From Anaerolineales bacterium (lineage in GTDB: Bacteria > Chloroflexota > Anaerolineae > Anaerolineales > Villigracilaceae), in NCBI GenBank assembly GCA_016744335.1, contig JADGEO010000001.1:1-64000 (forward strand): a DNA stretch of 64,000 nucleotides, given 5' to 3'. The notes below the pieces were generated by a model. The model searched no databases, was not told the DNA's origin, and saw only the letters and a program-made list of their open reading frames with translations. Of this stretch, positions 1-64,000 are shown piece after piece. How positions within the stretch are numbered: the first letter of the stretch is position 1; every line of letters starts with the position of its first letter. Both the position numbers and the translations under genes were made by a program.

Positions 1-444
1 GTTTAGGCTACACCGATATACTTTTTCTCGAAACCTATTTGTATGTCGATGTCTAAAATCAATACTTTGAAGACGCTCGGCAAAAGTATTTTTGCAATGT
101 TCACATGAAAAAATACGAGAGGGGAAGTGAAGGTATGTCCGGTGTTCGCTCATATCTGAATCGCGAACACAGCGAGGTTTTTCTTGATGGATAGTTTCTG
201 AAATACTCTCACATTCTGGGCAAATGGCATAATCGTGATTATGCTCGCTATGTAAATGGAGGATACTTTCTTTCTTACGTTGCTCTATATCAAAATGTGT
301 CATTGTGAATTCTGGCAAATCAACGATAGCATTTAATGTTTTTTGGGTAATACGATTCTTTTCTTGTTTTAGTTCTCTTTGAGAAGAACGAGAAGCGTCG
401 CGAAATAAATTGACTGGAGCAGGAAGCAAAGGTATAGTTGACAT
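1..444 (-). CDS. ISL3-family transposase, N-terminal part (runs off window edge)
   Basis: The reading frame opens with ATG at 444 and stays open to the left edge (148 codons), so only the N-terminal part is present. It carries the paired-cysteine zinc-binding domain typical of ISL3-family transposases: C75-P-E-C78 followed by C114-E-H-C117, with the intervening RCVRDSDMSEHRTYLHFPSR stretch matching the family pattern of an R-V-R-D segment before the second cysteine pair. The catalytic DDE domain would lie outside the window. An inverted-repeat pair sits at and upstream of the start codon (443-502). Just beyond it lies a CHAD gene lacking its N-terminal half, so this element probably inserted into that gene. 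The family call is from motif recognition only. Confidence 0.72.
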   Translation of the reverse strand, partial: MSTIPLLPAPVNLFRDASRSSQRELKQEKNRITQKTLNAIVDLPEFTMTHFDIEQRKKESILHLHSEHNHDYAICPECESISETIHQEKPRCVRDSDMSEHRTYLHFPSRIFSCEHCKNTFAERLQSIDFRHRHTNRFREKVYRCSLN

Positions 445-502
445 ATCGGGTTTCCTTATATTCTGAGTTGTCCAAAACACAGTTTACTTGGAAACCCGAT
501 AT
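443..502. repeat. 13-bp inverted repeat pair at the IS end
   Basis: ATATCGGGTTTCC at 443-455 is exactly complementary to GGAAACCCGATAT at 490-502, 34 bp apart. The inner copy overlaps the transposase start codon. The outer copy probably marks or lies close to the terminal inverted repeat of the IS, since disrupted CHAD sequence follows within about 30 bp. The other end of the element is outside the window, so the terminus and the target duplication cannot be confirmed. The inner copy could also serve as an autoregulatory transposase site. Confidence 0.5.
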
Positions 503-533
503 CTTTCACTTCACCTTTTCATGCTAATTCACG

Positions 534-1325
534 TTGAACCATAATAAAGAACTAAAGTCTATTCGTGAAGGTATACAGCACACAGGGCGCAAATTAGGCA
601 CCTTACGAGATTTAGATGTCTTCTGGGAAAAAACACAAAACTATTTGGATACCTTTCCTCAAGAGCGTCAAAGCGACCTAGACTCACTAAAAAAAATCTG
701 GGAAGAGAAACACAAGAGCACCAAAGAAGAATTAATGGTGTATCTGGATAGTGATTTTTATACACAGCTCAAAGAAAGTTTTGCTAAGTCGTTAAAAAAT
801 GATAGTCTTTGGTCAGAAACGACCTTAACCCAAAATGGCAGAGCCAAACCCCATCGTGTGTGCCATGTCGTGCCGGCCATCATCTACCAACAAATGGCAG
901 GCGTTCTAGCGTATGATGAATGGGTCAGAAATCCCGATGTCTCGTTAAAAGAACTGCATCAACTTCGTATTGCTGGTAAAAGTTTGCGCTATACGCTAGA
1001 GTTTTTTGAAGAGGTTCTCTCCCCTAAAACAGAAGGAGCGATTCTCGAAATAAGAAAACTCCAAGACCATCTCGGAGATTTGCAAGACGCTATTGTTGCC
1101 AGTCAATTTTTACGCAACTTCTTAACCTGGGGTGAGTGGGGGCTTTCAAAAAAAGAGAGAAAAACTTTTCCGCAAGAGCCTATTCTAGCCCCTGGCGTTG
1201 CAACTTATTTGGCAGACAGGCAAGGAGAGCTTTATCGAAAAATGCGCACCTTTCCAGAAGTTTGGGTGTATTTTCAGAGCGATGAATTTAAAAAATTGAT
1301 GGCTGAGATTGTCACAACTTTATAA
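534..1325 (+). pseudogene. CHAD domain protein, N-terminally truncated
   Basis: CHAD domains are helical, histidine-rich domains that bind polyphosphate and usually occur near polyphosphate kinases. The C-terminal half is clear: HQLRIAGKSLRYTLEFFEEV at about residues 143-162, the canonical H..R...K.LRY motif, followed by LQDHLGDLQDAI. The frame begins with TTG (534) just after an in-frame TAA (525-527), in the middle of the domain (GRKLGTLRDLDVFW near residue 20). The first repeat of the domain, with its own H..R motif, is missing. The break lies within about 30 bp of the inverted repeat at the transposase end, so IS insertion is the likely cause. A short functional protein from the TTG is possible but less likely. 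The next genes are two PPK2 and a PPK1, which fits a polyphosphate role. Confidence 0.7.
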
Positions 1326-1371
1326 GAACTTTTGAACAGACAGTAAGTAAATCCACACGAAGAGTGAGAAA

Positions 1372-1392
1372 AAATCTGTGAAATCTGCGGAC
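1372..1392 (+). repeat. Dispersed intergenic repeat (AATCTGCGGA type)
   Basis: AAATCTGTGAAATCTGCGGA resembles short segments at 12993-13020, 16344-16378, 22162-22200 and the pair at 42602-42636/42661-42700. All lie between genes, close to stop or start codons. Confidence 0.45.
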
Positions 1393-1408
1393 AATTATAT
1401 AATTTACC

Positions 1409-1452
1409 AGCACGCAAGTTGAGGGCAAGTTCGTCCCACGTCTTTTCATCCA
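1409..1452 (-). repeat. Dispersed repeat, GGATGAAAAG...GCACGC family (reverse)
   Basis: Read on the minus strand this begins GGATGAAAAGACG and continues to AACTTGCGTGC. It shares the GGATGAAAAG start and the TTG-rich tail with copies at 3156-3203 and 52441-52486, and with the reverse copy at 49820-49863. Similarity is judged by eye and is imperfect. Confidence 0.35.
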
Positions 1453-1486
1453 AAACTGCGAGATAAATACCTAAAAGGAGTTTTCT

Positions 1487-2305
1487 ATGCCGAAAAAATA
1501 CAATCCTAATGGAAAAATAAAAATCGATTATTACGAAGAAGAAATCGCAAAACTTCAGGGAGAGTTGGTCAAATTGCAATACTGGATAAAAGACCAGGGC
1601 TTACGCGTCATCGTCATTTTTGAGGGGCGTGACGCGGCGGGGAAGGGTGGAACCATTCACCGCGTGATGCGTCGCCTGAACCCTCGTATGGTTCGGGTGG
1701 TAGCTTTAGACAAACCCAGCGATTTAGAGCAACGCCAATGGTATTTTCAACGCTATATTGAGCATCTCCCTGCTGAGGGCGAAATGGTGCTTTTTGACCG
1801 TAGTTGGTATAACCGCGCTGGCGTTGAATGGGTAATGGGATTTTGCAAAGAAAAAGAATATAGACATTTTTTGAACGAAGTACCCAATTTTGAACGCATG
1901 TTAGTACGGGATGGAATCATTCTTATCAAATACTGGTTTGAAATTAGCGAAAAAACGCAAGAAGAACGCTTTCAGAGCCGCCACAACGACCCCCGCAAAC
2001 TCTGGAAACTCAGCCCTATGGATTTGAAATCTCGCGCGCTATGGGGCGAGTACTCTAAAGCCAAAGATGCCATGTTTGCCTATACAGACACCAATGAAAG
2101 TCCTTGGCATGTAGTACAGGCTAATGTAAAAAAACACGCTCGCTTAAATTGTATTTCTCATCTACTTTCTATGATTCCTTACCAAGACTTAACGCCTGCA
2201 TCAGTAGAACTTGGAGAGCGTGAGGAAACAGATTATCAACGCCCAGAAACCGAGGCTTATCATTTTGTTCCCCTTGCTTATGGCTCAAAATTTAAAGGTA
2301 ATTAG
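1487..2305 (+). CDS. ppk2: Polyphosphate kinase 2 family protein (canonical copy)
   Basis: PPK2 enzymes transfer phosphate between polyphosphate and nucleotides (ADP/ATP, GDP/GTP or AMP/ADP, depending on class). At 272 residues this is a single-domain PPK2. Walker A is GRDAAGKGG at residues 47-55 and Walker B is LFDRSWYNR with D104, and the family AGVEWVMGF follows. The start has a good ribosome-binding site (AAAAGGAG). It is followed 9 bp later by a second PPK2, then PPK1 and preceded by a CHAD remnant, forming a polyphosphate cluster. Single-domain size fits nucleoside-diphosphate kinase (class I) or AMP kinase (class II) types; sequence alone does not decide which. Confidence 0.9.
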   Translation: MPKKYNPNGKIKIDYYEEEIAKLQGELVKLQYWIKDQGLRVIVIFEGRDAAGKGGTIHRVMRRLNPRMVRVVALDKPSDLEQRQWYFQRYIEHLPAEGEMVLFDRSWYNRAGVEWVMGFCKEKEYRHFLNEVPNFERMLVRDGIILIKYWFEISEKTQEERFQSRHNDPRKLWKLSPMDLKSRALWGEYSKAKDAMFAYTDTNESPWHVVQANVKKHARLNCISHLLSMIPYQDLTPASVELGEREETDYQRPETEAYHFVPLAYGSKFKGN

Positions 2306-2314
2306 GAGAAACCC

Positions 2315-3136
2315 ATGACTACTGAAATAAAATATACAAAAGATGGCGTTATCACCCCTAAAGACTATCAGCGAGAACTACAAAAATTGCAAACGGAAAT
2401 GGTCAAGCTACAATCTTGGGTCAAAGATCAGGGTTTAAGAGTTATCATCCTATTTGAAGGGCGTGATGCGGCAGGCAAAACGACCATGATCAATCAAATT
2501 ACCCAACAATTTAACCCTCGTATCGTTCGCTCTGTGGCGTTAGATGCACCCAACGACAAAGAAAAACGACAATGGTATTTTCAGCGTTATATCAAACATT
2601 TTCCTGCTAAAGGAGAAATGGTTTTCTTCAACCGCAGTTGGTATAACCGTGCTGGCGTTGAATGGGTCATGGAATTTTGCACCGAAGATCAATATAGACT
2701 TTTCCTAAATGAGTGCCCCCAATTTGAGCGGATGCTCGTACGTGAGGGCTTTATTGTCATTAAATACTGGCTCTCCGTGAGCGCAGAAGAACAAGAAAAA
2801 CGTTTTCAAAACTGGATGAAAGATCCCCGAACACGATGGCGCTTTACAGACGTTGATAAAAAAGCCCGTCAAAATTGGGTTTTATATTCTAAAGCTAAAG
2901 ATTCGATGATGGCGCATACTGATATTGACGAAGCCCCCTGGTATATGGTTAATGCCGAAATCCAAGAACACGCTCACTTAAATATGATGGCACATATGCT
3001 CAACTTAGTCACCTACAAAGACCTAACGCCCGAACTAGAGAAACTAGAACCACGTCCAGAAAAAGATACAAATTATGTACGCCCTCCAATGAGTGAACAT
3101 AAATTAGTACCCGAAATTTATAAGAAACCAGAGTAA
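2315..3136 (+). CDS. Second PPK2 family protein, Walker B Asp replaced by Asn
   Basis: A 273-residue paralogue of the gene just upstream, clearly a tandem duplicate. Walker A reads GRDAAGKTT (residues 49-57) instead of GKGG. The Walker B motif reads FFNRSWYNR, with N106 where the first copy and the family have a catalytic aspartate; the codon is AAC in AACCGCAGTTGG. The rest of the fold signature (QWYFQRYIKHFP, YNRAGVEWVMEF) is intact and there is no frameshift, so the gene appears maintained. It may have altered metal or nucleotide handling, or be a regulatory or heteromeric partner of the first copy. RBS AGGAGAAACCC precedes ATG. Confidence 0.85.
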   Translation: MTTEIKYTKDGVITPKDYQRELQKLQTEMVKLQSWVKDQGLRVIILFEGRDAAGKTTMINQITQQFNPRIVRSVALDAPNDKEKRQWYFQRYIKHFPAKGEMVFFNRSWYNRAGVEWVMEFCTEDQYRLFLNECPQFERMLVREGFIVIKYWLSVSAEEQEKRFQNWMKDPRTRWRFTDVDKKARQNWVLYSKAKDSMMAHTDIDEAPWYMVNAEIQEHAHLNMMAHMLNLVTYKDLTPELEKLEPRPEKDTNYVRPPMSEHKLVPEIYKKPE

Positions 3137-3155
3137 AAGAAAACTTATCTTTTAT

Positions 3156-3203
3156 TGGGATGAAAAGCCGCGGCGCACGCGTTTTTTGCTTGGTTGCCCT
3201 CAA
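3156..3203 (+). repeat. Dispersed repeat, GGATGAAAAG...ACGCG family
   Basis: Contains GGGATGAAAAGCCGCGGCGC followed by ACGCG and TTGCTTGGTTGCCC. It matches 52441-52486 closely, and its core is related to 32541-32575, 57974-58013, 22048-22071 (reverse) and 49820-49863 (reverse). Two small hairpins follow, GGCGTGAA/TTCACGCC (3217-3244) and GCCGCACT/AGTGCGGC (3242-3265). They share three bases, so they cannot both form fully. The rest of the 3137-3329 gap shows nothing else. Confidence 0.5.
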
Positions 3204-3329
3204 TTAGCATCTTCTTGGCGTGAAGTTTTTTTTCTGTTCACGCCGCACTTCTGCTTGAGTGCGGCACCCAAGTTTAGGTCAAGTTTCTTTCGCTGAAGTC
3301 TTCCGCTTCCCACCCAAAAGGAAAATCCG

Positions 3330-5450
3330 ATGAGCAAAAATCCAATCTCGCTAGATGATCCTAGCTTATACGTGAACCGTGAGCTAAGCTGGCTTCAATT
3401 CAATCATCGCGTTTTAGAAGAAGCCTTAGACGAAAGCCATCCCTTATTAGAGCGCGTCAAATTTATCTCCATTGTAGCCAATAATCTGGATGAATTCTTT
3501 ATGGTGCGCGTTTCTGGCTTGCGCAAACAATTAGCCGCTGGCGTGCTAAAAACCCCCGCCGATGGCATGACACCCGCCGAGCAATTAGCCGGCATTCGAC
3601 AAAAATTATTGCCCGCCCTAGCCACACAATATAAATGCTGGCACGAAGATTTAATGCCAAAGCTAGAAAAAGAAGGCATCAAAATTTTGCATTATGCCGA
3701 CCTAAAACGCAAACAACGCAAGTTGATGCGTAAACATTTTAAAAAAGAGATTTTCCCTGCATTAACACCTTTGGCTTTTGACCCCCGCCACCCTTTTCCG
3801 CACATTTCTACATTGAGTATCAATTTAGCCGTAGTCATTAACGACCCCATACACGGAAGACGCTTTGCGCGCATCAAAGTACCCGATACTTTTCCACGTC
3901 TTTTGCACATCCCCAGCGAGGAGGAGACAAACGAAGAATACGAAAGTTTAGGTTTGGTGCAAGCAAGTTCCAATAATTTTGTTTGGCTAGAAGAAGTAAT
4001 ACGTGCAAACCTAGATATACTTTTCCCTGGTGTAGAGGTAGAAGATGCCTATCCCTTCCGCATCACCCGTGATGCAGACCCTGAAATAGAAGAAGATGAA
4101 GCCTCCGATTTGCTAGTTGCTATTGAAGAAAGCGTCAGAAAACGTCATTTTGGCTCAACAGTGCGATTAGAAATTGATCAAAGCATGTCTGAGCAGGTAC
4201 GAGAGATACTGATAAATAACCTTAAAATAGCCCCTTATCAGGTTTACGCGGTTGATGGTCCTATTGCATTTTCCCACGTCATGGAGCTAATGAAAATCAA
4301 CCGCCCCGATTTAAAAGATGCCCCTTATACCCCCTTCTTACCTCCCCAACTTTCTACAACTGACGATATTTTTTCTGTTATTCGCAAAGAAAATCTTCTT
4401 TTTTACCATCCTTACGATAGCTTTGACCCTATTGTTCATTTTATTCGCTCTGCGGCACGAGACCCCAAAGTCTTGGCAATCAAACAGACACTCTATCGTG
4501 TAGGACCCCATTCCCCCATCGTTGCCGCACTGATGGAGGCAAGCGAAAACGGAAAGCAAGTGGCTGTCTTGGTTGAACTAAAAGCCCGCTTTGATGAAGA
4601 GAATAATATCGTTTGGGCAAGAGCATTAGAGCAAGCTGGCGTACACGTTGTTTATGGCGTTGTCGGATTGAAAACCCACGCCAAAATTGCCATGGTCGTC
4701 CGCCAAGAAGATGACGGTATTAAACGCTATGTTCATCTCGGAACAGGTAATTATAACGACGTAACCGCACGTATTTATACCGATTTAGGGTTTTTCACCT
4801 GCGACCCTCTTATTGGCTCTGATTTATCAAAATTATTTAACTCCCTCACCGGCTACGCGCGCAATGAAGAATACGAAAAATTACTGGTTGCACCAGGCAA
4901 AATGCAAGCGCAATTTTTAGATTTAATTGAGCGAGAAATAGAACTGCATAAAAAAGATGGGGGTGGATATATCGCCCTAAAAATGAACGCATTGGTTGAT
5001 AAACATATCATTAAAGCACTTTATCGTGCTTCGCAAGCGGGGGTCAAGGTTGACCTTCAGCCACGTGGCGTTTGCTGTTTGCGCCCAAACGTAGAGGGCG
5101 TAAGCGAAAATATCACCGTGACTTCTATTGTTGGACGTTTTCTAGAGCATACACGAATCTATTATTTCCGCAACGGTGGAGAAGAAGAGATTTTGCTCGG
5201 CAGTGCAGACCTCATGCCGCGCAACCTGTACCGCCGTGTTGAAACACTCTTTTCTATAGAAGATGCCCACTTGAAAAAAGCCTTAAGAGACGATATTCTC
5301 AATATACACCTAAAAGATAATGTCAAATCCCACCGCATGTTACCCAATGGTGAATATGAACGCGTAAAACGCAAAACAGGAGAGAAGAAATTCGACTCAC
5401 AGGCTTGGTGTATCAAGAAACGTGGCACATGGCACAGAGAGGAAGCCTAA
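3330..5450 (+). CDS. ppk1: Polyphosphate kinase 1
   Basis: PPK1 reversibly makes polyphosphate from ATP at the inner membrane. The 706-residue length is normal. The N-terminal domain (NRELSWLQFNHRVLEEA) is at residues 16-32. The phospholipase-D-like catalytic half has VGLKTHAKIAMV, with H450 as the phosphorylated histidine, HLGTGNYND, and GRFLEHTRIYYF with the second catalytic His, H607. RBS AAAGGAAAA lies before the ATG. It follows the PPK2 pair after a 193-bp repeat-containing gap, so it may have its own promoter, though none was recognised. With PPK2 it forms a synthesis and utilisation pair for polyphosphate. Confidence 0.95.
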   Translation: MSKNPISLDDPSLYVNRELSWLQFNHRVLEEALDESHPLLERVKFISIVANNLDEFFMVRVSGLRKQLAAGVLKTPADGMTPAEQLAGIRQKLLPALATQYKCWHEDLMPKLEKEGIKILHYADLKRKQRKLMRKHFKKEIFPALTPLAFDPRHPFPHISTLSINLAVVINDPIHGRRFARIKVPDTFPRLLHIPSEEETNEEYESLGLVQASSNNFVWLEEVIRANLDILFPGVEVEDAYPFRITRDADPEIEEDEASDLLVAIEESVRKRHFGSTVRLEIDQSMSEQVREILINNLKIAPYQVYAVDGPIAFSHVMELMKINRPDLKDAPYTPFLPPQLSTTDDIFSVIRKENLLFYHPYDSFDPIVHFIRSAARDPKVLAIKQTLYRVGPHSPIVAALMEASENGKQVAVLVELKARFDEENNIVWARALEQAGVHVVYGVVGLKTHAKIAMVVRQEDDGIKRYVHLGTGNYNDVTARIYTDLGFFTCDPLIGSDLSKLFNSLTGYARNEEYEKLLVAPGKMQAQFLDLIEREIELHKKDGGGYIALKMNALVDKHIIKALYRASQAGVKVDLQPRGVCCLRPNVEGVSENITVTSIVGRFLEHTRIYYFRNGGEEEILLGSADLMPRNLYRRVETLFSIEDAHLKKALRDDILNIHLKDNVKSHRMLPNGEYERVKRKTGEKKFDSQAWCIKKRGTWHREEA

Positions 5451-5494
5451 TATGCTCCACCTCAAGATTATCTTAAATTCGTCAAATTTTATCC

Positions 5495-5523
5495 TTTACG
5501 CTCCCTCCTAGCAGTGATATAAT
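5495..5523 (+). promoter_or_regulatory. Sigma-70-type promoter for rplS
   Basis: TTTACG (5495-5500), a 17-bp spacer and a perfect TATAAT (5518-5523). Initiation near 5530 would give a leader of about 60 nt before the rplS ATG at 5592. Confidence 0.75.
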
Positions 5524-5591
5524 AGCATCTTGCGTTAGACTATAGGAATTATCAAACAAGTTTTAAACAGACAAGTTCTAAAGGAAAGAAA

Positions 5592-5939
5592 ATGAGCGAC
5601 ATACTAAAATCACTTGAAGCACCCATAAATGAAAATATCCCAGAGTTACGCTCTGGCGATATTGTTAATGTTCACGCCCTTGTAAAAGAAGGGGAACGTG
5701 AGCGTGTTCAACAATTTAAAGGCACAATTATCCGTGTCCGAAACAGTGGAAATAATGCCAACTTCACCGTTCGCCGTATCGCCAGCAATGGCGTTGGCGT
5801 AGAACGCACCTTCTTAGCCCGCTCCCCCCGTGTAGAAAAAGTTGTTGTTGAACGTCACTCTAAAGTTCGTCGCGCTAACCTCTACTTCTTACGAGATCGT
5901 ACAGGCAAAAGCGCACGTCTCAAACAGAAATTTAACTAA
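5592..5939 (+). CDS. rplS: 50S ribosomal protein L19
   Basis: L19 sits at the 30S-50S interface of the ribosome. The 115 residues match the family length. The start region has the conserved IPELRSGDIVNVHALVKEG, then VQQFKGTIIRVRNSG, the core VERTFLARSPRVEKVVVERH (about residues 74-93) and the basic C-terminus VRRANLYFLRDRTGKSARLK. RBS AAAGGAAAG precedes ATG. The gene is monocistronic: strong promoter upstream and strong intrinsic terminator 20 bp after the stop. The usual rimM/trmD neighbours are absent. Confidence 0.97.
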   Translation: MSDILKSLEAPINENIPELRSGDIVNVHALVKEGERERVQQFKGTIIRVRNSGNNANFTVRRIASNGVGVERTFLARSPRVEKVVVERHSKVRRANLYFLRDRTGKSARLKQKFN

Positions 5940-5960
5940 AACGCTCTCACTAAATTTTTA

Positions 5961-5995
5961 AAAGGGTACAGTCGCTAAATACTGTACCCTTTTTG
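5961..5995 (+). terminator. Intrinsic terminator after rplS
   Basis: AAAGGGTACAGT, 8-nt loop, ACTGTACCCTTTTT: a perfect 12-bp stem followed by a T run. Confidence 0.9.
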
Positions 5996-6017
5996 TGTCT
6001 TAGGAGTTAAACTTAAG

Positions 6018-6740
6018 ATGGCTTCTCCCATTATTGGCATCACAGCTGGACATTCCCTAAATAAACACGGACTTCCCCAAATTCACCTTTTACGCACCTA
6101 TGTAGATGCAACAATTAGAGCAGGCGGAACGCCCATCATTATCCCCTCCGAATTACCAGAAAACAGCTGGAAATTACTTTATGACAAATTAGACGGCATT
6201 ATTTTCTCTGGTGGCGCAGATATTGACCCCGCAATCTTTCACGGAGACCCTCATCCTACCGTTTATGGTCTAGACCACAAACGTGATACCCTTGAGTTTG
6301 CTCTTTTGCGCCATACAATTGAAGATAAAAAACCCTTCTTTGCTATTTGTCGTGGCTTTCAAATGCTAAATGTTGTCCTAGGCGGCACGCTCTACACACA
6401 TATCAGCGAGCAACTTGCAAACAGCTTAGAACACGATACGCCTAGAAAACACCCTCGTGACAATTATCTTGTTCACGATATTCAAATAGAAGAAGATAGT
6501 CATTTAGCCGAAATTATAGGCACCCCCATCCTTAAAGTTAATAGCTGGCACCATCAAGGCGCAAAAGACATTCCACCCCAACTCAAAATCACTGCGCGTA
6601 CAGCCGATGGATTGGTGGAGGCAATGGAACTTCCTGACCACCCCTTTAGCATCGCCGTTCAATGGCACCCCGAATGGATGCAAGAAGATGAGGCAATGCA
6701 AAAATTATTTAAGGCATTTGTTGAGGCGAGTAGCAAGTAA
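6018..6740 (+). CDS. Class I glutamine amidotransferase-like hydrolase (peptidase C26, PuuD-like)
   Basis: Members hydrolyse gamma-glutamyl amides such as gamma-glutamyl-GABA in the cytoplasm. The 240-residue protein has FSGGADIDPAIFHGDPHP (residues 63-80). The nucleophile elbow is FFAICRGFQMLN with C111, and VQWHPEWMQ near the C-terminus supplies H217 and E219 of the triad. The start follows TTAGGAGTTAAAC. No polyamine or GABA pathway gene is nearby, so the substrate cannot be assigned. It lies between the rplS terminator and murI. Confidence 0.85.
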   Translation: MASPIIGITAGHSLNKHGLPQIHLLRTYVDATIRAGGTPIIIPSELPENSWKLLYDKLDGIIFSGGADIDPAIFHGDPHPTVYGLDHKRDTLEFALLRHTIEDKKPFFAICRGFQMLNVVLGGTLYTHISEQLANSLEHDTPRKHPRDNYLVHDIQIEEDSHLAEIIGTPILKVNSWHHQGAKDIPPQLKITARTADGLVEAMELPDHPFSIAVQWHPEWMQEDEAMQKLFKAFVEASSK

Positions 6741-6823
6741 GAAATTTGCAACTATGTAAATGGCAAGTGAAAACTCTCATTTTCAAAAATCCCTCAATTC
6801 CCTTTGTAGTGAAACACAAAGCC

Positions 6824-6849
6824 AACCGCTAAAGCGGTTACTACGAGGA
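6824..6849 (+). repeat. REP-like palindrome CCGCTAAAGCGG plus TTACTACGAGG tail
   Basis: AACCGCTAAAGCGGTT followed by ACTACGAGGAG. Related units occur at 7654-7680, 21963-21980, 21995-22018, 25670-25694 and, inside murE, 29138-29164. The tail of this copy supplies the GAGGAG that serves as the murI ribosome-binding site. Confidence 0.65.
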
Positions 6850-6856
6850 GCTATCC

Positions 6857-7654
6857 ATGTCGTTATCTAATAACTCTCCCATTGGCATTTTTGATTCAGG
6901 CGTTGGTGGTCTTTCCGTTTTACGCGCTATTCACGCACGTCTTCCCAACGAAAACCTGATTTACTTCGCCGACCAAGCACGCGTTCCTTATGGCTCTCGT
7001 AGCCTCGAAGAAGTACGCGCTTTCTCAGAAGAAATCACTCGTTTTTTACTTTCAAAAGGGGCAAAATTTATTGTAGTTGCCTGTAACACTGCCTCTGCCG
7101 CGGCGCTACGTTGGCTACGCGAATCTATGCCCGAAATCTCTTTTGTGGGGATGGAGCCAGCCATAAAACCCGCTACCGAACAAAGTTATTCTGGCGTAGT
7201 AGGCGTTCTGGCTACACCAGCAACTTTTCAGGGCGAACTCTACAACTCCCTCATTACCCGTTTTGCCGGCAATACAACCGTTTTGCAAGATACTTGTGCG
7301 GGATTGGTAGAGGAGATTGAGCGTGGCGCATTAGACGGGGATAAAGCACGTACTATTTTGGATGAAGCGCTACGAGACATGCTTGACCTTGGGCTTGATA
7401 CCCTCGTATTGGGCTGTACGCATTACCCCTTCGTGATGCCGCTCATTGAGCAAATTTGCGGGGATTCTGTTCACATCATCGACCCTGCTCCGGCGGTGGC
7501 GCGTCAAGTTGAATTCAGGCTCGTCTCGGAAAATGCCAAATCAACGCAAGATGCCAAAGGGAAAATCCAAATTTACACATCGGGAGATGCCAAGAGCCTC
7601 GCGTCCCTCCTACCCAAACTTGGCTTTCAAAATTTCCCCGTAGCAAAAATATAG
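6857..7654 (+). CDS. murI: Glutamate racemase
   Basis: MurI interconverts L- and D-glutamate for peptidoglycan. The 265-residue protein starts with IGIFDSGVGGLSVLRAI (residues 9-25) containing the substrate-binding DSG. The two catalytic cysteines are in VVACNTASAAAL (C76) and VLGCTHYPF (C187). The RBS GAGGAG, 6 nt before ATG, lies within the tail of a REP-like repeat. The gene is convergent with the biotin carrier gene downstream. Together with murE in this window it shows the organism makes peptidoglycan. Confidence 0.95.
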   Translation: MSLSNNSPIGIFDSGVGGLSVLRAIHARLPNENLIYFADQARVPYGSRSLEEVRAFSEEITRFLLSKGAKFIVVACNTASAAALRWLRESMPEISFVGMEPAIKPATEQSYSGVVGVLATPATFQGELYNSLITRFAGNTTVLQDTCAGLVEEIERGALDGDKARTILDEALRDMLDLGLDTLVLGCTHYPFVMPLIEQICGDSVHIIDPAPAVARQVEFRLVSENAKSTQDAKGKIQIYTSGDAKSLASLLPKLGFQNFPVAKI

Positions 7655-7680
7655 CCATGCAATAAAGTGCATGGCTACTA
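7654..7680. repeat. Palindrome between convergent genes (REP-like, possible terminator)
   Basis: GCCATGCA ataaag TGCATGGC TACTA overlaps the last base of the murI stop codon. Stem plus TACTA tail resemble the CCGCTAAAGCGG family, but the stem sequence differs. It may end transcription from either side; there is no long T run. Confidence 0.5.
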
Positions 7681-7707
7681 TATAAAGCTATCTGTCGCTG
7701 ATCTATT

Positions 7708-8205
7708 TCACTCTACACTCAGCATCTTTTGGCGTTGCTCTACGCTATCCCCACCCGAAACCTGAATACGCCCAACAACCCCATCTTGCGGAGATTTTAG
7801 TTCATTTTGCATTTTCATCGATTCTAAGATAAGCAGAACATCACCCTCTTTGACTTCTTGCCCCTCCTCTACAAGAACAGAAACAACCAGCCCAGGCATG
7901 GGGGCTTTTAGGTAAAAAGTGCCAGAAATGGCTTTACTACTGCCAGCCGCGGCACGAAGCCTTCTCTCTCGCTCATCTTCAACTTGACTATTGTAGAGCC
8001 GCCCCTTGATTAGCACTTCGAGGTTATCTTCTCCCTCGTAAACATAGGCTTCGTAAGATTCCCCATCTACAATTAAGGAAAAAATGGGCTGAGATCTAAC
8101 AGATTCAAAATCGACCTCAACTATTTTTCCATTAACTGAAACGTGTTCTTTGTCTATAATTTCTACTTGAAATTCTTTCCCATCTATCGTGGTTATATAC
8201 TCCAT
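7708..8205 (-). CDS. Biotin carboxyl carrier protein of an acyl-CoA carboxylase
   Basis: Carries biotin between the carboxylase and carboxyltransferase subunits. The C-terminal biotinyl domain (about residues 95-165) has APMPGLVVSVLVEEGQEV and the biotinylation motif LESMKMQNE, with K131 as the modified lysine. The N-terminal 90 residues resemble the BT domain of propionyl-CoA carboxylase alpha chains (VDGESYEAYVYEGED). Here it is a separate 165-residue protein rather than fused to the carboxylase. It lies 68 bp downstream of the biotin carboxylase gene as the last gene of the run. RBS GAGG precedes ATG. Confidence 0.9.
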   Translation of the reverse strand: MEYITTIDGKEFQVEIIDKEHVSVNGKIVEVDFESVRSQPIFSLIVDGESYEAYVYEGEDNLEVLIKGRLYNSQVEDERERRLRAAAGSSKAISGTFYLKAPMPGLVVSVLVEEGQEVKEGDVLLILESMKMQNELKSPQDGVVGRIQVSGGDSVEQRQKMLSVE

Positions 8206-8273
8206 TATTTTGCCTCACTTATTCACAGTTTGCCAAAAAAGCAACAAAACTATCTAATTATCTAAGAATGCAA

Positions 8274-9782
8274 CTATTTAGACAATCGCTCCCAGCGAGA
8301 TAGCCATTTCCAATTGCTAGTATCGCGTGCATTGCGGCGCACAACATGCGCCGAGCGTTCGGTCTGTTCGTGTTTGACTAATGTAGCAATAATAGCCGCA
8401 ATATCTAAATGCGTCTCTTTACCTTCAGAAATTTCTTCCATATCAAACTCTTCTTCTACGAAACGAGTATCATACCGCCCCCCTAAAAAGCGATGCGAAT
8501 CCATCATGGTTTGGTGAAAAGGGATATTTGTACGAACACCAACCACCCTATATTCGGCAAGCGCACGCCGCATCCGCAAAATGGCTTGGGCGCGATTTTC
8601 ACCCCATACAATCAATTTCGAAATCATCGAATCATAGTAGGGCGTAATCTCTGTCCCCGAATATACGCCCGTATCTATACGAACACCAGGTCCTGTTGGT
8701 AAAACCGCGTGGGAAATATGCCCTGTAGAAGGCATAAAATTATTATGAGGGTCTTCGGCATTAATACGACACTCAATTGCCGCACCATTTATTTTTATAT
8801 CTTCTTGCGCTAAAGAAAGCTGTCTACCTCTCGCTATCCGAATTTGCTCCATCACAATATCTACACCTGTGACCAATTCCGTAATTGGGTGCTCTACTTG
8901 CAAGCGTGTATTCATTTCAAGAAAATAAAAGTTCTTATCTTTGTCTACTAAACACTCAATTGTGCCTGCGCTCTCATAGCCAACTGCCTTTGCGGCTTGG
9001 ACTGCGACCTCGCCCATCCGCTCGCGAAGTTCCTCTGTCATTGCGGGTGATGGTGCTTCTTCTAATAATTTTTGATGACGTCTTTGTAGTGAACATTCTC
9101 GTTCATTGAGGTGTATCACGTTCCCAAACTTGTCTGCCAAGATTTGTATTTCAATGTGGCGCGCGCCCAAAAGCAGTTTTTCGAGGTAAACATTATCCTC
9201 TCCGAAAGCAGACATTGCCTCACCACGTGCAGAGTTAAGTGCGGATGGCATTTCTTCTATGCTTTTAACCTCGCGCATCCCCTTGCCCCCACCGCCCGCG
9301 GTTGCCTTAATCAAAAGCGGAAAACCAATTTCTGGAGCCAGTTTAAGCAACTCTTCATCACTAAATCTATCTGTGCCTTTGGTGCCGGGCACAACGGGTA
9401 CACCAGCTTCTAGCATTATTTTACGAGCAATGGCTTTATCTCCCATTGAAGAAATAGCAAAAGGGCTAGGACCGATAAACTCAAGCCCTGCATCTTCAAC
9501 TTCCTGAGCAAAAGCGGCATTCTCTGCTAAAAACCCATAACCAGGGTGAATTGCCCCCGCTCCACTTTTTAATGCAATCTCAATTATTTTATCGCCTTTT
9601 AAATAAGATTCGCTGGAGGGTGCAGGACCTAATAAATAAGCCTCTGTCGCATAGCGAACGTGCAAGGCTTGCCGGTCTGCCGTTGAATAAACTGCTACTG
9701 TTTTAATGCCCAATTCACGACAAGCCCGCAAAATGCGAACGGCTATTTCTCCACGATTGGCTATTAATACTTTTGTAAACAT
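8274..9782 (-). CDS. accC: Biotin carboxylase subunit of acyl-CoA (acetyl/propionyl-CoA) carboxylase
   Basis: ATP-grasp enzyme that carboxylates biotin on the carrier protein. At 502 residues it is longer than the E. coli AccC (about 450), with an extra C-terminal tail of about 50 residues. The N-terminus is [20 protein letters not shown], the glycine-rich ATP loop GGGGKGMR is at 163-170, and [11 protein letters not shown] near 290-300 holds the metal-binding Glu and catalytic Arg. RBS AAGGAACG. Linked with the carboxyltransferase (10537-12087) and carrier (7708-8205), it forms a full acyl-CoA carboxylase set. Propionyl-CoA versus acetyl-CoA use is not decided by sequence. Confidence 0.9.
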
Positions 9783-9870
9783 AATTCGTTCCTTGTTTTC
9801 TTGGGCATTTACTGATCTTTTGGTCTAATTGGTCTGCTAGCATACTGGTCTAGTGCACCGCTTCCATCAT

Positions 9871-10518
9871 TCACAACTCCGGCAGGGTCGTTATCTCGTA
9901 ATCTGCTAGCAAACGTTCTAGATAATCAATTTGCACAGAGATTTGTTTTTCGAAGGCTTTTTTTCCGCTTTTCGTTTGCATAAAATCTAACTCAGACACG
10001 CTTCGAAGATATTTCACGCGGCTTTCTACTGCCGCTATAAAATCTCCATACTCTTCTTTCACTAAATCACCCAACTCCAAAGCCGTTCTATAGGTGCTAA
10101 AACGATCTAGCTTATCGGCATCGCTAAGAACTTTTGCTTCTAATATATGAGGGTGCTTGAAACCCGCCTCACCATCTACGTGCGAGGCTATAGCATAACG
10201 GATATTCTTACGCTCAACCTTGGTGTAGCCCAATTTTTTTAGAAATTCTCGCACCATTCTTTCACCAACGCGCCCATGCTCTACCGTATGGCATTCATCG
10301 CTCAACTTGGCAATATCATGCAAAAGACAAGAAGCAATAACCTGCTCAACATTTGCACCTTCTATTTTAGCAAGACGCTTTCCATATTGGGCAACGCGCA
10401 AGGTATGTAGCCAACGATAGGTTAGAGACTCTTTTTCTTGAAGGTTTTCTTTCAACGCTAAATCATTTTTATCTTTAGCATAAATAGCGATATTTTCTAT
10501 TCGGCTCTCAGGATTCAT
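9871..10518 (-). CDS. HD domain phosphohydrolase
   Basis: 215-residue HD-superfamily protein. H38 in WLHTLRVAQYG, then ASCLLHDIAKLSDEC with the HD pair near residues 68-69, and a further His in IASHVDGE form the expected metal site. Such proteins hydrolyse nucleotides or related phosphates; the substrate cannot be read from this sequence. It sits 18 bp downstream of the carboxyltransferase gene and about 90 bp upstream of the biotin carboxylase, so it is co-transcribed with the carboxylase. The functional link, if any, is not evident. Confidence 0.8.
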   Translation of the reverse strand: MNPESRIENIAIYAKDKNDLALKENLQEKESLTYRWLHTLRVAQYGKRLAKIEGANVEQVIASCLLHDIAKLSDECHTVEHGRVGERMVREFLKKLGYTKVERKNIRYAIASHVDGEAGFKHPHILEAKVLSDADKLDRFSTYRTALELGDLVKEEYGDFIAAVESRVKYLRSVSELDFMQTKSGKKAFEKQISVQIDYLERLLADYEITTLPEL

Positions 10519-10536
10519 TATTTTCCATTCAACATT

Positions 10537-12087
10537 CTACAGGGGGATATTGCCATGTTTCTTCGGCGGATTAGAGTCACGCTTATTACTAAGCATTTCT
10601 AGTGCATTAATTAAACGTGGACGTGTATTGCGTGGCTCAATTACATCATCGAGATAACCACGCCCTGCGGCGACGTAAGGATTGGCGAATTTCTCGCGAT
10701 ACTCCTCAACTAACTCCGCTTTACGTGCTACAGGGTCATCTGCCTCTGCTAGTTCCTTGCGGAAAATGATATTAACGGCACCATCTGGTCCCATCACCGC
10801 AATTTCAGCGGAGGGCCAGGCAATATTCAAGTCGCCGCGAATATGCTTGGATGACATCACATCATAAGCACCCCCATAGGCTTTTCGCGTAACAACCGTT
10901 AATTTTGGCACAGTTGCTTCACAATAGGCATAAAGTAGCTTTGCGCCAGACCGAATAATGCCACCATGCTCTTGTACGGTGCCAGGCAAAAATCCAGGAA
11001 CGTCTTCAAAGGTAATAACTGGGATGTTGAAAGAATCGCAGAATCGGATAAATCTTCCAGCTTTCTCTGAGGCTTCTATATCTAATACACCAGCTAATAC
11101 TGCTGGCTGATTGGCGACAACGCCTACAGAGTGACCACCGAGACGGGCGAACCCCACCACGATATTCATTGCATAGCTAGAATGGATTTCGAAAAACTCA
11201 CCGCTATCCATCACACGTTGAATGATTTCCTTCACATCATAGGGCTTGCTAGGGTCATCTGGGATGATTGTATCTAAGTCTTTATCTCGGCGCAAAGGGT
11301 CATCTCCATTGGGCACAAAGGGTGGGTCTTCCATATTATTTTGCGGTAAATAACCAAGTAACTTTCGAATCAAATAGAGTGTATCTGCTTCACTATCGGC
11401 GGCAACATGACAAACACCAGATACTTCTGAATGAACGCTTGCTCCTCCCAAATCTTCAAAAGAGACATTTTCGTTGGTCACGGCTTTTACAACATCAGGA
11501 CCCGTCACAAACATATAAGACGAATCGCGCACCATAAAGATAAAATCGGTTAAGGCTGGCGAATAAACCGCGCCGCCCGCACAGGGTCCCATAATGGCTG
11601 AGATTTGTGGAACAACACCGCTCGCTAGGGTATTGCGAAGAAATATATCGGCGTAGCCGCCCAAAGCAACAACACCCTCTTGAATTCTCGCTCCACCAGA
11701 GTCATTTAATCCAATAACAGGCGCACCATTTTTAATTGCCATATCCATTAATTTAACAATTTTTTCTGCGTGAACTTCTCCAAGACTGCCGCCAAGTACG
11801 GTGAAGTCTTGAGAAAAAACATAGATTAAGCGTCCGTTTATTGTTCCCCATCCTGTAACCACGCTATCGGTCATAAATTTCTTTTTATCTAAACCGAAGT
11901 CAGTTGTTCGGTGAACAACAAAAGGGTCTAATTCACGAAAAGAGCCTTTGTCTAATAATAAATCGAGGCGTTCGCGCGCAGTTAAGCGTCCTTTTTTGTG
12001 CTGGACTTCAACGCGGGCTTTTCCACCTCCTACACGGGTTTGGACTTTCAAATCTCGAAGTTCTTGTATTTTAGAGTTATCTGTCAT
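10537..12087 (-). CDS. pccB: Carboxyltransferase (beta) subunit of acyl-CoA carboxylase, PccB type
   Basis: Transfers carboxyl from biotin to an acyl-CoA. The 516-residue protein contains both crotonase-like halves. The N-terminal half has [14 protein letters not shown] and the oxyanion-hole stretch [16 protein letters not shown]. The C-terminal half has [20 protein letters not shown] and [15 protein letters not shown]. This organisation is that of propionyl-CoA carboxylase/methylmalonyl-CoA carboxyltransferase rather than split AccA/AccD. It is first of the four carboxylase-associated genes and follows a small membrane protein gene by about 20 bp. RBS GAGAG. Confidence 0.92.
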
Positions 12088-12107
12088 ATTTCTCTCTTTT
12101 ATAGTTC

Positions 12108-12602
12108 TTAGTTTGATAGTTCCTTAGAATTTTCGGGGGAATTTTCATGCCCATCTGCCTCAGCATCTCCAGAAAAATAGCGTCGGCTTTTAGGCAAAGT
12201 AAAAATAATTATACTGCTAGCCAAAAACAACAGGTTTGTTATAAACACAAATAAAGCATTGCTTCTTTCTATGTGGGGCTGATAAAAAAAACGATCCAGC
12301 CAATAATAACTCGTGTAAAGAAATGCCAGGAGCACAAAAGCGACTCCGCCCCATTTCCACTCAAGATAGATGCCGAGATAAACTATCAGCCAGCACAATG
12401 CCCACAACAAGCCCGTCGCGGCGATGTAGGCGGGTCCGGGATTCGGCATAAAGTCCAAAATCAAATTCCATTGACTAAGTGCAGTGTTAAATCGGACCAC
12501 GTTCGAGAACACAAGAATTAACGCCATCCCCCCCCAGATGGTTACGAAAAAAGGAGCTTTTAAAAAAAAACGCTTTATTTTCCTAATCATTCTTACGCTC
12601 AT
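12108..12602 (-). CDS. Small membrane protein, four predicted TM segments
   Basis: 164 residues with hydrophobic stretches near residues 15-35, 58-78, 82-105 and 112-135, and a charged C-terminal tail rich in Glu/Asn/Ser. No known family was recognised. It overlaps the preceding membrane protein gene by up to 20 bp and lies 20 bp before the carboxyltransferase gene, so the two small membrane genes look translationally coupled. An alternative ATG at 12590 (MIRKIKRFF) would reduce the overlap to 8 bp. Confidence 0.7.
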
Positions 12603-12975
12603 ATAAAAAGATGGTTGCCACGAAAGGCGGGAAGAAAATTAATGCACCCCACATCAAAGGCGATAAGTTTCCCAAATGCAAAGGTTCTGATAAAAAAACA
12701 ACTGCCAATAATGCGCTCATGCTACTATAAAAAGCTCGTGAAAAAGAGCGGGTTCCCTCATATTTACGATGCGCCTTATAAGCCCCCATAGAAACGCCCA
12801 TGCCATAGCCCCAAACCGCACCGCGCATGGCGTAAAGCAAAGTGCCCCAATCAGGGGAAAAAATTTTATTTGCTATAAAACCAAGAAGCGCACCCAATAA
12901 AGCAATGAGAAAGCCTGCTACGATGCCGTTGAGGAAAATATACTTTGCATTGGTACGAAGGTAGGTTTTGATGAT
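12583..12975 (-). CDS. Small membrane protein, start probably upstream of first TTG
   Basis: The first conventional start is TTG at 12897 (104 residues), but no ribosome-binding site precedes it and it would begin inside a hydrophobic helix. The frame is open back to 13020, and an AAGGA sits just before two ATC codons at 12975 and 12972. Starting there gives IIKTYLRTNAKYIFLNGIVAG and a complete first TM segment. Three to four TM segments follow. No family recognised. Either an ATC start codon or a sequence change of an original ATG is needed. It overlaps the next gene by up to 20 bp. Confidence 0.55.
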   Translation of the reverse strand: MIKTYLRTNAKYIFLNGIVAGFLIALLGALLGFIANKIFSPDWGTLLYAMRGAVWGYGMGVSMGAYKAHRKYEGTRSFSRAFYSSMSALLAVVFLSEPLHLGNLSPLMWGALIFFPPFVATIFLYERKND

Positions 12976-12992
12976 GGTATCCTTTTTCTTTA

Positions 12993-13020
12993 AATAATCT
13001 GCAAAATCTGCGGATAGAAA
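12993..13020 (-). repeat. Dispersed intergenic repeat (AATCTGCGGA type)
   Basis: AATAATCTGCAAAATCTGCG plus GATAGAAA abuts the stop codon of the metallopeptidase gene. Same family as 1372-1392. Confidence 0.45.
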
Positions 13021-14166
13021 TCACTGCATTCTAATCAAACGAGAATAGGCGCGGGCAATAATTTCACTACGTAATTCTACCAGTTCGGGGAATTGATAGA
13101 AAAATAAAACCTTTTCCTCAGCAATTGTGTTGCCCGCTGGCTTGGGATGAGTGACAAAAACAGCCCAAGATTCTGCAATATCTTCCCCAGGGTTGGTCAT
13201 CGCATATTCGGTGACGAATTCATCTTCACGCCCAGCCCAAAACTCATCTAAAGCATCATAATAAGCATAATCGTCTTCGATCATTTCGATATCAAGCCAT
13301 TCATTATAAATATCTGTCCAATACTCGTCATAAAAAAGATAAAAATAAGAAGAAGAATTTGCGCACCCCTCCCCCGTAAAATAGGTTGTACAATTATCTT
13401 CTGCATCAAAATAAGCATTATCATCTTCTGGATTATAAAAAACAGCTTCATCTACCTTAACTTGTTCTGAGTTTAACGTAAGCAAATGTCCATATTCGTG
13501 AATCAGTGTAAAGGTGAAATCCTGCATATCAGCTGTGTCTTCGGGGTCAATCTCAATCATCCACGCATAAGGGTCGGTCTGCGTTTGCTCTACCGCCGCC
13601 AGCGTGCCGTTTTTCCCGTCAGTAAAAACAAGATAATTGCTCACAAAGTCACGTCTTTCTTGCGGAATCACCGCAGAGAAAAAATCCCAAACACGCTCAT
13701 GCACCTCACCATTTTCCTGCAACGGTTTCAATTCTGCTGACACATCTTCATATTCTGGTGCAGAAATTTCATTACCCGTAATTGTATATTTCACTAAATT
13801 TTCTTCTTCGCCAACTTCTTCTGCATCTGAAAAATCTTCGTCACTATAATCCGTTACGCCCGCCATCATTGTTAAGAAAAGTGGCTCTGCACTTCCATCG
13901 TCACGATAGCAAAGTTCACTTTCAGGATGATAGCTTTCGCCTTCAAAACAAGATTCGGCGGGATTTCCTGATTCCCCAACATCTCCCGCTTCGGTGGGCG
14001 GAGGGACGGTATTTGGCATCTCTGCGCCATCGCCTTCTGCATCATGCGTGGGTGGGCTGGGTATCGTTATATCATCACCTACTGGCCCCATTACAGCTTG
14101 GCAGGCAATCAATGTTACCGCCACCGTCAAGATAAATACTTTTATTTGCCAATTCTTTCTCATCAC
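13021..14166 (-). CDS. Lipoprotein with HEYGH zinc metallopeptidase motif
   Basis: 381 residues. A basic N-terminus and hydrophobic stretch end in LIAC, with C22 as the probable lipidated cysteine, so the protein is anchored outside the cytoplasmic membrane. A low-complexity acidic and Pro-rich linker covers about 28-75. The catalytic region has FTLIHEYGHLLTL (HEYGH at 223-227), a gluzincin-type zinc site. GEDIAESWAVFV near residues 330-340 could supply the third ligand (Glu). The mature protein is very acidic and tyrosine-rich. Specific family and substrate were not recognised. The start is GTG at 14166 or the adjacent ATG at 14163, both after AGGAG. Confidence 0.7.
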   Translation of the reverse strand: MMRKNWQIKVFILTVAVTLIACQAVMGPVGDDITIPSPPTHDAEGDGAEMPNTVPPPTEAGDVGESGNPAESCFEGESYHPESELCYRDDGSAEPLFLTMMAGVTDYSDEDFSDAEEVGEEENLVKYTITGNEISAPEYEDVSAELKPLQENGEVHERVWDFFSAVIPQERRDFVSNYLVFTDGKNGTLAAVEQTQTDPYAWMIEIDPEDTADMQDFTFTLIHEYGHLLTLNSEQVKVDEAVFYNPEDDNAYFDAEDNCTTYFTGEGCANSSSYFYLFYDEYWTDIYNEWLDIEMIEDDYAYYDALDEFWAGREDEFVTEYAMTNPGEDIAESWAVFVTHPKPAGNTIAEEKVLFFYQFPELVELRSEIIARAYSRLIRMQ

Positions 14167-14247
14167 AGTATTGCTCCTATAGATATTTTTTTGCTCAGGT
14201 TTTACAAACAGTATGCTACTAAAAACTGTCGTGAATTTATGACCGCC

Positions 14248-16293
14248 CTACCGCAAGAATTTCATCACAGCCTTTTTGCGATAATAGGCTGTTGGCTGTC
14301 CTAAACGTTCTTCATACTCTCCCTTATAAGGCAATTCAGCCAAAATAAGCGGATTTGAGAAAACATAATCTAATTCCATTGCTTCAAAATGCTCATCACC
14401 ACGCCCGTCCTTGTGGAGTTGAAAGTATTCATAACTATTAATCAAACCATCCATATTAACGATGGTACGATTTTCAATAAAATAGCCCAAATTGCCCCCA
14501 CCTGTCATGCCGATTAATGTCCCCTCTTCGGTATTCTCTTCTACGACTGCGATAATTTCCATATACTCATGCCCTTCGTGCACAACGCCATAGGGCATAA
14601 GATGAGCTAGACGCATATAAAAATTTTGCGCCCAAAAGAAAGCAAGCAGAATTGTTGCCAAATAAGCGAAATTACGCACAGCACCATTGTGCTGTACCAG
14701 AGAAAGAAAAAGAATATCTAAAAGAAGAGCAAAAAGGAATACAGTAAAAATCAATTGCGTGACCCAATACCACTCTTTAACTGCTGAATAGCCAGTGGCA
14801 TGGTAAAAGATGACTTGGGCAAGAGCGCCAACGAATAGCGGTAGCAAGCCCAGCTTCACGCTCGCTCGCATCGCTCTTTTTTTATTGAGGAGCAAAATAA
14901 TCACAATAAGTATCACGATAAGGACAAAAAGTTGCCAATAAGCTGAATCCTTATCTGAATAACCCACCCAGCGAGTGAGCGTATCCCGCATCCAAATTGT
15001 GAACTGTGTAAAAAATCCCCAAGCGTTGAAGTCTGAGTCGGGCTTTGCGTCTAACCCGAAAAAGGTATATTTACGATTTGCTGAGCCACCATAAACGTTG
15101 CCAGACAAACTACCCCACCAACGTTTAACCTGCCCACTAACAGGGCTAGGCGTGCCAAAATAGAGTTGATTGAAAAGCATATAAACGCCTAAGGCCCCGC
15201 CAACAATGCCAAAATAGGCAAAGCCTTCACTAAGCCAAGTTTTCCAGTTTTCACGCAGAAGTTGCAGGGGAGGGATTTTCTCTCGCACCCGCTTAGGGGA
15301 AAGATAACGCACGCCAAAACGAGTGATTAGCAGAGGAATAAGATTGATGAATAAAACGCTACGCGGGAAGCTCTCAACAAATCCCACCCGTTGTAAAAGG
15401 GGGATTGCAAGAAAGATAATTAGAATTGAAGCAAGAAAGGCTGTGGCTATACGCAAAACCAAAGAGCGCACACTCATACTGCACGGATGCTGGTATAAGC
15501 CAGAAAAATAATAAATAAGAAGGGAGATAGCAATAAAAAGTAAAGTGATTTTTAGGGTGCTTTCACCAAAAAGATAGTATTCTTTCATACCAACTTTGTA
15601 AATTACGTTGGCAAAAGTGAAAAAGAGTATGCCGAGAATATCGCTAAGTAAAAGATAACGCAGGGGTGTTTTACGAAAAACAAGATATATACCAAAGAAA
15701 AGAACAAAGAAAATAGTATCTAAGCGGCTAAACATAACCATAACAGCCAGAAGTGCAAAGGTGATTATTTCTTTGCGTGTTAGCGATTCTGTGCGCCACT
15801 TGCGTTCTAATTTTTCAGCATAATATAAGAAAAGAAGGCTTGAGAATACTACAAGGCCTGTTTCTAAACCAAATTGTGCAGTTGTGGCATAGATATAAAA
15901 ATTAAATGCCCAAAAGGTAGCCGCCAAAATAGCAACTACGCGAGATAGGACATTTGAAATAAGTCTATAAAGCAAAATCGCTGAGCCTGCATGAAGCGCA
16001 CCCATCACTAGAATAAGAACACGAAGGGGGAGAACTAAATCAACGCGCGCTAAGGAAAAAATTGGGATATTAACCAATAACCAAAGCGGATGATAGCCAT
16101 TAGATAGGTTTATGCCATCAAACGCACTCCCCAATCCTTCGCTGATATTTTGGGCAACTTTAAAATAATAATAAGCGTCATCACGCGTGAACCAGCGATT
16201 AGGAAAGTTATGCGCGTCTGAAAAGACGGCATAGCCTGCACCTGCCATGATGGCGATGAAGAGGATAAGTTCGAAGAGTTTTTCTTTTTTCAT
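14248..16293 (-). CDS. Polytopic membrane protein, GT-C glycosyltransferase-like
   Basis: 681 residues with about a dozen hydrophobic segments. The first extracytoplasmic loop has RDDAYYYFKVAQNISEG followed by NGYHPLWLLV, the acidic pair and layout seen in GT-C fold transferases that use polyprenyl-phosphate sugars. A periplasmic C-terminal segment follows (EENTEEGTLIGMTGGGNLGY onward). Sugar donor and acceptor are unknown. It lies between the lipoprotein metallopeptidase and the CCA-type gene in the same orientation with gaps under 90 bp. No clear ribosome-binding site is visible before the ATG. Confidence 0.6.
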   Translation of the reverse strand: MKKEKLFELILFIAIMAGAGYAVFSDAHNFPNRWFTRDDAYYYFKVAQNISEGLGSAFDGINLSNGYHPLWLLVNIPIFSLARVDLVLPLRVLILVMGALHAGSAILLYRLISNVLSRVVAILAATFWAFNFYIYATTAQFGLETGLVVFSSLLFLYYAEKLERKWRTESLTRKEIITFALLAVMVMFSRLDTIFFVLFFGIYLVFRKTPLRYLLLSDILGILFFTFANVIYKVGMKEYYLFGESTLKITLLFIAISLLIYYFSGLYQHPCSMSVRSLVLRIATAFLASILIIFLAIPLLQRVGFVESFPRSVLFINLIPLLITRFGVRYLSPKRVREKIPPLQLLRENWKTWLSEGFAYFGIVGGALGVYMLFNQLYFGTPSPVSGQVKRWWGSLSGNVYGGSANRKYTFFGLDAKPDSDFNAWGFFTQFTIWMRDTLTRWVGYSDKDSAYWQLFVLIVILIVIILLLNKKRAMRASVKLGLLPLFVGALAQVIFYHATGYSAVKEWYWVTQLIFTVFLFALLLDILFLSLVQHNGAVRNFAYLATILLAFFWAQNFYMRLAHLMPYGVVHEGHEYMEIIAVVEENTEEGTLIGMTGGGNLGYFIENRTIVNMDGLINSYEYFQLHKDGRGDEHFEAMELDYVFSNPLILAELPYKGEYEERLGQPTAYYRKKAVMKFLR

Positions 16294-16343
16294 AGTTTTA
16301 GGTCTTTTAGACTTTGAGGTGTTTTCAAAAAAGTGAGTAAATT

Positions 16344-16378
16344 CTACGGAAATCCGTTAAATCTATAAAATCCGCCTT
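16344..16378 (-). repeat. Dispersed intergenic repeat (AATCCG type)
   Basis: CTACGGAAATCCGTTAAATC followed by TATAAAATCCGCCTT, abutting the stop codon of the DHH-CBS-CCA gene. Related to copies at 1372, 12993, 22162 and 42602. Confidence 0.4.
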
Positions 16379-19105
16379 CTATGCTCCACTGAGCAACTTC
16401 TCCAAAAGCACAAGCTCGTCTTTCTCGCTAGAAACTTCCCCGTCCAACCACGCATCGCGTAACTGTGACAAAATCTCTTTATATTGGGGACCCGGCTTCA
16501 GCCCGCGTTCTTTTAAATTATCGCCACTGATGGTGGGCTGGATATTGCGCCAGTTTGCGAGATATTCTTGGATGTTTTCTCGCAAATCATCATCAATATC
16601 ACAAAGAGATGCCGTGTAAAGCGCAAGGGGGGGGATTCCATCTAAACGGTGCGTCCAAATGCTGGGCTTTGCGTCTTTGAGCCTACCTAAATCGTCACAA
16701 AGTTTTCGGGTATCAAGAAGCGCATCTTTTAACGCAGTATGAAAACGAAGTCTCTTGATGACGGCACGGAGTTTTTCAATAGGGAGCGGCAATAACCAGA
16801 CCAAATATCCCAACACACGCCGTTTGGGAAGATGGGCAAGGGTAGGAATTTCACCAAGCACTGCCGGTGCTGGAGCATTAAGTGCTAGGCTTAGACGCGC
16901 ACCAAGATCAGAGTCAGGAGCGAGGGCGAAAGAAATGGCGGGGAACAAGCCTAAAGCTGAGAGACGCGTAAACATCTCCACCGCGCGCGGCTCGTCCCAG
17001 ATCAAATCCAATTCGTGCCGAATACGTTGCCCGGTTAATTTTGCGAGAAGCGGATGTGCTTCGTCCATCAACTCTTTGGTGCGGATGCCGAGCGTAAACC
17101 CGAAGCGTTGCTCAAAACGAATAGCACGCAAAATACGCGTGGGGTCATCTACAAAAGAAAGAGAATGCAAAACACGCACCAACCCACGCTCAAGATCAGC
17201 GAGACCGCCCCAATGGTCGTGAAGTTCGCCATAATGGGGTTTATCGAGGCGCAAGGCGAGGGTGTTGATAGTAAAATCACGGCGATGCAAATCGAGTTTG
17301 ATGGAGCCACGCGAAACAGTGGGGAGGGCGGTGGGACTGGTGTAGAATTCCGTTCGGGCTGTGATGAAATCAAGGAAGGTTGGGAGATTTAAAGGTTCGA
17401 AGGGTAAAAAGTTTTCTTCTTCAATTTTCAAACTTTCAACCTTAAACTCTGAATCTTCGAGAAACCACTTCGCCGTACCGAAACGCTCATGCTTGGTAAT
17501 GCGCCCTCCGTATTTTTCTACCATTTTTTCAGCTAAGGCAATTGCATCGCCTTCGACCACAAAATCAAAATCTAGGCTGGGGCGTTCCAAAATCAAATCT
17601 CGCACAAATCCACCCACTAAATACAAAGCTGAATTTTCGCTTTCTGCCACTTCAGAAACCTTGTGAATCAAATCAAGCCGCACTTTGGGCAAAGCGTTCT
17701 TGAGCAATTTTGCGTAATTGTTTTTTGCCCGCATGCTATCGGGAGCAAGGGTTTTGAGCAAGTCGGTGCGCGTCACGATACCGACCACTTTGCCCCCATC
17801 CACGACAGGAATTTGCCCCCACCCGCTATCTCGCATTTTTCGCTGAATAGTCGCCAAAGCATCGTCAAGCGCAAGGGTTACTTCACCAGCTTCCATTATT
17901 GCACCAGCCTTCGCATCCATTTTGTGCGAAATCGACCGATCTACGGCACGGCGATTGAGCAAGCCCACTACTTTCCCATTTTTGACTACAGGATAGCCCT
18001 CGTAGCCAAATTTTTTCATCAATTCAGATGCTTTTGACACCAATGTTTCTGGTGAAAGCGTTTGGGGACCACGGGACATTATCTCGGCAACAGTAATAGA
18101 TGGATGGATTTCTTCTCGGAGAATTTCGAGAAGGAATGCACATGGTACATTCGTACTTCGACTAGGCTCAACATCCGCGTTTTGGGTTTGCGTGCTGGTT
18201 AATTGGCTTGGTGCTTGCCCCTGCCCCTCTCTAACTCCCCCCGCGGGGGGAAGAACGTCGCTCTCTTTTATCAACGCCGCGGCAGCGCGTGGGTGCCCTC
18301 CACCGCCCAGTTTTTTGGCAATTTCTCCCACATTGATATTATCTGAAGATGAACGCGCAACAAGCCGCGTTCCGCTGGAAGTTTCAACAAGAATAAAGAG
18401 TGCATCTGGGTCGAGGAGATCGCGGAGTTTATGAGCGAGAGAAGAGATTTCTTCACCTGAACCCCGCGCATCTCCGCAAGCAATGACGATTTGATGTCCG
18501 TTAATCTCATGCGCGACAGCATTGGCACAAAGCTCATCGTAGATTTTTTGCTGGTTTGGCGAAAGGGGCGCGTTAAGAAAATCGGCGGCAATGTTGAGGT
18601 CGGCACCCTGCTCGAGAAGCCACGCGGCGGCACGAATATCGCGGGGCGTGGTACTGGCATAAGACAATGACCCCGTATCTTCGTAGATGCCAAGAAGGAG
18701 CAGAGTTGCTTGAATAGCAGATAAACGCTTATCGGAGGCAACCAAGCCTTCGCTCAAGAGCGTTGCAGTCGCGCCGACTAAATCAATCGTCACATCCCAA
18801 TCATCTGGCAAATCTTCTTTTAACGGGTGATGATCGAGAACGCGGACGCGCGTCTTCTTCCCCATTCCCTTGATTGTCACTAAAGATTGCGTGTCTACGA
18901 GGATGACTTCTTCTATTTTTTTTCGTGTGAGGTCACGCTGTTCAACAAGGGAAAATTCTCGCCCATAGAGCGTAAGAAAAGCGCGCAAATTGCGGTTGAT
19001 CTGGCGCGGCAAAACAGGAATAAATTCTTCGTTGAGTAGGTGCGCGCCGAAAAGGGAGGCAAGAGCATCAAAATCGGTGCGTTCGTGGGTGAGAATGATT
19101 TGCAT
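16379..19105 (-). CDS. DHH phosphoesterase - CBS pair - tRNA nucleotidyltransferase (CCA/A-adding) fusion
   Basis: 908 residues with three modules. Residues 1-290 form a DHH/DHHA1 phosphoesterase unit (DFDALAS near 11-17, VLDHHP with DHH at 91-93, GGGGHPRAAAA at the end of DHHA1). About 335-455 are two CBS domains (VAEIMSRGPQTLSPE; MEAGEVTLALDDALATI). From about 480 comes the class II nucleotidyltransferase head YLVGGFVRDLI with DFDFVVEG, then RRDFTINTLAL, DDPTRILRAIRFEQRF and an RNA-binding tail. This order is known from A-adding or CCA-adding enzymes of several phyla. The linker around 285-315 contains repeat-derived peptide (LPPAGGVREGQGQAP and VEPSRSTN), see separate entries. No Shine-Dalgarno; a -10 box lies 6 nt before ATG. 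Confidence 0.9.
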   Translation of the reverse strand: MQIILTHERTDFDALASLFGAHLLNEEFIPVLPRQINRNLRAFLTLYGREFSLVEQRDLTRKKIEEVILVDTQSLVTIKGMGKKTRVRVLDHHPLKEDLPDDWDVTIDLVGATATLLSEGLVASDKRLSAIQATLLLLGIYEDTGSLSYASTTPRDIRAAAWLLEQGADLNIAADFLNAPLSPNQQKIYDELCANAVAHEINGHQIVIACGDARGSGEEISSLAHKLRDLLDPDALFILVETSSGTRLVARSSSDNINVGEIAKKLGGGGHPRAAAALIKESDVLPPAGGVREGQGQAPSQLTSTQTQNADVEPSRSTNVPCAFLLEILREEIHPSITVAEIMSRGPQTLSPETLVSKASELMKKFGYEGYPVVKNGKVVGLLNRRAVDRSISHKMDAKAGAIMEAGEVTLALDDALATIQRKMRDSGWGQIPVVDGGKVVGIVTRTDLLKTLAPDSMRAKNNYAKLLKNALPKVRLDLIHKVSEVAESENSALYLVGGFVRDLILERPSLDFDFVVEGDAIALAEKMVEKYGGRITKHERFGTAKWFLEDSEFKVESLKIEEENFLPFEPLNLPTFLDFITARTEFYTSPTALPTVSRGSIKLDLHRRDFTINTLALRLDKPHYGELHDHWGGLADLERGLVRVLHSLSFVDDPTRILRAIRFEQRFGFTLGIRTKELMDEAHPLLAKLTGQRIRHELDLIWDEPRAVEMFTRLSALGLFPAISFALAPDSDLGARLSLALNAPAPAVLGEIPTLAHLPKRRVLGYLVWLLPLPIEKLRAVIKRLRFHTALKDALLDTRKLCDDLGRLKDAKPSIWTHRLDGIPPLALYTASLCDIDDDLRENIQEYLANWRNIQPTISGDNLKERGLKPGPQYKEILSQLRDAWLDGEVSSEKDELVLLEKLLSGA
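18153..18253 (-). repeat. Two repeat-like units read in frame inside the DHH-CBS linker
   Basis: 18216-18253 carries CCCCTCTCTAACTCCCCCC and a GGGGGG arm, the same G/C-rich palindrome as at 20755, 46960, 58844 and 59143. 18153-18177 carries TTCGACTAGGCTCAACA. Together they encode about 30 residues at the junction of the DHHA1 and CBS modules without breaking the frame. Confidence 0.6.
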
Positions 19106-19111
19106 AGGCTG

Positions 19112-19117
19112 ATTTTA
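19112..19117 (-). promoter_or_regulatory. Putative -10 box of the DHH-CBS-CCA gene (leaderless)
   Basis: Minus-strand TAAAAT ends 6 nt before the ATG at 19105. No -35 was recognised. The spacing would put the transcript start at or next to the start codon. Confidence 0.45.
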
Positions 19118-19139
19118 TCACGGGGTCTTGAAAAGAATG

Positions 19140-19145
19140 TATAAT
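19140..19145 (+). promoter_or_regulatory. Putative -10 box for the 19189 gene
   Basis: TATAAT at 19140-19145, with a leader of about 38 nt before ATG. No convincing -35. Divergent from the DHH-CBS-CCA start. Confidence 0.4.
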
Positions 19146-19188
19146 TTTGCCTAATAAAATCTCTTACCCAAAAAGGAAATAAAAAACA

Positions 19189-19416
19189 ATGAAGAAAGTA
19201 CTTAAATCAATTTGGGCTTATTTGAAAGATTGGCGAAACTGGCTATCTCATGGGCTTGTTGGCGTTGGCATACTGGCAGTAGGGTTGCTCCTGCCAGTCA
19301 AACCCATCTACAGGATTATCCTCCTCTTCTTAATTATAGGTTTCAATATTACCCGCATGAAATTGAGCGAGAAAAAAGAAGAGGAAACGCAAGTTTTGGA
19401 AGAAAATAACGACTAG
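19189..19416 (+). CDS. Small membrane protein of unknown function
   Basis: 75 residues. An amphipathic basic N-terminus (MKKVLKSIWAYLKDWRNW) is followed by two short hydrophobic segments (about 23-33 and 40-52) and a charged tail of Glu/Lys. AAGGA lies 11 nt before ATG. It is 12 bp upstream of an SDR gene and likely co-transcribed. No family recognised. Confidence 0.65.
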   Translation: MKKVLKSIWAYLKDWRNWLSHGLVGVGILAVGLLLPVKPIYRIILLFLIIGFNITRMKLSEKKEEETQVLEENND

Positions 19417-19428
19417 AAGGAGACGATA

Positions 19429-20187
19429 ATGGATTTTACAGGGAAACGAGTGCTGATTACAGGCGCTTCACGCGGAATTGGAAAAGCTTGTGCGCAGGCT
19501 TTTGCGGAGCGTGGTGCAAAAGTAGCGATCAATTTTGTTCGGAATGAAGACGCGGCACGCGCGACCTTAGCTGGCTTGCCGGGCGAGGGGCATATTCTCG
19601 TTCAAGCAGATGTCTCAGACCCAAGCACCATCGAGGGGCTAATCGCCGATACCGTGACAGGGTTGGGTGGCCTCGACATCGTAGTCAACAATGCCGGGGT
19701 TTCACAATATCATCCGATTGATGCAGTCAACTACGAAGAATGGCAAGCGGCTTGGGATCGGATTCTGGCAATCAACTTGTGCGCCCCTGCAAACGTGATT
19801 TATTGGGCAACACAATATTTCCGCAAAATTGGCGGCGGACGGATTGTGAACGTCTCATCACGCGGCGCGTTCCGTGGCGAACCAGAACAACCCGCATACG
19901 GAGCGAGTAAAGCCGGCTTGAACGCGATGACGCAATCTCTGGCGCAAAAACTCGCTTCCGATAATATCTATCTCGGCGTGGTCGCCCCCGGCTTTGTCGA
20001 AACAGAAATGGTGACGCACGTCCTTGAAGGTGAAAAAGGTGATGCTATTCGCAACCAAAGCCCGCTGGGGCGCGTGGCACAACCAGAAGAAGTTGCCTAT
20101 GCGGTCATTTTCCTCGCGGCAGAAGAAACAAAATTCTCGACAGGGACGATTATCGATGTGAATGGGGCGAGTTATTTGAGAGGGTAG
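19429..20187 (+). CDS. Short-chain dehydrogenase/reductase (FabG-like SDR)
   Basis: NAD(P)-dependent oxidoreductase of 252 residues. The Rossmann loop GASRGIGKA is at about 12-20, NNAGVSQYHP near 88-97, and the catalytic YGASKAG (Tyr, Lys) near 155. The C-terminal VVAPGFVETEM and GTIIDVNGASYLRG are typical of 3-oxoacyl-ACP reductase-like SDRs. There is no neighbouring fatty-acid gene, so the substrate is open. RBS AAGGAGACG. Confidence 0.88.
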   Translation: MDFTGKRVLITGASRGIGKACAQAFAERGAKVAINFVRNEDAARATLAGLPGEGHILVQADVSDPSTIEGLIADTVTGLGGLDIVVNNAGVSQYHPIDAVNYEEWQAAWDRILAINLCAPANVIYWATQYFRKIGGGRIVNVSSRGAFRGEPEQPAYGASKAGLNAMTQSLAQKLASDNIYLGVVAPGFVETEMVTHVLEGEKGDAIRNQSPLGRVAQPEEVAYAVIFLAAEETKFSTGTIIDVNGASYLRG

Positions 20188-20613
20188 ATAAAAATAATCT
20201 CTAAGAAGAAAGGAATTATACAAAAACTTGGCTTCTTGTTATTTCTAACACTATTGCTAGGTCCAGCTCCTTATGGAATTGCTATTAATCAGCAAACTAA
20301 AGAATGTGGTGATTATTGGGGAGGGGACGAGTTTGCAACATATAAAATCTCGGATGATTGGGAAAAAAATTACCCCGAAATAGGTGATAGCCTTTCAATA
20401 GATGGAAACACCTATGTATGGGATGGAGACACCGAGCATTTCTGTAAAGAACTAGGATATACCTACATTGCAGGAAATATAGAAAAAGTGCGAGGGCACA
20501 AAGTGTACACTCTATACACCGTCATTCTTTTCGCCTTCAAAGTACTCCCTACAGTACTCATTGCAACTTTAATAATTCTCTTCGTTAAAGCAATCACATC
20601 AAAGCCAAAATAA
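20188..20613 (+). CDS. Two-TM protein of unknown function; start codon uncertain
   Basis: The first conventional start is TTG at 20236 (125 residues). The frame is open back to the codon after the SDR stop (20188), giving IKIISKKKGIIQKLGFLLFL, which reads as a natural basic N-terminus before a hydrophobic segment. A GAGAGGG lies just before the ATA at 20188, so an ATA start, or loss of an ATG, is possible. A soluble middle part with four cysteines-or-tryptophan-rich stretches (ECGDYWGGDEF, FCKELGY) is followed by a C-terminal TM segment. No family recognised. Confidence 0.5.
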   Translation: MKIISKKKGIIQKLGFLLFLTLLLGPAPYGIAINQQTKECGDYWGGDEFATYKISDDWEKNYPEIGDSLSIDGNTYVWDGDTEHFCKELGYTYIAGNIEKVRGHKVYTLYTVILFAFKVLPTVLIATLIILFVKAITSKPK

Positions 20614-20630
20614 TTTGCTAGAGAGTTTCC

Positions 20631-20756
20631 TGTTATAATTCCCGCCATGCACAGTCACCCCGTCCCTACCCCGCTAAAATCTCCTCCATCCACGTCTGGA
20701 TAGGTCGCTTTAACGTGTCAACACAAGGCTCCCAGATTTGGGAGCTTTTTTTATGC
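20631..20756 (+). ncRNA. Candidate short transcript or leader with intrinsic terminator
   Basis: An extended -10 (TGTTATAAT, 20631-20639) is followed about 90 nt later by a terminator-like hairpin, GCTCCCAGATTTGGGAGC with a T run ending near 20752. Between them is a possible 18-codon frame starting with ATG at 20647 (MHSHPVPTPLKSPPSTSG), 7 nt after the -10. It may be a small RNA, an attenuated leader for the MazG gene or a short peptide gene. No known RNA family was recognised. Confidence 0.35.
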
Positions 20757-20790
20757 CCTCACCCTAGCCCTCTCCCTCAGGGAGAGGGGA
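20755..20790 (+). repeat. G/C-rich dispersed palindrome (CCCTCTCCC type)
   Basis: CCCTCACCCTAGCCCTCTCC then CTCAGGGAGAGGGG. It lies just upstream of the MazG start. The same type sits inside four positions of three genes (18216, 46960, 58844, 59143). Confidence 0.6.
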
Positions 20791-20807
20791 TATCTAGAAA
20801 AGACCAA

Positions 20808-21113
20808 ATGACTAATAAGACCATCGACCAACTAACCGCCCTCATGCACAACTTTGTCCGCTCGAAGGGATGGTACGAAGAAAACAGCAAACGCCCGCAA
20901 ACGCCGCGAAACCTATCCACTTCTCTGGCATTAGAAGCGGGTGAAATTCTCGAACACTTTCAGTGGAACGAAGAATTTGTTAAGGAAGATTTAGCTGAAG
21001 AACTCGCCGATGTAGCTCTCTATCTGCTACAATTGGCAGATGTTACCGAGATTGATTTAGAAAAGGCGATTTTGGATAAATTGGAAATAAATGCTAAAAG
21101 AAAATGGGATTAA
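20808..21113 (+). CDS. MazG-like nucleotide pyrophosphohydrolase
   Basis: Hydrolyses NTP or dNTP to NMP and pyrophosphate. From ATG 20808 the protein has 101 residues, the size of single-domain all-alpha MazG/dCTPase-like proteins. The metal-binding helices show LEAGEILEHFQW (E43, E46) and LAEELADVALYLLQL (E64/E65, D68). A longer frame from GTG 20715 exists, but its extra N-terminus is read through the terminator hairpin and the CCCTCTCCC repeat, so 20808 was chosen. The next gene starts directly after its stop codon. Confidence 0.82.
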   Translation: MTNKTIDQLTALMHNFVRSKGWYEENSKRPQTPRNLSTSLALEAGEILEHFQWNEEFVKEDLAEELADVALYLLQLADVTEIDLEKAILDKLEINAKRKWD

Positions 21114-21422
21114 ATGATTACTTTTTCTAAAGATAAGTGGCTAGGAAACAAATGGCCTGCCATAGAGGTACATCCAACAACAACTAACTTTCTTCCTATC
21201 ATGTCCCATTTATCAAGGAAATATAAATTTCCTTTTCCAAAAATTATTAATACGATTGAAGGTTATACATCAGATTTTGAAATTAACCGAAGAAAAGCTA
21301 TAATGCACATTGATAACTGGAGTTTTTCCTTCGCTTTTGAAGATGAAAAAACCCAGAAAATGGTTCTAATTGAATTGCAGTCCTTGCCCTCATCTTGCTT
21401 TGAAACGGACAAAAAAAAATGA
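21114..21422 (+). CDS. Hypothetical protein coupled to MazG and LOG genes
   Basis: 102 residues, no membrane segment or signal peptide. Starts at ATG directly after the MazG TAA and its stop overlaps the LOG start by 4 bp (ATGA), so the three genes look translationally coupled. An aromatic- and charge-rich sequence with WSFSFAFEDEKTQKMVLIEL suggests a beta-rich fold. No family recognised. Confidence 0.65.
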   Translation: MITFSKDKWLGNKWPAIEVHPTTTNFLPIMSHLSRKYKFPFPKIINTIEGYTSDFEINRRKAIMHIDNWSFSFAFEDEKTQKMVLIELQSLPSSCFETDKKK

Positions 21423-21952
21423 ATATAACAATTTTTGGCGGCTCAGCCCCAAAACCCAACTCGCCCGCTTATAACGATGCCCATACGCTAGGAAAACTGC
21501 TCGCAGAGCGCAATCACAGCGTAATGACGGGCGGATATATAGGCACAATGGAAGCCGTTTCGCGCGGCGCATCAGAAGCAGGCGGACACGTCATCGGCGT
21601 GACTTGCGAAGAAATCGAATCTTGGCGGGATGTAAAGCCCAATCAATGGATTACAGATGAATGGCGATACCCCACGCTAAAAGCGCGGCTAAATGCCCTC
21701 ATTGAAAAATGTGATGCGGCTTATGCCCTTCCCGGCGGTCCCGGCACACTAACAGAAATTATGCTGATGTGGAATCAGTTGATTATTGAAGCTATCCCAC
21801 CCGCTCCACTCATCCTGATTGGGAGCGGCTGGCAGAACGTTCTTAATCAGGCTTTTTACACCGAATTAGGTAGTTATGTTGCACAAAAACAACGAGACCT
21901 GCTCCAATTCGCTCCCGATGTCCAATCTGCTGTAAAATTACTAAAATCTTAA
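21419..21952 (+). CDS. LOG family protein (nucleoside monophosphate phosphoribohydrolase-like)
   Basis: LOG/TIGR00725-type proteins have a Rossmann fold and cleave the ribose-base bond of nucleoside monophosphates, including cytokinin precursors. The 177-residue protein has TIFGGSAPKP, VMTGGYIGTMEAVSRGA (about 35-51) and the signature LPGGPGTLTE (PGGPGT at 105-110, with catalytic Glu). Coupled with a MazG pyrophosphohydrolase, it suggests a nucleotide-cleaning role, which is an inference. Confidence 0.85.
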   Translation: MNITIFGGSAPKPNSPAYNDAHTLGKLLAERNHSVMTGGYIGTMEAVSRGASEAGGHVIGVTCEEIESWRDVKPNQWITDEWRYPTLKARLNALIEKCDAAYALPGGPGTLTEIMLMWNQLIIEAIPPAPLILIGSGWQNVLNQAFYTELGSYVAQKQRDLLQFAPDVQSAVKLLKS

Positions 21953-22200
21953 ACCCCCTCGTAAGGGCTTCAGCCCTTATGCGAGACATAAAAAACCGCT
22001 AAAGCGGTTACTACAAAGAATACGAAGAAAAAACGCTGATTTAACGGAAGTAAACCTAAATTCAGGTGCGCTACGAAGAAGGCTATAGAAAAAGAAAATC
22101 TAACAGAAAGAATCCCGCTGATGAGCAAGCAAATGTCAACGGCATCCAATCAGAAAAAAAGCTTTTCTCCGTGTAATCCGTGAAACTCCGTGTTCAAAAA
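21953..22200. repeat. Composite intergenic repeat cluster upstream of proS
   Basis: This 248-bp gap holds at least four repeat units: AAGGGCTTCAGCCCTTAT (21963-21980), ACCGCTAAAGCGGTTACTAC (21995-22014), a reverse copy of the AATTTAGG element (CCTAAATTCAGGTGCGC, to 22071) and TTTTCTCCGTGTAATCCGTG with its continuation (22162-22200). The last unit ends right before the proS ribosome-binding site. No promoter was recognised with confidence. Confidence 0.6.
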
Positions 22201-22211
22201 AAGGAAAAACA

Positions 22212-23651
22212 ATGGCTGACGAAAAACTTACTCCCCAATCTGAAAACTTCTCCGACTGGTACAACCAGCTCGTTCTACGCGCCGAACTCGCCGATTACGC
22301 CCCCGTGCGCGGTTGCATGGTCGTGCGCCCCTACGGCTGGACACTCTGGGAAAATATGCAAGCCGGACTCGACCGCCGTTTCAAAGAAACGGGCCATGTC
22401 AACGCGGCATTCCCCACACTAATCCCGATGTCATTTTTCGAGAAAGAAAAAGAGCATGTTGAAGGCTTCTCACCCGAACTCGCGGTCGTCACACATGGCG
22501 GCGGCAAAGAACTCGAAGAAAAACTCGCCGTTCGCCCCACATCTGAGACAATTATTGGCTATATGTACAGCAAATGGGTGCAATCTTGGCGCGATTTGCC
22601 AATTTTGATTAACCAATGGGGCAGCGTTATGCGCTGGGAACTGCGCACCAAGCTCTTTTTGCGCACCGCCGAATTTTATTGGCAAGAAGGTCACACCGCG
22701 CACACCACCGCTGAAGAAGCCAAAGAAGAAACCTACCGAATGCTCGATGTTTACGCCGATTTCGCCGAAACAGATTGTGCAATTCCTGTTGTGAAGGGCT
22801 ACAAATCGGACACAGAGCGTTTTGCTGGCGCGCAAATGACCACCGGCATCGAAGCCATGATGCGCGATACCAAAGCCCTGCAAAGTGGCACATCGCATTA
22901 TTTTGGGCAAAACTTTGCCGAAGCCTTCGAAATCGACTTTCTCAACAAAGATAACGAACTTGAGTTTGCCTACACGACTTCTTGGGGCATGTCTACACGC
23001 ATGATTGGTGCGCTGATTATGGTTCACGGTGACGATCAGGGCATGAAAATGCCCCCGAAGATTGCCCCAATCCAAGTGGTTATTGTACCAATTTATCGCA
23101 AAAATGCTGAAAAAGAAAAGGTTATGGCGGCGGTTGATGAAGTCTTCGCTGAACTCAAAGAAGGCGGCATCCGCGTAAAAGTGGATGATAGAGAAGGATT
23201 CTCGCCCGGCTTCAAATATAACGATTGGGAGCTACGCGGCGTTCCCCTGCGCCTTGAAATCGGACCTCGTGACGTGAAGAAAGAATCCGTTGCACTGGCA
23301 AGACGAGATGTACCAGGGCGCGATGGAAAAACTTTCGAACCGCGCGTGGGGCTACTTACTACCGTTGTGGATAGGTTAGATTCTATCCAAGCATCCATGT
23401 TTGAAGCCGCCAAGAAATTCCGCGACGAGAATATCCACGATCCTAAAGATTATGACGAGCTAAAAGAAGTCGTCCAGAAAGGTTGGGCTTTATCTTGGTG
23501 GTGCGAATCACCCGAATGTGAGGCAAAAGTCAAAGAAGATACAAAGGCGACAACTCGCGTTATCCCGCTTGAACAGCCCGGAGGCGAAGGAAAATGTATC
23601 GTCTGTGGCGAAAAAGCTGAGAAAAAAGTTTATTTCGCGAAAGCGTATTAA
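22212..23651 (+). CDS. proS: Prolyl-tRNA synthetase, archaeal/eukaryote-like type
   Basis: Class II synthetase charging tRNA-Pro. The 479 residues, and the absence of the large editing insertion of the bacterial 570-residue form, indicate the archaeal/eukaryotic-type ProRS found in some bacteria. Motif 2 is in the RTKLFLRTAEFYWQEGHTAH region, preceded by VRPTSETIIGYMYSKW. The C-terminal domain has a Cys-rich part (CESPECEAK ... CIVCGEKAEKK) and ends in the conserved VYFAKAY. RBS AAAGGAAAA. A 36-bp perfect palindrome follows its stop. Confidence 0.95.
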   Translation: MADEKLTPQSENFSDWYNQLVLRAELADYAPVRGCMVVRPYGWTLWENMQAGLDRRFKETGHVNAAFPTLIPMSFFEKEKEHVEGFSPELAVVTHGGGKELEEKLAVRPTSETIIGYMYSKWVQSWRDLPILINQWGSVMRWELRTKLFLRTAEFYWQEGHTAHTTAEEAKEETYRMLDVYADFAETDCAIPVVKGYKSDTERFAGAQMTTGIEAMMRDTKALQSGTSHYFGQNFAEAFEIDFLNKDNELEFAYTTSWGMSTRMIGALIMVHGDDQGMKMPPKIAPIQVVIVPIYRKNAEKEKVMAAVDEVFAELKEGGIRVKVDDREGFSPGFKYNDWELRGVPLRLEIGPRDVKKESVALARRDVPGRDGKTFEPRVGLLTTVVDRLDSIQASMFEAAKKFRDENIHDPKDYDELKEVVQKGWALSWWCESPECEAKVKEDTKATTRVIPLEQPGGEGKCIVCGEKAEKKVYFAKAY

Positions 23652-23664
23652 TATCTCATTATAG

Positions 23665-23700
23665 GGGCGCAGGGGTGCAGCATGCTGCACCCCTGCGCCC
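23665..23700. repeat. Perfect 36-bp palindrome
   Basis: GGGCGCAGGGGTGCAGCA is followed immediately by its exact reverse complement with no loop. It lies 13 bp after the proS stop and 13 bp before the next ATG. It may act as a terminator without a T run, as an mRNA-stabilising structure or as a mobile palindrome. Confidence 0.75.
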
Positions 23701-23713
23701 GTGACAACAAAAA

Positions 23714-24508
23714 ATGCCCGCAATAGACCTCGCCAAACTCAATGCCCAAGCCGCGCTTCTCGCCGATTTATTCAACCAGCCCGCGGCTTTTATTCGTGAA
23801 TTGCGCGAAGTGCTAGAAAGCTACGTCAACCGCACATTACGAACAAAAGATGCAGTTGCTCCATCCTCCACATTACCGACCTACCGTACCCCAAACGTCA
23901 TCTTACGCCGTATTGAAAGCGAACTTTCTCCCCTCGCCAAAAAAGATGCAGACCAAGCCCTAGAACTTGCAGATGAACTTTGGGATGTAGGCTATCTCGA
24001 AACCCATTTGCTCGCCGCCTTCCTGCTTGGGCATATTTCTCCAGAAGAAGATCGGCTATTAGCCCGTCTCACCGTCTGGACACAAAAAGTGCGCGATGCA
24101 AACGTACGTACATCGCTACTTACGCATAGTCTGGCACGTTTGCGAAAAGAGAATCCCAAAGAGTTTCTCGCCCTTGTCACCGAATGGCTCTACCCTCACC
24201 GCGAGCAATTTTGGAATAATGGCTTACAAGCCCTTTTGCCCTTAGTTGAAAGCCCCAATTTTGAAAATCTTCCACCAATTTTTAACCTCATCGAGCCGAT
24301 TATCATCGCCGCACCCACACATTTACAAAAAGACATTCAAAATATCGTCACTGCTCTTTACCAAGATGCGCCCACTGAAACGAGTTATTTCCTAAAAAAT
24401 CTCATTAAAAAGAGTGAGAACCCCCAAACAAAAATACTGTTAAGGCGCATTTTACCTTCGCTCCCTCTTCCCCTTCAAAAAAAAATAAAAAAAGAACTCA
24501 CAAGATAG
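23714..24508 (+). CDS. HEAT-repeat protein, possibly DNA alkylation repair (AlkD)-like
   Basis: 264 residues, all alpha-helical by composition. Successive helical repeats (ALELADELWDVGYLETHLLAAFLLG, then WTQKVRDANVRTSLLTHSLARL, LVTEWLYPHREQFWNNGLQALLPLV) resemble HEAT-like repeats, and the order WDVGYLETH-LAA-LLG loosely recalls AlkD-type proteins. The catalytic Trp/Asp/Trp set of AlkD could not be assigned with certainty, so glycosylase activity is unproven. No obvious RBS because of the palindrome just upstream. Confidence 0.5.
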   Translation: MPAIDLAKLNAQAALLADLFNQPAAFIRELREVLESYVNRTLRTKDAVAPSSTLPTYRTPNVILRRIESELSPLAKKDADQALELADELWDVGYLETHLLAAFLLGHISPEEDRLLARLTVWTQKVRDANVRTSLLTHSLARLRKENPKEFLALVTEWLYPHREQFWNNGLQALLPLVESPNFENLPPIFNLIEPIIIAAPTHLQKDIQNIVTALYQDAPTETSYFLKNLIKKSENPQTKILLRRILPSLPLPLQKKIKKELTR

Positions 24509-24509
24509 G

Positions 24510-25046
24510 CTGATCAAGCGTCTATATCTTCTTTTTTTGATTCTAATCCTCATCACCTTTGACTATGGAGAAAGTGCCGATATCGTCCCTGACCCTACAC
24601 TTGCTCCCGTTAAAATGGCTGCTTCCCAACCCAAACTCGATCGCACTCTCGCCATAGACATAACCGATTTCACCATCCGCGAGCCAGAGACCGTTCATAA
24701 TGATTTTGCAGAATTGGTAAACCTTTACCCTGTAAACAATATTTATTTGCTTGAGTTGGGCTACCCATCCAGCGAAGGTTGCAATAGCTCAGAAATAAAA
24801 TAAGCTCAATGTATTTCTGAAACTTTTCAGGCATAGATGCGCACGCAGAGCAAATCAAAACAATCAATTTTACTTAGCTCAACAAAGTTTCCCTTAAATC
24901 TGTTAAGGAATATGAAAAATATTATGGCTTCTCAAACCGTGGATTTACGGCGTATCTTGGCTCTTTAGGACTTTTGAATTATGACAGAAGCAAGAAATCC
25001 GCGTATGGAGGGTTAAAAGCTAAGGCTGAGGTGCCCAGGTGGTGGA
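24510..25046 (+). pseudogene. Decayed secreted glycosidase-like gene
   Basis: A frame from CTG 24510 encodes a signal-peptide-like start (IKRLYLLFLILILITFDYG) then jumps to material that looks like the C-terminal third of a secreted glycosyl-hydrolase-like protein (DFTIREPETVHNDFAELV, then YLLELGYPSSEGCNSSE). It stops at 24801, and recognisable sequence continues in the same and another frame: AQCISETFQA, IDAHAEQIKTINFT, stop, LNKVSLKSVKEYEKYYGFSN, and FTAYLGSLGLLNYDRSKKSA up to PRWW. So there is an internal deletion, at least one frameshift and further stops. The family is my recollection of a GYPSS-containing glycosidase-like group and is not certain. This explains most of the 745-bp gap before rpsO. 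Confidence 0.6.
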
Positions 25047-25137
25047 TGGGGGAAACGCCCAACATCAAAAAAGATGTTCACCGCAGGCACTCAAGCCAAA
25101 AAACACGCGCAGTACGGTTTTCATCTCAAAAAAAAAC

Positions 25138-25165
25138 TTGCCATCCTCTTCACATCTGGTATAAT
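25138..25165 (+). promoter_or_regulatory. Sigma-70-type promoter for rpsO
   Basis: TTGCCA (25138-25143), 16-bp spacer, TATAAT (25160-25165). Start near 25172 gives a leader of about 80 nt. Confidence 0.75.
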
Positions 25166-25171
25166 TTGCTC

Positions 25172-25253
25172 CGCTAAATGACTGGTCCTGTCTCGTGGTT
25201 TCGGCTACGGTCACGGAGACCTGCAAAAACATATTTTATAAGGAGCATACGTC
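25172..25253 (+). promoter_or_regulatory. Structured rpsO 5' leader, possible S15 autoregulatory site
   Basis: The leader contains GGTC..CTCGTG near 25184-25197 pairing imperfectly with CACGGAGACC near 25215-25224, enclosing a G/U-rich loop. S15 is known in several bacteria to bind and repress its own leader. Here the role is inferred from position and fold only. RBS AAGGAGC follows. Confidence 0.4.
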
Positions 25254-25526
25254 ATGTCTATTTCTAAAGAAGAAAAAACGAAAGTAATTGAAGAGTATCG
25301 TCGCGATGAAAATGATACTGGTTCACCAGCTGTACAAGTTGCAGTTTTGACAAAGCGCATTAATAATCTCACAGATCATTTGCGCATCAACAAGCACGAT
25401 GAATCTTGCCGTCTTGGTTTGTTGAAGATGGTCGGTCGTCGCCGCCGCCTTTTGGCTTATATGAGACGCAAAGATTACGCACGTTATCTTACGTTGACCG
25501 AAGAACTAAAATTACGCCGTAAATAA
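25254..25526 (+). CDS. rpsO: 30S ribosomal protein S15
   Basis: S15 binds 16S rRNA early in 30S assembly. The 90 residues match the family. Conserved [21 protein letters not shown] (residues 23-43), H48/D49 within [20 protein letters not shown], and [10 protein letters not shown] near 70-79. The gene has its own promoter, a structured leader and a terminator, and lies upstream of pnp, the classic rpsO-pnp arrangement. Confidence 0.98.
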
Positions 25527-25543
25527 TTCAAATTGCTTGACCG

Positions 25544-25576
25544 AGTAGATGGTCTTTTAGCCATCTACTCTTTTTA
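25544..25576 (+). terminator. Intrinsic terminator after rpsO
   Basis: GAGTAGATGG, short loop, CCATCTACTC then TTTTT. Suggests that pnp is transcribed by read-through or from a separate promoter in 25577-25745. Confidence 0.88.
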
Positions 25577-25669
25577 TATAGATAGCATCCAGAAAGAACT
25601 GGATGCTTAGAAGGCAGAGATTCTGCCATTAGTGTTCTGTCTGTTAGGAATTGAAAGGTGTTGATAACA

Positions 25670-25694
25670 AAGGGCTAAAGCCCTTACTACAAAG
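25670..25694 (+). repeat. REP-like palindrome GGGCTAAAGCCC with TTACTACAAAG tail
   Basis: AAGGGCTAAAGCCCTT followed by ACTACAAAG between rpsO and pnp. Closest relatives at 21995-22018 and 29138-29164. Confidence 0.7.
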
Positions 25695-25745
25695 AAAGTT
25701 TTCACCAGCTTTCAGTCCCTAAACAGGCGGGAAAAGGAAAAACAA

Positions 25746-27941
25746 ATGAAACCCGAAGTAAAAAACTATACCGCTGAGGTTGGTGGTCGTACCATCACCT
25801 TTGAGACCGGCAAACTTGCCCATCAGGCTGGCGGTGCTGTCACGGTGCAACTTGAAGACGCAATGGTCTTCTGTGCCGCAACCATGAGCAAAAACGCTCG
25901 CCCTGTCAATTTCTTGCCAATGAGCGTAAACTACGAAGAACGCATGTACGCTGGTGGAAAAATCCCTGGCTCTTTCTTCCGCCGTGAAGGTCGCCCGCAC
26001 ACCAATGCAATTCTCACCTCGCGTCTCACCGACCGCCCCTTGCGCCCACTCTTCCCCGAAGGTATGCGCAACGATATTCAGGTACTAATCTACTCGCTTT
26101 CTGCAGATGATAACCCCCTCGATATTTTGGCAATCAACTCTGCTTCTGCCGCTGTCAGCATTTCCAATATCCCTTGGGATGGACCTGTAGGCGCTGTCCG
26201 CATCGGACGCATTGACGGTGAATTCGTCATCAACCCAACTTATGCACAAATGGACGAATCGGACTTGGATTTACGCTTGGCTGGCACCAAAGAAGCAATT
26301 TTGATGGTAGAAGCCGGTGCGGATGAAATTCCCGAAGATGTAATGGCAAAAGCCCTTGAATTAGGACACGAATCCATTCAACCGATTATCGCCGCTATCA
26401 GCACAATGGCAGAAGAAATTGGCAAAGAGAAAGATGAGCCAATTATTGACAAAGCCGATGAAGCATTAACACAAAAAGTTTATGATTTCGCCAGCGCAGA
26501 TTTAACCGAATTGGTCTCAAAGCCCCTCGACAAAGACACTTTCTACAGCAGCATTGATGATTTGAAAGCCAAAACCGTTGAAGCCATGCTCGCTGAAGAC
26601 GAAGACCTTCCCACCAGCGACATCAAAGAAGCCTTTGGTGCGGCAGAAAAGAAAATTATCCGTGAACGTATGCTCAGTGCAGGCGTTCGTATTGATGGAC
26701 GTGGTCCTAAAGACGTGCGCCCCATCTGGTGCGAAGTTGATACCAGCCCCCGTGCGCATGGCTCTGCCATTTTCACCCGTGGCGAAACCCAAGCACTCTC
26801 TGTTGCCACTTTAGGCACATTGCGCGATTCCCAAATGCTCGATGGCTTAGACCCACAAAAAGAATCCCGCTATATGCACCACTACAACTTCCCACCCTTC
26901 TGCACCGGTGAGACCAAAATGTTACGCGGTACATCCCGCCGTGAGATTGGTCATGGTGCATTGGCAGAGCGCGCACTCTTGCCCGTTATCCCTAGCAAAG
27001 AAGAATTCCCTTATACCATCCGCGTTGTCTCTGAAATTATGGCATCTAACGGATCATCTTCGATGGCATCTGTTTGTGGCTCAACCATGTCCTTGATGGA
27101 CACAGGTGTCCCCATCAAAGCTCCCGTATCGGGTGTGGCAATGGGCTTGGTCACCGATGGTGAGCGTTACCACATCCTCAGCGATATTCTCGGCACTGAA
27201 GACCACCTCGGCGATATGGACTTCAAAGTAACCGGCACCACCAAAGGCATCACTGCTTTACAAATGGACATCAAGATTTCAGGTCTCAGCACCGAATTGA
27301 TGACAGAAGCTCTCGAACAATCACACGAAGCTCGTATGCACATCATGGATGAGATGATGAAGACCATCAAAACCCCTCGCCCAGAAATGAAGAGCCACGT
27401 CCCACGCGTAACTTCCATAAAAATCCCTGTTTCAAAAATTGGCGCAATTATCGGACCTGGCGGAAAGATGATTCGTGAAATCCAAGAAGAAACTGGCGCA
27501 CGTCTCGATATTGAAGATGACGGCACCGTATTTATTGCCGCCGCAGACGGTGAATCTGAAGCCGCCGCTCGTGCTCGTGTTGAAGCCCTCACCGAAAGTG
27601 CAGAAGAAGGACGCATCTACACAGGTCGTGTTGTACGCGTAGTCAACTTTGGTGCATTTGTCGAGATTCTCCCCGGCAAAGATGGCTTAGTCCACATCTC
27701 ACAATTAGACACCCAACGCATCGAAAGCGTAGAGAGCGTAGCCCAAGTCGGTGATGAAATTACCGTCATGGTCACACAAGTTAGCCCCGATGGCAAAATC
27801 CGTCTCTCACGCAAAGCTGTACTCGAAGGCTGGTCACTTGAAGAAGCTCAAGCCGCAGACAAACCTCGTGATGGCGGTGGAAGCCGCGGTCGTGGCGGAA
27901 ACGGGCGTGGCAACAATAACAGACGCGGCGGTAGAAGATAG
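25746..27941 (+). CDS. pnp: Polynucleotide phosphorylase
   Basis: 3'-5' phosphorolytic exoribonuclease of RNA decay. The 731-residue protein has two RNase PH units: the first with MYAGGKIPGSFFRREGRP (about 61-78), the second from about 318 with RIDGRGPKDVRPIWCEVD and the active-site region MDTGVPIKAPVSGVAMGL. A KH domain near 555-615 (GAIIGPGGKMIREIQEETGA) and an S1 domain near 622-693 (GRIYTGRVVRVVNFGAFVEILPGKDGLVHISQL) follow. The tail is an RGG-like stretch of Gly, Arg and Asn, likely RNA-binding. RBS AAAAGGAAAAAC. The encoded length is normal. Confidence 0.97.
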   Translation: MKPEVKNYTAEVGGRTITFETGKLAHQAGGAVTVQLEDAMVFCAATMSKNARPVNFLPMSVNYEERMYAGGKIPGSFFRREGRPHTNAILTSRLTDRPLRPLFPEGMRNDIQVLIYSLSADDNPLDILAINSASAAVSISNIPWDGPVGAVRIGRIDGEFVINPTYAQMDESDLDLRLAGTKEAILMVEAGADEIPEDVMAKALELGHESIQPIIAAISTMAEEIGKEKDEPIIDKADEALTQKVYDFASADLTELVSKPLDKDTFYSSIDDLKAKTVEAMLAEDEDLPTSDIKEAFGAAEKKIIRERMLSAGVRIDGRGPKDVRPIWCEVDTSPRAHGSAIFTRGETQALSVATLGTLRDSQMLDGLDPQKESRYMHHYNFPPFCTGETKMLRGTSRREIGHGALAERALLPVIPSKEEFPYTIRVVSEIMASNGSSSMASVCGSTMSLMDTGVPIKAPVSGVAMGLVTDGERYHILSDILGTEDHLGDMDFKVTGTTKGITALQMDIKISGLSTELMTEALEQSHEARMHIMDEMMKTIKTPRPEMKSHVPRVTSIKIPVSKIGAIIGPGGKMIREIQEETGARLDIEDDGTVFIAAADGESEAAARARVEALTESAEEGRIYTGRVVRVVNFGAFVEILPGKDGLVHISQLDTQRIESVESVAQVGDEITVMVTQVSPDGKIRLSRKAVLEGWSLEEAQAADKPRDGGGSRGRGGNGRGNNNRRGGRR

Positions 27942-27960
27942 AAAATTAAGCTAAAAAAAC

Positions 27961-28002
27961 AAAAAACCTTGCAAGAGCATAAAACTCATGCAAGGTTTTT
28001 TT
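27961..28002 (+). terminator. Intrinsic terminator after pnp
   Basis: AAAAAACCTTGCA (27961-27973), loop, TGCAAGGTTTTTTT (27989-28002). Confidence 0.88.
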
Positions 28003-28093
28003 ATTTAATGCTCTATAATTGAAAGGAAATCTTCCCCTACTCTAAACACTAGAACAGGGGAATAACCCCATCATAATAAACAGGAGACTTCAC

Positions 28094-28432
28094 ATGCTCA
28101 CACTCATACTCGCTGGCTTTGTCACTCTCATTTACGGAGCAGTAATTGCCTTTGGCGCAATCAAGGCAATGCGTCAAGAAAAACTCTCTTCTGGCTCTGC
28201 CGCGGCAATAGGCTTCACAGGGTTGGTTATTATGCTCTCAGCATTGTTCATCCCCTTTAAGATTCAACCTGCCTTCTATGCGCTTCTAGTTGGCATAATT
28301 ACCATGCACGCCCTTACAATCGCAAATGAAAAAGGCGCACACGGCGAATTCAACCCCAAAAACCACATTGTGCAAATAATTATTTCTCTTGCAGTTGTGG
28401 GGCTAACTTTTGTAGGGGTTTTTCTCAGCTAG
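28094..28432 (+). CDS. Small four-TM membrane protein
   Basis: 112 residues with four hydrophobic segments (about 1-23, 38-55, 58-77, 90-111) and a Gly/Ala-rich layout resembling TMEM14-like small membrane proteins, a weak resemblance. RBS CAGGAGAC. A TATAAT at 28014-28019 may drive it. It is convergent with murE and the stop codons overlap (28429-28432). Function unknown. Confidence 0.7.
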   Translation: MLTLILAGFVTLIYGAVIAFGAIKAMRQEKLSSGSAAAIGFTGLVIMLSALFIPFKIQPAFYALLVGIITMHALTIANEKGAHGEFNPKNHIVQIIISLAVVGLTFVGVFLS

Positions 28433-30045
28433 CTTTGTGTGGGCAAATAGGGCATCTCTAGCCCCTGCACGCCTATGAACTTGGCTAAAGCAGAGCGAGT
28501 CGCAATACGATCATCCCACGTATATTCGGTTTCACCAAAACACATCGATTGCTCATGCCCTTTCCCGCATATCAGGATGATATCATCTGGACGTGCGAGA
28601 TTCAGCGCAAATACGATTGCTTCTCCCCGATCTTCTACCCGCCAAAAAGTTTCATTTTCCGTACCGCCCTTGTCAACAGCCCCGCGTGCCATCTGGGACA
28701 GAATCTTCCCAAGGGACTCGGTGCGTGGGTCTTCTGCCGTTAGCACAGTTAAATCTGCCCATTCAGCAGAAACTTCTGCCATAAGCCTGCGTTTTTCTTT
28801 ATCTCGCAACCCCGCTGAGCCAAAGAGGGCAATCACGCGCCCATCTGTCATCTCACGTGCAGATTGGACGGCACCTTTTAGCGCGTTGGGAGTATGAGCA
28901 AAATCCACAATCACTGTAAAATTTTGCCCCTTGTCAATCCGTTCCATTCTGCCGGGGATACCTTCGAGGGCAGAAATCCCTTTTGCGGCAAACTCTGGGG
29001 AGATGCCAAGTCCATATACTGCAGCAGAAAATGCGGCGAGGGCATTGGAGACATTATAAGAACCAACTAAATTTATTTTAGTTTTTATTTCAAAGTCCCC
29101 TTCTAGTGACGACTTTAGTCCTCCCGCTTGAGGCGCATAAGGGCTAAAGCCCTTATTACAAGGGTTTTTGCCAACAATCGTAAATTCAATCCCATCCGGA
29201 AGATAGCGGATATCCACTGCTCGGGCATCGGCAAAAGTATCCACAGCGTAAGCAAGCACGGGGACACGTGCGAGGCGGGAGAGATAGTCGAAGGAATCGT
29301 CATCTAGGTTGAGAATTGCCAAGGGGTGGGCATCCAGTTCGGAATCCCCTAATCCCTCCAAGCTTTCAAAAAGTCTCCCTTTTGCGGCTTGGTAAGCTTC
29401 AAAAGAGCCATGATAATCAAGATGCTCGTGGGTGATATTGGTGATAATGCCAATATTGAATTCACAAGCATCAACGCGATATTGCGCCCAGCCGTGTGAA
29501 GTGGTCTCAAGAATAACATGAGTGAGACCGGCGCCACGCATTTGGGCGAGATAGCGTTGAGTGTCAAGAGAATCTGGCGTGGTAACATGAAAACCAGTAT
29601 CAAGAATCTCATCGCCAATGATGGCGTTTACAGTAGAAATCATCCCCGCCTTTAACCCCGCGGTTCGTAAAATTCGATAGAGAAAATTGGCAGTGGTAGT
29701 TTTGCCATCTGTGCCTGTGATGCCAAGCATTATAAGATCTCGGGCAGGGTAATCATAATATGCCGCCGCAAGATGGGCGAGGGCTTGGCGCGCGTTTTCA
29801 ACTTGGATATAAGGCACAGGGAGATTGGTTATTTCACGCTCGCCAACGATAGCTCCTGCGCCCCGCTCGATGGCTTTATCAATATAATTATGACCATCAA
29901 AATACTCGCCAGAGATGGCAAAAAAAAGATCGTTTTTCTCCACAGTACGAGAATCAAAGGTGATTTTATTAATCTCTTGTGTGGTGGGGACACCTGCAAG
30001 TATTTTTAATGGAAATTGAGAGAAGAGAGATGAGAGATTTTTCAT
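28429..30045 (-). CDS. murE: UDP-N-acetylmuramoyl-tripeptide synthetase (MurE ligase)
   Basis: Adds the third amino acid to the peptidoglycan stem. The 538-residue protein has the N-terminal UDP-binding part (ITFDSRTVEKNDLFFAISG), the ATP loop GITGTDGKTTTAN, TTSHGWAQYRVDACEF and INITHEHLDYHG in the central domain, and VIVDFAHTPNAL followed by DPRTE in the C-terminal domain. The substrate-selecting motif reads EDPRTE, not the DNPR of typical meso-diaminopimelate enzymes, so the amino acid added cannot be assigned. About 20 residues of repeat-derived sequence interrupt the region near residues 294-315 (see 29108-29164). It has no neighbouring mur genes. Confidence 0.93.
   Translation of the reverse strand: MKNLSSLFSQFPLKILAGVPTTQEINKITFDSRTVEKNDLFFAISGEYFDGHNYIDKAIERGAGAIVGEREITNLPVPYIQVENARQALAHLAAAYYDYPARDLIMLGITGTDGKTTTANFLYRILRTAGLKAGMISTVNAIIGDEILDTGFHVTTPDSLDTQRYLAQMRGAGLTHVILETTSHGWAQYRVDACEFNIGIITNITHEHLDYHGSFEAYQAAKGRLFESLEGLGDSELDAHPLAILNLDDDSFDYLSRLARVPVLAYAVDTFADARAVDIRYLPDGIEFTIVGKNPCNKGFSPYAPQAGGLKSSLEGDFEIKTKINLVGSYNVSNALAAFSAAVYGLGISPEFAAKGISALEGIPGRMERIDKGQNFTVIVDFAHTPNALKGAVQSAREMTDGRVIALFGSAGLRDKEKRRLMAEVSAEWADLTVLTAEDPRTESLGKILSQMARGAVDKGGTENETFWRVEDRGEAIVFALNLARPDDIILICGKGHEQSMCFGETEYTWDDRIATRSALAKFIGVQGLEMPYLPTQS
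29108..29164 (-). repeat. REP-like unit inserted in frame within murE
   Basis: ATAAGGGCTAAAGCCCTTAT followed by TACAAGGG (29138-29164) is the same palindrome as at 25670. A second short palindrome, GACTTTAGTC (29111-29120), lies beside it. Read on the coding strand it gives NPCNKGFSPYAPQAGGLKSS within a variable loop of the central domain; the frame is kept. Confidence 0.7.
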
Positions 30046-30059
30046 TGTTTAATGATAAC

Positions 30060-30095
30060 AAAAAAGGGTTTTGATGTCTCCACCAAAACCCTTTT
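30060..30095 (-). terminator. Terminator of the F0 operon
   Basis: On the minus strand AAAAGGGTTTTG, loop, CAAAACCCTTTTTT. It lies about 20 bp past the b/delta stop, so the operon ends without F1 genes. Confidence 0.88.
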
Positions 30096-30114
30096 CAAGT
30101 CTAATCTAAAAAGC

Positions 30115-30849
30115 TTAGCGCATATTTTGGCGTAAACCTTCGAGTTTACCAGCTACAGAACCATCCATCACCTTATCACCAACTTTGATGACCAAACCAC
30201 CAAGGATGGCGGGGTCAACGAGGAAGGAAACGGCTTCTGCACCAGATTTATCAAGAACATCTTTCTTGACAAGGTCTTGCTCAGAATCTGTAAGAGGTAA
30301 AGCACTGGTTACTTCAGCGGAATCACCTTTGAGGCCCGCATCAGCCAAGACAACAACAGAACCATCTTTAACACCAGCAAAGAAATCGTTGAGTAAAGCG
30401 TGTTGCTTCTTCTCATCAAGAACTTCGCCAACCAATTTTTGTGCACCAGCAATCGCGAGGGCGGCAACTTGCCCACGAAGATCGCCGAGCATTTGATTGC
30501 GTTCGGCTTCTACGTTTGCAAGTGCTTTATCTTTTGCAGTGGAGGCTTCAGCTTCTGCGGCGGCTTTCACTTCTGCACCAGCAGATTGAGCACGTTCTGT
30601 TGCGTCACTGACAATTTTGCTTGCTTCAGCTTGTGCTTCAGCTTTAATTTTTGCGGCTTCTTCTTCGGCATTTGCGCGAGCTTCACCAGCAACACGGGCA
30701 TCTTCCATGCCTTGTGCGATGGTTTCGCGACGTTGTGTAAGCATCTTGCCAACTGGACCAACAACCCACTTCGCTACAACAGTGTAAACAATAAGTAAGT
30801 TAATAATTTGGACGAGTAAAAAGGGTAAGTTAATACCTAGGGCTTCCAT
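30115..30849 (-). CDS. atpF: ATP synthase b subunit fused to the delta C-terminal domain
   Basis: 244 residues. One N-terminal TM segment (FLLVQIINLLIVYTVVAKW, about 10-28) and a long Ala/Glu/Lys-rich helix (about 35-150) are those of the peripheral-stalk b subunit. From about residue 160 the sequence is that of the delta C-terminal domain: VTSALPLTDSEQDLVKKDV, FLVDPAILGGLVIKVGD and DGSVAGKLEGL. The six-helix N-terminal domain of delta, which contacts the alpha subunits, appears missing or shrunk to a few residues. This differs from the full-length b-delta fusion of actinobacteria. Last gene of the F0 operon; see findings. Confidence 0.85.
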   Translation of the reverse strand: MEALGINLPFLLVQIINLLIVYTVVAKWVVGPVGKMLTQRRETIAQGMEDARVAGEARANAEEEAAKIKAEAQAEASKIVSDATERAQSAGAEVKAAAEAEASTAKDKALANVEAERNQMLGDLRGQVAALAIAGAQKLVGEVLDEKKQHALLNDFFAGVKDGSVVVLADAGLKGDSAEVTSALPLTDSEQDLVKKDVLDKSGAEAVSFLVDPAILGGLVIKVGDKVMDGSVAGKLEGLRQNMR

Positions 30850-30871
30850 ATAATCTCCTGTTTATATATTA

Positions 30872-31120
30872 TTATCCAACTACAAATAAAATCAGGAGCG
30901 CAACAACGAGACAATAAATAGCCACAGCTTCAGCAAAAGCAATGCCGAGAATCATATTTGTCTGGATATTGCCTGCCGCATCTGGGTTACGTCCCATTGC
31001 TTGTACCGCACCGCTTGTAACGATACCAATGCCAGCACCAGCACCAATAGCACCAATCATTGCTAAACCAGCGCCGATCAACTTGCCAAGTATAGTTGCC
31101 GCTTCTACTGAGAATTCCAT
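30872..31120 (-). CDS. atpE: ATP synthase c subunit
   Basis: Proton-translocating rotor ring subunit, 82 residues from ATG 31120. This start was chosen because GGAGG lies 9 nt upstream; a longer frame from 31162 has no such site. Two helices, the first with the Gly/Ala pattern GAIGAGAGIGIV, a polar loop GRNPDA, then GIAFAEAVAIYCLVVALLILF, where the Glu is the ion-binding carboxylate. The usual Na+-ring hydroxyl residue next to this Glu is Ala, so proton coupling is more likely, though not proven. Confidence 0.94.
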   Translation of the reverse strand: MEFSVEAATILGKLIGAGLAMIGAIGAGAGIGIVTSGAVQAMGRNPDAAGNIQTNMILGIAFAEAVAIYCLVVALLILFVVG

Positions 31121-31203
31121 TTCAAAAAACCTCCAAATAGTTTCGGGCGGGATAACCGCCACTAATAGTTAATTTTCCCGAGCATTTTGCCCGAAATTAA
31201 ATT

Positions 31204-32202
31204 TTACGCGTGAGCCTCGTCGTGATCGCCGTGGCTCTGAGTAGCTTGTGCCATGAAGGTCATGGTTAGCATACCAAAAACAATTGCCTGAATCATGCCT
31301 ACAAAAAGTTCAAGCATATAGAACATAGCGGGAACAAAGACAGGAACAAGAGATCCCATCACAAATATCAAAACTGCACCCGCAAAAAGATTACCAAATA
31401 GACGGAAGGCAAAGGAAAGGATTTTTGAAAGCTCAGAAACCAACTCCAACAAACCTACGCCAAAATCAATGAAACCAAAAATTGGTTTATCAAAGAAATG
31501 TTTTGTGTTCCAGAATTTGGTTAAGTAGCCCCACCCTAATGCACGGAACCCCATCACCTGTACCATTAACACAGCAACTATCGCCAACGCAAAGGTAAAG
31601 TTTAGATCAGTAGATACTGGACGGAAGAAAGGCACTACACTTGCACCATGACCTTCTTCAATGTGTACATTCTCAGCACCTTCACCATAATCCCAGATGG
31701 TTTGAACAAAGCCTAAATCACGAACAGCATAATCACCATGCCCTTCATGAATAAAGCCAATCGTCTCAACACCAGGCAATAAGCCCAGCCAGTTAGCCGA
31801 CAAGACCAATAAGGTAATTGTCGCAAACCAAGGGAAAATATCCTTTGTCCATTTTCCGGCTGTTCCTTCTGTCATATTCTCTAAGGCTTCAAGTAGAGCT
31901 TCGATAGCACCACTCACACCATCCAGCGCCATTTTTCCGCTTTTTACGCCACGATTGACAAAAAAAGCAATTAACAAAACGGCAATATCAGCCCCAATCA
32001 TCCCCACAAAAGTATTGGTTAGATAAAAACCTTCAATGCCGAGAATCGGGGTCTCGCTCAAGGCTTCGCCGGGCAAAAAGACCTCAGGCATAATAACTTT
32101 AATGCCTAACCCTAAACCTGTAAACAAGAACACTCCTACTATAATAGCGGCTAATACTACCCAGCGCGCCCAAGTGCGTTCCTCGTTTTTTACTTCACTC
32201 AC
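31204..32202 (-). CDS. atpB: ATP synthase a subunit
   Basis: Stator subunit holding the proton half-channels. The 332-residue protein is longer than the E. coli subunit (271) owing to an extended N-terminal part and an acidic His/Asp/Glu-rich tail. The essential Arg is in ILSFAFRLFGNLFAGAVL (C-terminal third), and the C-terminal helix has MLELFVGMIQAIVFGMLTM. An extended loop HIEEGHGASVVPFFRPVSTDLNF precedes the conserved helices. It overlaps the small atpI-like gene by 8 bp. Confidence 0.94.
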   Translation of the reverse strand: MSEVKNEERTWARWVVLAAIIVGVFLFTGLGLGIKVIMPEVFLPGEALSETPILGIEGFYLTNTFVGMIGADIAVLLIAFFVNRGVKSGKMALDGVSGAIEALLEALENMTEGTAGKWTKDIFPWFATITLLVLSANWLGLLPGVETIGFIHEGHGDYAVRDLGFVQTIWDYGEGAENVHIEEGHGASVVPFFRPVSTDLNFTFALAIVAVLMVQVMGFRALGWGYLTKFWNTKHFFDKPIFGFIDFGVGLLELVSELSKILSFAFRLFGNLFAGAVLIFVMGSLVPVFVPAMFYMLELFVGMIQAIVFGMLTMTFMAQATQSHGDHDEAHA

Positions 32203-32485
32203 GATTTAGCTCCTCCTTAAAATTTTCATCATCCATCTTTAACTTTGTAGTTGCCGCTTTAACAATTTTATAAAGAGTAAAAATCGCAACTGGCGCACTA
32301 CCAACGATAAAAAGAATTGTAAATAATGGCTTTGTCTCAAATTGTTGGTCCAACCATAAACCAGCAAAAAGAGCAACCAAAATGATAACAGGGGTCAAAC
32401 ACCCCACTTGCCCAACAACCGTCATTAGGATTGTATTAAAACGATCATCGGAGAGATTTTTAGGTTTTTTCTCTACTTGACTCAT
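32195..32485 (-). CDS. AtpI/AtpZ-like F0 assembly protein
   Basis: 96 residues with two TM segments (about 20-45 and 53-75), starting the F0 operon as atpI/Z genes usually do. They help c-ring assembly or transport Mg2+/Ca2+. The pattern LVALFAGLWLDQQF and the following hydrophobic segment fit the family. The promoter's -10 box ends 8 nt before the ATG and there is no Shine-Dalgarno, so the mRNA is probably nearly leaderless. Overlaps atpB by 8 bp. Confidence 0.78.
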   Translation of the reverse strand: MSQVEKKPKNLSDDRFNTILMTVVGQVGCLTPVIILVALFAGLWLDQQFETKPLFTILFIVGSAPVAIFTLYKIVKAATTKLKMDDENFKEELNRE

Positions 32486-32493
32486 AAGTGTCG

Positions 32494-32522
32494 ATTATAA
32501 CATAGGGATTTTCATGGGTCAA
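32494..32522 (-). promoter_or_regulatory. Sigma-70-type promoter of the F0 operon
   Basis: On the minus strand TTGACC (32522-32517), 17-bp spacer, TATAAT (32499-32494). Very close to consensus. The start codon follows the -10 after only 8 nt. Confidence 0.85.
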
Positions 32523-32540
32523 TTAATTTTCAGGATAAAG

Positions 32541-32575
32541 TTCCGATTTACGCGCGAATTTAGGCTTGTGTATCG
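32541..32575 (+). repeat. Dispersed repeat, GCGCGAATTTAGGCTTG element
   Basis: TTTACGCGCGAATTTAGGCT then TGTGTATCGCACA. Core shared with 52441-52486 and 57974-58013, and with 22048-22071 in reverse. It lies between the nuo terminator and the atp promoter. Confidence 0.5.
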
Positions 32576-32607
32576 CACATCAACAGCTTCCTAACGTAAA
32601 CAGAATC

Positions 32608-32641
32608 AAAAAGAGCGGTCTAGACTAAAGCCGCTCTTTTT
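32608..32641 (-). terminator. Terminator of the nuo operon
   Basis: AAAAAGAGCGG (32608-32618), 12-nt loop, CCGCTCTTTTT (32631-32641). It works on either strand and lies about 75 bp past nuoN. Confidence 0.85.
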
Positions 32642-32714
32642 GGTTTATATTATTAATTTCACCATCCCAATCCTGCCACTCTTCTTATCTGTAAACAGAA
32701 CCAAGGAGTAGGCT

Positions 32715-34154
32715 TTAGAATAACCCTTCTGCTACAGAACTAGCAATGTTAAACCAAGGGCCAAAGACGATACCAATAGCCAAAATAGCGAAAGATAAGA
32801 CGGTTAGCGCAATGGCGTAGGGGCGCGTAATGGGGATAGGATGTGCTTCTTCGTTCTCACCTTCCATACGATGAAGATAAATAACCTTTAAGACGGTGAG
32901 ATAATAGTAAACGCCTATGATGGAGTTCAATACACCAATAACTGCCAGCCAAATCATATCTGCTTTTACGGCGGCGGCGAAGACGAAGACTTTAGCAACA
33001 AACCCGCCAAATGGGGGCATCCCTGTTAATGAGAGAAAAGCAACTAAGGCAACGAGAGCCAATGTAGGGTTTCGTCTGCTCATCCCTGCATAGTCAGATA
33101 TTTCATCTGAGCCTGCAACTCGGCTGAAAGCGGCGATTACGCCAAAGGCGGCGAGATTGGTCATTACATACGCAATGAGATAGAAAGTTACTGAGCCTAC
33201 ACCCAATTCGGAAAGCGAGACAACGCCAACTAGGGCATAGCCCGCATGAGCAATGGAAGAATACGCCAACATTCTCTTGATATTTGTCTGAGAAAGAGCC
33301 ACCGCGTTACCAAGTGTCATCGTAATTGTGGCGAGCACAGCCATTATCATTGTCCAGGTTGGGGCATAAGGGCTGGTTTCGGGGAATAATCCCAAAAATA
33401 GGCGTAGCAAAACGGCAAATCCTGCCGCTTTAGATGCGGTAGAAAGATAACCTGTAATAGGTGTTGGTGCGCCTTCGTAAACATCAGGTGCCCAAAAATG
33501 GAGAGGTGCCAAAGAAATTTTGAAGGCAATCCCGACCATCATGAGGAAGATGATGCCAACGGCCAATGGTAAGGTGAAGTCTGTAATGGCGGTTAGGGCT
33601 GTTGTCCCTGTAAAGCCAAAAATCAAACTAAAACCATAAAGCATAATGGTAGATGACATTGCCCCGAAGAGCAGATATTTGAAGCCTGCTTCGGTTGATT
33701 TTTCATCATCGCGCATGAAACCCGCCAAGACATACATAGGGATCGAGGTGGTTTCTATGGCGAGGTATAGCATGATTAAGTCAGCGGAAGATGCCATTAG
33801 GCTCATGCCTATTGTAGCCACCAATAGAAGAATATAGGCTTCACCGCGTTTGCCTAATTGCTCAATATCCATCATGAAGAAGGAGGTCATCATTGATCCG
33901 AAGATGAAGAGTAATTTGAAGACATAGCTCATCATATCGTAGCGAATCATCCCACCGAAAACGAGGGTAGATTCTGCGGGGCGCGCGATGGCGGCAGTCA
34001 CGATGAGGATGAAAAGAAGTCCACCCGCAGTGAGCCAGCCCAAATCGCGTCCGTCGCGCTTCTTCCAAATTAAGTCAAAGACGAGGACTAGTAATCCCAA
34101 AATCAGCATTAGTATTTCGGGCAGAATTGCCATAATCATAGTAGTATCAAACAT
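32715..34154 (-). CDS. nuoN: NADH-quinone oxidoreductase subunit N
   Basis: Antiporter-like membrane subunit of complex I. From ATG 34154 it has 479 residues (AGGAGG lies 8 nt upstream; GTG 34163 overlaps that site). The TM7 lysine is present in VGIAFKISLAPLHFWAPDVYEG and the TM8 lysine in STASKAAGFAVLLRL. The C-terminal helices end before a short soluble tail. Last gene of the membrane-arm cluster, separated from the second nuoM by 1 bp. Confidence 0.94.
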   Translation of the reverse strand: MFDTTMIMAILPEILMLILGLLVLVFDLIWKKRDGRDLGWLTAGGLLFILIVTAAIARPAESTLVFGGMIRYDMMSYVFKLLFIFGSMMTSFFMMDIEQLGKRGEAYILLLVATIGMSLMASSADLIMLYLAIETTSIPMYVLAGFMRDDEKSTEAGFKYLLFGAMSSTIMLYGFSLIFGFTGTTALTAITDFTLPLAVGIIFLMMVGIAFKISLAPLHFWAPDVYEGAPTPITGYLSTASKAAGFAVLLRLFLGLFPETSPYAPTWTMIMAVLATITMTLGNAVALSQTNIKRMLAYSSIAHAGYALVGVVSLSELGVGSVTFYLIAYVMTNLAAFGVIAAFSRVAGSDEISDYAGMSRRNPTLALVALVAFLSLTGMPPFGGFVAKVFVFAAAVKADMIWLAVIGVLNSIIGVYYYLTVLKVIYLHRMEGENEEAHPIPITRPYAIALTVLSFAILAIGIVFGPWFNIASSVAEGLF

Positions 34155-34155
34155 T

Positions 34156-35628
34156 TTATGCACCTCCTAAAATACGGAGTACATTTTGAACGCCCGTTTG
34201 CACCATTGGCACCATGATTGAAGGGAACATGCCCAAACCAATCATTAAGCCACTTAGGAGTACGAGGACAACTTTGTCGATGGCTGTGATGGGGGTGATA
34301 TGACCTTCAAGTTCTTTGGGCATTTCGCCAAAAAAGGTACGGCGGATTGCGAGCATAATATAAGCGGCGGTGATGACGATGGAGATAACCGCTAGGATAG
34401 CGACCCAGGGTTTGACTTGCCAAACGCCCATGAAGATGGGGAATTCGGCGACAAAACCGGAGAAACCGGGCATACCCATTGAGACGAGACCGCCAACAAT
34501 GAAGGCGACACCAACCCACGGGAGGGGCTTAATCATGCCGCCCAGTTCGGGGATTTGGCGGGTATGCGCTCTATCGTAAACCATACCGGTTGCGGCAAAG
34601 AAGAGGGCTGTCATTACGCCGTGCGAGAACATTTGCACGCCTGCGCCGGTCATACCTTGCTCTGTGAGCGTGGCGAAACCGAGCATGACGAGTCCCATAT
34701 GCGAAACGGAGGAAAAACCAATCATATATTTCAGGTCAGTTTGGATCATGGCGATAAATGCGCCGTAGACCACGTTGACAGTTGCCAACATGAGGATGAG
34801 CGGTGCCCAAAAAACTGCGCCCAACGGAAGAAGCATAATGCCTACACGCAGTGCGGCAAATGCGCCGAGCTTCATTAATACGCCCGCATGGAACATAGAG
34901 ACTGCGGTCGGTGCGGCTACGTGCCCGTCTGGTGACCAGTTATGGAAGGGCCAGATGCCGCCCAAAACTGCGAAGCCCAAGAAAATGGGCAAGAACCAGA
35001 TTTTTTGGAATTCAGGGGAGAAATTAGCGGTTTCGAGTAAAAGCATATCGAATGTGCCAAGCCCGCTTTGGAAGTACATTGCCAGCGCACCCAAAAGGGC
35101 GATGACAGAGCCAATGAAGAGGTAAAGCGTCAGCTTCATGGCGGCGTACTCACGGGTTTCGACCCAGCCCCAGATTGCGATAAGCAAATACATGGGGAAT
35201 ACGGCGATTTCATAGAAGAAGAAGAGCATGAATAAATCAAGCGCAACAAAAACGCCGAAAACGCCACTTGCCAAGAGAAATAAGAAAGCGAAGAATTCAC
35301 GAGGGCGGTCTTCGATACCCCAAGAAATGATTACGCCCGTAAACATGACCACGCCTGTTAGCAGAAGCAAAGGCGTGCTGATGCCATCAACGCCCAAATG
35401 AAGGCTGATTCCAAAGTCGGGCATCCAATCATATTTTTCAACAAATTGGTATCCCGCCAGCGTTTGGTCATAATTTAGATAGACCCATAGCGATAAGATG
35501 AGGGCAAATGCCGCTGTCATCAACGCCATGACGCGAATTTCCGTTTTGCGGTCGGCTGGCATCAATAAAATGATGAGAGCCGCCACAATCGGACTGAAGA
35601 TAATTACACTAAGTATAGGAAATGTCAT
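34156..35628 (-). CDS. Second NuoM-type subunit, TM7 lysine replaced by leucine
   Basis: 490-residue antiporter-like subunit, paralogue of the next gene upstream. Conserved: YEIAVFPMYLLIAIWGW (TM5 Glu), AGVLMKLGAFAALRV (TM8 Lys) and GFSGFVAEFPIFMGVW (TM12 Glu). The TM7 signature reads GFAVLGGIWPFHNWSPDGH, where the partner has AFAIKVPVWPFHTWLPDAH. The key Lys is therefore Leu222 (codon at 34963-34965), and the proline after it is Gly. This residue is central to proton transfer in NuoM, so this copy may have an altered channel or play a structural role. RBS AGAGGTG. Confidence 0.9.
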   Translation of the reverse strand: MTFPILSVIIFSPIVAALIILLMPADRKTEIRVMALMTAAFALILSLWVYLNYDQTLAGYQFVEKYDWMPDFGISLHLGVDGISTPLLLLTGVVMFTGVIISWGIEDRPREFFAFLFLLASGVFGVFVALDLFMLFFFYEIAVFPMYLLIAIWGWVETREYAAMKLTLYLFIGSVIALLGALAMYFQSGLGTFDMLLLETANFSPEFQKIWFLPIFLGFAVLGGIWPFHNWSPDGHVAAPTAVSMFHAGVLMKLGAFAALRVGIMLLPLGAVFWAPLILMLATVNVVYGAFIAMIQTDLKYMIGFSSVSHMGLVMLGFATLTEQGMTGAGVQMFSHGVMTALFFAATGMVYDRAHTRQIPELGGMIKPLPWVGVAFIVGGLVSMGMPGFSGFVAEFPIFMGVWQVKPWVAILAVISIVITAAYIMLAIRRTFFGEMPKELEGHITPITAIDKVVLVLLSGLMIGLGMFPSIMVPMVQTGVQNVLRILGGA

Positions 35629-35639
35629 TTGTGCACCTC

Positions 35640-37163
35640 TTAGAACAGTGCCGTTACAGCATTATTGATTACACTCAAAAGCCATGCAGGCGCAAGACCC
35701 AAGGAGAGCATGAGAATCATCAAGGGAAGCATTACAACAACTTCTCTGAAATTTATATCGCTAATTTTGTGGTCGCCGTGCGCCCATTCTTCATTTAGGG
35801 GACCGTGTAGCACGTTTTTGACACCTTTGAGAATATAAGCACCCGTGAAAAGCAAACCAAGCATTGCCGCGACAGTGAAGCCAGTCATTATAGGCCAAGC
35901 ACCTCGCACAACGAGGAACTCAGACACAAAGCCATTCAAGCCCGGTAAACCGAGTGAAGACATACTGGCGAAAATCAACATACCGCCAAAAACAGGAATT
36001 AGGGGGAATAATCCACCATATTTCTTCAAATCGCGAGTGTGGGTTCGATCATAAATTACACCAACGAGGAAAAACATCGCGGCGGCTGATATGCCATGAT
36101 TGAACATTTGCAAAATTGCGCCATTCATAGCGATATGGGCACTCTCTGTGCCATAGGCTTTGGCGGCGGCGGCGATGCCGAGAAGCACAAATCCCATGTG
36201 ATTAACAGAGGAATATGCAACCAAACGCTTGAAATCCCATTGCCCATAAGCCCCAAATGCGCCGAAAACAATTGCCATGACAGCAAGGAAAGCCAACCAG
36301 CCAGCAAAATGGGCAGATTCAGCGGGGTAAAGCGGAAGTACAAGGCGGATAAATCCGTAAGCGCCTAACTTGAGCAAAACACCAGCCAAAATCATTGAGC
36401 CTGCTACAGGGGCTTCGGTATGGGCATCGGGCAACCAAGTGTGGAAGGGCCAAACGGGAACTTTGATGGCAAAAGCCACGACAAATGCCCAAAACGTAAT
36501 TGTTTTTACTGTTGCAACAGGCATTCCCATCACCGTGCCACTTGTGAGTGCCGTCCACCCTTCGGTAATAGCGGCAATGTCGTAAGTGCCGAATAATACA
36601 CCAAGTAGTTGGATAGCAAGCAATAACCCAAGCGAGCCACCGACTGTATAAATCATGAACTTAAGCGAGGCGTAATTGCGGTTTTCAGAACCCCATTGAT
36701 TGATGAGGAAATACATTGGGACAAGACCAATTTCCCAGAAAACGAAGAAAATTAGCAAATCCATTGACAAGAAAACGCCTAACATGCCCATTTCTAAGAA
36801 AAGGAAAAGCATCATATAGGCTTTTACCTTCTCTTTAATGCCGAAGGACGCCAAAATTGCGAGCGGGGTCAGCAAAGTGGTTAGCAAAACCATACTCAAG
36901 GAGATGCCATCAACGCCGATGTGAAAATTAGAGTTGATTGTTGAGTACCAAACATAAGATTCTTCAAATTGATACGTCCCAGCATTCGTTGCATCAAAAC
37001 TCGTCCAAAGCACTAAAGTTAGAGCAAAGGGAACCAAAGAAGCAATAAATGCCACCCAGCGAGCTAGTTTATCTTCACCACTTGGCAAAAAGATAATCAA
37101 AACCGCCGCAAGGGCAGGGAAGAAGAGAATTATGCTCAGTAAGTGATTATAAAGAAAATCCAT
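35640..37163 (-). CDS. nuoM: NADH-quinone oxidoreductase subunit M
   Basis: 507-residue antiporter-like subunit. WEIGLVPMYFLINQWGSENR holds the TM5 Glu, AFAIKVPVWPFHTWLPDAH the TM7 Lys at position 234 (codon 36462-36464), AGVLLKLGAYGFIRL the TM8 Lys, and GLNGFVSEFLVVRGAW the TM12 Glu. All charged channel residues expected of a pumping NuoM are present. RBS CAGGAGTG. Sits 16 bp after nuoL and 11 bp before the second NuoM. Confidence 0.96.
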   Translation of the reverse strand: MDFLYNHLLSIILFFPALAAVLIIFLPSGEDKLARWVAFIASLVPFALTLVLWTSFDATNAGTYQFEESYVWYSTINSNFHIGVDGISLSMVLLTTLLTPLAILASFGIKEKVKAYMMLFLFLEMGMLGVFLSMDLLIFFVFWEIGLVPMYFLINQWGSENRNYASLKFMIYTVGGSLGLLLAIQLLGVLFGTYDIAAITEGWTALTSGTVMGMPVATVKTITFWAFVVAFAIKVPVWPFHTWLPDAHTEAPVAGSMILAGVLLKLGAYGFIRLVLPLYPAESAHFAGWLAFLAVMAIVFGAFGAYGQWDFKRLVAYSSVNHMGFVLLGIAAAAKAYGTESAHIAMNGAILQMFNHGISAAAMFFLVGVIYDRTHTRDLKKYGGLFPLIPVFGGMLIFASMSSLGLPGLNGFVSEFLVVRGAWPIMTGFTVAAMLGLLFTGAYILKGVKNVLHGPLNEEWAHGDHKISDINFREVVVMLPLMILMLSLGLAPAWLLSVINNAVTALF

Positions 37164-37179
37164 TATTCACTCCTGTCGC

Positions 37180-39351
37180 CTACGCTAAAAAGTACAGCGC
37201 AATAAAGATAATGAAGAGAACGCCCAAAGCAGAAAGCATATATTCTTGAATACGCCCCGTCTGCACTTTACGCAATTTGCGCCCGAAAATTTGTACAACT
37301 TCGGCAGAGCCATCGCCGATAAATTCGTTGATGAAGGGCTGGTCAAATTTAGTACGAATAAAGGTACCAATAGCGAAAGAAACTGTCCCAAATCCGTGCA
37401 AAATACCGTCAATTACACCCTGATCCATTTTGGCAACAAAGACTTCTGAAACCCAAGTGGCAGGCTTGATGAAGAGGAAATCGTATGCCTCATCGAAATA
37501 GTATTTATTTTCTAGGAAGTGATAAGCCGGACCTAAAATTTTACGAAGGGGATCGGTCGCACTTGCATTGGGCTTGGTATATGCCCAATAACCGAGTCCT
37601 AAACCCCCAAGCGATACCGCTAAAGAGGTGACGAGGGGCACCCAGCTGAATTCGATGTGCATCACCGCTTCTGGAAGGTCGACAGTGTGCCCCACAAAGC
37701 TGTGGAACCAATTAGAGGAGAAGTTGCCCAAGACGGGGAAACTTTCGGGGATACCGACCCAGCCAAAAGCAAGGGCGAAAACGGAGAGGACAACGAGCGG
37801 AGTCGTCATCGTCCAACCAGTCTCATGTGCGTGTTCGGCTTCCGGCGTCCGTGCTTCCCCAAAAAAGGTCATCGTAATTTGACGCATGGTATAGAAGGCG
37901 GTCATAAATGCCGCAAGTGCCAAAACAATAAAGACTGTCGTGTGACCATGTGCAAAAGCGTCTGCGAAAATCTCATCCTTAGACCAGAAACCTGCCGTAA
38001 CAAGGGGGAAACCAGAAAGAGCAAAGCCACCGATAAGGAATGTCCAAAAAGTAATAGGCATTTTCTTGCGAAGTCCCCCCATATTCCGCATATCTTGAGG
38101 GTCAACGCTGTGATCGCCAGTATGCAAAACGCCATGCTCCATGCCGTGAATGACCGAACCAGAGCCGAGGAAGAGTAAAGCCTTAAAGAAAGCGTGAGTA
38201 ACAAGGTGAAAAGCAGCAGCAACATAAGCCCCAACACCGATTGCCGCAATCATATAGCCTAATTGCGAAATGGTCGAATATGCGAGCACGCCCTTGACAT
38301 CATTTTGTGCAACAGCGATAGTGGCGGCGAAGAGTGCTGTAAATGCACCAATAAACGCAATCACGCTCATAGCGGGGGTGAGAGTATGACCGTCCCAACC
38401 TGCTGAGAAAAGAGGGAAGATACGAATGGTCATATAAACGCCAGCCGAAACCATTGTGGCGGCGTGAATCATTGCCGAAACAGGGGTAGGACCTTCCATG
38501 GCGTCTGGGAGCCAAACGTGGAGGGGCCACTGTGCCGACTTGCCAACTGCGCCAATAAAGAGCAAAAGCCCGATTGCGCCTGCGGCTGAAAGCCCCCAAA
38601 AGGCGGGCGTTTCGGCTAGATGATGTACGACATCATGAGAGAAGACAACTTCATAACGAAGTGAACCAGTGGCACTATAAAGGAAAGCAAGCCCCAAAAG
38701 CATAAAGACATCGCCAATACGAGTGGTCATAAAGGCTTTGATGCCTGCATTGCGAGCAGATTTCTTTGCGAACCAGAAACCAATGAGTAAGTAAGAGCAC
38801 AAACCCATGATTTCCCAACCCACAAAGAGGGTTAGCAAGTTGTCAGAGATGACGAGGGTATACATGCCTGCCGCGAAAAGTCCGATAAAAGCAAAGAAGC
38901 GCGAATACATCGGCTCAACGGAGGGAACGCTGTGTTTATGACCATGCTCATCTTCTACAGTTGCGCCATGCGGGGGAAGACCGTGCTTGTCATGATCACC
39001 TTCAGGTTGACCAAAATTATGATAGCCAACTGAGTAAAGGAAAATCATGAAAACCGTCCAAGCAACAAAGAAAAGTGTTACTGCAGAGAGGGGGTCAATG
39101 CGCACGCCGATTTCCAGCCATTCTTCACCAAGCGGAATCCATTTTATAGAGCTAACAAAAGGATGCTCGCCAAAATGCTCCACACTCAAGGAGCGGAAGA
39201 AAACTGTCATCGCACCAGCCCAAGAGAGAGCGGCGGCACTTACGCCAACGATATGACTTAATTTCTTATTTTTATTTGTAAATAAAATAATAATTGTAAA
39301 AGCCAATAGCGGTGGGAGGGGAAGTAACCAAATTATGTTCGTAGTTTCCAT
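37180..39351 (-). CDS. nuoL: NADH-quinone oxidoreductase subunit L
   Basis: 723-residue distal antiporter-like subunit, longer than the common 610-650. [33 protein letters not shown]-type core ([20 protein letters not shown]) holds the TM7 Lys. A His-rich loop near residues 115-145 ([20 protein letters not shown]) is unusual. The C-terminal third has the lateral helix and final TM segment ([21 protein letters not shown]). RBS AGGAAAAA. Confidence 0.95.
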   Translation of the reverse strand: [723 protein letters not shown]

Positions 39352-39360
39352 ATTTTTTTC

Positions 39361-39675
39361 CTACCACTTCATCAAATTGATGTCTTCTGCCATAACGGTA
39401 TCTCGTTTACGATAAATCGAAATAACTAAGGCTAAGCCAACGGCGACCTCTGCCGCGGCGACAGCAAAAACGATGATTGCAAAAACTTGACCAGTCACGT
39501 CAGCCGGATTGTTGTAACGCCAAAACGTGACCAAATTGATATTGACTGCGTTCAGCATTAACTCAATGCCAAGCAAAATAGCAACAGCATTCTTACGTGC
39601 TAAAACACCAAAAAGACCTATGCTAAAAAGTCCTGCAGATAAAACTAAATACCAAGAAATAGGAATAGAGTTCAT
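39361..39675 (-). CDS. nuoK: NADH-quinone oxidoreductase subunit K
   Basis: 104 residues from ATG 39675, chosen because AGGAGAC lies upstream; a longer frame from 39708 would overlap nuoJ. Three TM segments. The two conserved glutamates are in LLGIELMLNAVNIN and AAAEVAVGLALV. Small membrane subunit near the quinone-side antiporter stack. Confidence 0.94.
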   Translation of the reverse strand: MNSIPISWYLVLSAGLFSIGLFGVLARKNAVAILLGIELMLNAVNINLVTFWRYNNPADVTGQVFAIIVFAVAAAEVAVGLALVISIYRKRDTVMAEDINLMKW

Positions 39676-39688
39676 TATATTCAGTCTC

Positions 39689-40201
39689 CTATTCGCTTCT
39701 AGCTTCATTTGCTACATAAACCGCACCAATTAAGGCGGCTAAGAGCAAAACAGAAGCAACTTCAAAGGGCAAGAGGTAGGCATTAGGGGTAACTAAAGCC
39801 TCACCTAGCTTTGCAACCATATCCCCTTCGGGAAGATCGGGAGCCATCTTTGTAAACCCTGACCAATTTGTCAGTAACAGAAGAAGTCCGCCAAAAAACA
39901 CTAGACTAATCAATGCCGCAATGGTTTTATTGTTATTTAATGCGGCACCTTTATCTAAAAGCTCTTTTCGAGTGAGCATAACGGCGAAGATGAATAAAAT
40001 CGCAATTGCGCCAACATAGACCACAATCTGCACCATAGCCAAGAAGCCAGCGTTGAGCATAGCGTAGAGTGCGGCAATCCCAAAAAGAGCCACAACGAGC
40101 CAAAATGCCGCATGAATCATCTTTTTCGTAGTCACAACCTTGATGGCTGAGCCGAGAATAATGGCGGCAAAAAACAGAAAGAGAACTTGCATAGTTGTCA
40201 T
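39689..40201 (-). CDS. nuoJ: NADH-quinone oxidoreductase subunit J
   Basis: 170 residues with five TM segments. Conserved TM3 segment AMVQIVVYVGAIAILFIFAVML follows the GFLAMVQ start. A loop of about 25 residues before the last TM helix (SGFTKMAPDLPEGDMVAKLG) is hydrophilic. RBS AAGGAGA. Between nuoH and nuoK in the operon. Confidence 0.94.
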   Translation of the reverse strand: MTTMQVLFLFFAAIILGSAIKVVTTKKMIHAAFWLVVALFGIAALYAMLNAGFLAMVQIVVYVGAIAILFIFAVMLTRKELLDKGAALNNNKTIAALISLVFFGGLLLLLTNWSGFTKMAPDLPEGDMVAKLGEALVTPNAYLLPFEVASVLLLAALIGAVYVANEARSE

Positions 40202-40218
40202 ATTATTTTCTCCTTCGC

Positions 40219-41406
40219 CTAGTGTTGCACAACTGGCGCAGACTTCGCTTCTTCTGCCTCACGCGTTTTACGTTCGTGAGACTTAAGGTAAAGCACTGTC
40301 ATCCAGCCAACAAAGATATTAGACAAAAATAAAGCGGGGACAAGCCAAAGACTGTCCATCAACAAGCGACCGACTAATGCAGTTACCATCAATAGAATAA
40401 AAGCAAGAGGGGTTAAGAACTTCCAATTGAAAGCCAGCATGTGGTCAACACGGATACGTGGAACCGTATATTTCACCCACATAATTACCCAATAGAAGAA
40501 AATTGCCTTCAATATGAAAATAATCGCACCAACAATAGGACCTAAATTTTCAAGTCCGAAGAAGCGATGACCGCCAAAGAAAAGCAAAGCGATGAACCCA
40601 CCAAAGGTGAAGGAATGAAGCAATTCACCCGCATAAAAGAGACCAAACTTCATCCCTGTATATTCCGTGTGAAAGCCAGCCACAATTTCTGATTCAGCTT
40701 CATTTAAATCGAAGGGTGAACGTCCTAACTCAGCGATAGCAGAAATCAAGAAAATAAGCGCTGTAAGGGGCGCATAGAATATAAAAGGAATACCCTCTTG
40801 CGCTTCAACAATTCCAACTGCGCCCATGGTGCCAGAAAGCACAACGACCACCAAAATTGCCGCAACCATTGGGATCTCATAAGAAATCATCTGGGCAACG
40901 GTGCGAAAAGCACCCATTGTTGCATATTTATTATTCGAAGCCCAGCCCGCCATAATCACAGACAGCGTCCCGATCGAACCAGCGGCAACCAAATAAAGCA
41001 TTGCCACGTTCAAATCTACGCCGACCATTTTCGGAGCAAAAGGTAAAATTGCCCAGAGCAAAAGGACAGACATCATCGAAAAAATCGGTGCGAGATTAAA
41101 CATAATCACATCTGCACCAACTGGCGTAATATCTTCTTTGATCAACAATTTGACAATATCAGCAAATGGTTGAAAAATACCAAAGGGACCCAATCTGTTT
41201 GGTCCCAAACGATCTTGAAAACGCGCGACCACTTTTCGCTCAATCCAGACCAAGAAAATGTCTAGTACCATCGCAAAGGTGACAAAAAGCAAAATAGTAA
41301 TCGCGTATATCAAGACGGTTGCCGCTATTTCAGACATCCCCCACCCTGTAAAAGTTGCCAACAGCGAGTTAAATATCGTAGTTATTGGATCGTACCAAAA
41401 TTCCAT
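40219..41406 (-). CDS. nuoH: NADH-quinone oxidoreductase subunit H
   Basis: Subunit at the quinone tunnel entrance, contacting the peripheral arm. The 395 residues exceed E. coli NuoH (325), with additional N-terminal residues and a charged tail (SHERKTREAEEAKSAPVV). Signatures: RFQDRLGPNRLGPFGIFQPF (about 61-80), then LLIKEDITP and AELGRSPFDLNEAESEIVAG. RBS AAGGAGT. Confidence 0.95.
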   Translation of the reverse strand: MEFWYDPITTIFNSLLATFTGWGMSEIAATVLIYAITILLFVTFAMVLDIFLVWIERKVVARFQDRLGPNRLGPFGIFQPFADIVKLLIKEDITPVGADVIMFNLAPIFSMMSVLLLWAILPFAPKMVGVDLNVAMLYLVAAGSIGTLSVIMAGWASNNKYATMGAFRTVAQMISYEIPMVAAILVVVVLSGTMGAVGIVEAQEGIPFIFYAPLTALIFLISAIAELGRSPFDLNEAESEIVAGFHTEYTGMKFGLFYAGELLHSFTFGGFIALLFFGGHRFFGLENLGPIVGAIIFILKAIFFYWVIMWVKYTVPRIRVDHMLAFNWKFLTPLAFILLMVTALVGRLLMDSLWLVPALFLSNIFVGWMTVLYLKSHERKTREAEEAKSAPVVQH

Positions 41407-41480
41407 GAGTTACTCCTTACACAGAAAAAAAGCTGAAAGGTAAGTTTCTCCTATCAGCCTTTGAAATTCATTCACAGGTG

Positions 41481-41843
41481 CTATGCCCACTCCAGCATCC
41501 CCTTCTTCCAGGCATATATCAGCCCTGCAAGCAAGATAAGGATAAAAATAATTCCCTCAAAAACAGCGAAAATACCTAAGCTGTTCAAAGACACCGCCCA
41601 CGGAAAAAGGAAAACGGTCTCTACATCAAAAATCAGAAAAACTAAGGCAAAAATATAGTACTGCGCCTTAAACTGAATCCAGCTATCGCCTACTGTTTCA
41701 ATACCGCACTCATAGGTACTTTGCTTAATTGCATTTGGTTTCTTCGGACCCAAAAAAGTAGCTATTGCTATTGCGGCGATGGGGATAAAAAGCCCCACCA
41801 GAACAAAAATACCAACGTAAACCCACGGGGTTTGACTTCCCAT
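41481..41843 (-). CDS. nuoA: NADH-quinone oxidoreductase subunit A
   Basis: First gene of the membrane-arm operon; 120 residues from ATG 41843 (GGAG 6 nt upstream; an ATG at 41858 precedes it). Three TM segments. YECGIETVGDSWIQFKAQYY has the loop cysteine that contacts the quinone site, and ALVFLIFDVETVFLFPWAV follows. The normally adjacent nuoB, nuoC, nuoD and the E/F/G/I genes are absent; nuoH follows at 75 bp. Confidence 0.95.
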   Translation of the reverse strand: MGSQTPWVYVGIFVLVGLFIPIAAIAIATFLGPKKPNAIKQSTYECGIETVGDSWIQFKAQYYIFALVFLIFDVETVFLFPWAVSLNSLGIFAVFEGIIFILILLAGLIYAWKKGMLEWA

Positions 41844-41984
41844 AAAACACTCCATCAAATTTATTTTTATCTAAATAGCCAAAAGATTTTACCATTAAGA
41901 TTTAAGCCTTCATCATAAACCCTGTCTGTTTTTCGTATGATATTTGTCATGTATATTACATACAGCAATTATGAAAAAACACTT

Positions 41985-42566
41985 CTAAACAGCCTCTCTC
42001 CCCGCCTGAAAAGCCTTCCTGTTCAACTCCACAAATTTCGGCGGAACGCGTGCCACAATTACATCTAGCCATGTTTTCGCGTCTATCTCTAAGATATTCG
42101 AGAGCGCACCGAGCAAAACTACATTAGCGACTTTGGCATTACCTAATTCTTCAGCAATAGCAACACCCTTCACCCAATACACATTTTCCGTCACCGGCGC
42201 AAAAGCAGATTTTATCTCCTCGTTACTCGGATACTCACCTCCGCCAGAACTGACGGTAATAGGGATAATCTCATAATCATTAATCAGCACTATCGCGTCA
42301 GGCTGAATCCCCCCCACAAAACGGATTGCTTCCAATTTCTCGAAAGAAATTAAAATATCCGCTTCGCCATCGGGGATAACGGGCGAAAAGACCTGCTCAC
42401 CCCAACTAACGTGTGAAACCACGCTCCCACCACGCTGTGACATACCATGCACTTCAGCTTTTTTTGTGTCGTAGCCAAGCGCAATCCCCAACTCTGCTAG
42501 AACATTACTGGCAAGAATAGTCCCCTGCCCGCCAACGCCTGTAAGTAAAAATTTTCTTGTTTTCAT
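41985..42566 (-). CDS. iorB: Indolepyruvate ferredoxin oxidoreductase, beta (gamma-type) subunit
   Basis: Partner subunit of IorA, which oxidatively decarboxylates aryl pyruvates to aryl-CoA with ferredoxin reduction. From ATG 42566, 193 residues; GAGGAAC precedes it, while TTG 42578 is an alternative. The 2-oxoacid:acceptor oxidoreductase gamma fold is seen in LLTGVGGQGTILASNVLAEL, then GMSQRGGSVVSHV. Directly downstream of iorA, separated by an inverted repeat pair. Confidence 0.9.
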   Translation of the reverse strand: MKTRKFLLTGVGGQGTILASNVLAELGIALGYDTKKAEVHGMSQRGGSVVSHVSWGEQVFSPVIPDGEADILISFEKLEAIRFVGGIQPDAIVLINDYEIIPITVSSGGGEYPSNEEIKSAFAPVTENVYWVKGVAIAEELGNAKVANVVLLGALSNILEIDAKTWLDVIVARVPPKFVELNRKAFQAGREAV

Positions 42567-42601
42567 AAAGTTCCTCAAAAAAATCCACTAACACGTTTTT
42601 T

Positions 42602-42700
42602 TACGCTGAGTTTCACGGATTGTACGGAGAAAAATTATATTATTATAGAAAAACAAAAAAGGTTTTTCTCCGCGTAATCTGCGCTATCCGTGTACAAAAA
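42602..42700. repeat. Inverted pair of dispersed repeats between iorA and iorB
   Basis: GAGTTTCACGGATTGTACGG (42608-42627) and TTTTTCTCCGCGTAATCTGC (42663-42682) are oppositely oriented copies of the same CTCCGTG-type element, flanking an A/T-rich 25-bp core. The pair could fold into a long stem. It nearly fills the 137-bp gap within the iorA-iorB operon. Confidence 0.6.
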
Positions 42701-42703
42701 CCC

Positions 42704-44593
42704 TTACACCATCCTCAATTTCAAAACGTCTTCCCTAAATAAAATCGCATCACGCGGACAAACTTGTGAACAAATTTCGCACCCTGTGCAGAGCAATGGG
42801 TCAATTTCAGCCAATGGGCGTTGTGATTTCTCGTCCACTTTATCGGATTTGATGATTGCGGGACAGCCAATACGAAAGCAGAGTGTACAACCATTACAAT
42901 CTTCCTCCACCACTTCCAATGGCAGATATTTTTTGCGTTCTTCGGGCATCAATGCGCAAGCATGGTCGGTAATTAACACAGCCGGCTCGTCAATTTTCAG
43001 CCATTCTTTGAGCGTGCTTTCGATGGCATCCACGTCATAGGCTTCCACACGCTTCACAGTTTTAATGCCTACCGCACGCACCAACGCCTCAATATCCACT
43101 TCATTTGCCACGCCACCTTGCAAAGTTTTTCCCGATGCGGGGTTTTCCTGCTGTCCCGTCATACTCGTGATGCGATTATCCATAATAATCGTAATCACAT
43201 TACTCCCGTTATACGCCACATTCATCAACGCCTGTACGCCAGTGTGGAAAAATGTCGAGTCACCGATTACGGCAATATGCCGCTCACTATCTCCTGCCAC
43301 CGCCGCACCATGCGCCACCCCCATACTCGCGCCCATGCACCCGCAAGTATCCATCGCGCTCAAGGGCGGCACAAACCCCAATGTATAACAGCCAATATCA
43401 CCGTTAATTGGGCGTTTTAATTTCTTCAAAATATAAAAAGAGCTTCTATGGGGACATCCTGGACAAAGGACAGGGGGACGATTGGGCAGATTTTCCTGCA
43501 AAATGAGCGGAATCCCCTTGTCAGCTTGCGGAGCGATACTTGTTTTGGGCTTGGCACCCGCTTCGTTGGGCAGTAACCCAGCTGAAACCGCGTTCGCTCG
43601 CACAATCTTCGGGTCGAGTTCTCCAGTGATGGGGAAAATTGACTTAAAGTGCGGATACGCGCCCGCATCCCCTCTATCTGGTTTATAAAGATCAATCCCC
43701 ATCAACAAAACCTGCTCTTCAATGAAGGGATCAAGTTCCTCGAGTACAATCACCTTATCCATTTGCGCCGCAAAATCTCGAATTTTCTTGGGCGGGAGCG
43801 GATAAGACATGCCCAGCTTGAGCACGCTGGCTTCAGGGAAAACTTCACGGGCGTATTGATAAGCCACACCGTTGGCGATAATGCCCAACTTTTTACCGCG
43901 CATCTCAACACGATTTAAGGTACAAGTTTCCGCAAATCGGGTCAGTTTTTCGAGCCTTTCTTCAACAACAGGATGCCGTCTGCGAGCATTGGCGGGAACC
44001 ATCACATATTTGGCATGATTACGCGGATATTTGCCCAGTTCAGGTTGTTGGTAACGGTCGGGACCCGTTTCTACGAGGCTGTCGGTGTGACAAATGCGCG
44101 TGGTGGGGCGCATGAGCACTGGGGTATCGAACTTTTCGCTGAGTTCAAATGCCGCCAGCATCATATCTTTGGCATCTTGGCTGTCGGCGGGGTCAAGGCA
44201 GGGAATACGCACAAATTTGGCGTAATTGCGCGTATCTTGCTCATTTTGCGAGGAGTGCATGGAGGGGTCATCGGCGACAATAATGACTAGCCCCGCTTCT
44301 GCGCCGGTGGATGCCGCGTAAAAAAGCGAGTCGGCGGCAACATTTACGCCAACGTGCTTCATCGTGGCGATGGCACGTTTGCCCGCATACGCCGCACCAA
44401 TAGCTACATCGAGGGCAACTTTCTCGTTCGGAGCCCATTCGGCATAAACGCCGGGCATTTTGGCTAAATTCTCCAAAATCTCGGTGCTAGGCGTGCCAGG
44501 GTAACCAGAGGCAACTTCCACGCCGGCTTCCCACGCACCACGAGCCAGAGCTTCATTGCCAGAGAGCAGTCTTTTGGCTAGCTTTTCTGTCAT
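42704..44593 (-). CDS. iorA: Indolepyruvate ferredoxin oxidoreductase, alpha subunit
   Basis: Thiamine-diphosphate enzyme of amino acid fermentation, 629 residues. N-terminal pyruvate-binding part (EVASGYPGTPSTEILE, about 25-40), TPP domain with GDIGCYTLGFVPPLSAMDTC and VIGDSTFFHTGV. C-terminal ferredoxin domain with two [4Fe-4S] motifs (CNGCTLCFRIGCP; CTGCEICSQVCP) near 573-615. RBS CAGGAGA. With IorB it points to a ferredoxin-dependent anaerobic or microaerobic amino acid catabolism. Confidence 0.95.
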   Translation of the reverse strand: MTEKLAKRLLSGNEALARGAWEAGVEVASGYPGTPSTEILENLAKMPGVYAEWAPNEKVALDVAIGAAYAGKRAIATMKHVGVNVAADSLFYAASTGAEAGLVIIVADDPSMHSSQNEQDTRNYAKFVRIPCLDPADSQDAKDMMLAAFELSEKFDTPVLMRPTTRICHTDSLVETGPDRYQQPELGKYPRNHAKYVMVPANARRRHPVVEERLEKLTRFAETCTLNRVEMRGKKLGIIANGVAYQYAREVFPEASVLKLGMSYPLPPKKIRDFAAQMDKVIVLEELDPFIEEQVLLMGIDLYKPDRGDAGAYPHFKSIFPITGELDPKIVRANAVSAGLLPNEAGAKPKTSIAPQADKGIPLILQENLPNRPPVLCPGCPHRSSFYILKKLKRPINGDIGCYTLGFVPPLSAMDTCGCMGASMGVAHGAAVAGDSERHIAVIGDSTFFHTGVQALMNVAYNGSNVITIIMDNRITSMTGQQENPASGKTLQGGVANEVDIEALVRAVGIKTVKRVEAYDVDAIESTLKEWLKIDEPAVLITDHACALMPEERKKYLPLEVVEEDCNGCTLCFRIGCPAIIKSDKVDEKSQRPLAEIDPLLCTGCEICSQVCPRDAILFREDVLKLRMV

Positions 44594-44763
44594 TGAGGGA
44601 TTCTCCTGTTGAGAAAACGGAAAACAAGTGCCTTCAGAGAGTTACAAAAAATCTAAAATCTCTTTAGGTAAAGAAATAACCATACTGTTGCCTGTTTTGA
44701 AAACTTTACACATCACAATAACACTCCACTCCCTGTACTTAGAGTGTAAGTATACCGTATTAA

Positions 44764-44804
44764 AAAGAGACACCGAGTTCTTCAGAAAAACTCGGTGTCT
44801 CTTT
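44764..44804 (-). terminator. Terminator after recJ
   Basis: A 16-bp perfect stem (AAAGAGACACCGAGTT and its complement) with a T run on the minus strand, 3 bp beyond the recJ stop. The rest of the gap 44594-44763 shows only a possible TATACT box for iorA; nothing else was seen. Confidence 0.88.
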
Positions 44805-44806
44805 GG

Positions 44807-46492
44807 CTAAAATTTTATATCCTTCACGTTCAATTGCAATGATTTTCTCCCCTGCCACTCATTCACTTCAAAGGTGTAAAGCAAGTCAACTCTCTTAGGT
44901 AAGTCTGGTTTCAGATGTCCTAACCTAAAAGCGATGCCATCCATATCCACTTTGCCATCACTAACTTTCAACTTAAGATGTGATTTATCTTGCCCAACAG
45001 TTTTTGCAAATTTCAAACTCAAATCTTGTGAAACAAAAACGGGACGTGGATTTCCGTAGCCAGTTGGCTCAAGATAATTAAGATGTTCGAGCATTTCGAA
45101 ACTCAAATCCGAAAGCGAGACTTCCATATCTGCGACCAAAACGGGATGTAAATCTACCTCTGCCAACTCACGCTCTGCTATTTTCTTCATTTTCTGCAAA
45201 AACTCACCCACATATTCATTGCGAATAGTGAATCCTGCCGCGGCGGCATGACCGCCATGCTTCACAAGCAATTCAGCACATTCATCTAATGCATCAGTAA
45301 TATGAAACTCAGCAATTGAGCGACAGGAACAGACCGTCTCTTCTTCCTTCACCTGCCCAACAATCGCGGGGCGGTAATAAGTATCTGCTAAACGAGATGC
45401 CGCTAATCCAACCACGCCGGGATTAAACTCTGGTGACGCGGCAAAAAGCAAGAAGGCATCTTTGTCCGTAGCGAGCGCAATTAATTCAGCTTGCTCTTGT
45501 ATTGTCCGCGTCATGCTTTGACGCTCACGATTGATATTCTCTAATTCTTGCGCCATTTCTCCTGCTTTATGCAGGTCTTTTTCCATCAACAAATCATAAG
45601 AAGAAAGCGCGGAGTATAACCTCCCTGCCGCGTTGAGGCGAGGTCCCAAACTAAAGCCGATATTCATCGCGCTGGCTTCTTTGATATTTACCCCAGATAC
45701 GCCAGCCAGAGAGACTAGCCCCTGTCTTTGCGCTTGATGCATAATGCGTAACCCATGCCGCACAAAACGGTGATTTTCTCCCTCCAACGGTGCCAAATCC
45801 GCCACAGTGCCAAGGGCGACCAAATCGAGCAAGGATTCAACCAAAACAATAGATGATTTCTCGCCGATTCGCTCCATCAATGCTTCGGCGATTTTATAGG
45901 CAATGCCCACGCCTGCAAGCATTTTTTCAGCATAGGCATCATCTTCGCGTTTGGGATCTATTATCGCAAGCGCGTTTGGCAAAACTGCCCCAGGGTGGTG
46001 ATGATCGGTTATAACGAGATCAAGCCCAAGGTTACGCGCGTATTCGGCTTCTTTAATTGCGCGAATACCACAGTCTACAGAGATGACCAAATCCACACCC
46101 TGAGATAGAAATCCATCCAAAGCATCTATATTAATGCCATATCCTTCTTTAAAACGATCGGGGATATAAGCGTCCACATCTGCACCAAAAGAACGCAAAA
46201 GCTCAACAAGAAGCGCAGAAGATGTGATGCCATCTACGTCATAATCACCGTAAATAATAATTTTCTCGCCCCCATCAATTGCCTGAATAATACGCTCTAT
46301 TACCACATCCATATCTTTTAGCCCCCACGGAGATGTATCAAAATCTGGTTTGGCTTTCAAGAAAGCACGCGCTTCTTCATCGGTTGCGTAACCACGATTG
46401 AAAAGCAATTGTCTTAAAACAGGTGGAAATTTTTCCAACGCCTCATCAACTGCGGGCGGTAATTTAGATTGTACTTGCCAACGTGTTTGCAT
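44807..46492 (-). CDS. recJ: Single-stranded-DNA-specific exonuclease RecJ
   Basis: 5'-3' exonuclease of recombination and mismatch repair, 561 residues. The DHH core has YGDYDVDGITSSALL (about 80-94), VDCGIRAIKEA and VITDHHHPG, then NIGFSLGPRLNAAGR. DHHA1 has GGHAAAAGFTI, and a C-terminal OB-like region ends in WQGRKSLQLNVKDIKF. RBS AAAGGAT. Divergent from ygiQ. Confidence 0.95.
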   Translation of the reverse strand: MQTRWQVQSKLPPAVDEALEKFPPVLRQLLFNRGYATDEEARAFLKAKPDFDTSPWGLKDMDVVIERIIQAIDGGEKIIIYGDYDVDGITSSALLVELLRSFGADVDAYIPDRFKEGYGINIDALDGFLSQGVDLVISVDCGIRAIKEAEYARNLGLDLVITDHHHPGAVLPNALAIIDPKREDDAYAEKMLAGVGIAYKIAEALMERIGEKSSIVLVESLLDLVALGTVADLAPLEGENHRFVRHGLRIMHQAQRQGLVSLAGVSGVNIKEASAMNIGFSLGPRLNAAGRLYSALSSYDLLMEKDLHKAGEMAQELENINRERQSMTRTIQEQAELIALATDKDAFLLFAASPEFNPGVVGLAASRLADTYYRPAIVGQVKEEETVCSCRSIAEFHITDALDECAELLVKHGGHAAAAGFTIRNEYVGEFLQKMKKIAERELAEVDLHPVLVADMEVSLSDLSFEMLEHLNYLEPTGYGNPRPVFVSQDLSLKFAKTVGQDKSHLKLKVSDGKVDMDGIAFRLGHLKPDLPKRVDLLYTFEVNEWQGRKSLQLNVKDIKF

Positions 46493-46568
46493 AAATATCC
46501 TTTGTGATTTTCTTTAAAAACAAATGCGATTGTACTACACTCTTTCACAACACCCTTAAATTTTAGGC

Positions 46569-46574
46569 TATAAT
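46569..46574 (+). promoter_or_regulatory. -10 box for ygiQ, leaderless
   Basis: TATAAT 6 nt before the ATG at 46581, with no Shine-Dalgarno (CTCCTC between). A possible -35 TTCACA is 19 bp upstream. Confidence 0.6.
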
Positions 46575-46580
46575 CTCCTC

Positions 46581-48362
46581 ATGTTCTTACCTACCACACG
46601 CAAAGAAATGGATACACTTGGCTGGGATTCGCTTGACATCATCATCGTCAGCGGCGATAGCTATATAGACAGCCCTTTTATGGGGACTGCCCTAATCGGC
46701 AAGGTTTTAGCTAACGCGGGATACCGTGTCGGAATCATTGCGCAACCTGACACAAAATCCACGCGTGACGTGGGCAGGCTTGGCGAACCCAAACTTTTTT
46801 GGGGCGTAACCGCGGGAAGTATCGATTCGATGGTCTCAAATTACACCGCCCTCAAAAGAAAACGCCGCACCGATGACTACACGCCAGGCGGAGAAAACAA
46901 TCTCAGACCCGATAGAGCAACCATTGTCTACACTGGGTTAATACGGCGTTATATGAAAACCCGCCCCCATCCTAGCCTTCCCCCGAAGGGGGAAGGGACT
47001 ATTCTCCCCCCTTCGGGGGGAGCTAGAGGGGGGAAGCCCCCCATCGTTCTTGGCGGAATAGAAGCCAGCTTACGCCGCGTTCCCCATTACGATTATTGGA
47101 CAAATAAAATTCGCCGTTCCATCATCTTTGACGCCAAAGCCGATTATATTCTCTACGGTATGGCAGAAAAATCAACTTTAGAATTCGCCGCGGCTCTTCG
47201 TGAAGGAAACGATCCACACGAAATACGTGGATTAAGTTATATTGCCAAAGAAGCCCGCGAAGATTATCTTGAACTCGCCCCCTATGAAGAAATTGCCAAA
47301 GATAAAATGGCATTTATTGAGTTTTTCCATACTTTTTATAAAAATAATGACCCTATCCCCGCAAAAGGATTAACCCAAAAACATGGCAATCGCTATCTCG
47401 TTCAAAATCCACCTGCGCTCTACCAAACAGAAGAAGAGTTAGATTCCGTATATGCACTAAAGTTCGAACGCTCACAGCATCCCTATTATGCAAAAAATGG
47501 CAAAGTACGTGCGTTAGATACCGTTGGTTTTTCTATCCCCACCCACCGTGGCTGTTATGGAGAATGTAATTTCTGCGCTATTGCTGTGCATGAAGGGCGC
47601 ACAATCCGCTCACGAAGCCAAGATTCTATTGTTGATGAAGCCAAAACAATTACGAAGCACGCTCATTTCAAAGGCTATATTTCAGATTTAGGTGGACCCA
47701 CTGCTAATATGTATGGCTACGAATGTGGAAAAAAATTAAAAGCTGGCAACTGTACACACAAGCGGTGTGTTAGCCCCGTCATCTGCCCCGTTATAAAGAT
47801 TGACCATCGTCCCCACGCCGAAGTTTTAGAAAAGGTCAGCCAGATAGAAGGAGTTAAGAAAGTCTTCGTTGCCTCTGGTTTACGCTACGATATGATTCTC
47901 AGCGACACCCAGCACGGCGATGATTATCTGCGTCAGGTCGTCACTCATCATACATCTGGTCAAATGAAAATAGCACCAGAGCATACCGAAAATCATGTTT
48001 TAATGAAGATGGGCAAACCGGGGACAGAATCCTTAATCAAATTTAAAGAACGTTTTGAAGAACTCAACAAAAAAGCAGGCAAAAAACAATTTCTAACTTA
48101 TTATATGATTGCCGCGCATCCGGGCTGTGACGATAACGACATGCGTAAAATGAAAGGTTTTGTAAGCAGTGAACTACGCATCAATCCCGAACAAGTGCAA
48201 ATTTTTACCCCCACGCCATCCACCTACTCAAGCGTAATGTACTGGACAGAAATGGACCCGTGGACACTTGAGCCGATGTTCATAGAAAAAGACCCAAATC
48301 GAAAAAGAAAGCAAAAAGATATTATTACGCAAAAAAACACAAGAAGAAAAGGGCGCAGGTAA
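46581..48362 (+). CDS. YgiQ family radical SAM protein
   Basis: 593 residues. N-terminal region WDSLDIIIVSGDSYIDSPFM typical of YgiQ; radical SAM cysteine set C325, C329, C332 in HRGCYGECNFCAI; DLGGPTANMYG after it. The C-terminal GKPGTESLIKFKERF and FTPTPSTYSSVMYWTEMDP are also family signatures. Exact reaction unknown; relatives are poorly characterised radical SAM enzymes. About 27 residues (near 127-154: RPHPSLPPKGEGTILPPSGG and the following GARGG) are encoded by repeat DNA inserted in frame. No RBS; leaderless promoter. Confidence 0.88.
   Translation: MFLPTTRKEMDTLGWDSLDIIIVSGDSYIDSPFMGTALIGKVLANAGYRVGIIAQPDTKSTRDVGRLGEPKLFWGVTAGSIDSMVSNYTALKRKRRTDDYTPGGENNLRPDRATIVYTGLIRRYMKTRPHPSLPPKGEGTILPPSGGARGGKPPIVLGGIEASLRRVPHYDYWTNKIRRSIIFDAKADYILYGMAEKSTLEFAAALREGNDPHEIRGLSYIAKEAREDYLELAPYEEIAKDKMAFIEFFHTFYKNNDPIPAKGLTQKHGNRYLVQNPPALYQTEEELDSVYALKFERSQHPYYAKNGKVRALDTVGFSIPTHRGCYGECNFCAIAVHEGRTIRSRSQDSIVDEAKTITKHAHFKGYISDLGGPTANMYGYECGKKLKAGNCTHKRCVSPVICPVIKIDHRPHAEVLEKVSQIEGVKKVFVASGLRYDMILSDTQHGDDYLRQVVTHHTSGQMKIAPEHTENHVLMKMGKPGTESLIKFKERFEELNKKAGKKQFLTYYMIAAHPGCDDNDMRKMKGFVSSELRINPEQVQIFTPTPSTYSSVMYWTEMDPWTLEPMFIEKDPNRKRKQKDIITQKNTRRKGRR
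46960..47042 (+). repeat. Double G/C-rich palindrome inserted in frame within ygiQ
   Basis: Two oppositely oriented units: CCCCCATCCTAGCCTTCCCC with a GGGGGAAGGG arm (46964-46997), then CCCCCCTTCGGGGGGAGCTA and GAGGGGGGAAG (47006-47035). Same element type as at 18216, 20755, 58844 and 59143. No frameshift results. Confidence 0.75.
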
Positions 48363-48418
48363 TTTTAAGCCTTAGACAATAATAAACCTCTTGTAAAAGT
48401 CTGTTTTCACCCTGTTCT

Positions 48419-48472
48419 CTGCGCTGTCCCCAGCGCAGACTTCTTGAAAAAACGCCGCTGGAGACAGCGGTT
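48419..48472. repeat. Paired palindromes (CTGCGCTG and CCGCTG types)
   Basis: CTGCGCTGTCCCCAGCGCAG, then CCGCTGGAGACAGCGG 16 nt later. Both look like members of one GCTGGNGACAGC palindrome family in opposite orientation. Between ygiQ and the shared terminator. Confidence 0.5.
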
Positions 48473-48500
48473 AGAACATATTTGCAAAAGATATCATAAC

Positions 48501-48541
48501 AAAAGAGCAGAATGACGAAACTACTATCATTCTGCTCTTTT
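48501..48541. terminator. Bidirectional terminator between ygiQ and the alpha/beta hydrolase
   Basis: AAAAGAGCAGAATGA, loop, TCATTCTGCTCTTTT, a 15-bp perfect stem with T runs in both directions, serving convergent genes. Confidence 0.85.
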
Positions 48542-48567
48542 GTTATAAGTACAAGAGTGAAACCATT

Positions 48568-49428
48568 CTACTGGCGTTTTTCACGAAAAAAACCTTCAAG
48601 TAATTCATTCACTCGCTCTGCTTCTTCGTGCTGTACCCAATGCGTTGCTTCTTCAATAAAAACCAAACGCCCATCATCGCATAACTCAATACTAGATTCT
48701 GCCATTTCGCGCCCTAGAAACTTATCTTTTGCGCCCCAAATCAGTAAAGTTGGCACCGTGATACGAGAACTCACTGGTGGCTTCGGTGGTTTTTGTAATA
48801 CCACCCTGTACCAATTAAGCATAGATTTATAGGCTTTCGGTTGCGCCCAAGCTTGGCGGTATTTCTCTACATCCTCATTACTAAAAGTTCCGCTTCTGCT
48901 GGTTTTAGTAAGCGATGCGACCGCTATTTTCCAGTTTTGTCGCTTTGCCAAAAATTCTGGTAACCACGGGAGCTGAAAGAAAAATATATACCAACTCTTA
49001 CGCATCTGTGCAAAATTACTTCGCAAATTCTTCTGCATTACTGCACCGTGCGGCACATTCATATTTGCCAACTTTAAAATTCTTTCTGGGTATTTTGCCG
49101 CCACCCACCAAGCAACCGCCGCACCCCAGTCATGCCCCACCAAAAAGGCTTTCTTCTCACCAGCCGCGTCTATTAAACCAACAACATCCTTTGCCAGCTC
49201 ATCAAGCGAATATGCCTCAAGACCATCTGGTTTATCACTGAGATTATATCCACGTTGATCAGGTACCCAAACGCGATAGCCAGCATCGACTAAAAAGGGA
49301 ATTTGTTTTCGCCACCCATAGGAAAATTCAGGAAATCCATGCAATAAAATAACGAGCGGGGCATCAGGTGAACCGGCTTGGGCAACATTTAATTGAATTC
49401 CATTTGTATCAACGGCTTGATAATTCAT
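48568..49428 (-). CDS. Alpha/beta hydrolase, epoxide hydrolase-like
   Basis: 286 residues. Oxyanion HGFPEFSYGWRKQIPF (about 30-45), nucleophile elbow LVGHDWGAAVAWW with D100 (an Asp nucleophile, as in epoxide hydrolases and haloalkane dehalogenases), acid in LIWGAKDKFLG, and catalytic His in EEATHWVQHE near 265. A cap region between contains WYIFFFQLPWLPE, typical of epoxide hydrolases. Physiological substrate unknown. RBS AAGGAG. Monocistronic. Confidence 0.85.
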   Translation of the reverse strand: MNYQAVDTNGIQLNVAQAGSPDAPLVILLHGFPEFSYGWRKQIPFLVDAGYRVWVPDQRGYNLSDKPDGLEAYSLDELAKDVVGLIDAAGEKKAFLVGHDWGAAVAWWVAAKYPERILKLANMNVPHGAVMQKNLRSNFAQMRKSWYIFFFQLPWLPEFLAKRQNWKIAVASLTKTSRSGTFSNEDVEKYRQAWAQPKAYKSMLNWYRVVLQKPPKPPVSSRITVPTLLIWGAKDKFLGREMAESSIELCDDGRLVFIEEATHWVQHEEAERVNELLEGFFREKRQ

Positions 49429-49530
49429 AGTAGATATACTCCTTTTAAAAACAGGATAAATAAGAGCAAGTATAGCATTTTTATTCTCCGTAATATCAGA
49501 ATCACACTACTGTTATTTTCCGCATTCTTC

Positions 49531-49820
49531 TTATTCCTTTACTTTCCCAGAATCAGCATCAAGTATTAACGAAGAAATATCTACAGCTTCAAAAGCCGAT
49601 CCTGCAATTTGATGAATTTCACATAAAACATCATTATCCCAACGTTCATCTGGCACCCCAGAGATAAACCAATTTACGCCATTATCTGCCAAAATTACCT
49701 CATTTTTTTCATTGCTTGCAAAACATTTTGTGTTTCTGACGAAAAACTCGAAATATCAAAATCAGCTTTGAGGCTAAGATACTGCTCCATTGGTCGTGAA
49801 CTGCCCCCAGAAAAGCTGAC
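49531..49820 (-). pseudogene. C-terminal fragment of a secreted protein gene, frameshifted
   Basis: On the minus strand, reading from 49820 downwards, GGSSRPMEQYLSLKADFDIS and SSFSSETQNVLQAMKK are seen, then the frame is lost near 49716 and continues as EVILADNGVNWFISGVPDER, WDNDVLCEIHQIAGSAFEAV and DISSLILDSGKVKE, ending at a TAA (49531-49533). The pattern ADNG.NWFISG.PDERWD resembles the C-terminal part of a family of uncharacterised secreted bacterial proteins. Everything upstream of about 49820 is missing and is replaced by a dispersed repeat. This accounts for most of the 461-bp gap; 49429-49530 shows only the RBS region of the upstream gene. Confidence 0.55.
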
Positions 49821-49863
49821 CGCGGCACGCAAGTTAAAAACACGCGCGGCGCGGTTCTTCATC
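49820..49863 (-). repeat. Dispersed repeat, GATGAAGAACCGCGCCGCGC copy (reverse)
   Basis: On the minus strand begins GATGAAGAACCGCGCCGCGC and continues to GTTTTTAACTTGCGTGCCG. Aligns with 3156-3203 and 52441-52486 and 1409-1452. It lies exactly at the break point of the adjacent pseudogene. Confidence 0.5.
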
Positions 49864-49889
49864 AAAAAAAATGCAAGATGAATCTTGCG

Positions 49890-52364
49890 TTACGCTTTCA
49901 CCTTATCTACGAAACGCTCTACATCCCATTCCACTGTAAGACCGATAATGGCATCGCCAAGTTTCACATCTTGAACGACACCGCCGCGTGTGGTGGCGCG
50001 TTTGCGATTGGGCGCATCATCAATTCGGGCAGATTTGGCAGAAAGTTTGAGCAGGTGCAGGGTGACAGTTTGGGTATATTTGCCCACTGCCAGCCCCGCC
50101 AACCTTTCACCTTTGGGGAGTTTCCAGAGAATAACACCTTTGCCATAGCGACCTTGTTTGGGGAAATCGCTAGGCGTGATGCGCTTGCCTTTGCCCTCGG
50201 AGGTGATGATGAAAATCTCATCATATTTCTGCGGAAGGAGTTCTGCGCCGACCACAAGTTCGCCAACGCCGAGTTTTATGCCGTTCACGCCCGCCGCAAC
50301 CAAGCCCATAGCGCGTACATCGTCTTCGCTAAAGCGAATGCCCATACCACTGGATGTGGCAAGGAGAATGTCTTTGTTGCCATCGGTGAGGAGCGCCCAT
50401 CCGAGCACATCGCCATCGTTAACGCGGAGGAGTTGATAACTTTGCGCAGATGGACCGGGCAAATCGGCGACTGCGCTCTTTTTGACCATGCCGCCGCGCG
50501 TGACGGTGAGAATATAGCTTTCTTCGGGCAGTTCAGCGCGTTTGGCGGGGAGTGAGAAGGCTGATGCCAGTTTTTCACTGGGCTTGAGCGGGGAGATTTT
50601 ATGCCAAAGCGTGCCACTTGAAAGTTTAGATGCTTCGGGGATGGTATGAACTGCCACAGAGACGCATTTCCCATTTTCAGAAACGAGATAGAGCGTGTCA
50701 GTGGTATTGACCTTAACGAGCCATTTGGGGGCTTCTTTTCCGCTGGGTCTTGGTGATTTATCGTCTGGGGTCCGAGAGACCAAACCATCGGCGGTGATGC
50801 CTACCCAAACGCTCTTTTCGGGGAGTAAATCTGCTGAGGTGAGAAGTGCGCTCTTATCATCGTCTGCGTCTACGGTGATGATACGTGTACGGCGAGAATC
50901 GCCATAAGTTTCTTTTACTTTGTCTAACTCTTCGCTCACAATGTCGCGCATTCTCTGAGGTGATTTAAGCAAAGCCTTCAATTCTTTGATAATTTTACTG
51001 AGTGCGTTATATTCTTCTTTGATTTTCTTGCGCTCTAAGCCAGCCAAGCGGCGCAAGCGCATATCTAAAATCGCTTGAGCTTGAATTTTGCTCAATTTAA
51101 ACTTTTTCATTAAGCGTTTTCGAGCTGTAGGCACATCTACAGCATTACGAATAAGTGAAATAATGGCATCTAAGTTTTGTTGATTTTTGATTGCTACCAA
51201 ATAACCTTCTAAAATATGAGCGCGTTCTTCAGCTTTGCGGAGGTCATATTCGCTCCGTCTGCGGACAATTTCTAAACGATGTTCTACAAAAACGCGCAAA
51301 GCCTGTTTTAGCGAAAGTGTGCGTGGCTCCCCATCTACCAGCGCGAGCATAATGATGCTGAAAGTAGAGCGCATGGGCGTTTTGCTATAGAGTTTTTCTA
51401 GCACATCTTCTGGCTCAACATTTTTGGTCAATTCGATGACCATGCGCATCCCCTGCCTGTCAGATTCATCACGTAAATCGGTTATGCCGTCAATTTTCCC
51501 ATCACGTACCAAAGTAGCAATTTTGGTAATTAGTTTTGCTTTATTTACTGCATAAGGTAGCTCTGTCACGATAAGCCGATTTTTATTTCGTCCCATTTCT
51601 TCAACGTGAACTTTTGCCTGAAGGGTCGTGCGTCCCCGCCCTGAGCCATACGCCGATTCTAAAGTTTGTGCGCTATCTTTTTCCTGAATAATCAAACCAC
51701 CAGTAGGAAAATCGGGCCCTTTCACAAATTCCATCAAGTCGCCCACAGAAATATCGTCCAGTTTCTCCCAATTGGCGAGCATATAATTTAGTGCGTCAAC
51801 CACCTCACTCAAATTATGTGGCGGAATAGAAGTAGACATTCCGACTGCGATGCCGCTCCCGCCGTTGACGAGTAAATTCGGAATTGCAGAGGGTAAAACA
51901 CTCGGTTCTGTGAGGGTATCGTCAAAATTTTCTGTAAAATCAACGGTTTCTTTGTTAATTTCAGCCAACATATCTAAGGCTGGCATCGCCAGCCGCGCTT
52001 CGGTATAACGCATTGCGGCAGGCGGGTCGCCATCAATAGAGCCAAAATTCCCTTGCCCATCTACTAACATATAACGCATTGAAAAATCTTGAGCTTGGCG
52101 CGCCATCGCTTCGTAAACCGATGAGTCACCATGGGGGTGATATTTTCCTAAAACTTCACCCACAATTCTCGCCGATTTTTTATGCGAACTGTCTGCCCGC
52201 AAGCCCATATCGTACATGGCGTATAAAATACGCCGCTGGACGGGTTTCAAACCGTCCCGTGCATCTGGCAAGGCACGCGAAACAATCACGCTCATGGCGT
52301 AATCTAAATAGGATTGCTGCATTTCTTTGTTAATATCTATTTTGTTGACTAATCCAAGTTCCAT
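49890..52364 (-). CDS. gyrA: DNA gyrase subunit A (or topoisomerase IV A)
   Basis: Type IIA topoisomerase DNA-cleaving subunit, 824 residues. [40 protein letters not shown] (quinolone region, S81/S82) and [10 protein letters not shown] with catalytic Y120. Coiled coil near 420-475. The C-terminal beta-pinwheel is present (repeats such as [29 protein letters not shown]), but no perfect QRRGGKG GyrA box was recognised, so a ParC-like role is not excluded. gyrB is not adjacent. RBS TAGGAG. Confidence 0.92.
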
Positions 52365-52381
52365 TTGAAACTCCTAGCTTT

Positions 52382-52428
52382 CGTCTAACAGAACCCATTC
52401 CCTTTAAGGGAACGGGTTCTGTTAGACG
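52382..52428. repeat. Long stem-loop upstream of gyrA
   Basis: CGTCTAACAGAACCC pairs with GGGTTCTGTTAGACG around an inner TTCCC/GGGAA stem, 20-bp overall with one mismatch. In the gyrA leader on the minus strand, 17 bp before ATG, where it could sequester or expose the RBS. On the plus strand a T-rich segment follows, so a terminator for leftward read-through from the other strand is possible but no gene would use it. Confidence 0.6.
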
Positions 52429-52440
52429 ACTTGTTTTTTA

Positions 52441-52486
52441 TGGGATGAAAAACCGCTTCGCACGCGAATTTGGGCTTGGTTGCCCA
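52441..52486 (+). repeat. Dispersed repeat, GGATGAAAAACCG...ACGCGAATTTGGGCTTG
   Basis: Best-preserved copy of the family together with 3156-3203 (shared TGGGATGAAAA, GCACGCG and CTTGGTTGCCC). The remainder of the 300-bp gap between rpoC and gyrA holds the gyrA stem-loop, the rpoC terminator and an AACTGCGAGGTAAATCTCGC segment; no promoter was recognised. Confidence 0.55.
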
Positions 52487-52612
52487 TCACTAACGGAGGT
52501 GTGAAGAAGAGCATTTTCTCTTCGTGCAATATCTTACCACGAAAATTTGTTCTATATTTCTAATAGGCTCTATTACTCATAACTGCGAGGTAAATCTCGC
52601 GGTACGATTTAA

Positions 52613-52644
52613 CAAAAAAGCCCTCACCTCTTGGGTGAGGGCTT
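52613..52644 (-). terminator. Terminator after rpoC
   Basis: AAGCCCTCACC (52618-52628), short loop, GGTGAGGGCTT (52634-52644), followed on the minus strand by a run of T, about 20 bp beyond the rpoC stop. Confidence 0.88.
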
Positions 52645-52664
52645 CTGTTTTAGAGAAACTTTCT

Positions 52665-55600
52665 TTATTCTGCGAGGGGGAGTTCTGCTGAGGGGGGAGC
52701 TTCTGCATCAGCATCAGTTTCCTCATCTACAGTTTCCATAACGAGAGCAAGCTCAGGGACAAGTTCGCCTTCGGCATCTACATCCAATTCTAGCTCAGAT
52801 TCTTCATCCGGTTCTTCTTCTACTTTCGGGTCAAATCGTCCTGGAACAAATCCTGAACCAGCAGGAATTAATTTACCGATAATCACGTTTTCTTTCAAAC
52901 CGTAGAGTGGGTCTTCTTCTGAGCCGATAGCGGCTTTTGCCAACACTTTGATCGTGTGCTGGAAGGACGCGGCAGAGAGGAAGGAATCAGTGTTAAGTGA
53001 GGCTTTGGTGATGCCCAAAAGGATGTTAACAAAACGAGCGGGCTGTTTGCCTTCTTCGAGCAGGGCTTCATTATCACGCTGAACATCAAGACGATCAAAA
53101 ACATCGCCAGGCAAGTAGTTGCTGTCGTGAGGATGCGTAATTTGCACCTTGGAGAGCATCTTGCGGATAATAGTTTCAAAATGCTTATCGTGGATGTTTT
53201 GCCCCTGCGAGCGGTAGACTTGCTGAACTTCTCCCATTAAATAGAGTTGGCAAGCATGAACACCTTGAACGCGGAGAATGCTGTGTGGGTTGAGCGAGCC
53301 TTCAGTAATGGGCTGACCCGCTTCTACATAATCACCATCGCTAACGATAAGACGCGCAGTGGTGGGGATATCGTAATTGCTTTCTTCGCGTTGTTCATAG
53401 GAGACAATGATTGTTTGGTCTTCGATACGAATTTTGCCATCATTTTCAGCAGATACAGCTGCTTCTTCATGTGTTGCTAAAATTTCGCCTGCTTTTACTT
53501 CATCTTCTTCACTAACGGCAATAGCCCAATCTTCGGGGATTTCGTAACGGTCGTTAATCATCTTGCTGTCTTCAACAATAACTGTGCGAAGATCGGCATA
53601 TTTTTCTGATTGAGAAATACGCACTTTACCTGCAATCTCAGACATGACCGCTTCACCTTTAGGGGCTTTGCGGGCTTCAAAGATTTCTTCTACACGAGGA
53701 AGCCCCGTTGTAATATCACTAACAGCGGCAACACCACCAGAGTGGAAGGTACGGAGCGTAAGTTGTGTACCTGGCTCACCAATAGATTGTGCGGCAACAA
53801 TGCCAACTGCAGAGCCTAGCGCAACAAGTTCGCCACGCCCGAGGTCGTTACCGTAACATTTGGCACAAACACCGTGCTGAAGCGCACAAGTCATGGGTGA
53901 GCGAACAAAGACTTCTGCTAGCTCAGATTTCATGATATTACGCGCCATTTCTGGCGTAATGGTATCGTTGCGCTCCCCGATTACTTCTCCCGTTTTGGGA
54001 TCGAGAAGACGTTCTGCTAAAAGACGGCTATGAAGGCGAGCACTAAGTGCTTGCCCTGCTATATCTTCGTCTCTGCGAATTGTGATGCCATTCGTTGTTT
54101 CGCAATCATACTCATTGATAATTAAATCTTGCGCAACGTCTACAAGACGACGGGTAAGGTAACCAGCGTCTGCTGTACGGAGCGCAGTATCTGCCAAACC
54201 TTTGCGAGCACCATGCGAAGAAATAAAGTATTCTAATGCGGTCAAGCCTTCGCGGAAATTCGAGCGAATTGGGAGCGGAATAATGCGACCGGCAGGATCA
54301 GCCATAAGGCCACGCATCCCAGCTAACTGAGAAATTGGCTCGTAACCACCTTTGGTTGCCCCAGAATCTGCCATTGTAGCGAGGTTTCCGTTCGGGTCCA
54401 TCACTTTACGAACTTCTAAACCAACAACTTGGGTTGTATCTAGCCAAATTTGTACAATGCGCTCATCTTGCTCATTTTCTGTCAATAAACCGCGTCTGAA
54501 ATCTCGCTGTACAAGTTCAACTTCTGAGAGCGATTCTGCAAGAATATCCGCTTTTGTATCTGGAATAGCAATATCGGCAATAGCGATTGTGACACCAGAG
54601 CGCATTGCATATTCAAAGCCAATGGTTTTAATTGCGTCTGCAACTTCTGTTGTTACTTCTTGCCCGCAGATTTCATATACATCAGCGATCAAGTCTTTTA
54701 CGCCACCTTTATCCAAGGTTTCATTTACAAATTGGATATCATCAGGCAAAATCTGATTGAAAATTGCACGACCTACGGTCGTATTAATCATGCGCGTTTC
54801 TTCTTCTGGAAGACGAGTGTTTTCATCGTCATAATGAGTGTTTACACGTAATTTTATATTGGTGTGTACTTCAACACTATCAAGTTCGAAGGCTAAAATT
54901 ACTTCATCTATTGAACCAAAAACACTTCCTTCGCCTTTGTAGTCGAAGGGATCTGTCATTGTCAAATAATAAACACCTAAAACCATATCTTTAGAAGGAC
55001 TAATAATTGGCTCACCATCTGCTGGCTTCAGCAAGTTTTTAGATGACAACATCAGGCGACGCGCTTCTTCTACGGCTTTGCTAGAAAGCGGCACATGGAC
55101 TGCCATTTGGTCACCGTCAAAATCAGCGTTGAACGCAGTTGTAACTAAGGGATGCAAACGAATTGCACTGCCCTCGACAACGATTGGCTCAAAAGCCTGA
55201 ATGCCCAATCTATGCAAGGTTGGGGCACGGTTCAAAAGCACAGGGCGATCCTTAATCACATCATCAAGCACTTCCCAAACTTCCTGACGATTATGCTCTA
55301 TCATTCGGCGTGCGCCCTTAACGTTGGCGGCATAACCAAGATCTACTAAGCCACCAATAACGAAGGGACGGAAAAGCTCCAATGCCATCTTTTTAGGAAG
55401 ACCGCATTGATAAAGTTTTAGTTTAGGTCCAACCACAATCACTGAACGACCAGAATAATCCACACGCTTGCCCAATAGGTTTCGGCGGAAACGTCCTTTT
55501 TTACCTTTAAGCATATCACTGAGTGATTTAAGCTCACGTCGCCCGCGCCTTGAAAGAGCCTTACCGCGCTGACTATTATCAATCAACGAATCTACTGCCT

Positions 55601-57002
55601 CTTGCAACATCCGCTTTTCATTGCGGATAATGACGTTTGGCGCACCCAACTCTAAAAGACGTTTGAGGCGGTTATTTCTGTTAATCACACGGCGATACAA
55701 ATCATTCAAGTCCGAAGTTGCAAAGCGCCCACCATCCAACTGCACCATCGGGCGCAAATCGGGAGGAATAACGGGCAAGAGGGTCATAATCATCCACTCT
55801 GGTTTATTCCCTGAACGGCGAAATGCTTCAACAACTTTAAGACGACTTGTTGCTTTTTTGCGTTTTTGTTTGCTTTTTGTATTACGAACTTCATACCAAA
55901 GCTCTTCTGAAAGGGCATCAAGATCAATGCGTTCAAGAATATCCAAAAAGGCTTCAGCCCCCATATCGGCACGAAAAATCTTGCCCCAACGAGTTCGAAA
56001 ATCTCTATAGCGAACTTCACTAAGGAAATCAAAAATCTGCAAATTAGCCAACTCTTTTCGAGTTTGCTTATTTTGTTCTTTTATCTCAACTGCCTGAGTA
56101 GCAACTTGGTCTCGCAAAAGCGTCAACTCTTCATCAGTTGTAACTTTTAAGATTTCTATTTCTTGATCAATCAGCAAGAAACTCTCATCCTTTTCTTCAC
56201 GAAGCTCACTCTCGACTTTACTTAAATGCTCTCTAACAATTTCTTGTACCTTAGTAATATGTTGTGAAGCAATAATTGTGCCCGCTTCTACAATAACATC
56301 ACCTGTTGTATTAAAAACAACATCACTGCGAGTTGCCACGCCCATTCTTTCTTGCAAGTCTTCATCCAAACGCCGCCCTTCTTTCATTACAGGATCAAGC
56401 AATGCGGCAGTTTGTTCGTCGAAATCTTGCTCCATCGCCGCGCGACTAGCATCAAGAGCAGATAAAGCTGTATCTCTGCGCTCTTTAATCTCTACAATTT
56501 TTGCATCTGTTAACACATTTTGTTGTTGATTGAAGTTTTCAATCTCTTCATCAAGTTTCGCTAATTCTTTTTCGCGAGCTTCTTCATCAACATAGGTAAT
56601 GATATATTGCGCAAAATAAAGAACGCGGTCAAGATTTTTACGAGAGATATTAAGCAATAACCCCAAATAAGAAGGGATACGGCGTGAATACCAAATATGC
56701 GCAACTGGTGAGGCAAGCTCTATATGCCCCATCCGCTCACGGCGCACAGAAGAACGGGTAATTTCTACACCGCACTTATCACAAGTAATCCCTTTATAGC
56801 GTGGGTTTTTATATTTACCACAATAGCATTGCCAATCACGCTTTGGCCCAAAAATTGCCTCGCAAAAGAGACCGTCCTTTTCGGGACGCAAGCGGCGATA
56901 ATTAATGGTTTCTGGCTTTAATACCTCACCATAAGACCAACTACGAATAATTTCGGGTGATGCAAGACTGATACGAAGTGCTTTAAGCCCCTTAGTTTCC
57001 AC
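52665..57002 (-). CDS. rpoC: DNA-directed RNA polymerase beta' subunit
   Basis: 1445 residues. N-terminal zinc module [20 protein letters not shown] (about 60-79), catalytic [15 protein letters not shown] with the Mg-binding aspartates near 624-632, trigger-loop/bridge region [17 protein letters not shown] and second zinc site [16 protein letters not shown]. The last 60 residues form an acidic tail of Glu/Asp/Pro. Start is GTG at 57002 with AGGAG 7 nt upstream. No rpoB lies upstream; instead a 200-bp gap with its own promoter and a creatininase-family gene. Confidence 0.97.
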
Positions 57003-57024
57003 TAGTACTCTCCTCGTCGTCTAT

Positions 57025-57140
57025 AAGTTCTACGAAATGTAGAACTTTTCAGATACTATACTTTGCACGAATAGCGCAAGAGACACACAGAAACAAACAC
57101 TCGAAGAAACTTCTTCAAGTGCTTGTCAAATGTGTGGTTT
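57025..57140 (-). promoter_or_regulatory. Structured rpoC 5' leader
   Basis: From the promoter start near 57155 the leader is about 150 nt and has two hairpins on the minus strand: one of CACTTGAAGAA with TTCTTCGAGTG (57090-57125) and GTTCTAC with GTAGAAC (57026-57044) just before the RBS. May regulate rpoC expression; no family recognised. Confidence 0.4.
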
Positions 57141-57161
57141 ATGTTTTCATCCAAGCTACAG

Positions 57162-57191
57162 ATTATACTAGCAATCTATAAATTTCGTCAA
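57162..57191 (-). promoter_or_regulatory. Sigma-70-type promoter for rpoC
   Basis: TTGACG (57191-57186), 18-bp spacer, TATAAT (57167-57162). It gives rpoC its own promoter, independent of rpoB. Confidence 0.78.
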
Positions 57192-57199
57192 GGAAAAAA

Positions 57200-57886
57200 T
57201 CATTCAAATTTCAGCAATTCAACAATATCTCTTACTGCCACACTATAGACCTCCCCCATAATTACCCCATCTGCCTGATAAGGTCCACCAAAAGAACCAT
57301 CACCATAAATATCGCGTGTCTTTTCTGCGTTCAAGATTGCGCTTGGGACATAAGGCGGCGCCTTTGGCGCATCAGGCATTTCAGCAACCTGTGTAAAAGT
57401 GAAGGCTTCCAGCCAATTAGCATGACTAGGTTTCAACTCGTGCTTGAGTGTAACTGCCTCCACGCCATGTGATTGCCACCAAGAATACCAATTCAACTTC
57501 AAATCAGGCAATTCATTTGCCAATTCATTCAATCGCGCCTGTGCGCCACTATTACCACCATGCCCATTCACAACCAATATACGCCGAAATCCTTGCCCGT
57601 AAACTGAACGGATTATATCCTCTACCGCATCCATCAATGTACTTAAGCGAAAGGAAATTGTACCTGGATAATTGAGAAAATAAGGCGAACTCCCAAAGTT
57701 AAGCGGTGGTGCAACCAAAACGCCACTCTGCTGGGATGCCGCATCTGCCAGCGCAAGAGGGATTTTGATATCTGTCAGTAAACTCAAATAAGCGTGTTGC
57801 TCCGTTGCCCCTAAAACAATCATCAAGCGATCGTCTTTCTCAAGATAGGATTCGATATCCATCCAGTTTAGTTCTTCAAAACGCAT
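57200..57886 (-). CDS. Creatininase-family amidohydrolase
   Basis: 228 residues from ATG 57886 (AAGGAG 8 nt upstream; a longer frame from 57937 lacks one). Family metal ligands are in LGATEQHAYLSLLTDI (E29, H31, D39) and VNGHGGNSGA near 106-115. Members include creatininase, formamidopyrimidine amidohydrolases and mycofactocin MftE. The substrate cannot be told here. Monocistronic between rpoC promoter and priA. Confidence 0.82.
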   Translation of the reverse strand: MRFEELNWMDIESYLEKDDRLMIVLGATEQHAYLSLLTDIKIPLALADAASQQSGVLVAPPLNFGSSPYFLNYPGTISFRLSTLMDAVEDIIRSVYGQGFRRILVVNGHGGNSGAQARLNELANELPDLKLNWYSWWQSHGVEAVTLKHELKPSHANWLEAFTFTQVAEMPDAPKAPPYVPSAILNAEKTRDIYGDGSFGGPYQADGVIMGEVYSVAVRDIVELLKFE

Positions 57887-57973
57887 AAAATTCTCCTTGC
57901 TAATTTTTATCTGCTGAATTATAGCAAACTCAAGCAAATAACTTTAACCTATTTTAGATGATTCTGGATACAC

Positions 57974-58013
57974 TCCGCCGCGACACGCGTGAATTTAGGC
58001 TTGAGTGCTACCA
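57974..58013 (+). repeat. Dispersed repeat, ACACGCGTGAATTTAGGCTTG element
   Basis: CGCCGCGACACGCGTGAATT followed by TAGGCTTGAGTGCTACCA; same core as 32541-32575 and 52441-52486. Between priA and the creatininase-type gene. Confidence 0.5.
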
Positions 58014-58046
58014 ACTAACTTCTTTTGTAGCATAAACCTTCTTTCC

Positions 58047-60539
58047 CTACAACAAACTAACCGGCTCAACCTCCACCCGCCACCCCTTTGACAAGCTCAG
58101 GGCAAGACGCTTCAACACAAGATCAGGCTCTGGACCCCGCAAAACAATTTGCCAACGATAAATGCCATCTACTTTTGCAAAAAAACTGGGCACAGGACCA
58201 ATCACTGTCGTCTGTTTTCGGTTTTCAGTAATCAGTAGTTTTTTGATTTCCTCAGCAAGTTTCTGCGCTTCTTCTTCGGCTTTGATGGCATCTCTATTTC
58301 GATATTCCAATTTCACCAATTTCGCAAAGGGCGGATATCCCAGTTTGCGCCGATGTTCGAGTTCCTGCAAGTAGAAATTGCTGTAATCATGCCCCGAAGC
58401 GTGCTGAATGACGTAATTTTCTGGGTCAAAACTTTGCAAGACCACGCGTCCCCCACGCGCGGAGCGTCCCGCTCGTCCCGCTACTTGTGTCAGCGTCTGA
58501 AAAACTCCTTCGGCGGCAAAAGGGTCAGGGAGATTTAATCCCACATCTGCCAAAATCACACCAACAAGGGTGACGAGGGGCAAATCTAAGCCTTTAGCGA
58601 GCATTTGTGTACCAATCAAAATATCGGCACGATGAGCGGTGAAGTGGCTCAAAATGAGATCGTGCGCACCTTTTTTGCGGGTGGTATCCCAATCCCAGCG
58701 CAAAGTGCGGGCATCGGGGAAAAGAGCATTGACTTCCGCTTCTACTTTTTGACTACCCAGCCCATAGCCGCGAATTTTAGTGCTTTGGCAGGTGGGGCAT
58801 TTCTTGGGCATTTGACGTTTATATCCGCAACGATGGCATTGCAATTCCCCCCCTCTAGCTCCCCCCCTGAGGGGAGGAATACTGTGTAAGGTGAGCGGCG
58901 TATCACAGCGAGGGCAATCGAGGCTTTCGCCACACTCTCTGCAGAAAACATAAGTTGCTGAACCACGCCGATTAAGGAAGAGAATCGCCTGCTCGCCGCG
59001 CTCTAGCGTTTGGGCAAGGGCTTCTTCTAAGGCTCTGCTAAAAATGCCGATATTGCCCAATTTTAACTCGGTGCGCATATCTACAACCTGCACAGGAGGA
59101 AGCTCGCGTTGAGCAATGCGGTGAGGTAATTCTACAAGCTCTACCCCCTTCCCAACCCTTCCCCCGAGGGGGGAAGGGCTTTTTTCTGCATGATATATAT
59201 ACTCAACAGGCGGCGTAGCCGAGCCTAAAATGCAAACCGCTCCACAAATCTCTGCATAATTTTGCGCCGCACGCACTGCATTATAAAAAGGGGGCTGATT
59301 TTGATGATAAGAATTATCGTGAAACTCATCCAAAACAATCAACCTGATATTTGGCAAAGGTGCAAAAAGAGCCGAGCGTGCACCGATAATAACCTTCAGT
59401 TTTCCTGCCCGCGCCCGTCTCCACGTATCATAATTTTCACCTGGCGAGAGTTTCGAGTGCACCAACCCTACTTCTCCAGCAAAACGCGCCAAAAATCGCC
59501 GCACCGTTTGCGCCGTAAGCGCAATTTCTGGCACTAAGATCAACGCCTGCCCGCCCTGCTTCACCGCCTCTTGCGCGGCACGGATGTAAATCTCGGTTTT
59601 TCCAGAGCCAGTGATTCCATGTAATAAAATTGGCCACTTTTGCAAATCAGCGAAAGAAGCGTTTACGACCTTCATTGCCTTTTCTTGCGCATCATTCAGC
59701 ACATGCTCAAAACTCTCCTCTTCTCTAATTTCGACTTTCTGCACAGGATCACGCCAAATCTCTGTTTCTCGCAAGACAATTAAATCTCGCTCTGCCAAAA
59801 TTTTCAAATCAGACAGATTGCATCCGCTCTCGGCGTAGACCCAAGTTACAGCGACAGCTTCCTTTTCTCTGATTAGGAATTGAAGTGCCGCGGCGCGCCT
59901 GTTTTGAGTTTGTTCGGTACTCCCCAACTTGGTCATCTGCTCCAACGCGACGCGCGGCGAAACTGCCAACTGCGCCATCCGAATCATCTTCGGGCGGACG
60001 CGAGGTGCCGGCAAAACAGACTTGCTCTCTAAGATGCCACGCTTCACCAAATTTCCTGCTGATTTTCGCCAATCAACGTGTTTGAAGTGCGTATCTATTT
60101 GCCGTCCGCGTAGAGAGCCGCGTTTTTGAAAAAGGGCAAGGAGACGTTTCTGAGTTTGGGAGAGTTCGGTATTCGGGATTTGGGGTTCGGCATTCAGTAT
60201 TCGGTATTCGGTATCCGCCCTTTGACTTAATCCAGTCGGCAATATCATCCCCACCATTGCAGATACAGAATTCAAAGTCTCCTCCGCCATCTTTTCAGCC
60301 AATGTAATTTGTACGGGAGTAAGAACGGGAAGAGAATCGAGTATATCGATCACTTCTTTTGTATCTTTTACTGCGGGCGTATCCACAAAGCGTAAAATCA
60401 CCCCCTGTACAACTTGATTATTAAATGGCACAGTTACCAAATGCCCTATACTTACTTTTCCTTCTAACTTAGGGGACAAGTGGTAGTCAAATACACCACT
60501 AATAGCAGGGATATTGACAGAGATTTGAACAAAGGTCAT
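58047..60539 (-). CDS. priA: Primosomal protein N' (replication restart helicase PriA)
   Basis: 830-residue superfamily 2 helicase restarting collapsed forks. N-terminal DNA-binding domain (VSIGHLVTVPFNNQVVQGVI), Walker A ITGSGKTEIYI, and Walker B LIVLDEFHDNSYHQ (DEFH rather than the usual DEEH). The zinc-binding set is CRECGESLDCPRCDTPLTLH and CHRCGYKRQMPKKCPTCQS, and LIGTQMLAKGLDLPLVT is motif V-like. Three in-frame repeat insertions and one microsatellite-like stretch interrupt it, see separate entries, and account for part of its length above the 730-residue norm. No Shine-Dalgarno was seen. Confidence 0.92.
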   Translation of the reverse strand: MTFVQISVNIPAISGVFDYHLSPKLEGKVSIGHLVTVPFNNQVVQGVILRFVDTPAVKDTKEVIDILDSLPVLTPVQITLAEKMAEETLNSVSAMVGMILPTGLSQRADTEYRILNAEPQIPNTELSQTQKRLLALFQKRGSLRGRQIDTHFKHVDWRKSAGNLVKRGILESKSVLPAPRVRPKMIRMAQLAVSPRVALEQMTKLGSTEQTQNRRAAALQFLIREKEAVAVTWVYAESGCNLSDLKILAERDLIVLRETEIWRDPVQKVEIREEESFEHVLNDAQEKAMKVVNASFADLQKWPILLHGITGSGKTEIYIRAAQEAVKQGGQALILVPEIALTAQTVRRFLARFAGEVGLVHSKLSPGENYDTWRRARAGKLKVIIGARSALFAPLPNIRLIVLDEFHDNSYHQNQPPFYNAVRAAQNYAEICGAVCILGSATPPVEYIYHAEKSPSPLGGRVGKGVELVELPHRIAQRELPPVQVVDMRTELKLGNIGIFSRALEEALAQTLERGEQAILFLNRRGSATYVFCRECGESLDCPRCDTPLTLHSIPPLRGGARGGELQCHRCGYKRQMPKKCPTCQSTKIRGYGLGSQKVEAEVNALFPDARTLRWDWDTTRKKGAHDLILSHFTAHRADILIGTQMLAKGLDLPLVTLVGVILADVGLNLPDPFAAEGVFQTLTQVAGRAGRSARGGRVVLQSFDPENYVIQHASGHDYSNFYLQELEHRRKLGYPPFAKLVKLEYRNRDAIKAEEEAQKLAEEIKKLLITENRKQTTVIGPVPSFFAKVDGIYRWQIVLRGPEPDLVLKRLALSLSKGWRVEVEPVSLL
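58087..58107 (-). repeat. In-frame repeat at the priA C-terminus (TTTGACAAGCTCAGGGC type)
   Basis: On the plus strand TTTGACAAGCTCAGGGCAAG. It encodes LALSLSKG near the C-terminus of PriA. This element is the same class of short dispersed repeat as the segment at 18153-18177. Confidence 0.55.
58844..58880 (-). repeat. In-frame G/C-rich palindrome in the priA zinc domain
   Basis: TTCCCCCCCTCTAGCTCCCC and CCTGAGGGGAGG. Encodes SIPPLRGGARGGE between the two cysteine groups of the zinc-binding domain. Same element type as at 46960-47042. Confidence 0.7.
59143..59184 (-). repeat. In-frame G/C-rich palindrome in priA helicase region
   Basis: CCCCCTTCCCAACCCTTCCC with a GGGGGGAAGGG arm. Encodes SPSPLGGRVGKG after EYIYHAEK, between the helicase lobes. 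Confidence 0.7.
60165..60215 (-). repeat. TATTCGG short tandem stretch inside priA
   Basis: TTCGGTATTCGGG...TTCGGCATTCAGTATTCGGTA plus similar intergenic sequence at 60540-60604 (GTATTTCGTATCAGGTATTG). On the coding strand it reads RADTEYRILNAEPQIPNTEL, a low-complexity insertion in the linker after the N-terminal domain. Confidence 0.6.
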
Positions 60540-60605
60540 CGTGTATTTCGTATCAGGTATTGCGTATTATCACGTCAAAAATCATTACGCAATACCTTTT
60601 ACATT

Positions 60606-61937
60606 TCACTCCTCCGCCAATTGCCTCAACTCAAGCCGGGCCACGCGCATCCCGTCCATTTCGACCACTTTTAGGGAAATTCTTTCTTCAGGGATATTGA
60701 TTTCGTCACCCAGATTGGGAATGCGCCCCAAGCGTCCCATCACGTAGCCAGCAATTGTGTCGTGGTTTTTATCGGCAAGTGTCAAGCCCATTTGCTGGTT
60801 AACGTATTCGAGCAGTGCCAAGCCATCGAGCAAGAAAGATCCGTCTTCTTGATGTTGAATTTCGTCCAAGTTATCGTCAAAGGGATCGCGGATATCGCCG
60901 ATAATCTCCTCCAATAAATCTTCTAAAGTAACCAAGCCTGCTGTGCCGCTATATTCATCGAGAGCAATGGCGATATGCTGTTTCTCATCCCGAAACTCGT
61001 GCAAAAGTTTGGTAACAGAAATAGTCTCTGGCACAAAAATAGCTTCCCGCATGAGGTCTTTGGCTGGAATATCGCGGTTATCAAGTTGCTCGAGACGATT
61101 GAGCAAATCTTTGACATGGAGAATGCCCTTGATATCGTCTAGGTCTTCGCCATAAACAGGGAATTTGGTGTAGAGATTTTCCTGAATAAGGATAGCAATT
61201 TCTCGGAGAAGCATATCTTCTTGGATGGCGGTAATTTCTGTGCGCGGAATCATCACCTGACGCACGACCAATTTGCCAAAATCAAAAATTGCCGAGAGCA
61301 TTTCTCGTTGAGGTTGCTGAATAATGCCCTCCGCTTCAGGACCAGAAACAAGATTTTTGAGTTCTTCTACGGTATAAACATTATTGTGGCCGGCGTCACC
61401 CTCTAAACCAAAAGTACGCAGGGTAACGCGAGTAAGCCAATCGAGGAGGGAGACAAACCCGCTAAATATCTTCATGAAGATACTCATAGAGGATGCTGTT
61501 GCTATTGAAAATTTTTCAGGCGCGTTGAGCGCGGTAATTTTAGGCACTTGCTCACCAAGTACAACGTGTAAGGTGGTCACAACTGTTAGAGAGATAATAA
61601 GCGGAAGTGCGGCAATTACTTTGCCAAGAAAGGCAAGATTCTCAGGCAAAATCAAATCGTGAAAGTAAGGAGCGAGGAGTTCTTCAAAAGTATTTTCGCC
61701 CACTGCGCCTAAAGCTAGGCTAACGATGGTGATGCCAAGCTGTGAGGCGGCAATAACGCGATCTCGCGCGGAGGGGTTTTCAAGCCAACGCTTAACAATT
61801 TTTGCGCCTTTATTGCCTTCTTCGGCAAGGCTTTCTATGCGAGTTTTACGAGCTGTAACTGCGGCAAATTCTACGCCAACAAAATAACCGTTTAGCGCGA
61901 TAAGAAAAAAGATGAGGAGAATGTCCCAGAGTATCAT
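60606..61937 (-). CDS. CNNM/HlyC-CorC family transporter-like protein
   Basis: 443 residues. Four N-terminal TM segments of a DUF21 (CNNM) domain (about 1-200; FFLIALNGYFVGVEFAAVTARKTRIESL at the start), two CBS domains (VMIPRTEITAIQEDM; LMREAIFVPETISV) at about 220-340, and a C-terminal CorC/HlyC domain (DIRDPFDDNLDEIQ ... DGMRVARLEL). Relatives are implicated in Mg2+/Co2+ efflux. 110 bp downstream of the MEMO gene in the same direction. Confidence 0.88.
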   Translation of the reverse strand: MILWDILLIFFLIALNGYFVGVEFAAVTARKTRIESLAEEGNKGAKIVKRWLENPSARDRVIAASQLGITIVSLALGAVGENTFEELLAPYFHDLILPENLAFLGKVIAALPLIISLTVVTTLHVVLGEQVPKITALNAPEKFSIATASSMSIFMKIFSGFVSLLDWLTRVTLRTFGLEGDAGHNNVYTVEELKNLVSGPEAEGIIQQPQREMLSAIFDFGKLVVRQVMIPRTEITAIQEDMLLREIAILIQENLYTKFPVYGEDLDDIKGILHVKDLLNRLEQLDNRDIPAKDLMREAIFVPETISVTKLLHEFRDEKQHIAIALDEYSGTAGLVTLEDLLEEIIGDIRDPFDDNLDEIQHQEDGSFLLDGLALLEYVNQQMGLTLADKNHDTIAGYVMGRLGRIPNLGDEINIPEERISLKVVEMDGMRVARLELRQLAEE

Positions 61938-62030
61938 AAGTTTATGGTTTCAAGTTTAAGGTTGAATGTTGCAAGTTTAAGATTACAGGTTTACAGGTAA
62001 GTGCGTTTAGAAGCGACAAGGCGTAAATTT
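61938..62030. repeat. Low-complexity AAGTTTAAGG-type repeat between genes
   Basis: AAGTTTATGGTTTCAAGTTT and AAGGTTGAATGTTGCAAGTT then TAAGATTACAGGTTTACAGG. Repetitive A/T-G segment. A similar but shorter segment occurs at 63410-63435. No promoter assigned. Confidence 0.4.
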
Positions 62031-62049
62031 GTCACTCTCGTTACTCTTG

Positions 62050-62892
62050 CTATCTAAGCACCACCGCCGCTCCATAGCCAACGACCGAAGAGTGATCGCC
62101 CGACACATCTCCAGAGGTAGCGTAATTTAAAGTTTTCACAGTTTTTGCGCCAAACTCTTTTGCGGTGTAAAGAGTTGCGGCAACTGCACCACGCCCACAG
62201 GCAAAACCTTTGCCCATTTCTTCGGCTTCTAAAACACCTTCGGGAGAAAAGTTTTCCATTTGACGCAACATTTCGCTATCGAGGAATTTGGCATCTTCTT
62301 GTGAATAAAAATGCGATAAATCTGTACTAGCAACAAGAAGAGCGTTTTTGCCCCGCAAAACTTTAGCAAGGGCTTTGCCCAAAGTCTCTAGCTCTCTTGC
62401 ATTTGTGGAACGGATCATGATAGGGAGAAGTTCAAAGTCACTTTTTAACGCACGTTGCAAAAAAGGAAGTTCAATTTCTAGCGAGTGTTCACGGTCATTG
62501 GCGATGGGGGTAATGCCAAATCCAAGTTTTTTTTCTAAATCTGCGCTCACTGCATTCACCACGTCACGAGCAACGGGGATTTTGCCAAGTGGGGTGGCGT
62601 AAAAAGCATGGGCTGAGCTTAGAAAAACACCCCGGTGGGGGGCGTGCATCGGGGAAAGAATGGCAACCAAGTCAAATTCACGTTCGCACACTGACGCAAA
62701 AGCGTATCCTGCCACTGCCCCGGAATAGATATATCCTGCATGAGGCGCAATGACAGCGACCACCTCTCCATCCAAGTCGGGGAGGGCGGCACTGCTGAGA
62801 TAATTATCAACTTCAGCAGCAAGTTTTTTAGGGTCGCTCGGATACCAGCTCCCTGCTATAGGAGATGGGCGGATTGGGGCGATAGGTTTCAT
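62050..62892 (-). CDS. AmmeMemoRadiSam system protein B (MEMO1 family)
   Basis: 280 residues. VVAVIAPHAGYIYSGAVAGYAF (about 46-66), ILSPMHAPHRGVFLS, NDREHSLEIELPFLQ, and ATSGDVSGDHSSVVGYGAAVVL at the end are MEMO family signatures. In bacteria members act with AMMECR1 and radical SAM proteins in a poorly understood system; neither partner is adjacent here, although a YgiQ-type radical SAM gene lies elsewhere in the window. -10 box TACAAT 6 nt before ATG, no RBS. Confidence 0.85.
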   Translation of the reverse strand: MKPIAPIRPSPIAGSWYPSDPKKLAAEVDNYLSSAALPDLDGEVVAVIAPHAGYIYSGAVAGYAFASVCEREFDLVAILSPMHAPHRGVFLSSAHAFYATPLGKIPVARDVVNAVSADLEKKLGFGITPIANDREHSLEIELPFLQRALKSDFELLPIMIRSTNARELETLGKALAKVLRGKNALLVASTDLSHFYSQEDAKFLDSEMLRQMENFSPEGVLEAEEMGKGFACGRGAVAATLYTAKEFGAKTVKTLNYATSGDVSGDHSSVVGYGAAVVLR

Positions 62893-62898
62893 GCCTAG

Positions 62899-62904
62899 AT
62901 TGTA
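62899..62904 (-). promoter_or_regulatory. -10 box of the MEMO gene, leaderless
   Basis: Minus-strand TACAAT ending 6 nt before the start codon at 62892; no Shine-Dalgarno between. Confidence 0.45.
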
Positions 62905-63396
62905 CTAGAAGTTTTCCAAAAAGTGGTGCGTCGCTTTAAAAGCCAACTCAGGGAGATTGTTGCGCACAAAAAAATTGGCATCTGCCGCATCATCACCCGC
63001 GAGCAACTCTCCACTGATGACTTCTGCTTGATAAAGAATAATAAAATCTGCGCCGCCTGCATGTTCTTTTTCGGCATAAATATCAAGCAAACGAAGGATG
63101 CGCGTATTTAGGCTGGTTTCTTCCAAACATTCTCGGCGTGCGGCTTCGGCGGGATCTTCACCTGCATTAACAAACCCCGCGGGGAGCGACCATTTGCCTC
63201 GATACGGATTAAATGAACGTTGCACAAGTAGGATTTTGCCATCTGTTTCAACTAATACACCAACAGCAACTTTAGGATCGGCAAAATGAATCCATCCGCA
63301 AGATGGGCAAACGGGGCGAACTTGACCGTAACGTGAGTGCCGTTCTACGGCATCGCCACAACGGATACAGTGTTTTACATCAATGCGTTTAGACAT
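62905..63396 (-). CDS. NUDIX hydrolase with N-terminal zinc ribbon
   Basis: 163 residues. Four cysteines (C10, C13, C30, C33) form a zinc ribbon, followed by VAVGVLVETDGKILLVQRSF and the Nudix box GFVNAGEDPAEAARRECLEE (TSL follows). Nucleoside diphosphate-X hydrolase; the ribbon-Nudix layout resembles NudC-like NADH pyrophosphatases and ADP-ribose hydrolases. A TATAAC box lies 8 nt before ATG. Separated from the MEMO gene by 12 bp. Confidence 0.88.
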   Translation of the reverse strand: MSKRIDVKHCIRCGDAVERHSRYGQVRPVCPSCGWIHFADPKVAVGVLVETDGKILLVQRSFNPYRGKWSLPAGFVNAGEDPAEAARRECLEETSLNTRILRLLDIYAEKEHAGGADFIILYQAEVISGELLAGDDAADANFFVRNNLPELAFKATHHFLENF

Positions 63397-63453
63397 TTTT
63401 TGGGGTTATAAAATTTGAGGGCTTAAAGGTTAGAAGGCGAGGTAAACCTAGCA

Positions 63454-64000
63454 TTATGAGAGTTTTTCCCACTTAGTTGTAGCTCTGCGACGTAGAAGAA
63501 AACCAGTTATCGCAAAGAAAATTGTGACAACCAATAGAATTTCTTGCCATACTGTAAGCGAAGGTGCAGGGGTAGCTTCTGCGCTTCCTTCTATATTAGG
63601 CGTGAGAGTCATTGCGGGCAGTTTCTCCACAGTTTGATTATCTGTGGAAGACCTCTCCATTTCTGTCTCGTTGCTTGAGGGAGCTTCTTCTACTGCCGCG
63701 TCTTCTACATTTTCTACTGGCTCTGCCATAGGTGTAGTTTCTGCACTTCTCGCACCTTCGGCTTCTTCTTCGAGAGCTTCAGTTACTGGAATAGCTTCTT
63801 CTTCGACAACTTCTTCTTCGGCAGGCACACCTGCCGCGCTTTTGGCAGGTTCTTCTGCTGATGAGGGTTCTTCTTCCATCTCTGCTTCAGATTCCATAAT
63901 TTCGGAGTCATCTGCCATTGGCACAGCTTCTTCTTCAGCCGCGTATTCTCCTGCCGCGGCAGGAGCTTCTGCCACGGCGGGGTCTTCTGCCACGGCGGGG
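63454..64000 (-). CDS. Acidic, membrane-anchored protein, C-terminal part (5' end outside window)
   Basis: The frame is open to the right edge, so only about 180 C-terminal residues are seen. It is low-complexity and rich in Glu, Ala, Pro and Val (AEEPAKSAAGVPAEEEVVEE). A single TM segment, ILLVVTIFFAITGFLL, precedes a basic tail RRRATTKWEKLS, so the acidic part should be outside the membrane. At the right edge GCCACGGCGGGGTCTTCT repeats, encoding a repeated AEDPAV unit. Resembles C-terminal linkers plus anchors of cell-surface proteins; the main domain is not in view. Confidence 0.55.
   Translation of the reverse strand, partial: PAVAEDPAVAEAPAAAGEYAAEEEAVPMADDSEIMESEAEMEEEPSSAEEPAKSAAGVPAEEEVVEEEAIPVTEALEEEAEGARSAETTPMAEPVENVEDAAVEEAPSSNETEMERSSTDNQTVEKLPAMTLTPNIEGSAEATPAPSLTVWQEILLVVTIFFAITGFLLRRRATTKWEKLS

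Follow-up and report, generated by a model that had tools for sequence, protein, structure and literature searches.

A conserved class I PPK2 paralogue whose Walker B site carries Asn, encoded beside a normal PPK2 in Anaerolineales, as a candidate non-catalytic subunit

Introduction

Class I PPK2 proteins such as FtPPK2 of F. tularensis and SMc02148 (PF03976, TIGR03707) follow the rule of an Asn after the Walker B motif, and the review that states this rule also describes PPK2 proteins as dimers to octamers, with oligomers the norm, and calls the effect of oligomeric state on PPK2 activity unclear (PMC8776046). According to the same review, alanine at K66, R118, or R178 weakened polyphosphate (polyP) binding and cut activity in FtPPK2. 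Batten et al. propose that polyP is bound by Arg174, Arg178, Lys184, Lys228, and Arg232 (PMC4748334).

Altered PPK2 units are known in two settings. The FtPPK2 mutant D117N (PDB 5LLF, polyphosphate bound according to its title) is an engineered single mutant in which the metal-binding Asp of Walker B is replaced by Asn and the polyP channel is intact. The two-domain class II PPK2 PA3455 (PDB 3CZP) keeps a non-catalytic unit beside an active one, with the two fused and the inactive unit first. More generally, dead paralogues are known to activate other enzymes (PMC5201418, PMC3663545). Here we analyze PPK2-N, a natural class I paralogue that carries the same Asp-to-Asn change as D117N, has also lost channel residues, and is always encoded beside a normal copy.

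Results

PPK2-N is an intact class I paralogue with a substituted Walker B motif

The window (the whole stretch of DNA analyzed, 64,000 nucleotides from an Anaerolineales bacterium) encodes PPK2-N within a polyphosphate operon, with the following features:

534..1325, + strand: C-terminal CHAD part of the CYTH-HD/PpxIII-CHAD gene, the first operon gene, which an ISL3-type element interrupts at the contig edge
1487..2305, + strand: PPK2-D, a normal class I PPK2 and the presumed catalytic partner
2315..3136, + strand: PPK2-N, the class I paralogue in which Asn takes the place of the Walker B Asp; putative non-catalytic subunit or regulator
2459..2485, + strand: Walker A of PPK2-N, GRDAAGKTT, residues 49-57; tail in the five orthologues GKTT, GKTA, GKTE, GKTE, and GKGG
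2630..2632, + strand: N106 codon AAC, shared by all five orthologues; the residue corresponds to Asp117 of F. tularensis PPK2
2801..2842, + strand: lid segment, residues 163-176; from active PPK2 to PPK2-N, R163 is kept, R167 becomes W, K173 becomes T, and K176 becomes R
2963..2977, + strand: residues 217-221, which form the second basic cluster; PPK2-N has Q,E,H,A,H and active PPK2 has K,K/R,x,A,R
3330..5450, + strand: PPK1, polyphosphate kinase 1, the next operon gene

The PPK2-N open reading frame encodes 273 aa from an ATG preceded by AGGAGA, lies 9 nt beyond the PPK2-D stop, and specifies a protein 56% identical to PPK2-D; used as a query against its own genome, PPK2-N matched only itself and PPK2-D. 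The diagnostic motifs are FEGRDAAGKTTM and MVFFNRSWYNRAGVE in PPK2-N and FEGRDAAGKGGT and MVLFDRSWYNRAGVE in PPK2-D, with Walker A and Walker B reading GRDAAGKTT and FFNRSWYNRAGVE in the former and GRDAAGKGG and LFDRSWYNRAGVE in the latter. A gapless alignment places N106 opposite Asp117 of F. tularensis PPK2. Both proteins match the PF03976 profile over its full length (297 bits for PPK2-N, 340 bits for PPK2-D), PPK2-N exceeds the cut-off of the class I profile TIGR03707 (315.1 against 301.8 bits), and the class I Asn signature follows Walker B as YNRAG, with N111 invariant in all 103 rows of our alignment. The P-loop Asp and Lys (D62 and K66 of FtPPK2) are kept in all five known copies. PPK2-N is an intact class I PPK2 paralogue of the usual class I length. 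The initial annotation had recognized it as an intact tandem paralogue and had correctly identified the replacement of its Walker B Asp by Asn; the change of the Walker A tail from GKGG to GKTT that it also described is present in the window copy and varies among the orthologues. The predicted PPK2-N model (pLDDT 94.6) superimposes on FtPPK2 with a Z score of 33.0 and an rmsd of 1.3 over 226 residues, which shows only fold compatibility because the alignment behind the model contains D-form rows.

The Asn is shared by five genomes

We searched for orthologues in overlapping sets of genomes. Among 152 genomes of the window's family there was one further orthologue, 97% identical (G036), and 400 genomes drawn from the larger group at order level added G214, G195, and G298, which belong to another family and are 79-80% identical. 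No further orthologue appeared in samples of 396 genomes drawn from the class and 400 from the phylum, or in 21 genomes of the second family; the next matches in these searches scored at most 417 bits, against more than 600 for orthologues. The PPK2-D/PPK2-N pair occurs in two of nine genomes of the window's genus and three of ten of a second genus. That the pair is known from these five genomes only counts against the pseudo-PPK2 reading.

All five orthologues, the window's included, encode Asn with the codon AAC within FFNRSWYNRAGVE. Since the four other genomes share it, the Asn is not an error, and we rejected a sequencing or assembly fault on this ground. The P-loop tail is GKTx in four of the five copies, and G214 combines GKGG with Asn; the Asn is therefore fixed and the tail is not, and the Walker A change was discarded as the defining event.

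Loss of the metal ligand is accompanied by losses in the lid and polyP channel

To locate the changes within the protein, we aligned 103 sequences: 5 PPK2-N copies, 4 paired D copies, 73 other D forms, and 21 members of a group with a GKDG P-loop, described below. The other-D and GKDG rows were those with enough sequence near the motif, the latter taken as every third of the first 80 pattern loci. The Walker B site is Asn in 5/5 N copies and Asp in 77/77 D-form rows. Of 58 columns invariant among those 77 rows, six carry a substitution in every N copy (L96F, D106N, R167W, K176R, S178T, and K217Q/P/A). As a control, 69 columns are invariant in the other D rows, and the paired D clade departs from 3 of these; a single D row departs from 0.30 columns on average and from 4 at most.

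We next considered the 22 basic columns, defined as at least 85% Lys or Arg in the D and GKDG rows. Charge is lost in every N copy at five of them (61, 167, 173, 217, and 221), and four of these five are proposed polyP binders, of which five residues were testable (hypergeometric P = 0.003). In FtPPK2 numbering, Arg178 is replaced by Trp, Lys184 by Thr, Lys228 by Gln, Pro, or Ala, and Arg232 by His or Gln in all five copies, and Arg174, Asp62, Lys66, and Arg118 are kept; the lid Arg pair R174/R178 is accordingly broken, with R174 in place and R178 Trp in 5/5. Two further residues named in PMC4748334 behave differently: His76 is not conserved among D rows, and Lys229 falls below the 85% limit and is Glu in 5/5 N copies. 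Retention of Arg163 and Lys55, which lie near the phosphate path, counts against a non-catalytic reading.

The D117N mutant of FtPPK2 was reportedly made because it is inactive. A dead polyP-binding decoy of the D117N kind is made less likely by the loss of basic channel residues in PPK2-N. Judged from the residues lost and the published mutants, PPK2-N on its own would very probably carry out no polyP phosphotransfer. The initial annotation had taken the rest of the protein to be intact and in frame; the frame is indeed intact, but at the residue level the lid and the polyP channel are changed, and because more than one site has been lost its reasoning needs correcting.

The pair sits in a polyphosphate operon of variable surroundings

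Gene order in G036 and G195 is CYTH-HD/PpxIII-CHAD, PPK2-D, PPK2-N, PPK1; G298 shows the first three of these genes before its contig ends; and the window shows the final part of the CHAD gene followed by PPK2-D, PPK2-N, and PPK1. G214 holds PPK2-N and PPK1, with a partner damaged at the contig end (a 144 aa ORF, 71% identical over 104 aa). A normal PPK2 thus precedes PPK2-N in all five genomes, counting the contig-end remnant of G214, and PPK1 is the next gene in four of the five, those in which the contig is long enough. The flanks of the operon vary, with rplS in the window and G036 and MttB-type genes in G195, where MttB-family methyltransferase genes bracket the operon on both sides (L199:25-1479 and 8442-9977). 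Two genomes of the second genus, G183 and G206, have a single PPK2 in a different gene setting, and PPK1 is found in three of the nine genomes of the window's genus. Paired PPK2-D copies are 78-86% identical between the two families and about 65% identical to single D copies. From the distribution of the pair and PPK1, the varied flanks, and these identities, the operon block looks like one unit that was gained or lost together, and transfer of the block is likely.

Positions 1-534 of the window carry an ISL3-type transposase that splits the CYTH-CHAD gene, whose parts lie at two contig ends (the other at the end of contig C97 of genome G000, L274) with a 19-base inverted match; the gene is intact in G036, G195, and G298. 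Scans of positions 1200-5700 for promoters and terminators found no excess over shuffled sequence (6 against 9.3 and 5 against 4.9, respectively), and Rfam gave no match within positions 1-12000.

A single duplication gave the pair, and both copies are under purifying selection

A tree of 54 rows, from which the G214 partner fragment was left out, supports the N clade (100/100), the paired D clade (100/99), and their sister relationship (99/93), with the GKDG clade separate (99/99) and stem lengths of 0.56 for N and 0.31 for paired D. Because the N and paired D clades are sisters and the GKDG clade stands apart, the tree indicates that one tandem duplication gave the PPK2-D/PPK2-N pair and that the Asn arose independently of the GKDG group.

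YN00 estimates of dN/dS between the window and G036 are 0.0195 for PPK2-N, 0.047 for PPK2-D, 0.053 for PPK1, and 0.126 for the CHAD part, an order that NG86 reproduces. The G195-G298 comparison gives 0.041 for PPK2-D and 0.051 for PPK2-N, which shows that PPK2-N does not evolve more slowly in every case. These ratios indicate purifying selection on both copies. The comparison of the pair in relatives that the initial annotation had proposed yielded four further genomes with PPK2-N and constraint on both genes, and its view that the gene is maintained rather than decaying is borne out by the open frames in five genomes and the window-G036 ratio.

A widespread Asn form elsewhere carries a new P-loop Asp

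When 84,980 species genomes were scanned for the exact motif, at least 119 stretches were returned; the scan required RAG after RSWYN, and other Asn forms could escape it for that reason. All 119 matches listed, and one viral contig, encode PPK2. Among the matches listed, 118 distinct stretches show both motifs: 117 combine GKDG with Asn, GKDG accompanying Asn in 117/117 distinct Asn stretches, and one, a neighbor gene, combines GKGG with Asp. Kin loci gave 85 cases of GKGG with Asp. Because the P-loop Asp and the Walker B Asn are strictly coupled, it looks as if the metal ligand has moved from Walker B to the P-loop in this group, which may well be active; all 21 of its aligned members keep basic residues at Ft178, Ft228, and Ft232.

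This class I group is large, spans Proteobacteria and Campylobacterota (L052-L171), and includes Caulobacter vibrioides. One beta-proteobacterial contig (L084:2575-4365) carries the two forms in tandem, a GKDG/Asn gene with a normal GKGG/Asp PPK2 immediately after it. This tandem is of independent origin, and among the matches listed it is the one stretch with an adjacent normal copy. Another GKDG/Asn PPK2 comes from a contig that IMG/VR classifies as viral (L171:13181-13948).

PPK2-N shares the Walker B Asn with this group but belongs to another clade, has P-loops of GKTT, GKTA, GKTE, GKTE, and GKGG, and lacks the polyP residues that the group keeps; the five window-type copies are the exceptions that have Asn without the P-loop Asp of GKDG. 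Membership in the GKDG/Asn group was rejected by motif and tree. The initial annotation had counted a common Asn form against its own proposal: the form is indeed frequent among class I PPK2 proteins from Proteobacteria and Campylobacterota, where, however, GKDG accompanies it; GKDG is absent here.

Class II pairs provide a parallel with different losses

Adjacent genes that look like a split two-domain class II PPK2 occur in the window's own bacterial order. Among the loci examined they are present in at least 18 genomes of the window's family and in three from other families (tandems at L017-L031, L035-L042, and L206-L208). In each, a pseudo gene (FEGWAATGKGRL) precedes a DRSWYGR gene. In the first gene FEGW(A/S) replaces the P-loop Asp, with FEGWD kept as an exception in G156, and Walker B reads DTSWYRR in the aligned pairs. 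In six of six aligned split pairs, the first gene has Leu at R178 and Thr at K184, lid losses that it shares with PPK2-N; unlike PPK2-N, it has lost the P-loop Asp and the Walker B Arg and kept the Walker B Asp. Counting PPK2-N/PPK2-D as well, this lineage has on two occasions retained an apparently inactive PPK2 gene beside an active one. PPK2-N differs from the two-domain class II proteins in being encoded, with PPK2-D, by two genes 9 nt apart, in the Asn rather than Gly after Walker B of both copies, and in belonging to class I, being unfused, and having an independent origin.

Discussion

Our analysis favors the reading that PPK2-N is a non-catalytic pseudo-PPK2 that most likely joins PPK2-D in a mixed oligomer and modulates the active subunit, an interpretation to which we give somewhat better than even weight. 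PPK2-N arose by tandem duplication of the adjacent class I gene. It has lost the Walker B metal ligand plus the lid and channel residues that grip the polyP chain, and has retained its fold and class I signature along with the Asp and Lys of the P-loop. A mixed oligomer is suggested because PPK2 proteins form dimers to octamers and the two paralogues share a fold; heteromer formation and regulation are proposed from linkage and from the precedent of the inactive unit in two-domain class II PPK2, and PPK2-N might serve as a nucleotide-occupied regulatory subunit. The initial annotation had offered a regulator or heteromer partner alongside a changed substrate preference. The former is the best remaining reading, whereas a change of preference alone is unsupported since several polyP- and lid-holding residues were lost along with the metal ligand.

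The position of the gene between PPK2-D and PPK1, with PPK1 next in the four genomes whose contigs are long enough, fits a free-standing regulator or scaffold for PPK1, the CYTH-CHAD protein, or polyP granules instead of PPK2-D. We regard this as improbable: the lost polyP-binding residues speak against a granule binder, and oligomers being the rule among PPK2 proteins (PMC8776046) favors PPK2-D as the partner.

As a P-loop, GKTT is more usual than GKGG, so PPK2-N may have some NTP-linked activity. It could be a thymidylate-kinase-like enzyme, acting as an NTP-dependent kinase or NTPase, with the polyP channel lost and a canonical GKT loop. GKTx in four of five orthologues, the retained catalytic P-loop Asp and Lys, the dTMP kinases that come next among fold matches of the model, and a weak NCBIfam dTMP kinase match (TIGR00041, residues 43-81, 21.1 bits) are consistent with it. 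That match lies far under its cut-off of 83.25 bits, however, G214 with GKGG and Asn shows that GKT is not fixed, and all five copies lack both the Walker B Asp and one conserved lid Arg, which leaves the proposal unlikely.

Equally doubtful is an active polyP kinase whose Asn still binds metal, with altered kinetics or metal preference. Within the GKDG group, Asn at this site is both widespread and conserved and presumably supports metal binding, but that group gained a P-loop Asp (117/117 distinct Asn stretches among the matches listed) and is still basic at Ft178, Ft228, and Ft232 (21/21); PPK2-N has neither, and the two Asn groups lie apart in the tree. A decaying gene or sequence artifact, for which the lost catalytic residue might speak, is very improbable given an Asn common to five genomes, open frames, a dN/dS of 0.0195, and a conserved operon place; decay was rejected on the frames and that ratio.

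Returning to the pseudo-PPK2 reading, a conserved protein of this kind is known from class II and was not met in class I within the literature searched. That literature contained no recognized enzyme assay of a natural Asn PPK2, and by title and abstract no report of a PPK2 heteromer or natural Asn PPK2 was recognized in it; passages from PMC2923150, PMC13250506, PMC6537752, PMC7595981, and PMC12172448 do not settle either question. More tentatively, and somewhat short of an even chance in our estimate, the pair may be a hetero-oligomeric class I PPK2 of catalytic and pseudo-subunits, in which the nucleotide state of a polyP-blind, possibly nucleotide-binding subunit would determine how fast, or in which direction, polyP is used; such an assembly would have arisen independently of the class II inactive domain, with the same lid positions lost.

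PPK2-N represents a second, independent case in which lid Arg178 and Lys184 were lost in a retained PPK2. For annotation it matters that the Walker B Asn alone cannot separate a dead PPK2 from the GKDG group. As a natural, conserved, and co-encoded pair of active and pseudo-PPK2, PPK2-D and PPK2-N would make the question of how oligomeric state affects PPK2 activity testable by co-expression.

Follow-up and report, generated by a model that had tools for sequence, protein, structure and literature searches.

Four short segments of the replication-restart helicase PriA of an Anaerolineales bacterium (Chloroflexota) are, in all likelihood, derived from repeats that inserted without disturbing the reading frame, at loops and linkers under little constraint, and were retained because they cause no serious damage, a judgement that leaves aside any relation of the palindromes among them to the DUF559 nuclease domain. 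Two of the segments are single units of a REPIN-like palindromic family, one is a heptanucleotide array and one is a dispersed CTTCGACAAGCTCAG motif. The gene lies in the window, i.e. the whole stretch of 64,000 nucleotides that was analysed, which belongs to a 3.62-Mb draft genome of 134 contigs (G000 below).

PriA and its four repeat-derived segments

The host gene, which an earlier note made from the letters of the window had called priA, is borne out as such by NCBIfam (TIGR00595, score 547 bits, cut-off 230), by the PriA_3primeBD and PriA_C domains of Pfam, and by the best matches among solved structures, all of which are PriA. The four segments that the note had picked out are all present within a few bases of where it had placed them (Table 1), in frame and with no stop or frameshift; it was also right that one of them sits amid the zinc-binding cysteine groups: PPLRGGARGG (site III) lies between cysteine pairs 2 and 3. 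Site II is a lone right unit of the palindromic family and site III a lone left one. In an AlphaFold model built on 30 related sequences, five stretches have pLDDT values below 50, including residues 455-463 (insert II) and 555-562 (insert III), and these two inserts are predicted to be disordered, low-confidence loops.

Table 1. Features discussed in the text, with positions in the 64,000-nt window
Feature	Position	Strand	Evidence
A-adding tRNA nucleotidyltransferase, host	16379..19105	-	
Palindrome in frame (LPPAGGV) in the tRNA nucleotidyltransferase	18226..18253	-	
YgiQ-family radical SAM protein, host	46581..48362	+	
Complete REPIN-like unit in frame in ygiQ, made up of two inverted hairpin units	46964..47033	+	
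priA, primosomal replication-restart helicase, 830 aa	58047..60539	-	NCBIfam, Pfam, structure
PriA site IV, aa 812-819, LALSLSKG, dispersed CTTTGACAAGCTCAG motif	58083..58106	-	
PriA site III, aa 555-564, PPLRGGARGG, single REPIN-like unit of the other half (CTAGCTCCCCC)	58848..58880	-	
PriA site II, aa 455-465, PSPLGGRVGKG, single REPIN-like unit: CTTCCCCCCTCGGGGGAAG hairpin and G-rich tail	59145..59178	-	
PriA site I, aa 110-125, TATTCGG-like heptanucleotide array, linker after the 3'-DNA-binding domain	60165..60212	-	

When 30 PriA proteins with 56-86% identity to the one under study (85% for the nearest named GTDB relative, an Anaerolineae bin) are aligned, all four segments fall in variable positions that in other species are empty or occupied by different repeats, and the peptides are not conserved in the PriA of these relatives. 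The earlier note had taken the segments for strain-specific insertions. This holds for the C-terminal one (site IV), which is found in its own genome only, but not for site III, whose palindrome is common to G002 with similar segments in G007 and G005 (RGG-related peptides occur there in four species of the genus), nor for site I, where the linker is variable throughout the family. At site II, a different palindrome is present in G007, G003 and G005 (THSRSARISLSRxAGEGE..GGEG) and a third one in G033 (TPSPLPEGDG..), while site III is occupied by heptamers or other dispersed repeats in other genera; the PriA of G008 is without inserts II, III and IV. The site I DNA of 29 relatives reaches an identity of 42% when shifted by 7 bases, as against 22-27% at all other shifts from 4 to 12, with the period of 7 individually significant at 0.02 in 13 of the 29, and its heptamers vary between genera.

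Dispersal of the repeats and their other hosts

Genome-wide, the repeats are dispersed: CTTYGACAAGCTCAG occurs nine times, CTCTAGCTCCCCC six times and the palindrome CTTCCCCCRNNGGGGGAAG in about 40 distinct places, each against zero for its reversed control, whereas the loose ATTCNNN pattern barely exceeds its control (11 vs 9). The generic hairpin TCCCCCN(2-8)GGGGGA is found 75 times against none in the control, the top count among 24 genomes. A chance origin of the repeats is ruled out by the reversed controls together with shuffles. The heptamer array of site I has a TRF score of 58, and its exact three-unit TATTCGG form has one further copy in the genome (G000:C85:10007; L074:2505-2530), where it is read in frame within an ORF of 742 aa whose C-terminus looks to us like that of a DNA ligase. 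Within the window itself, the recurrence claimed in the note stands only in part: the two palindromes alone recur, in other genes (at 18235, 46977 and 47016) and never between genes, while the other copies of the heptamer array and of the site IV repeat all lie outside the 64-kb window, elsewhere in the genome. A separate 18-nt tandem repeat, TCTTCTGCCACGGCGGGG, occupies the end of the window in three copies (63947-64000).

PriA is no exceptional host: some 20 further proteins encoded in this genome carry the same palindromes in frame. The hosts include the A-adding tRNA nucleotidyltransferase, YgiQ, RecQ, MtaB, CinA, a DEAH helicase, LeuS and ArgH, as well as a PEP-synthase-like protein, CofE, Maf and a radical-SAM protein. 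In an unselected sample of 463 kb on long contigs (C46, C57 and C68, chosen irrespective of their repeats, with a coding density of 83-87%), 13 of 15 palindrome copies fall within called ORFs, as against 21 of 38 genome-wide (at most one mismatch), a difference that indicates that the repeats of the small contigs are more often intergenic. The 21 copies within ORFs are read in all three frames (12, 4 and 5 copies), most commonly as LPPxGEG. The repeats account for odd peptides, such as LPPSGEG or SLGLSPxGGE, in proteins of these bacteria. The 463-kb sample also holds 12 copies of a further repeat, GCCGAGGACGGCGGCTAGAGCA, one of them inside a short ORF.

In a full unit of the palindromic family, hairpin A and its C-rich tail are followed by a spacer and an inverted hairpin B, and the whole folds end to end; such units are conserved over about 100 nt across unrelated genes. 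Sites without them are found among relatives: the YgiQ site is without its 70-nt unit in G008, G002, G007 and G011 and holds other pairs in G006 and G005, and the 34-aa insert of LeuS is missing in G008, G002, G007 and G005. At the LeuS and YgiQ sites some 4-12 host residues seem to have been replaced and not merely pushed apart, a loss that, judged from the sequences, would not be separable from drift at all sites since the loops are variable anyway.

Several further duplications and insertions were seen in this genome. The C-terminus of LeuS has a 64-aa copy, 92% identical, 1.2 kb from leuS (C68:72721-72912; L131). The CTTCGACAAGCTCAG motif lies in frame in RecJ (ESFDKLRATG; L071:1404-1418), another host from DNA repair. 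At 1487-3136 of the window, two neighbouring ORFs (272 and 273 aa) share a 300-nt stretch at 73% identity and are probably a tandem gene duplication.

DUF559 domains within host proteins and the possible movement of the palindromes

A UvrD-like helicase of the same genome (C68:3501-6182) contains a whole DUF559 domain between two full palindromic units, all in a single reading frame. The corresponding site is empty in G002 and G008, which are 90-92% identical on both sides of it, and also in G007 and G003, and it holds a solo palindrome in G001; one site therefore exists in empty, solo and nuclease-bearing states among congeners. In the relatives, many DUF559 domains lie within ORFs of 350 to more than 1300 aa. 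In MetH, HMG-CoA reductase and ValRS, Pfam recognises the host both before and after DUF559; in PIG-L, APH and several DNA methylase proteins it finds host domains next to DUF559. The embedded domains have repeat-like peptides on their flanks, and at 10 of 25 loci the left and right flanks match each other more closely than those of 99% of random sites, a null that itself includes some repeats. The unit that flanks DUF559 is also found solo in LeuS of the genome under study and in MetH of G007. Seven embedded domains show no variation at the D, E and FRRQHP positions.

In a tree of 57 DUF559 domains, divided into embedded and stand-alone classes by ORF length, the embedded label changes 3 times as against 16 with shuffled labels. 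One clade of embedded domains has the unrelated genes for UvrD (G000), HMG-CoA reductase (G002) and MetH (G041) as its hosts; as the embedded lifestyle is kept while the host gene changes, the tree points to an element that has moved between host genes. In MetH, DUF559 sits at apparently the same site in six genomes (L177, L180, L181, L182, L159 and L148), and the domain in the MetH of G041 groups with those from other host genes, so that both inheritance and re-invasion may have occurred there. No embedded DUF559 was seen in PriA. Palindrome counts per genome do not track embedded DUF559 cleanly (G006 has 53 palindromes and no embedded domain) in a comparison where nearly all genomes are drafts with mechanical gene calls, and a link between the two is suggestive at most. 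The heptamers and the CTTCGACAAGCTCAG motif show no link to DUF559.

These observations lead us to a tentative proposal, to which we give somewhat less than an even chance: a gene-dwelling mobile element would consist of a Vsr-like DUF559 domain that has no start or stop of its own and bears REPIN-like palindromes on its flanks, and it would enter housekeeping genes in frame and remain there within the host protein; its non-autonomous, MITE-like relatives would be the palindromes that stand alone in PriA and the roughly 20 other proteins. That the solo palindromes are non-autonomous relatives of the DUF559 element is, taken by itself, a fair possibility approaching an even chance. Under the proposal the Vsr-like nuclease would be the enzyme that mobilises the palindromes, cutting or nicking DNA, after which repair would bring in repeat units. 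Such breakage and repair may insert units at the cost of a few host codons, and selection would then purge out-of-frame or core insertions and leave the in-frame cases in loops. The repeat pieces in PriA, for their part, very probably persist because they do no serious harm.

A rival reading, which we regard as somewhat unlikely, dispenses with dedicated machinery: template switching, slippage and illegitimate repair would spread palindromes and heptamers, which accumulate where proteins tolerate them. It is favoured by the several unrelated repeat families at the same PriA sites, by heptamers that differ from genus to genus, and by the apparent replacement of some host residues, no target duplication having been seen; on the other hand, it sits poorly with the conservation of the units over about 100 nt in unrelated genes and with embedded DUF559 domains that retain their flanking units while changing hosts. 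Y1_Tnp genes are present in 34 of the 35 genomes searched (five matches in G000), and the two inverted hairpins of the unit are a REPIN-like feature. An ordinary REP/REPIN family moved by RAYT transposases, with DUF559 as cargo caught between two copies, is nevertheless the weaker alternative for the intragenic palindrome and in our view an unlikely one. The Y1_Tnp genes examined have different palindromes as neighbours: AACCCGTTCCCTTGAAGGGAACGGGTT flanks C49:14496 left and right, and ACCCCTTCGGGGT lies next to C33:38661. Moreover, AACCCGTTCCCTTGAAGGGAACGGGTT is found within ORFs in 0 of 12 cases as against 13 of 15 for the intragenic palindrome (Fisher p 6e-6); the intragenic family is absent beside Y1_Tnp at the loci of G000 and at 12 congener loci from incomplete drafts. 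The palindrome flanking C49:14496 has a family member in the window, a near-perfect 24-nt inverted repeat (AGAACCCATTCCCTT/AAGGGAACGGGTTCT) at 52381-52429, in the gap before a 1445-aa ORF.

Selection of the inserts for a function in PriA, e.g. in regulating DNA or protein contacts, might be suspected from the placement of one of them between the zinc cysteines of an essential helicase and from the related RGG peptides at this site in four species. We consider it very improbable, given that the same peptides appear in many unrelated proteins, that the palindromes are read in three frames, that close relatives do without inserts (II, III and IV in G008) and that inserts II and III are disordered by prediction. 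An in-frame nuclease within conserved proteins is also reminiscent of homing elements; yet the idea that the DUF559 insertions are inteins or introns, removed so that the hosts are not truly fused, is scarcely credible, as an intein domain was detected by Pfam in 0 of 17 scanned DUF559 hosts and an Rfam intron at 0 of 5 host loci, and the flanking repeats are those that persist on their own in LeuS and YgiQ. If the proposed DUF559 element is real, it would be a mobile element living within genes without breaking them. To our knowledge, in-frame repeat insertion is a rare source of new protein segments, found mainly in Rickettsia, and we know of no mobilising enzyme for it. The present system offers a candidate for such an enzyme in a phylum distant from Rickettsia, and its empty, solo and nuclease-bearing states make the movement of the repeats and their survival in essential genes testable.

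Parallels with known repeat systems

Head-to-tail arrays of heptamers dispersed in the genome are known from cyanobacteria as STRRs, and the 7-nt units at PriA site I are arranged in the same way. Dispersed head-to-tail TAACTGA heptamers are likewise described for Beggiatoaceae (PMC4679880). Unlike these, the array seen here is in frame within priA, and the heptamers that occupy this linker vary between genera. The embedded nuclease belongs to the same domain family as stand-alone DUF559 (PF04480) proteins, of which a Caulobacter member is a Vsr-like PD-(D/E)XK endonuclease (PMC12907096); it differs in forming clades whose members lie inside large host ORFs and are bordered left and right by REPIN-like repeats. 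The repeats have no match in Rfam. In the open-licence literature that was searched, we found neither in-frame DUF559 elements nor a DUF559-REPIN link, and within the same bounds nothing pertinent on the CTTCGACAAGCTCAG motif and in-frame selfish palindromes.

With REPs and REPINs the palindromes share dispersed short hairpin units, often in inverted pairs with a spacer, and intragenic REPs have been recorded in replication and repair genes, where two Xanthomonas species carry different REPs at roughly one and the same position of recB (PMC3733652). They differ in being mostly intragenic on long contigs and not extragenic, in having no RAYT beside this family, and in showing, in units read by eye, no GTAG/CGTC tag but a C-rich tail with CTAG or CTAA instead. 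Rickettsia palindromic elements comprise several families that form in-frame fusions in many unrelated host genes (PMC10969869), and the likeness to them drawn in the earlier note is apt: here, too, several unrelated repeat families are fused in frame to many unrelated hosts, with 21 of 38 palindrome copies within ORFs. The present elements differ from the Rickettsia ones, known to us by description, in their occurrence in Chloroflexota, their sequences, their units of about 35-100 nt, and the complete units that flank a DUF559 nuclease domain.
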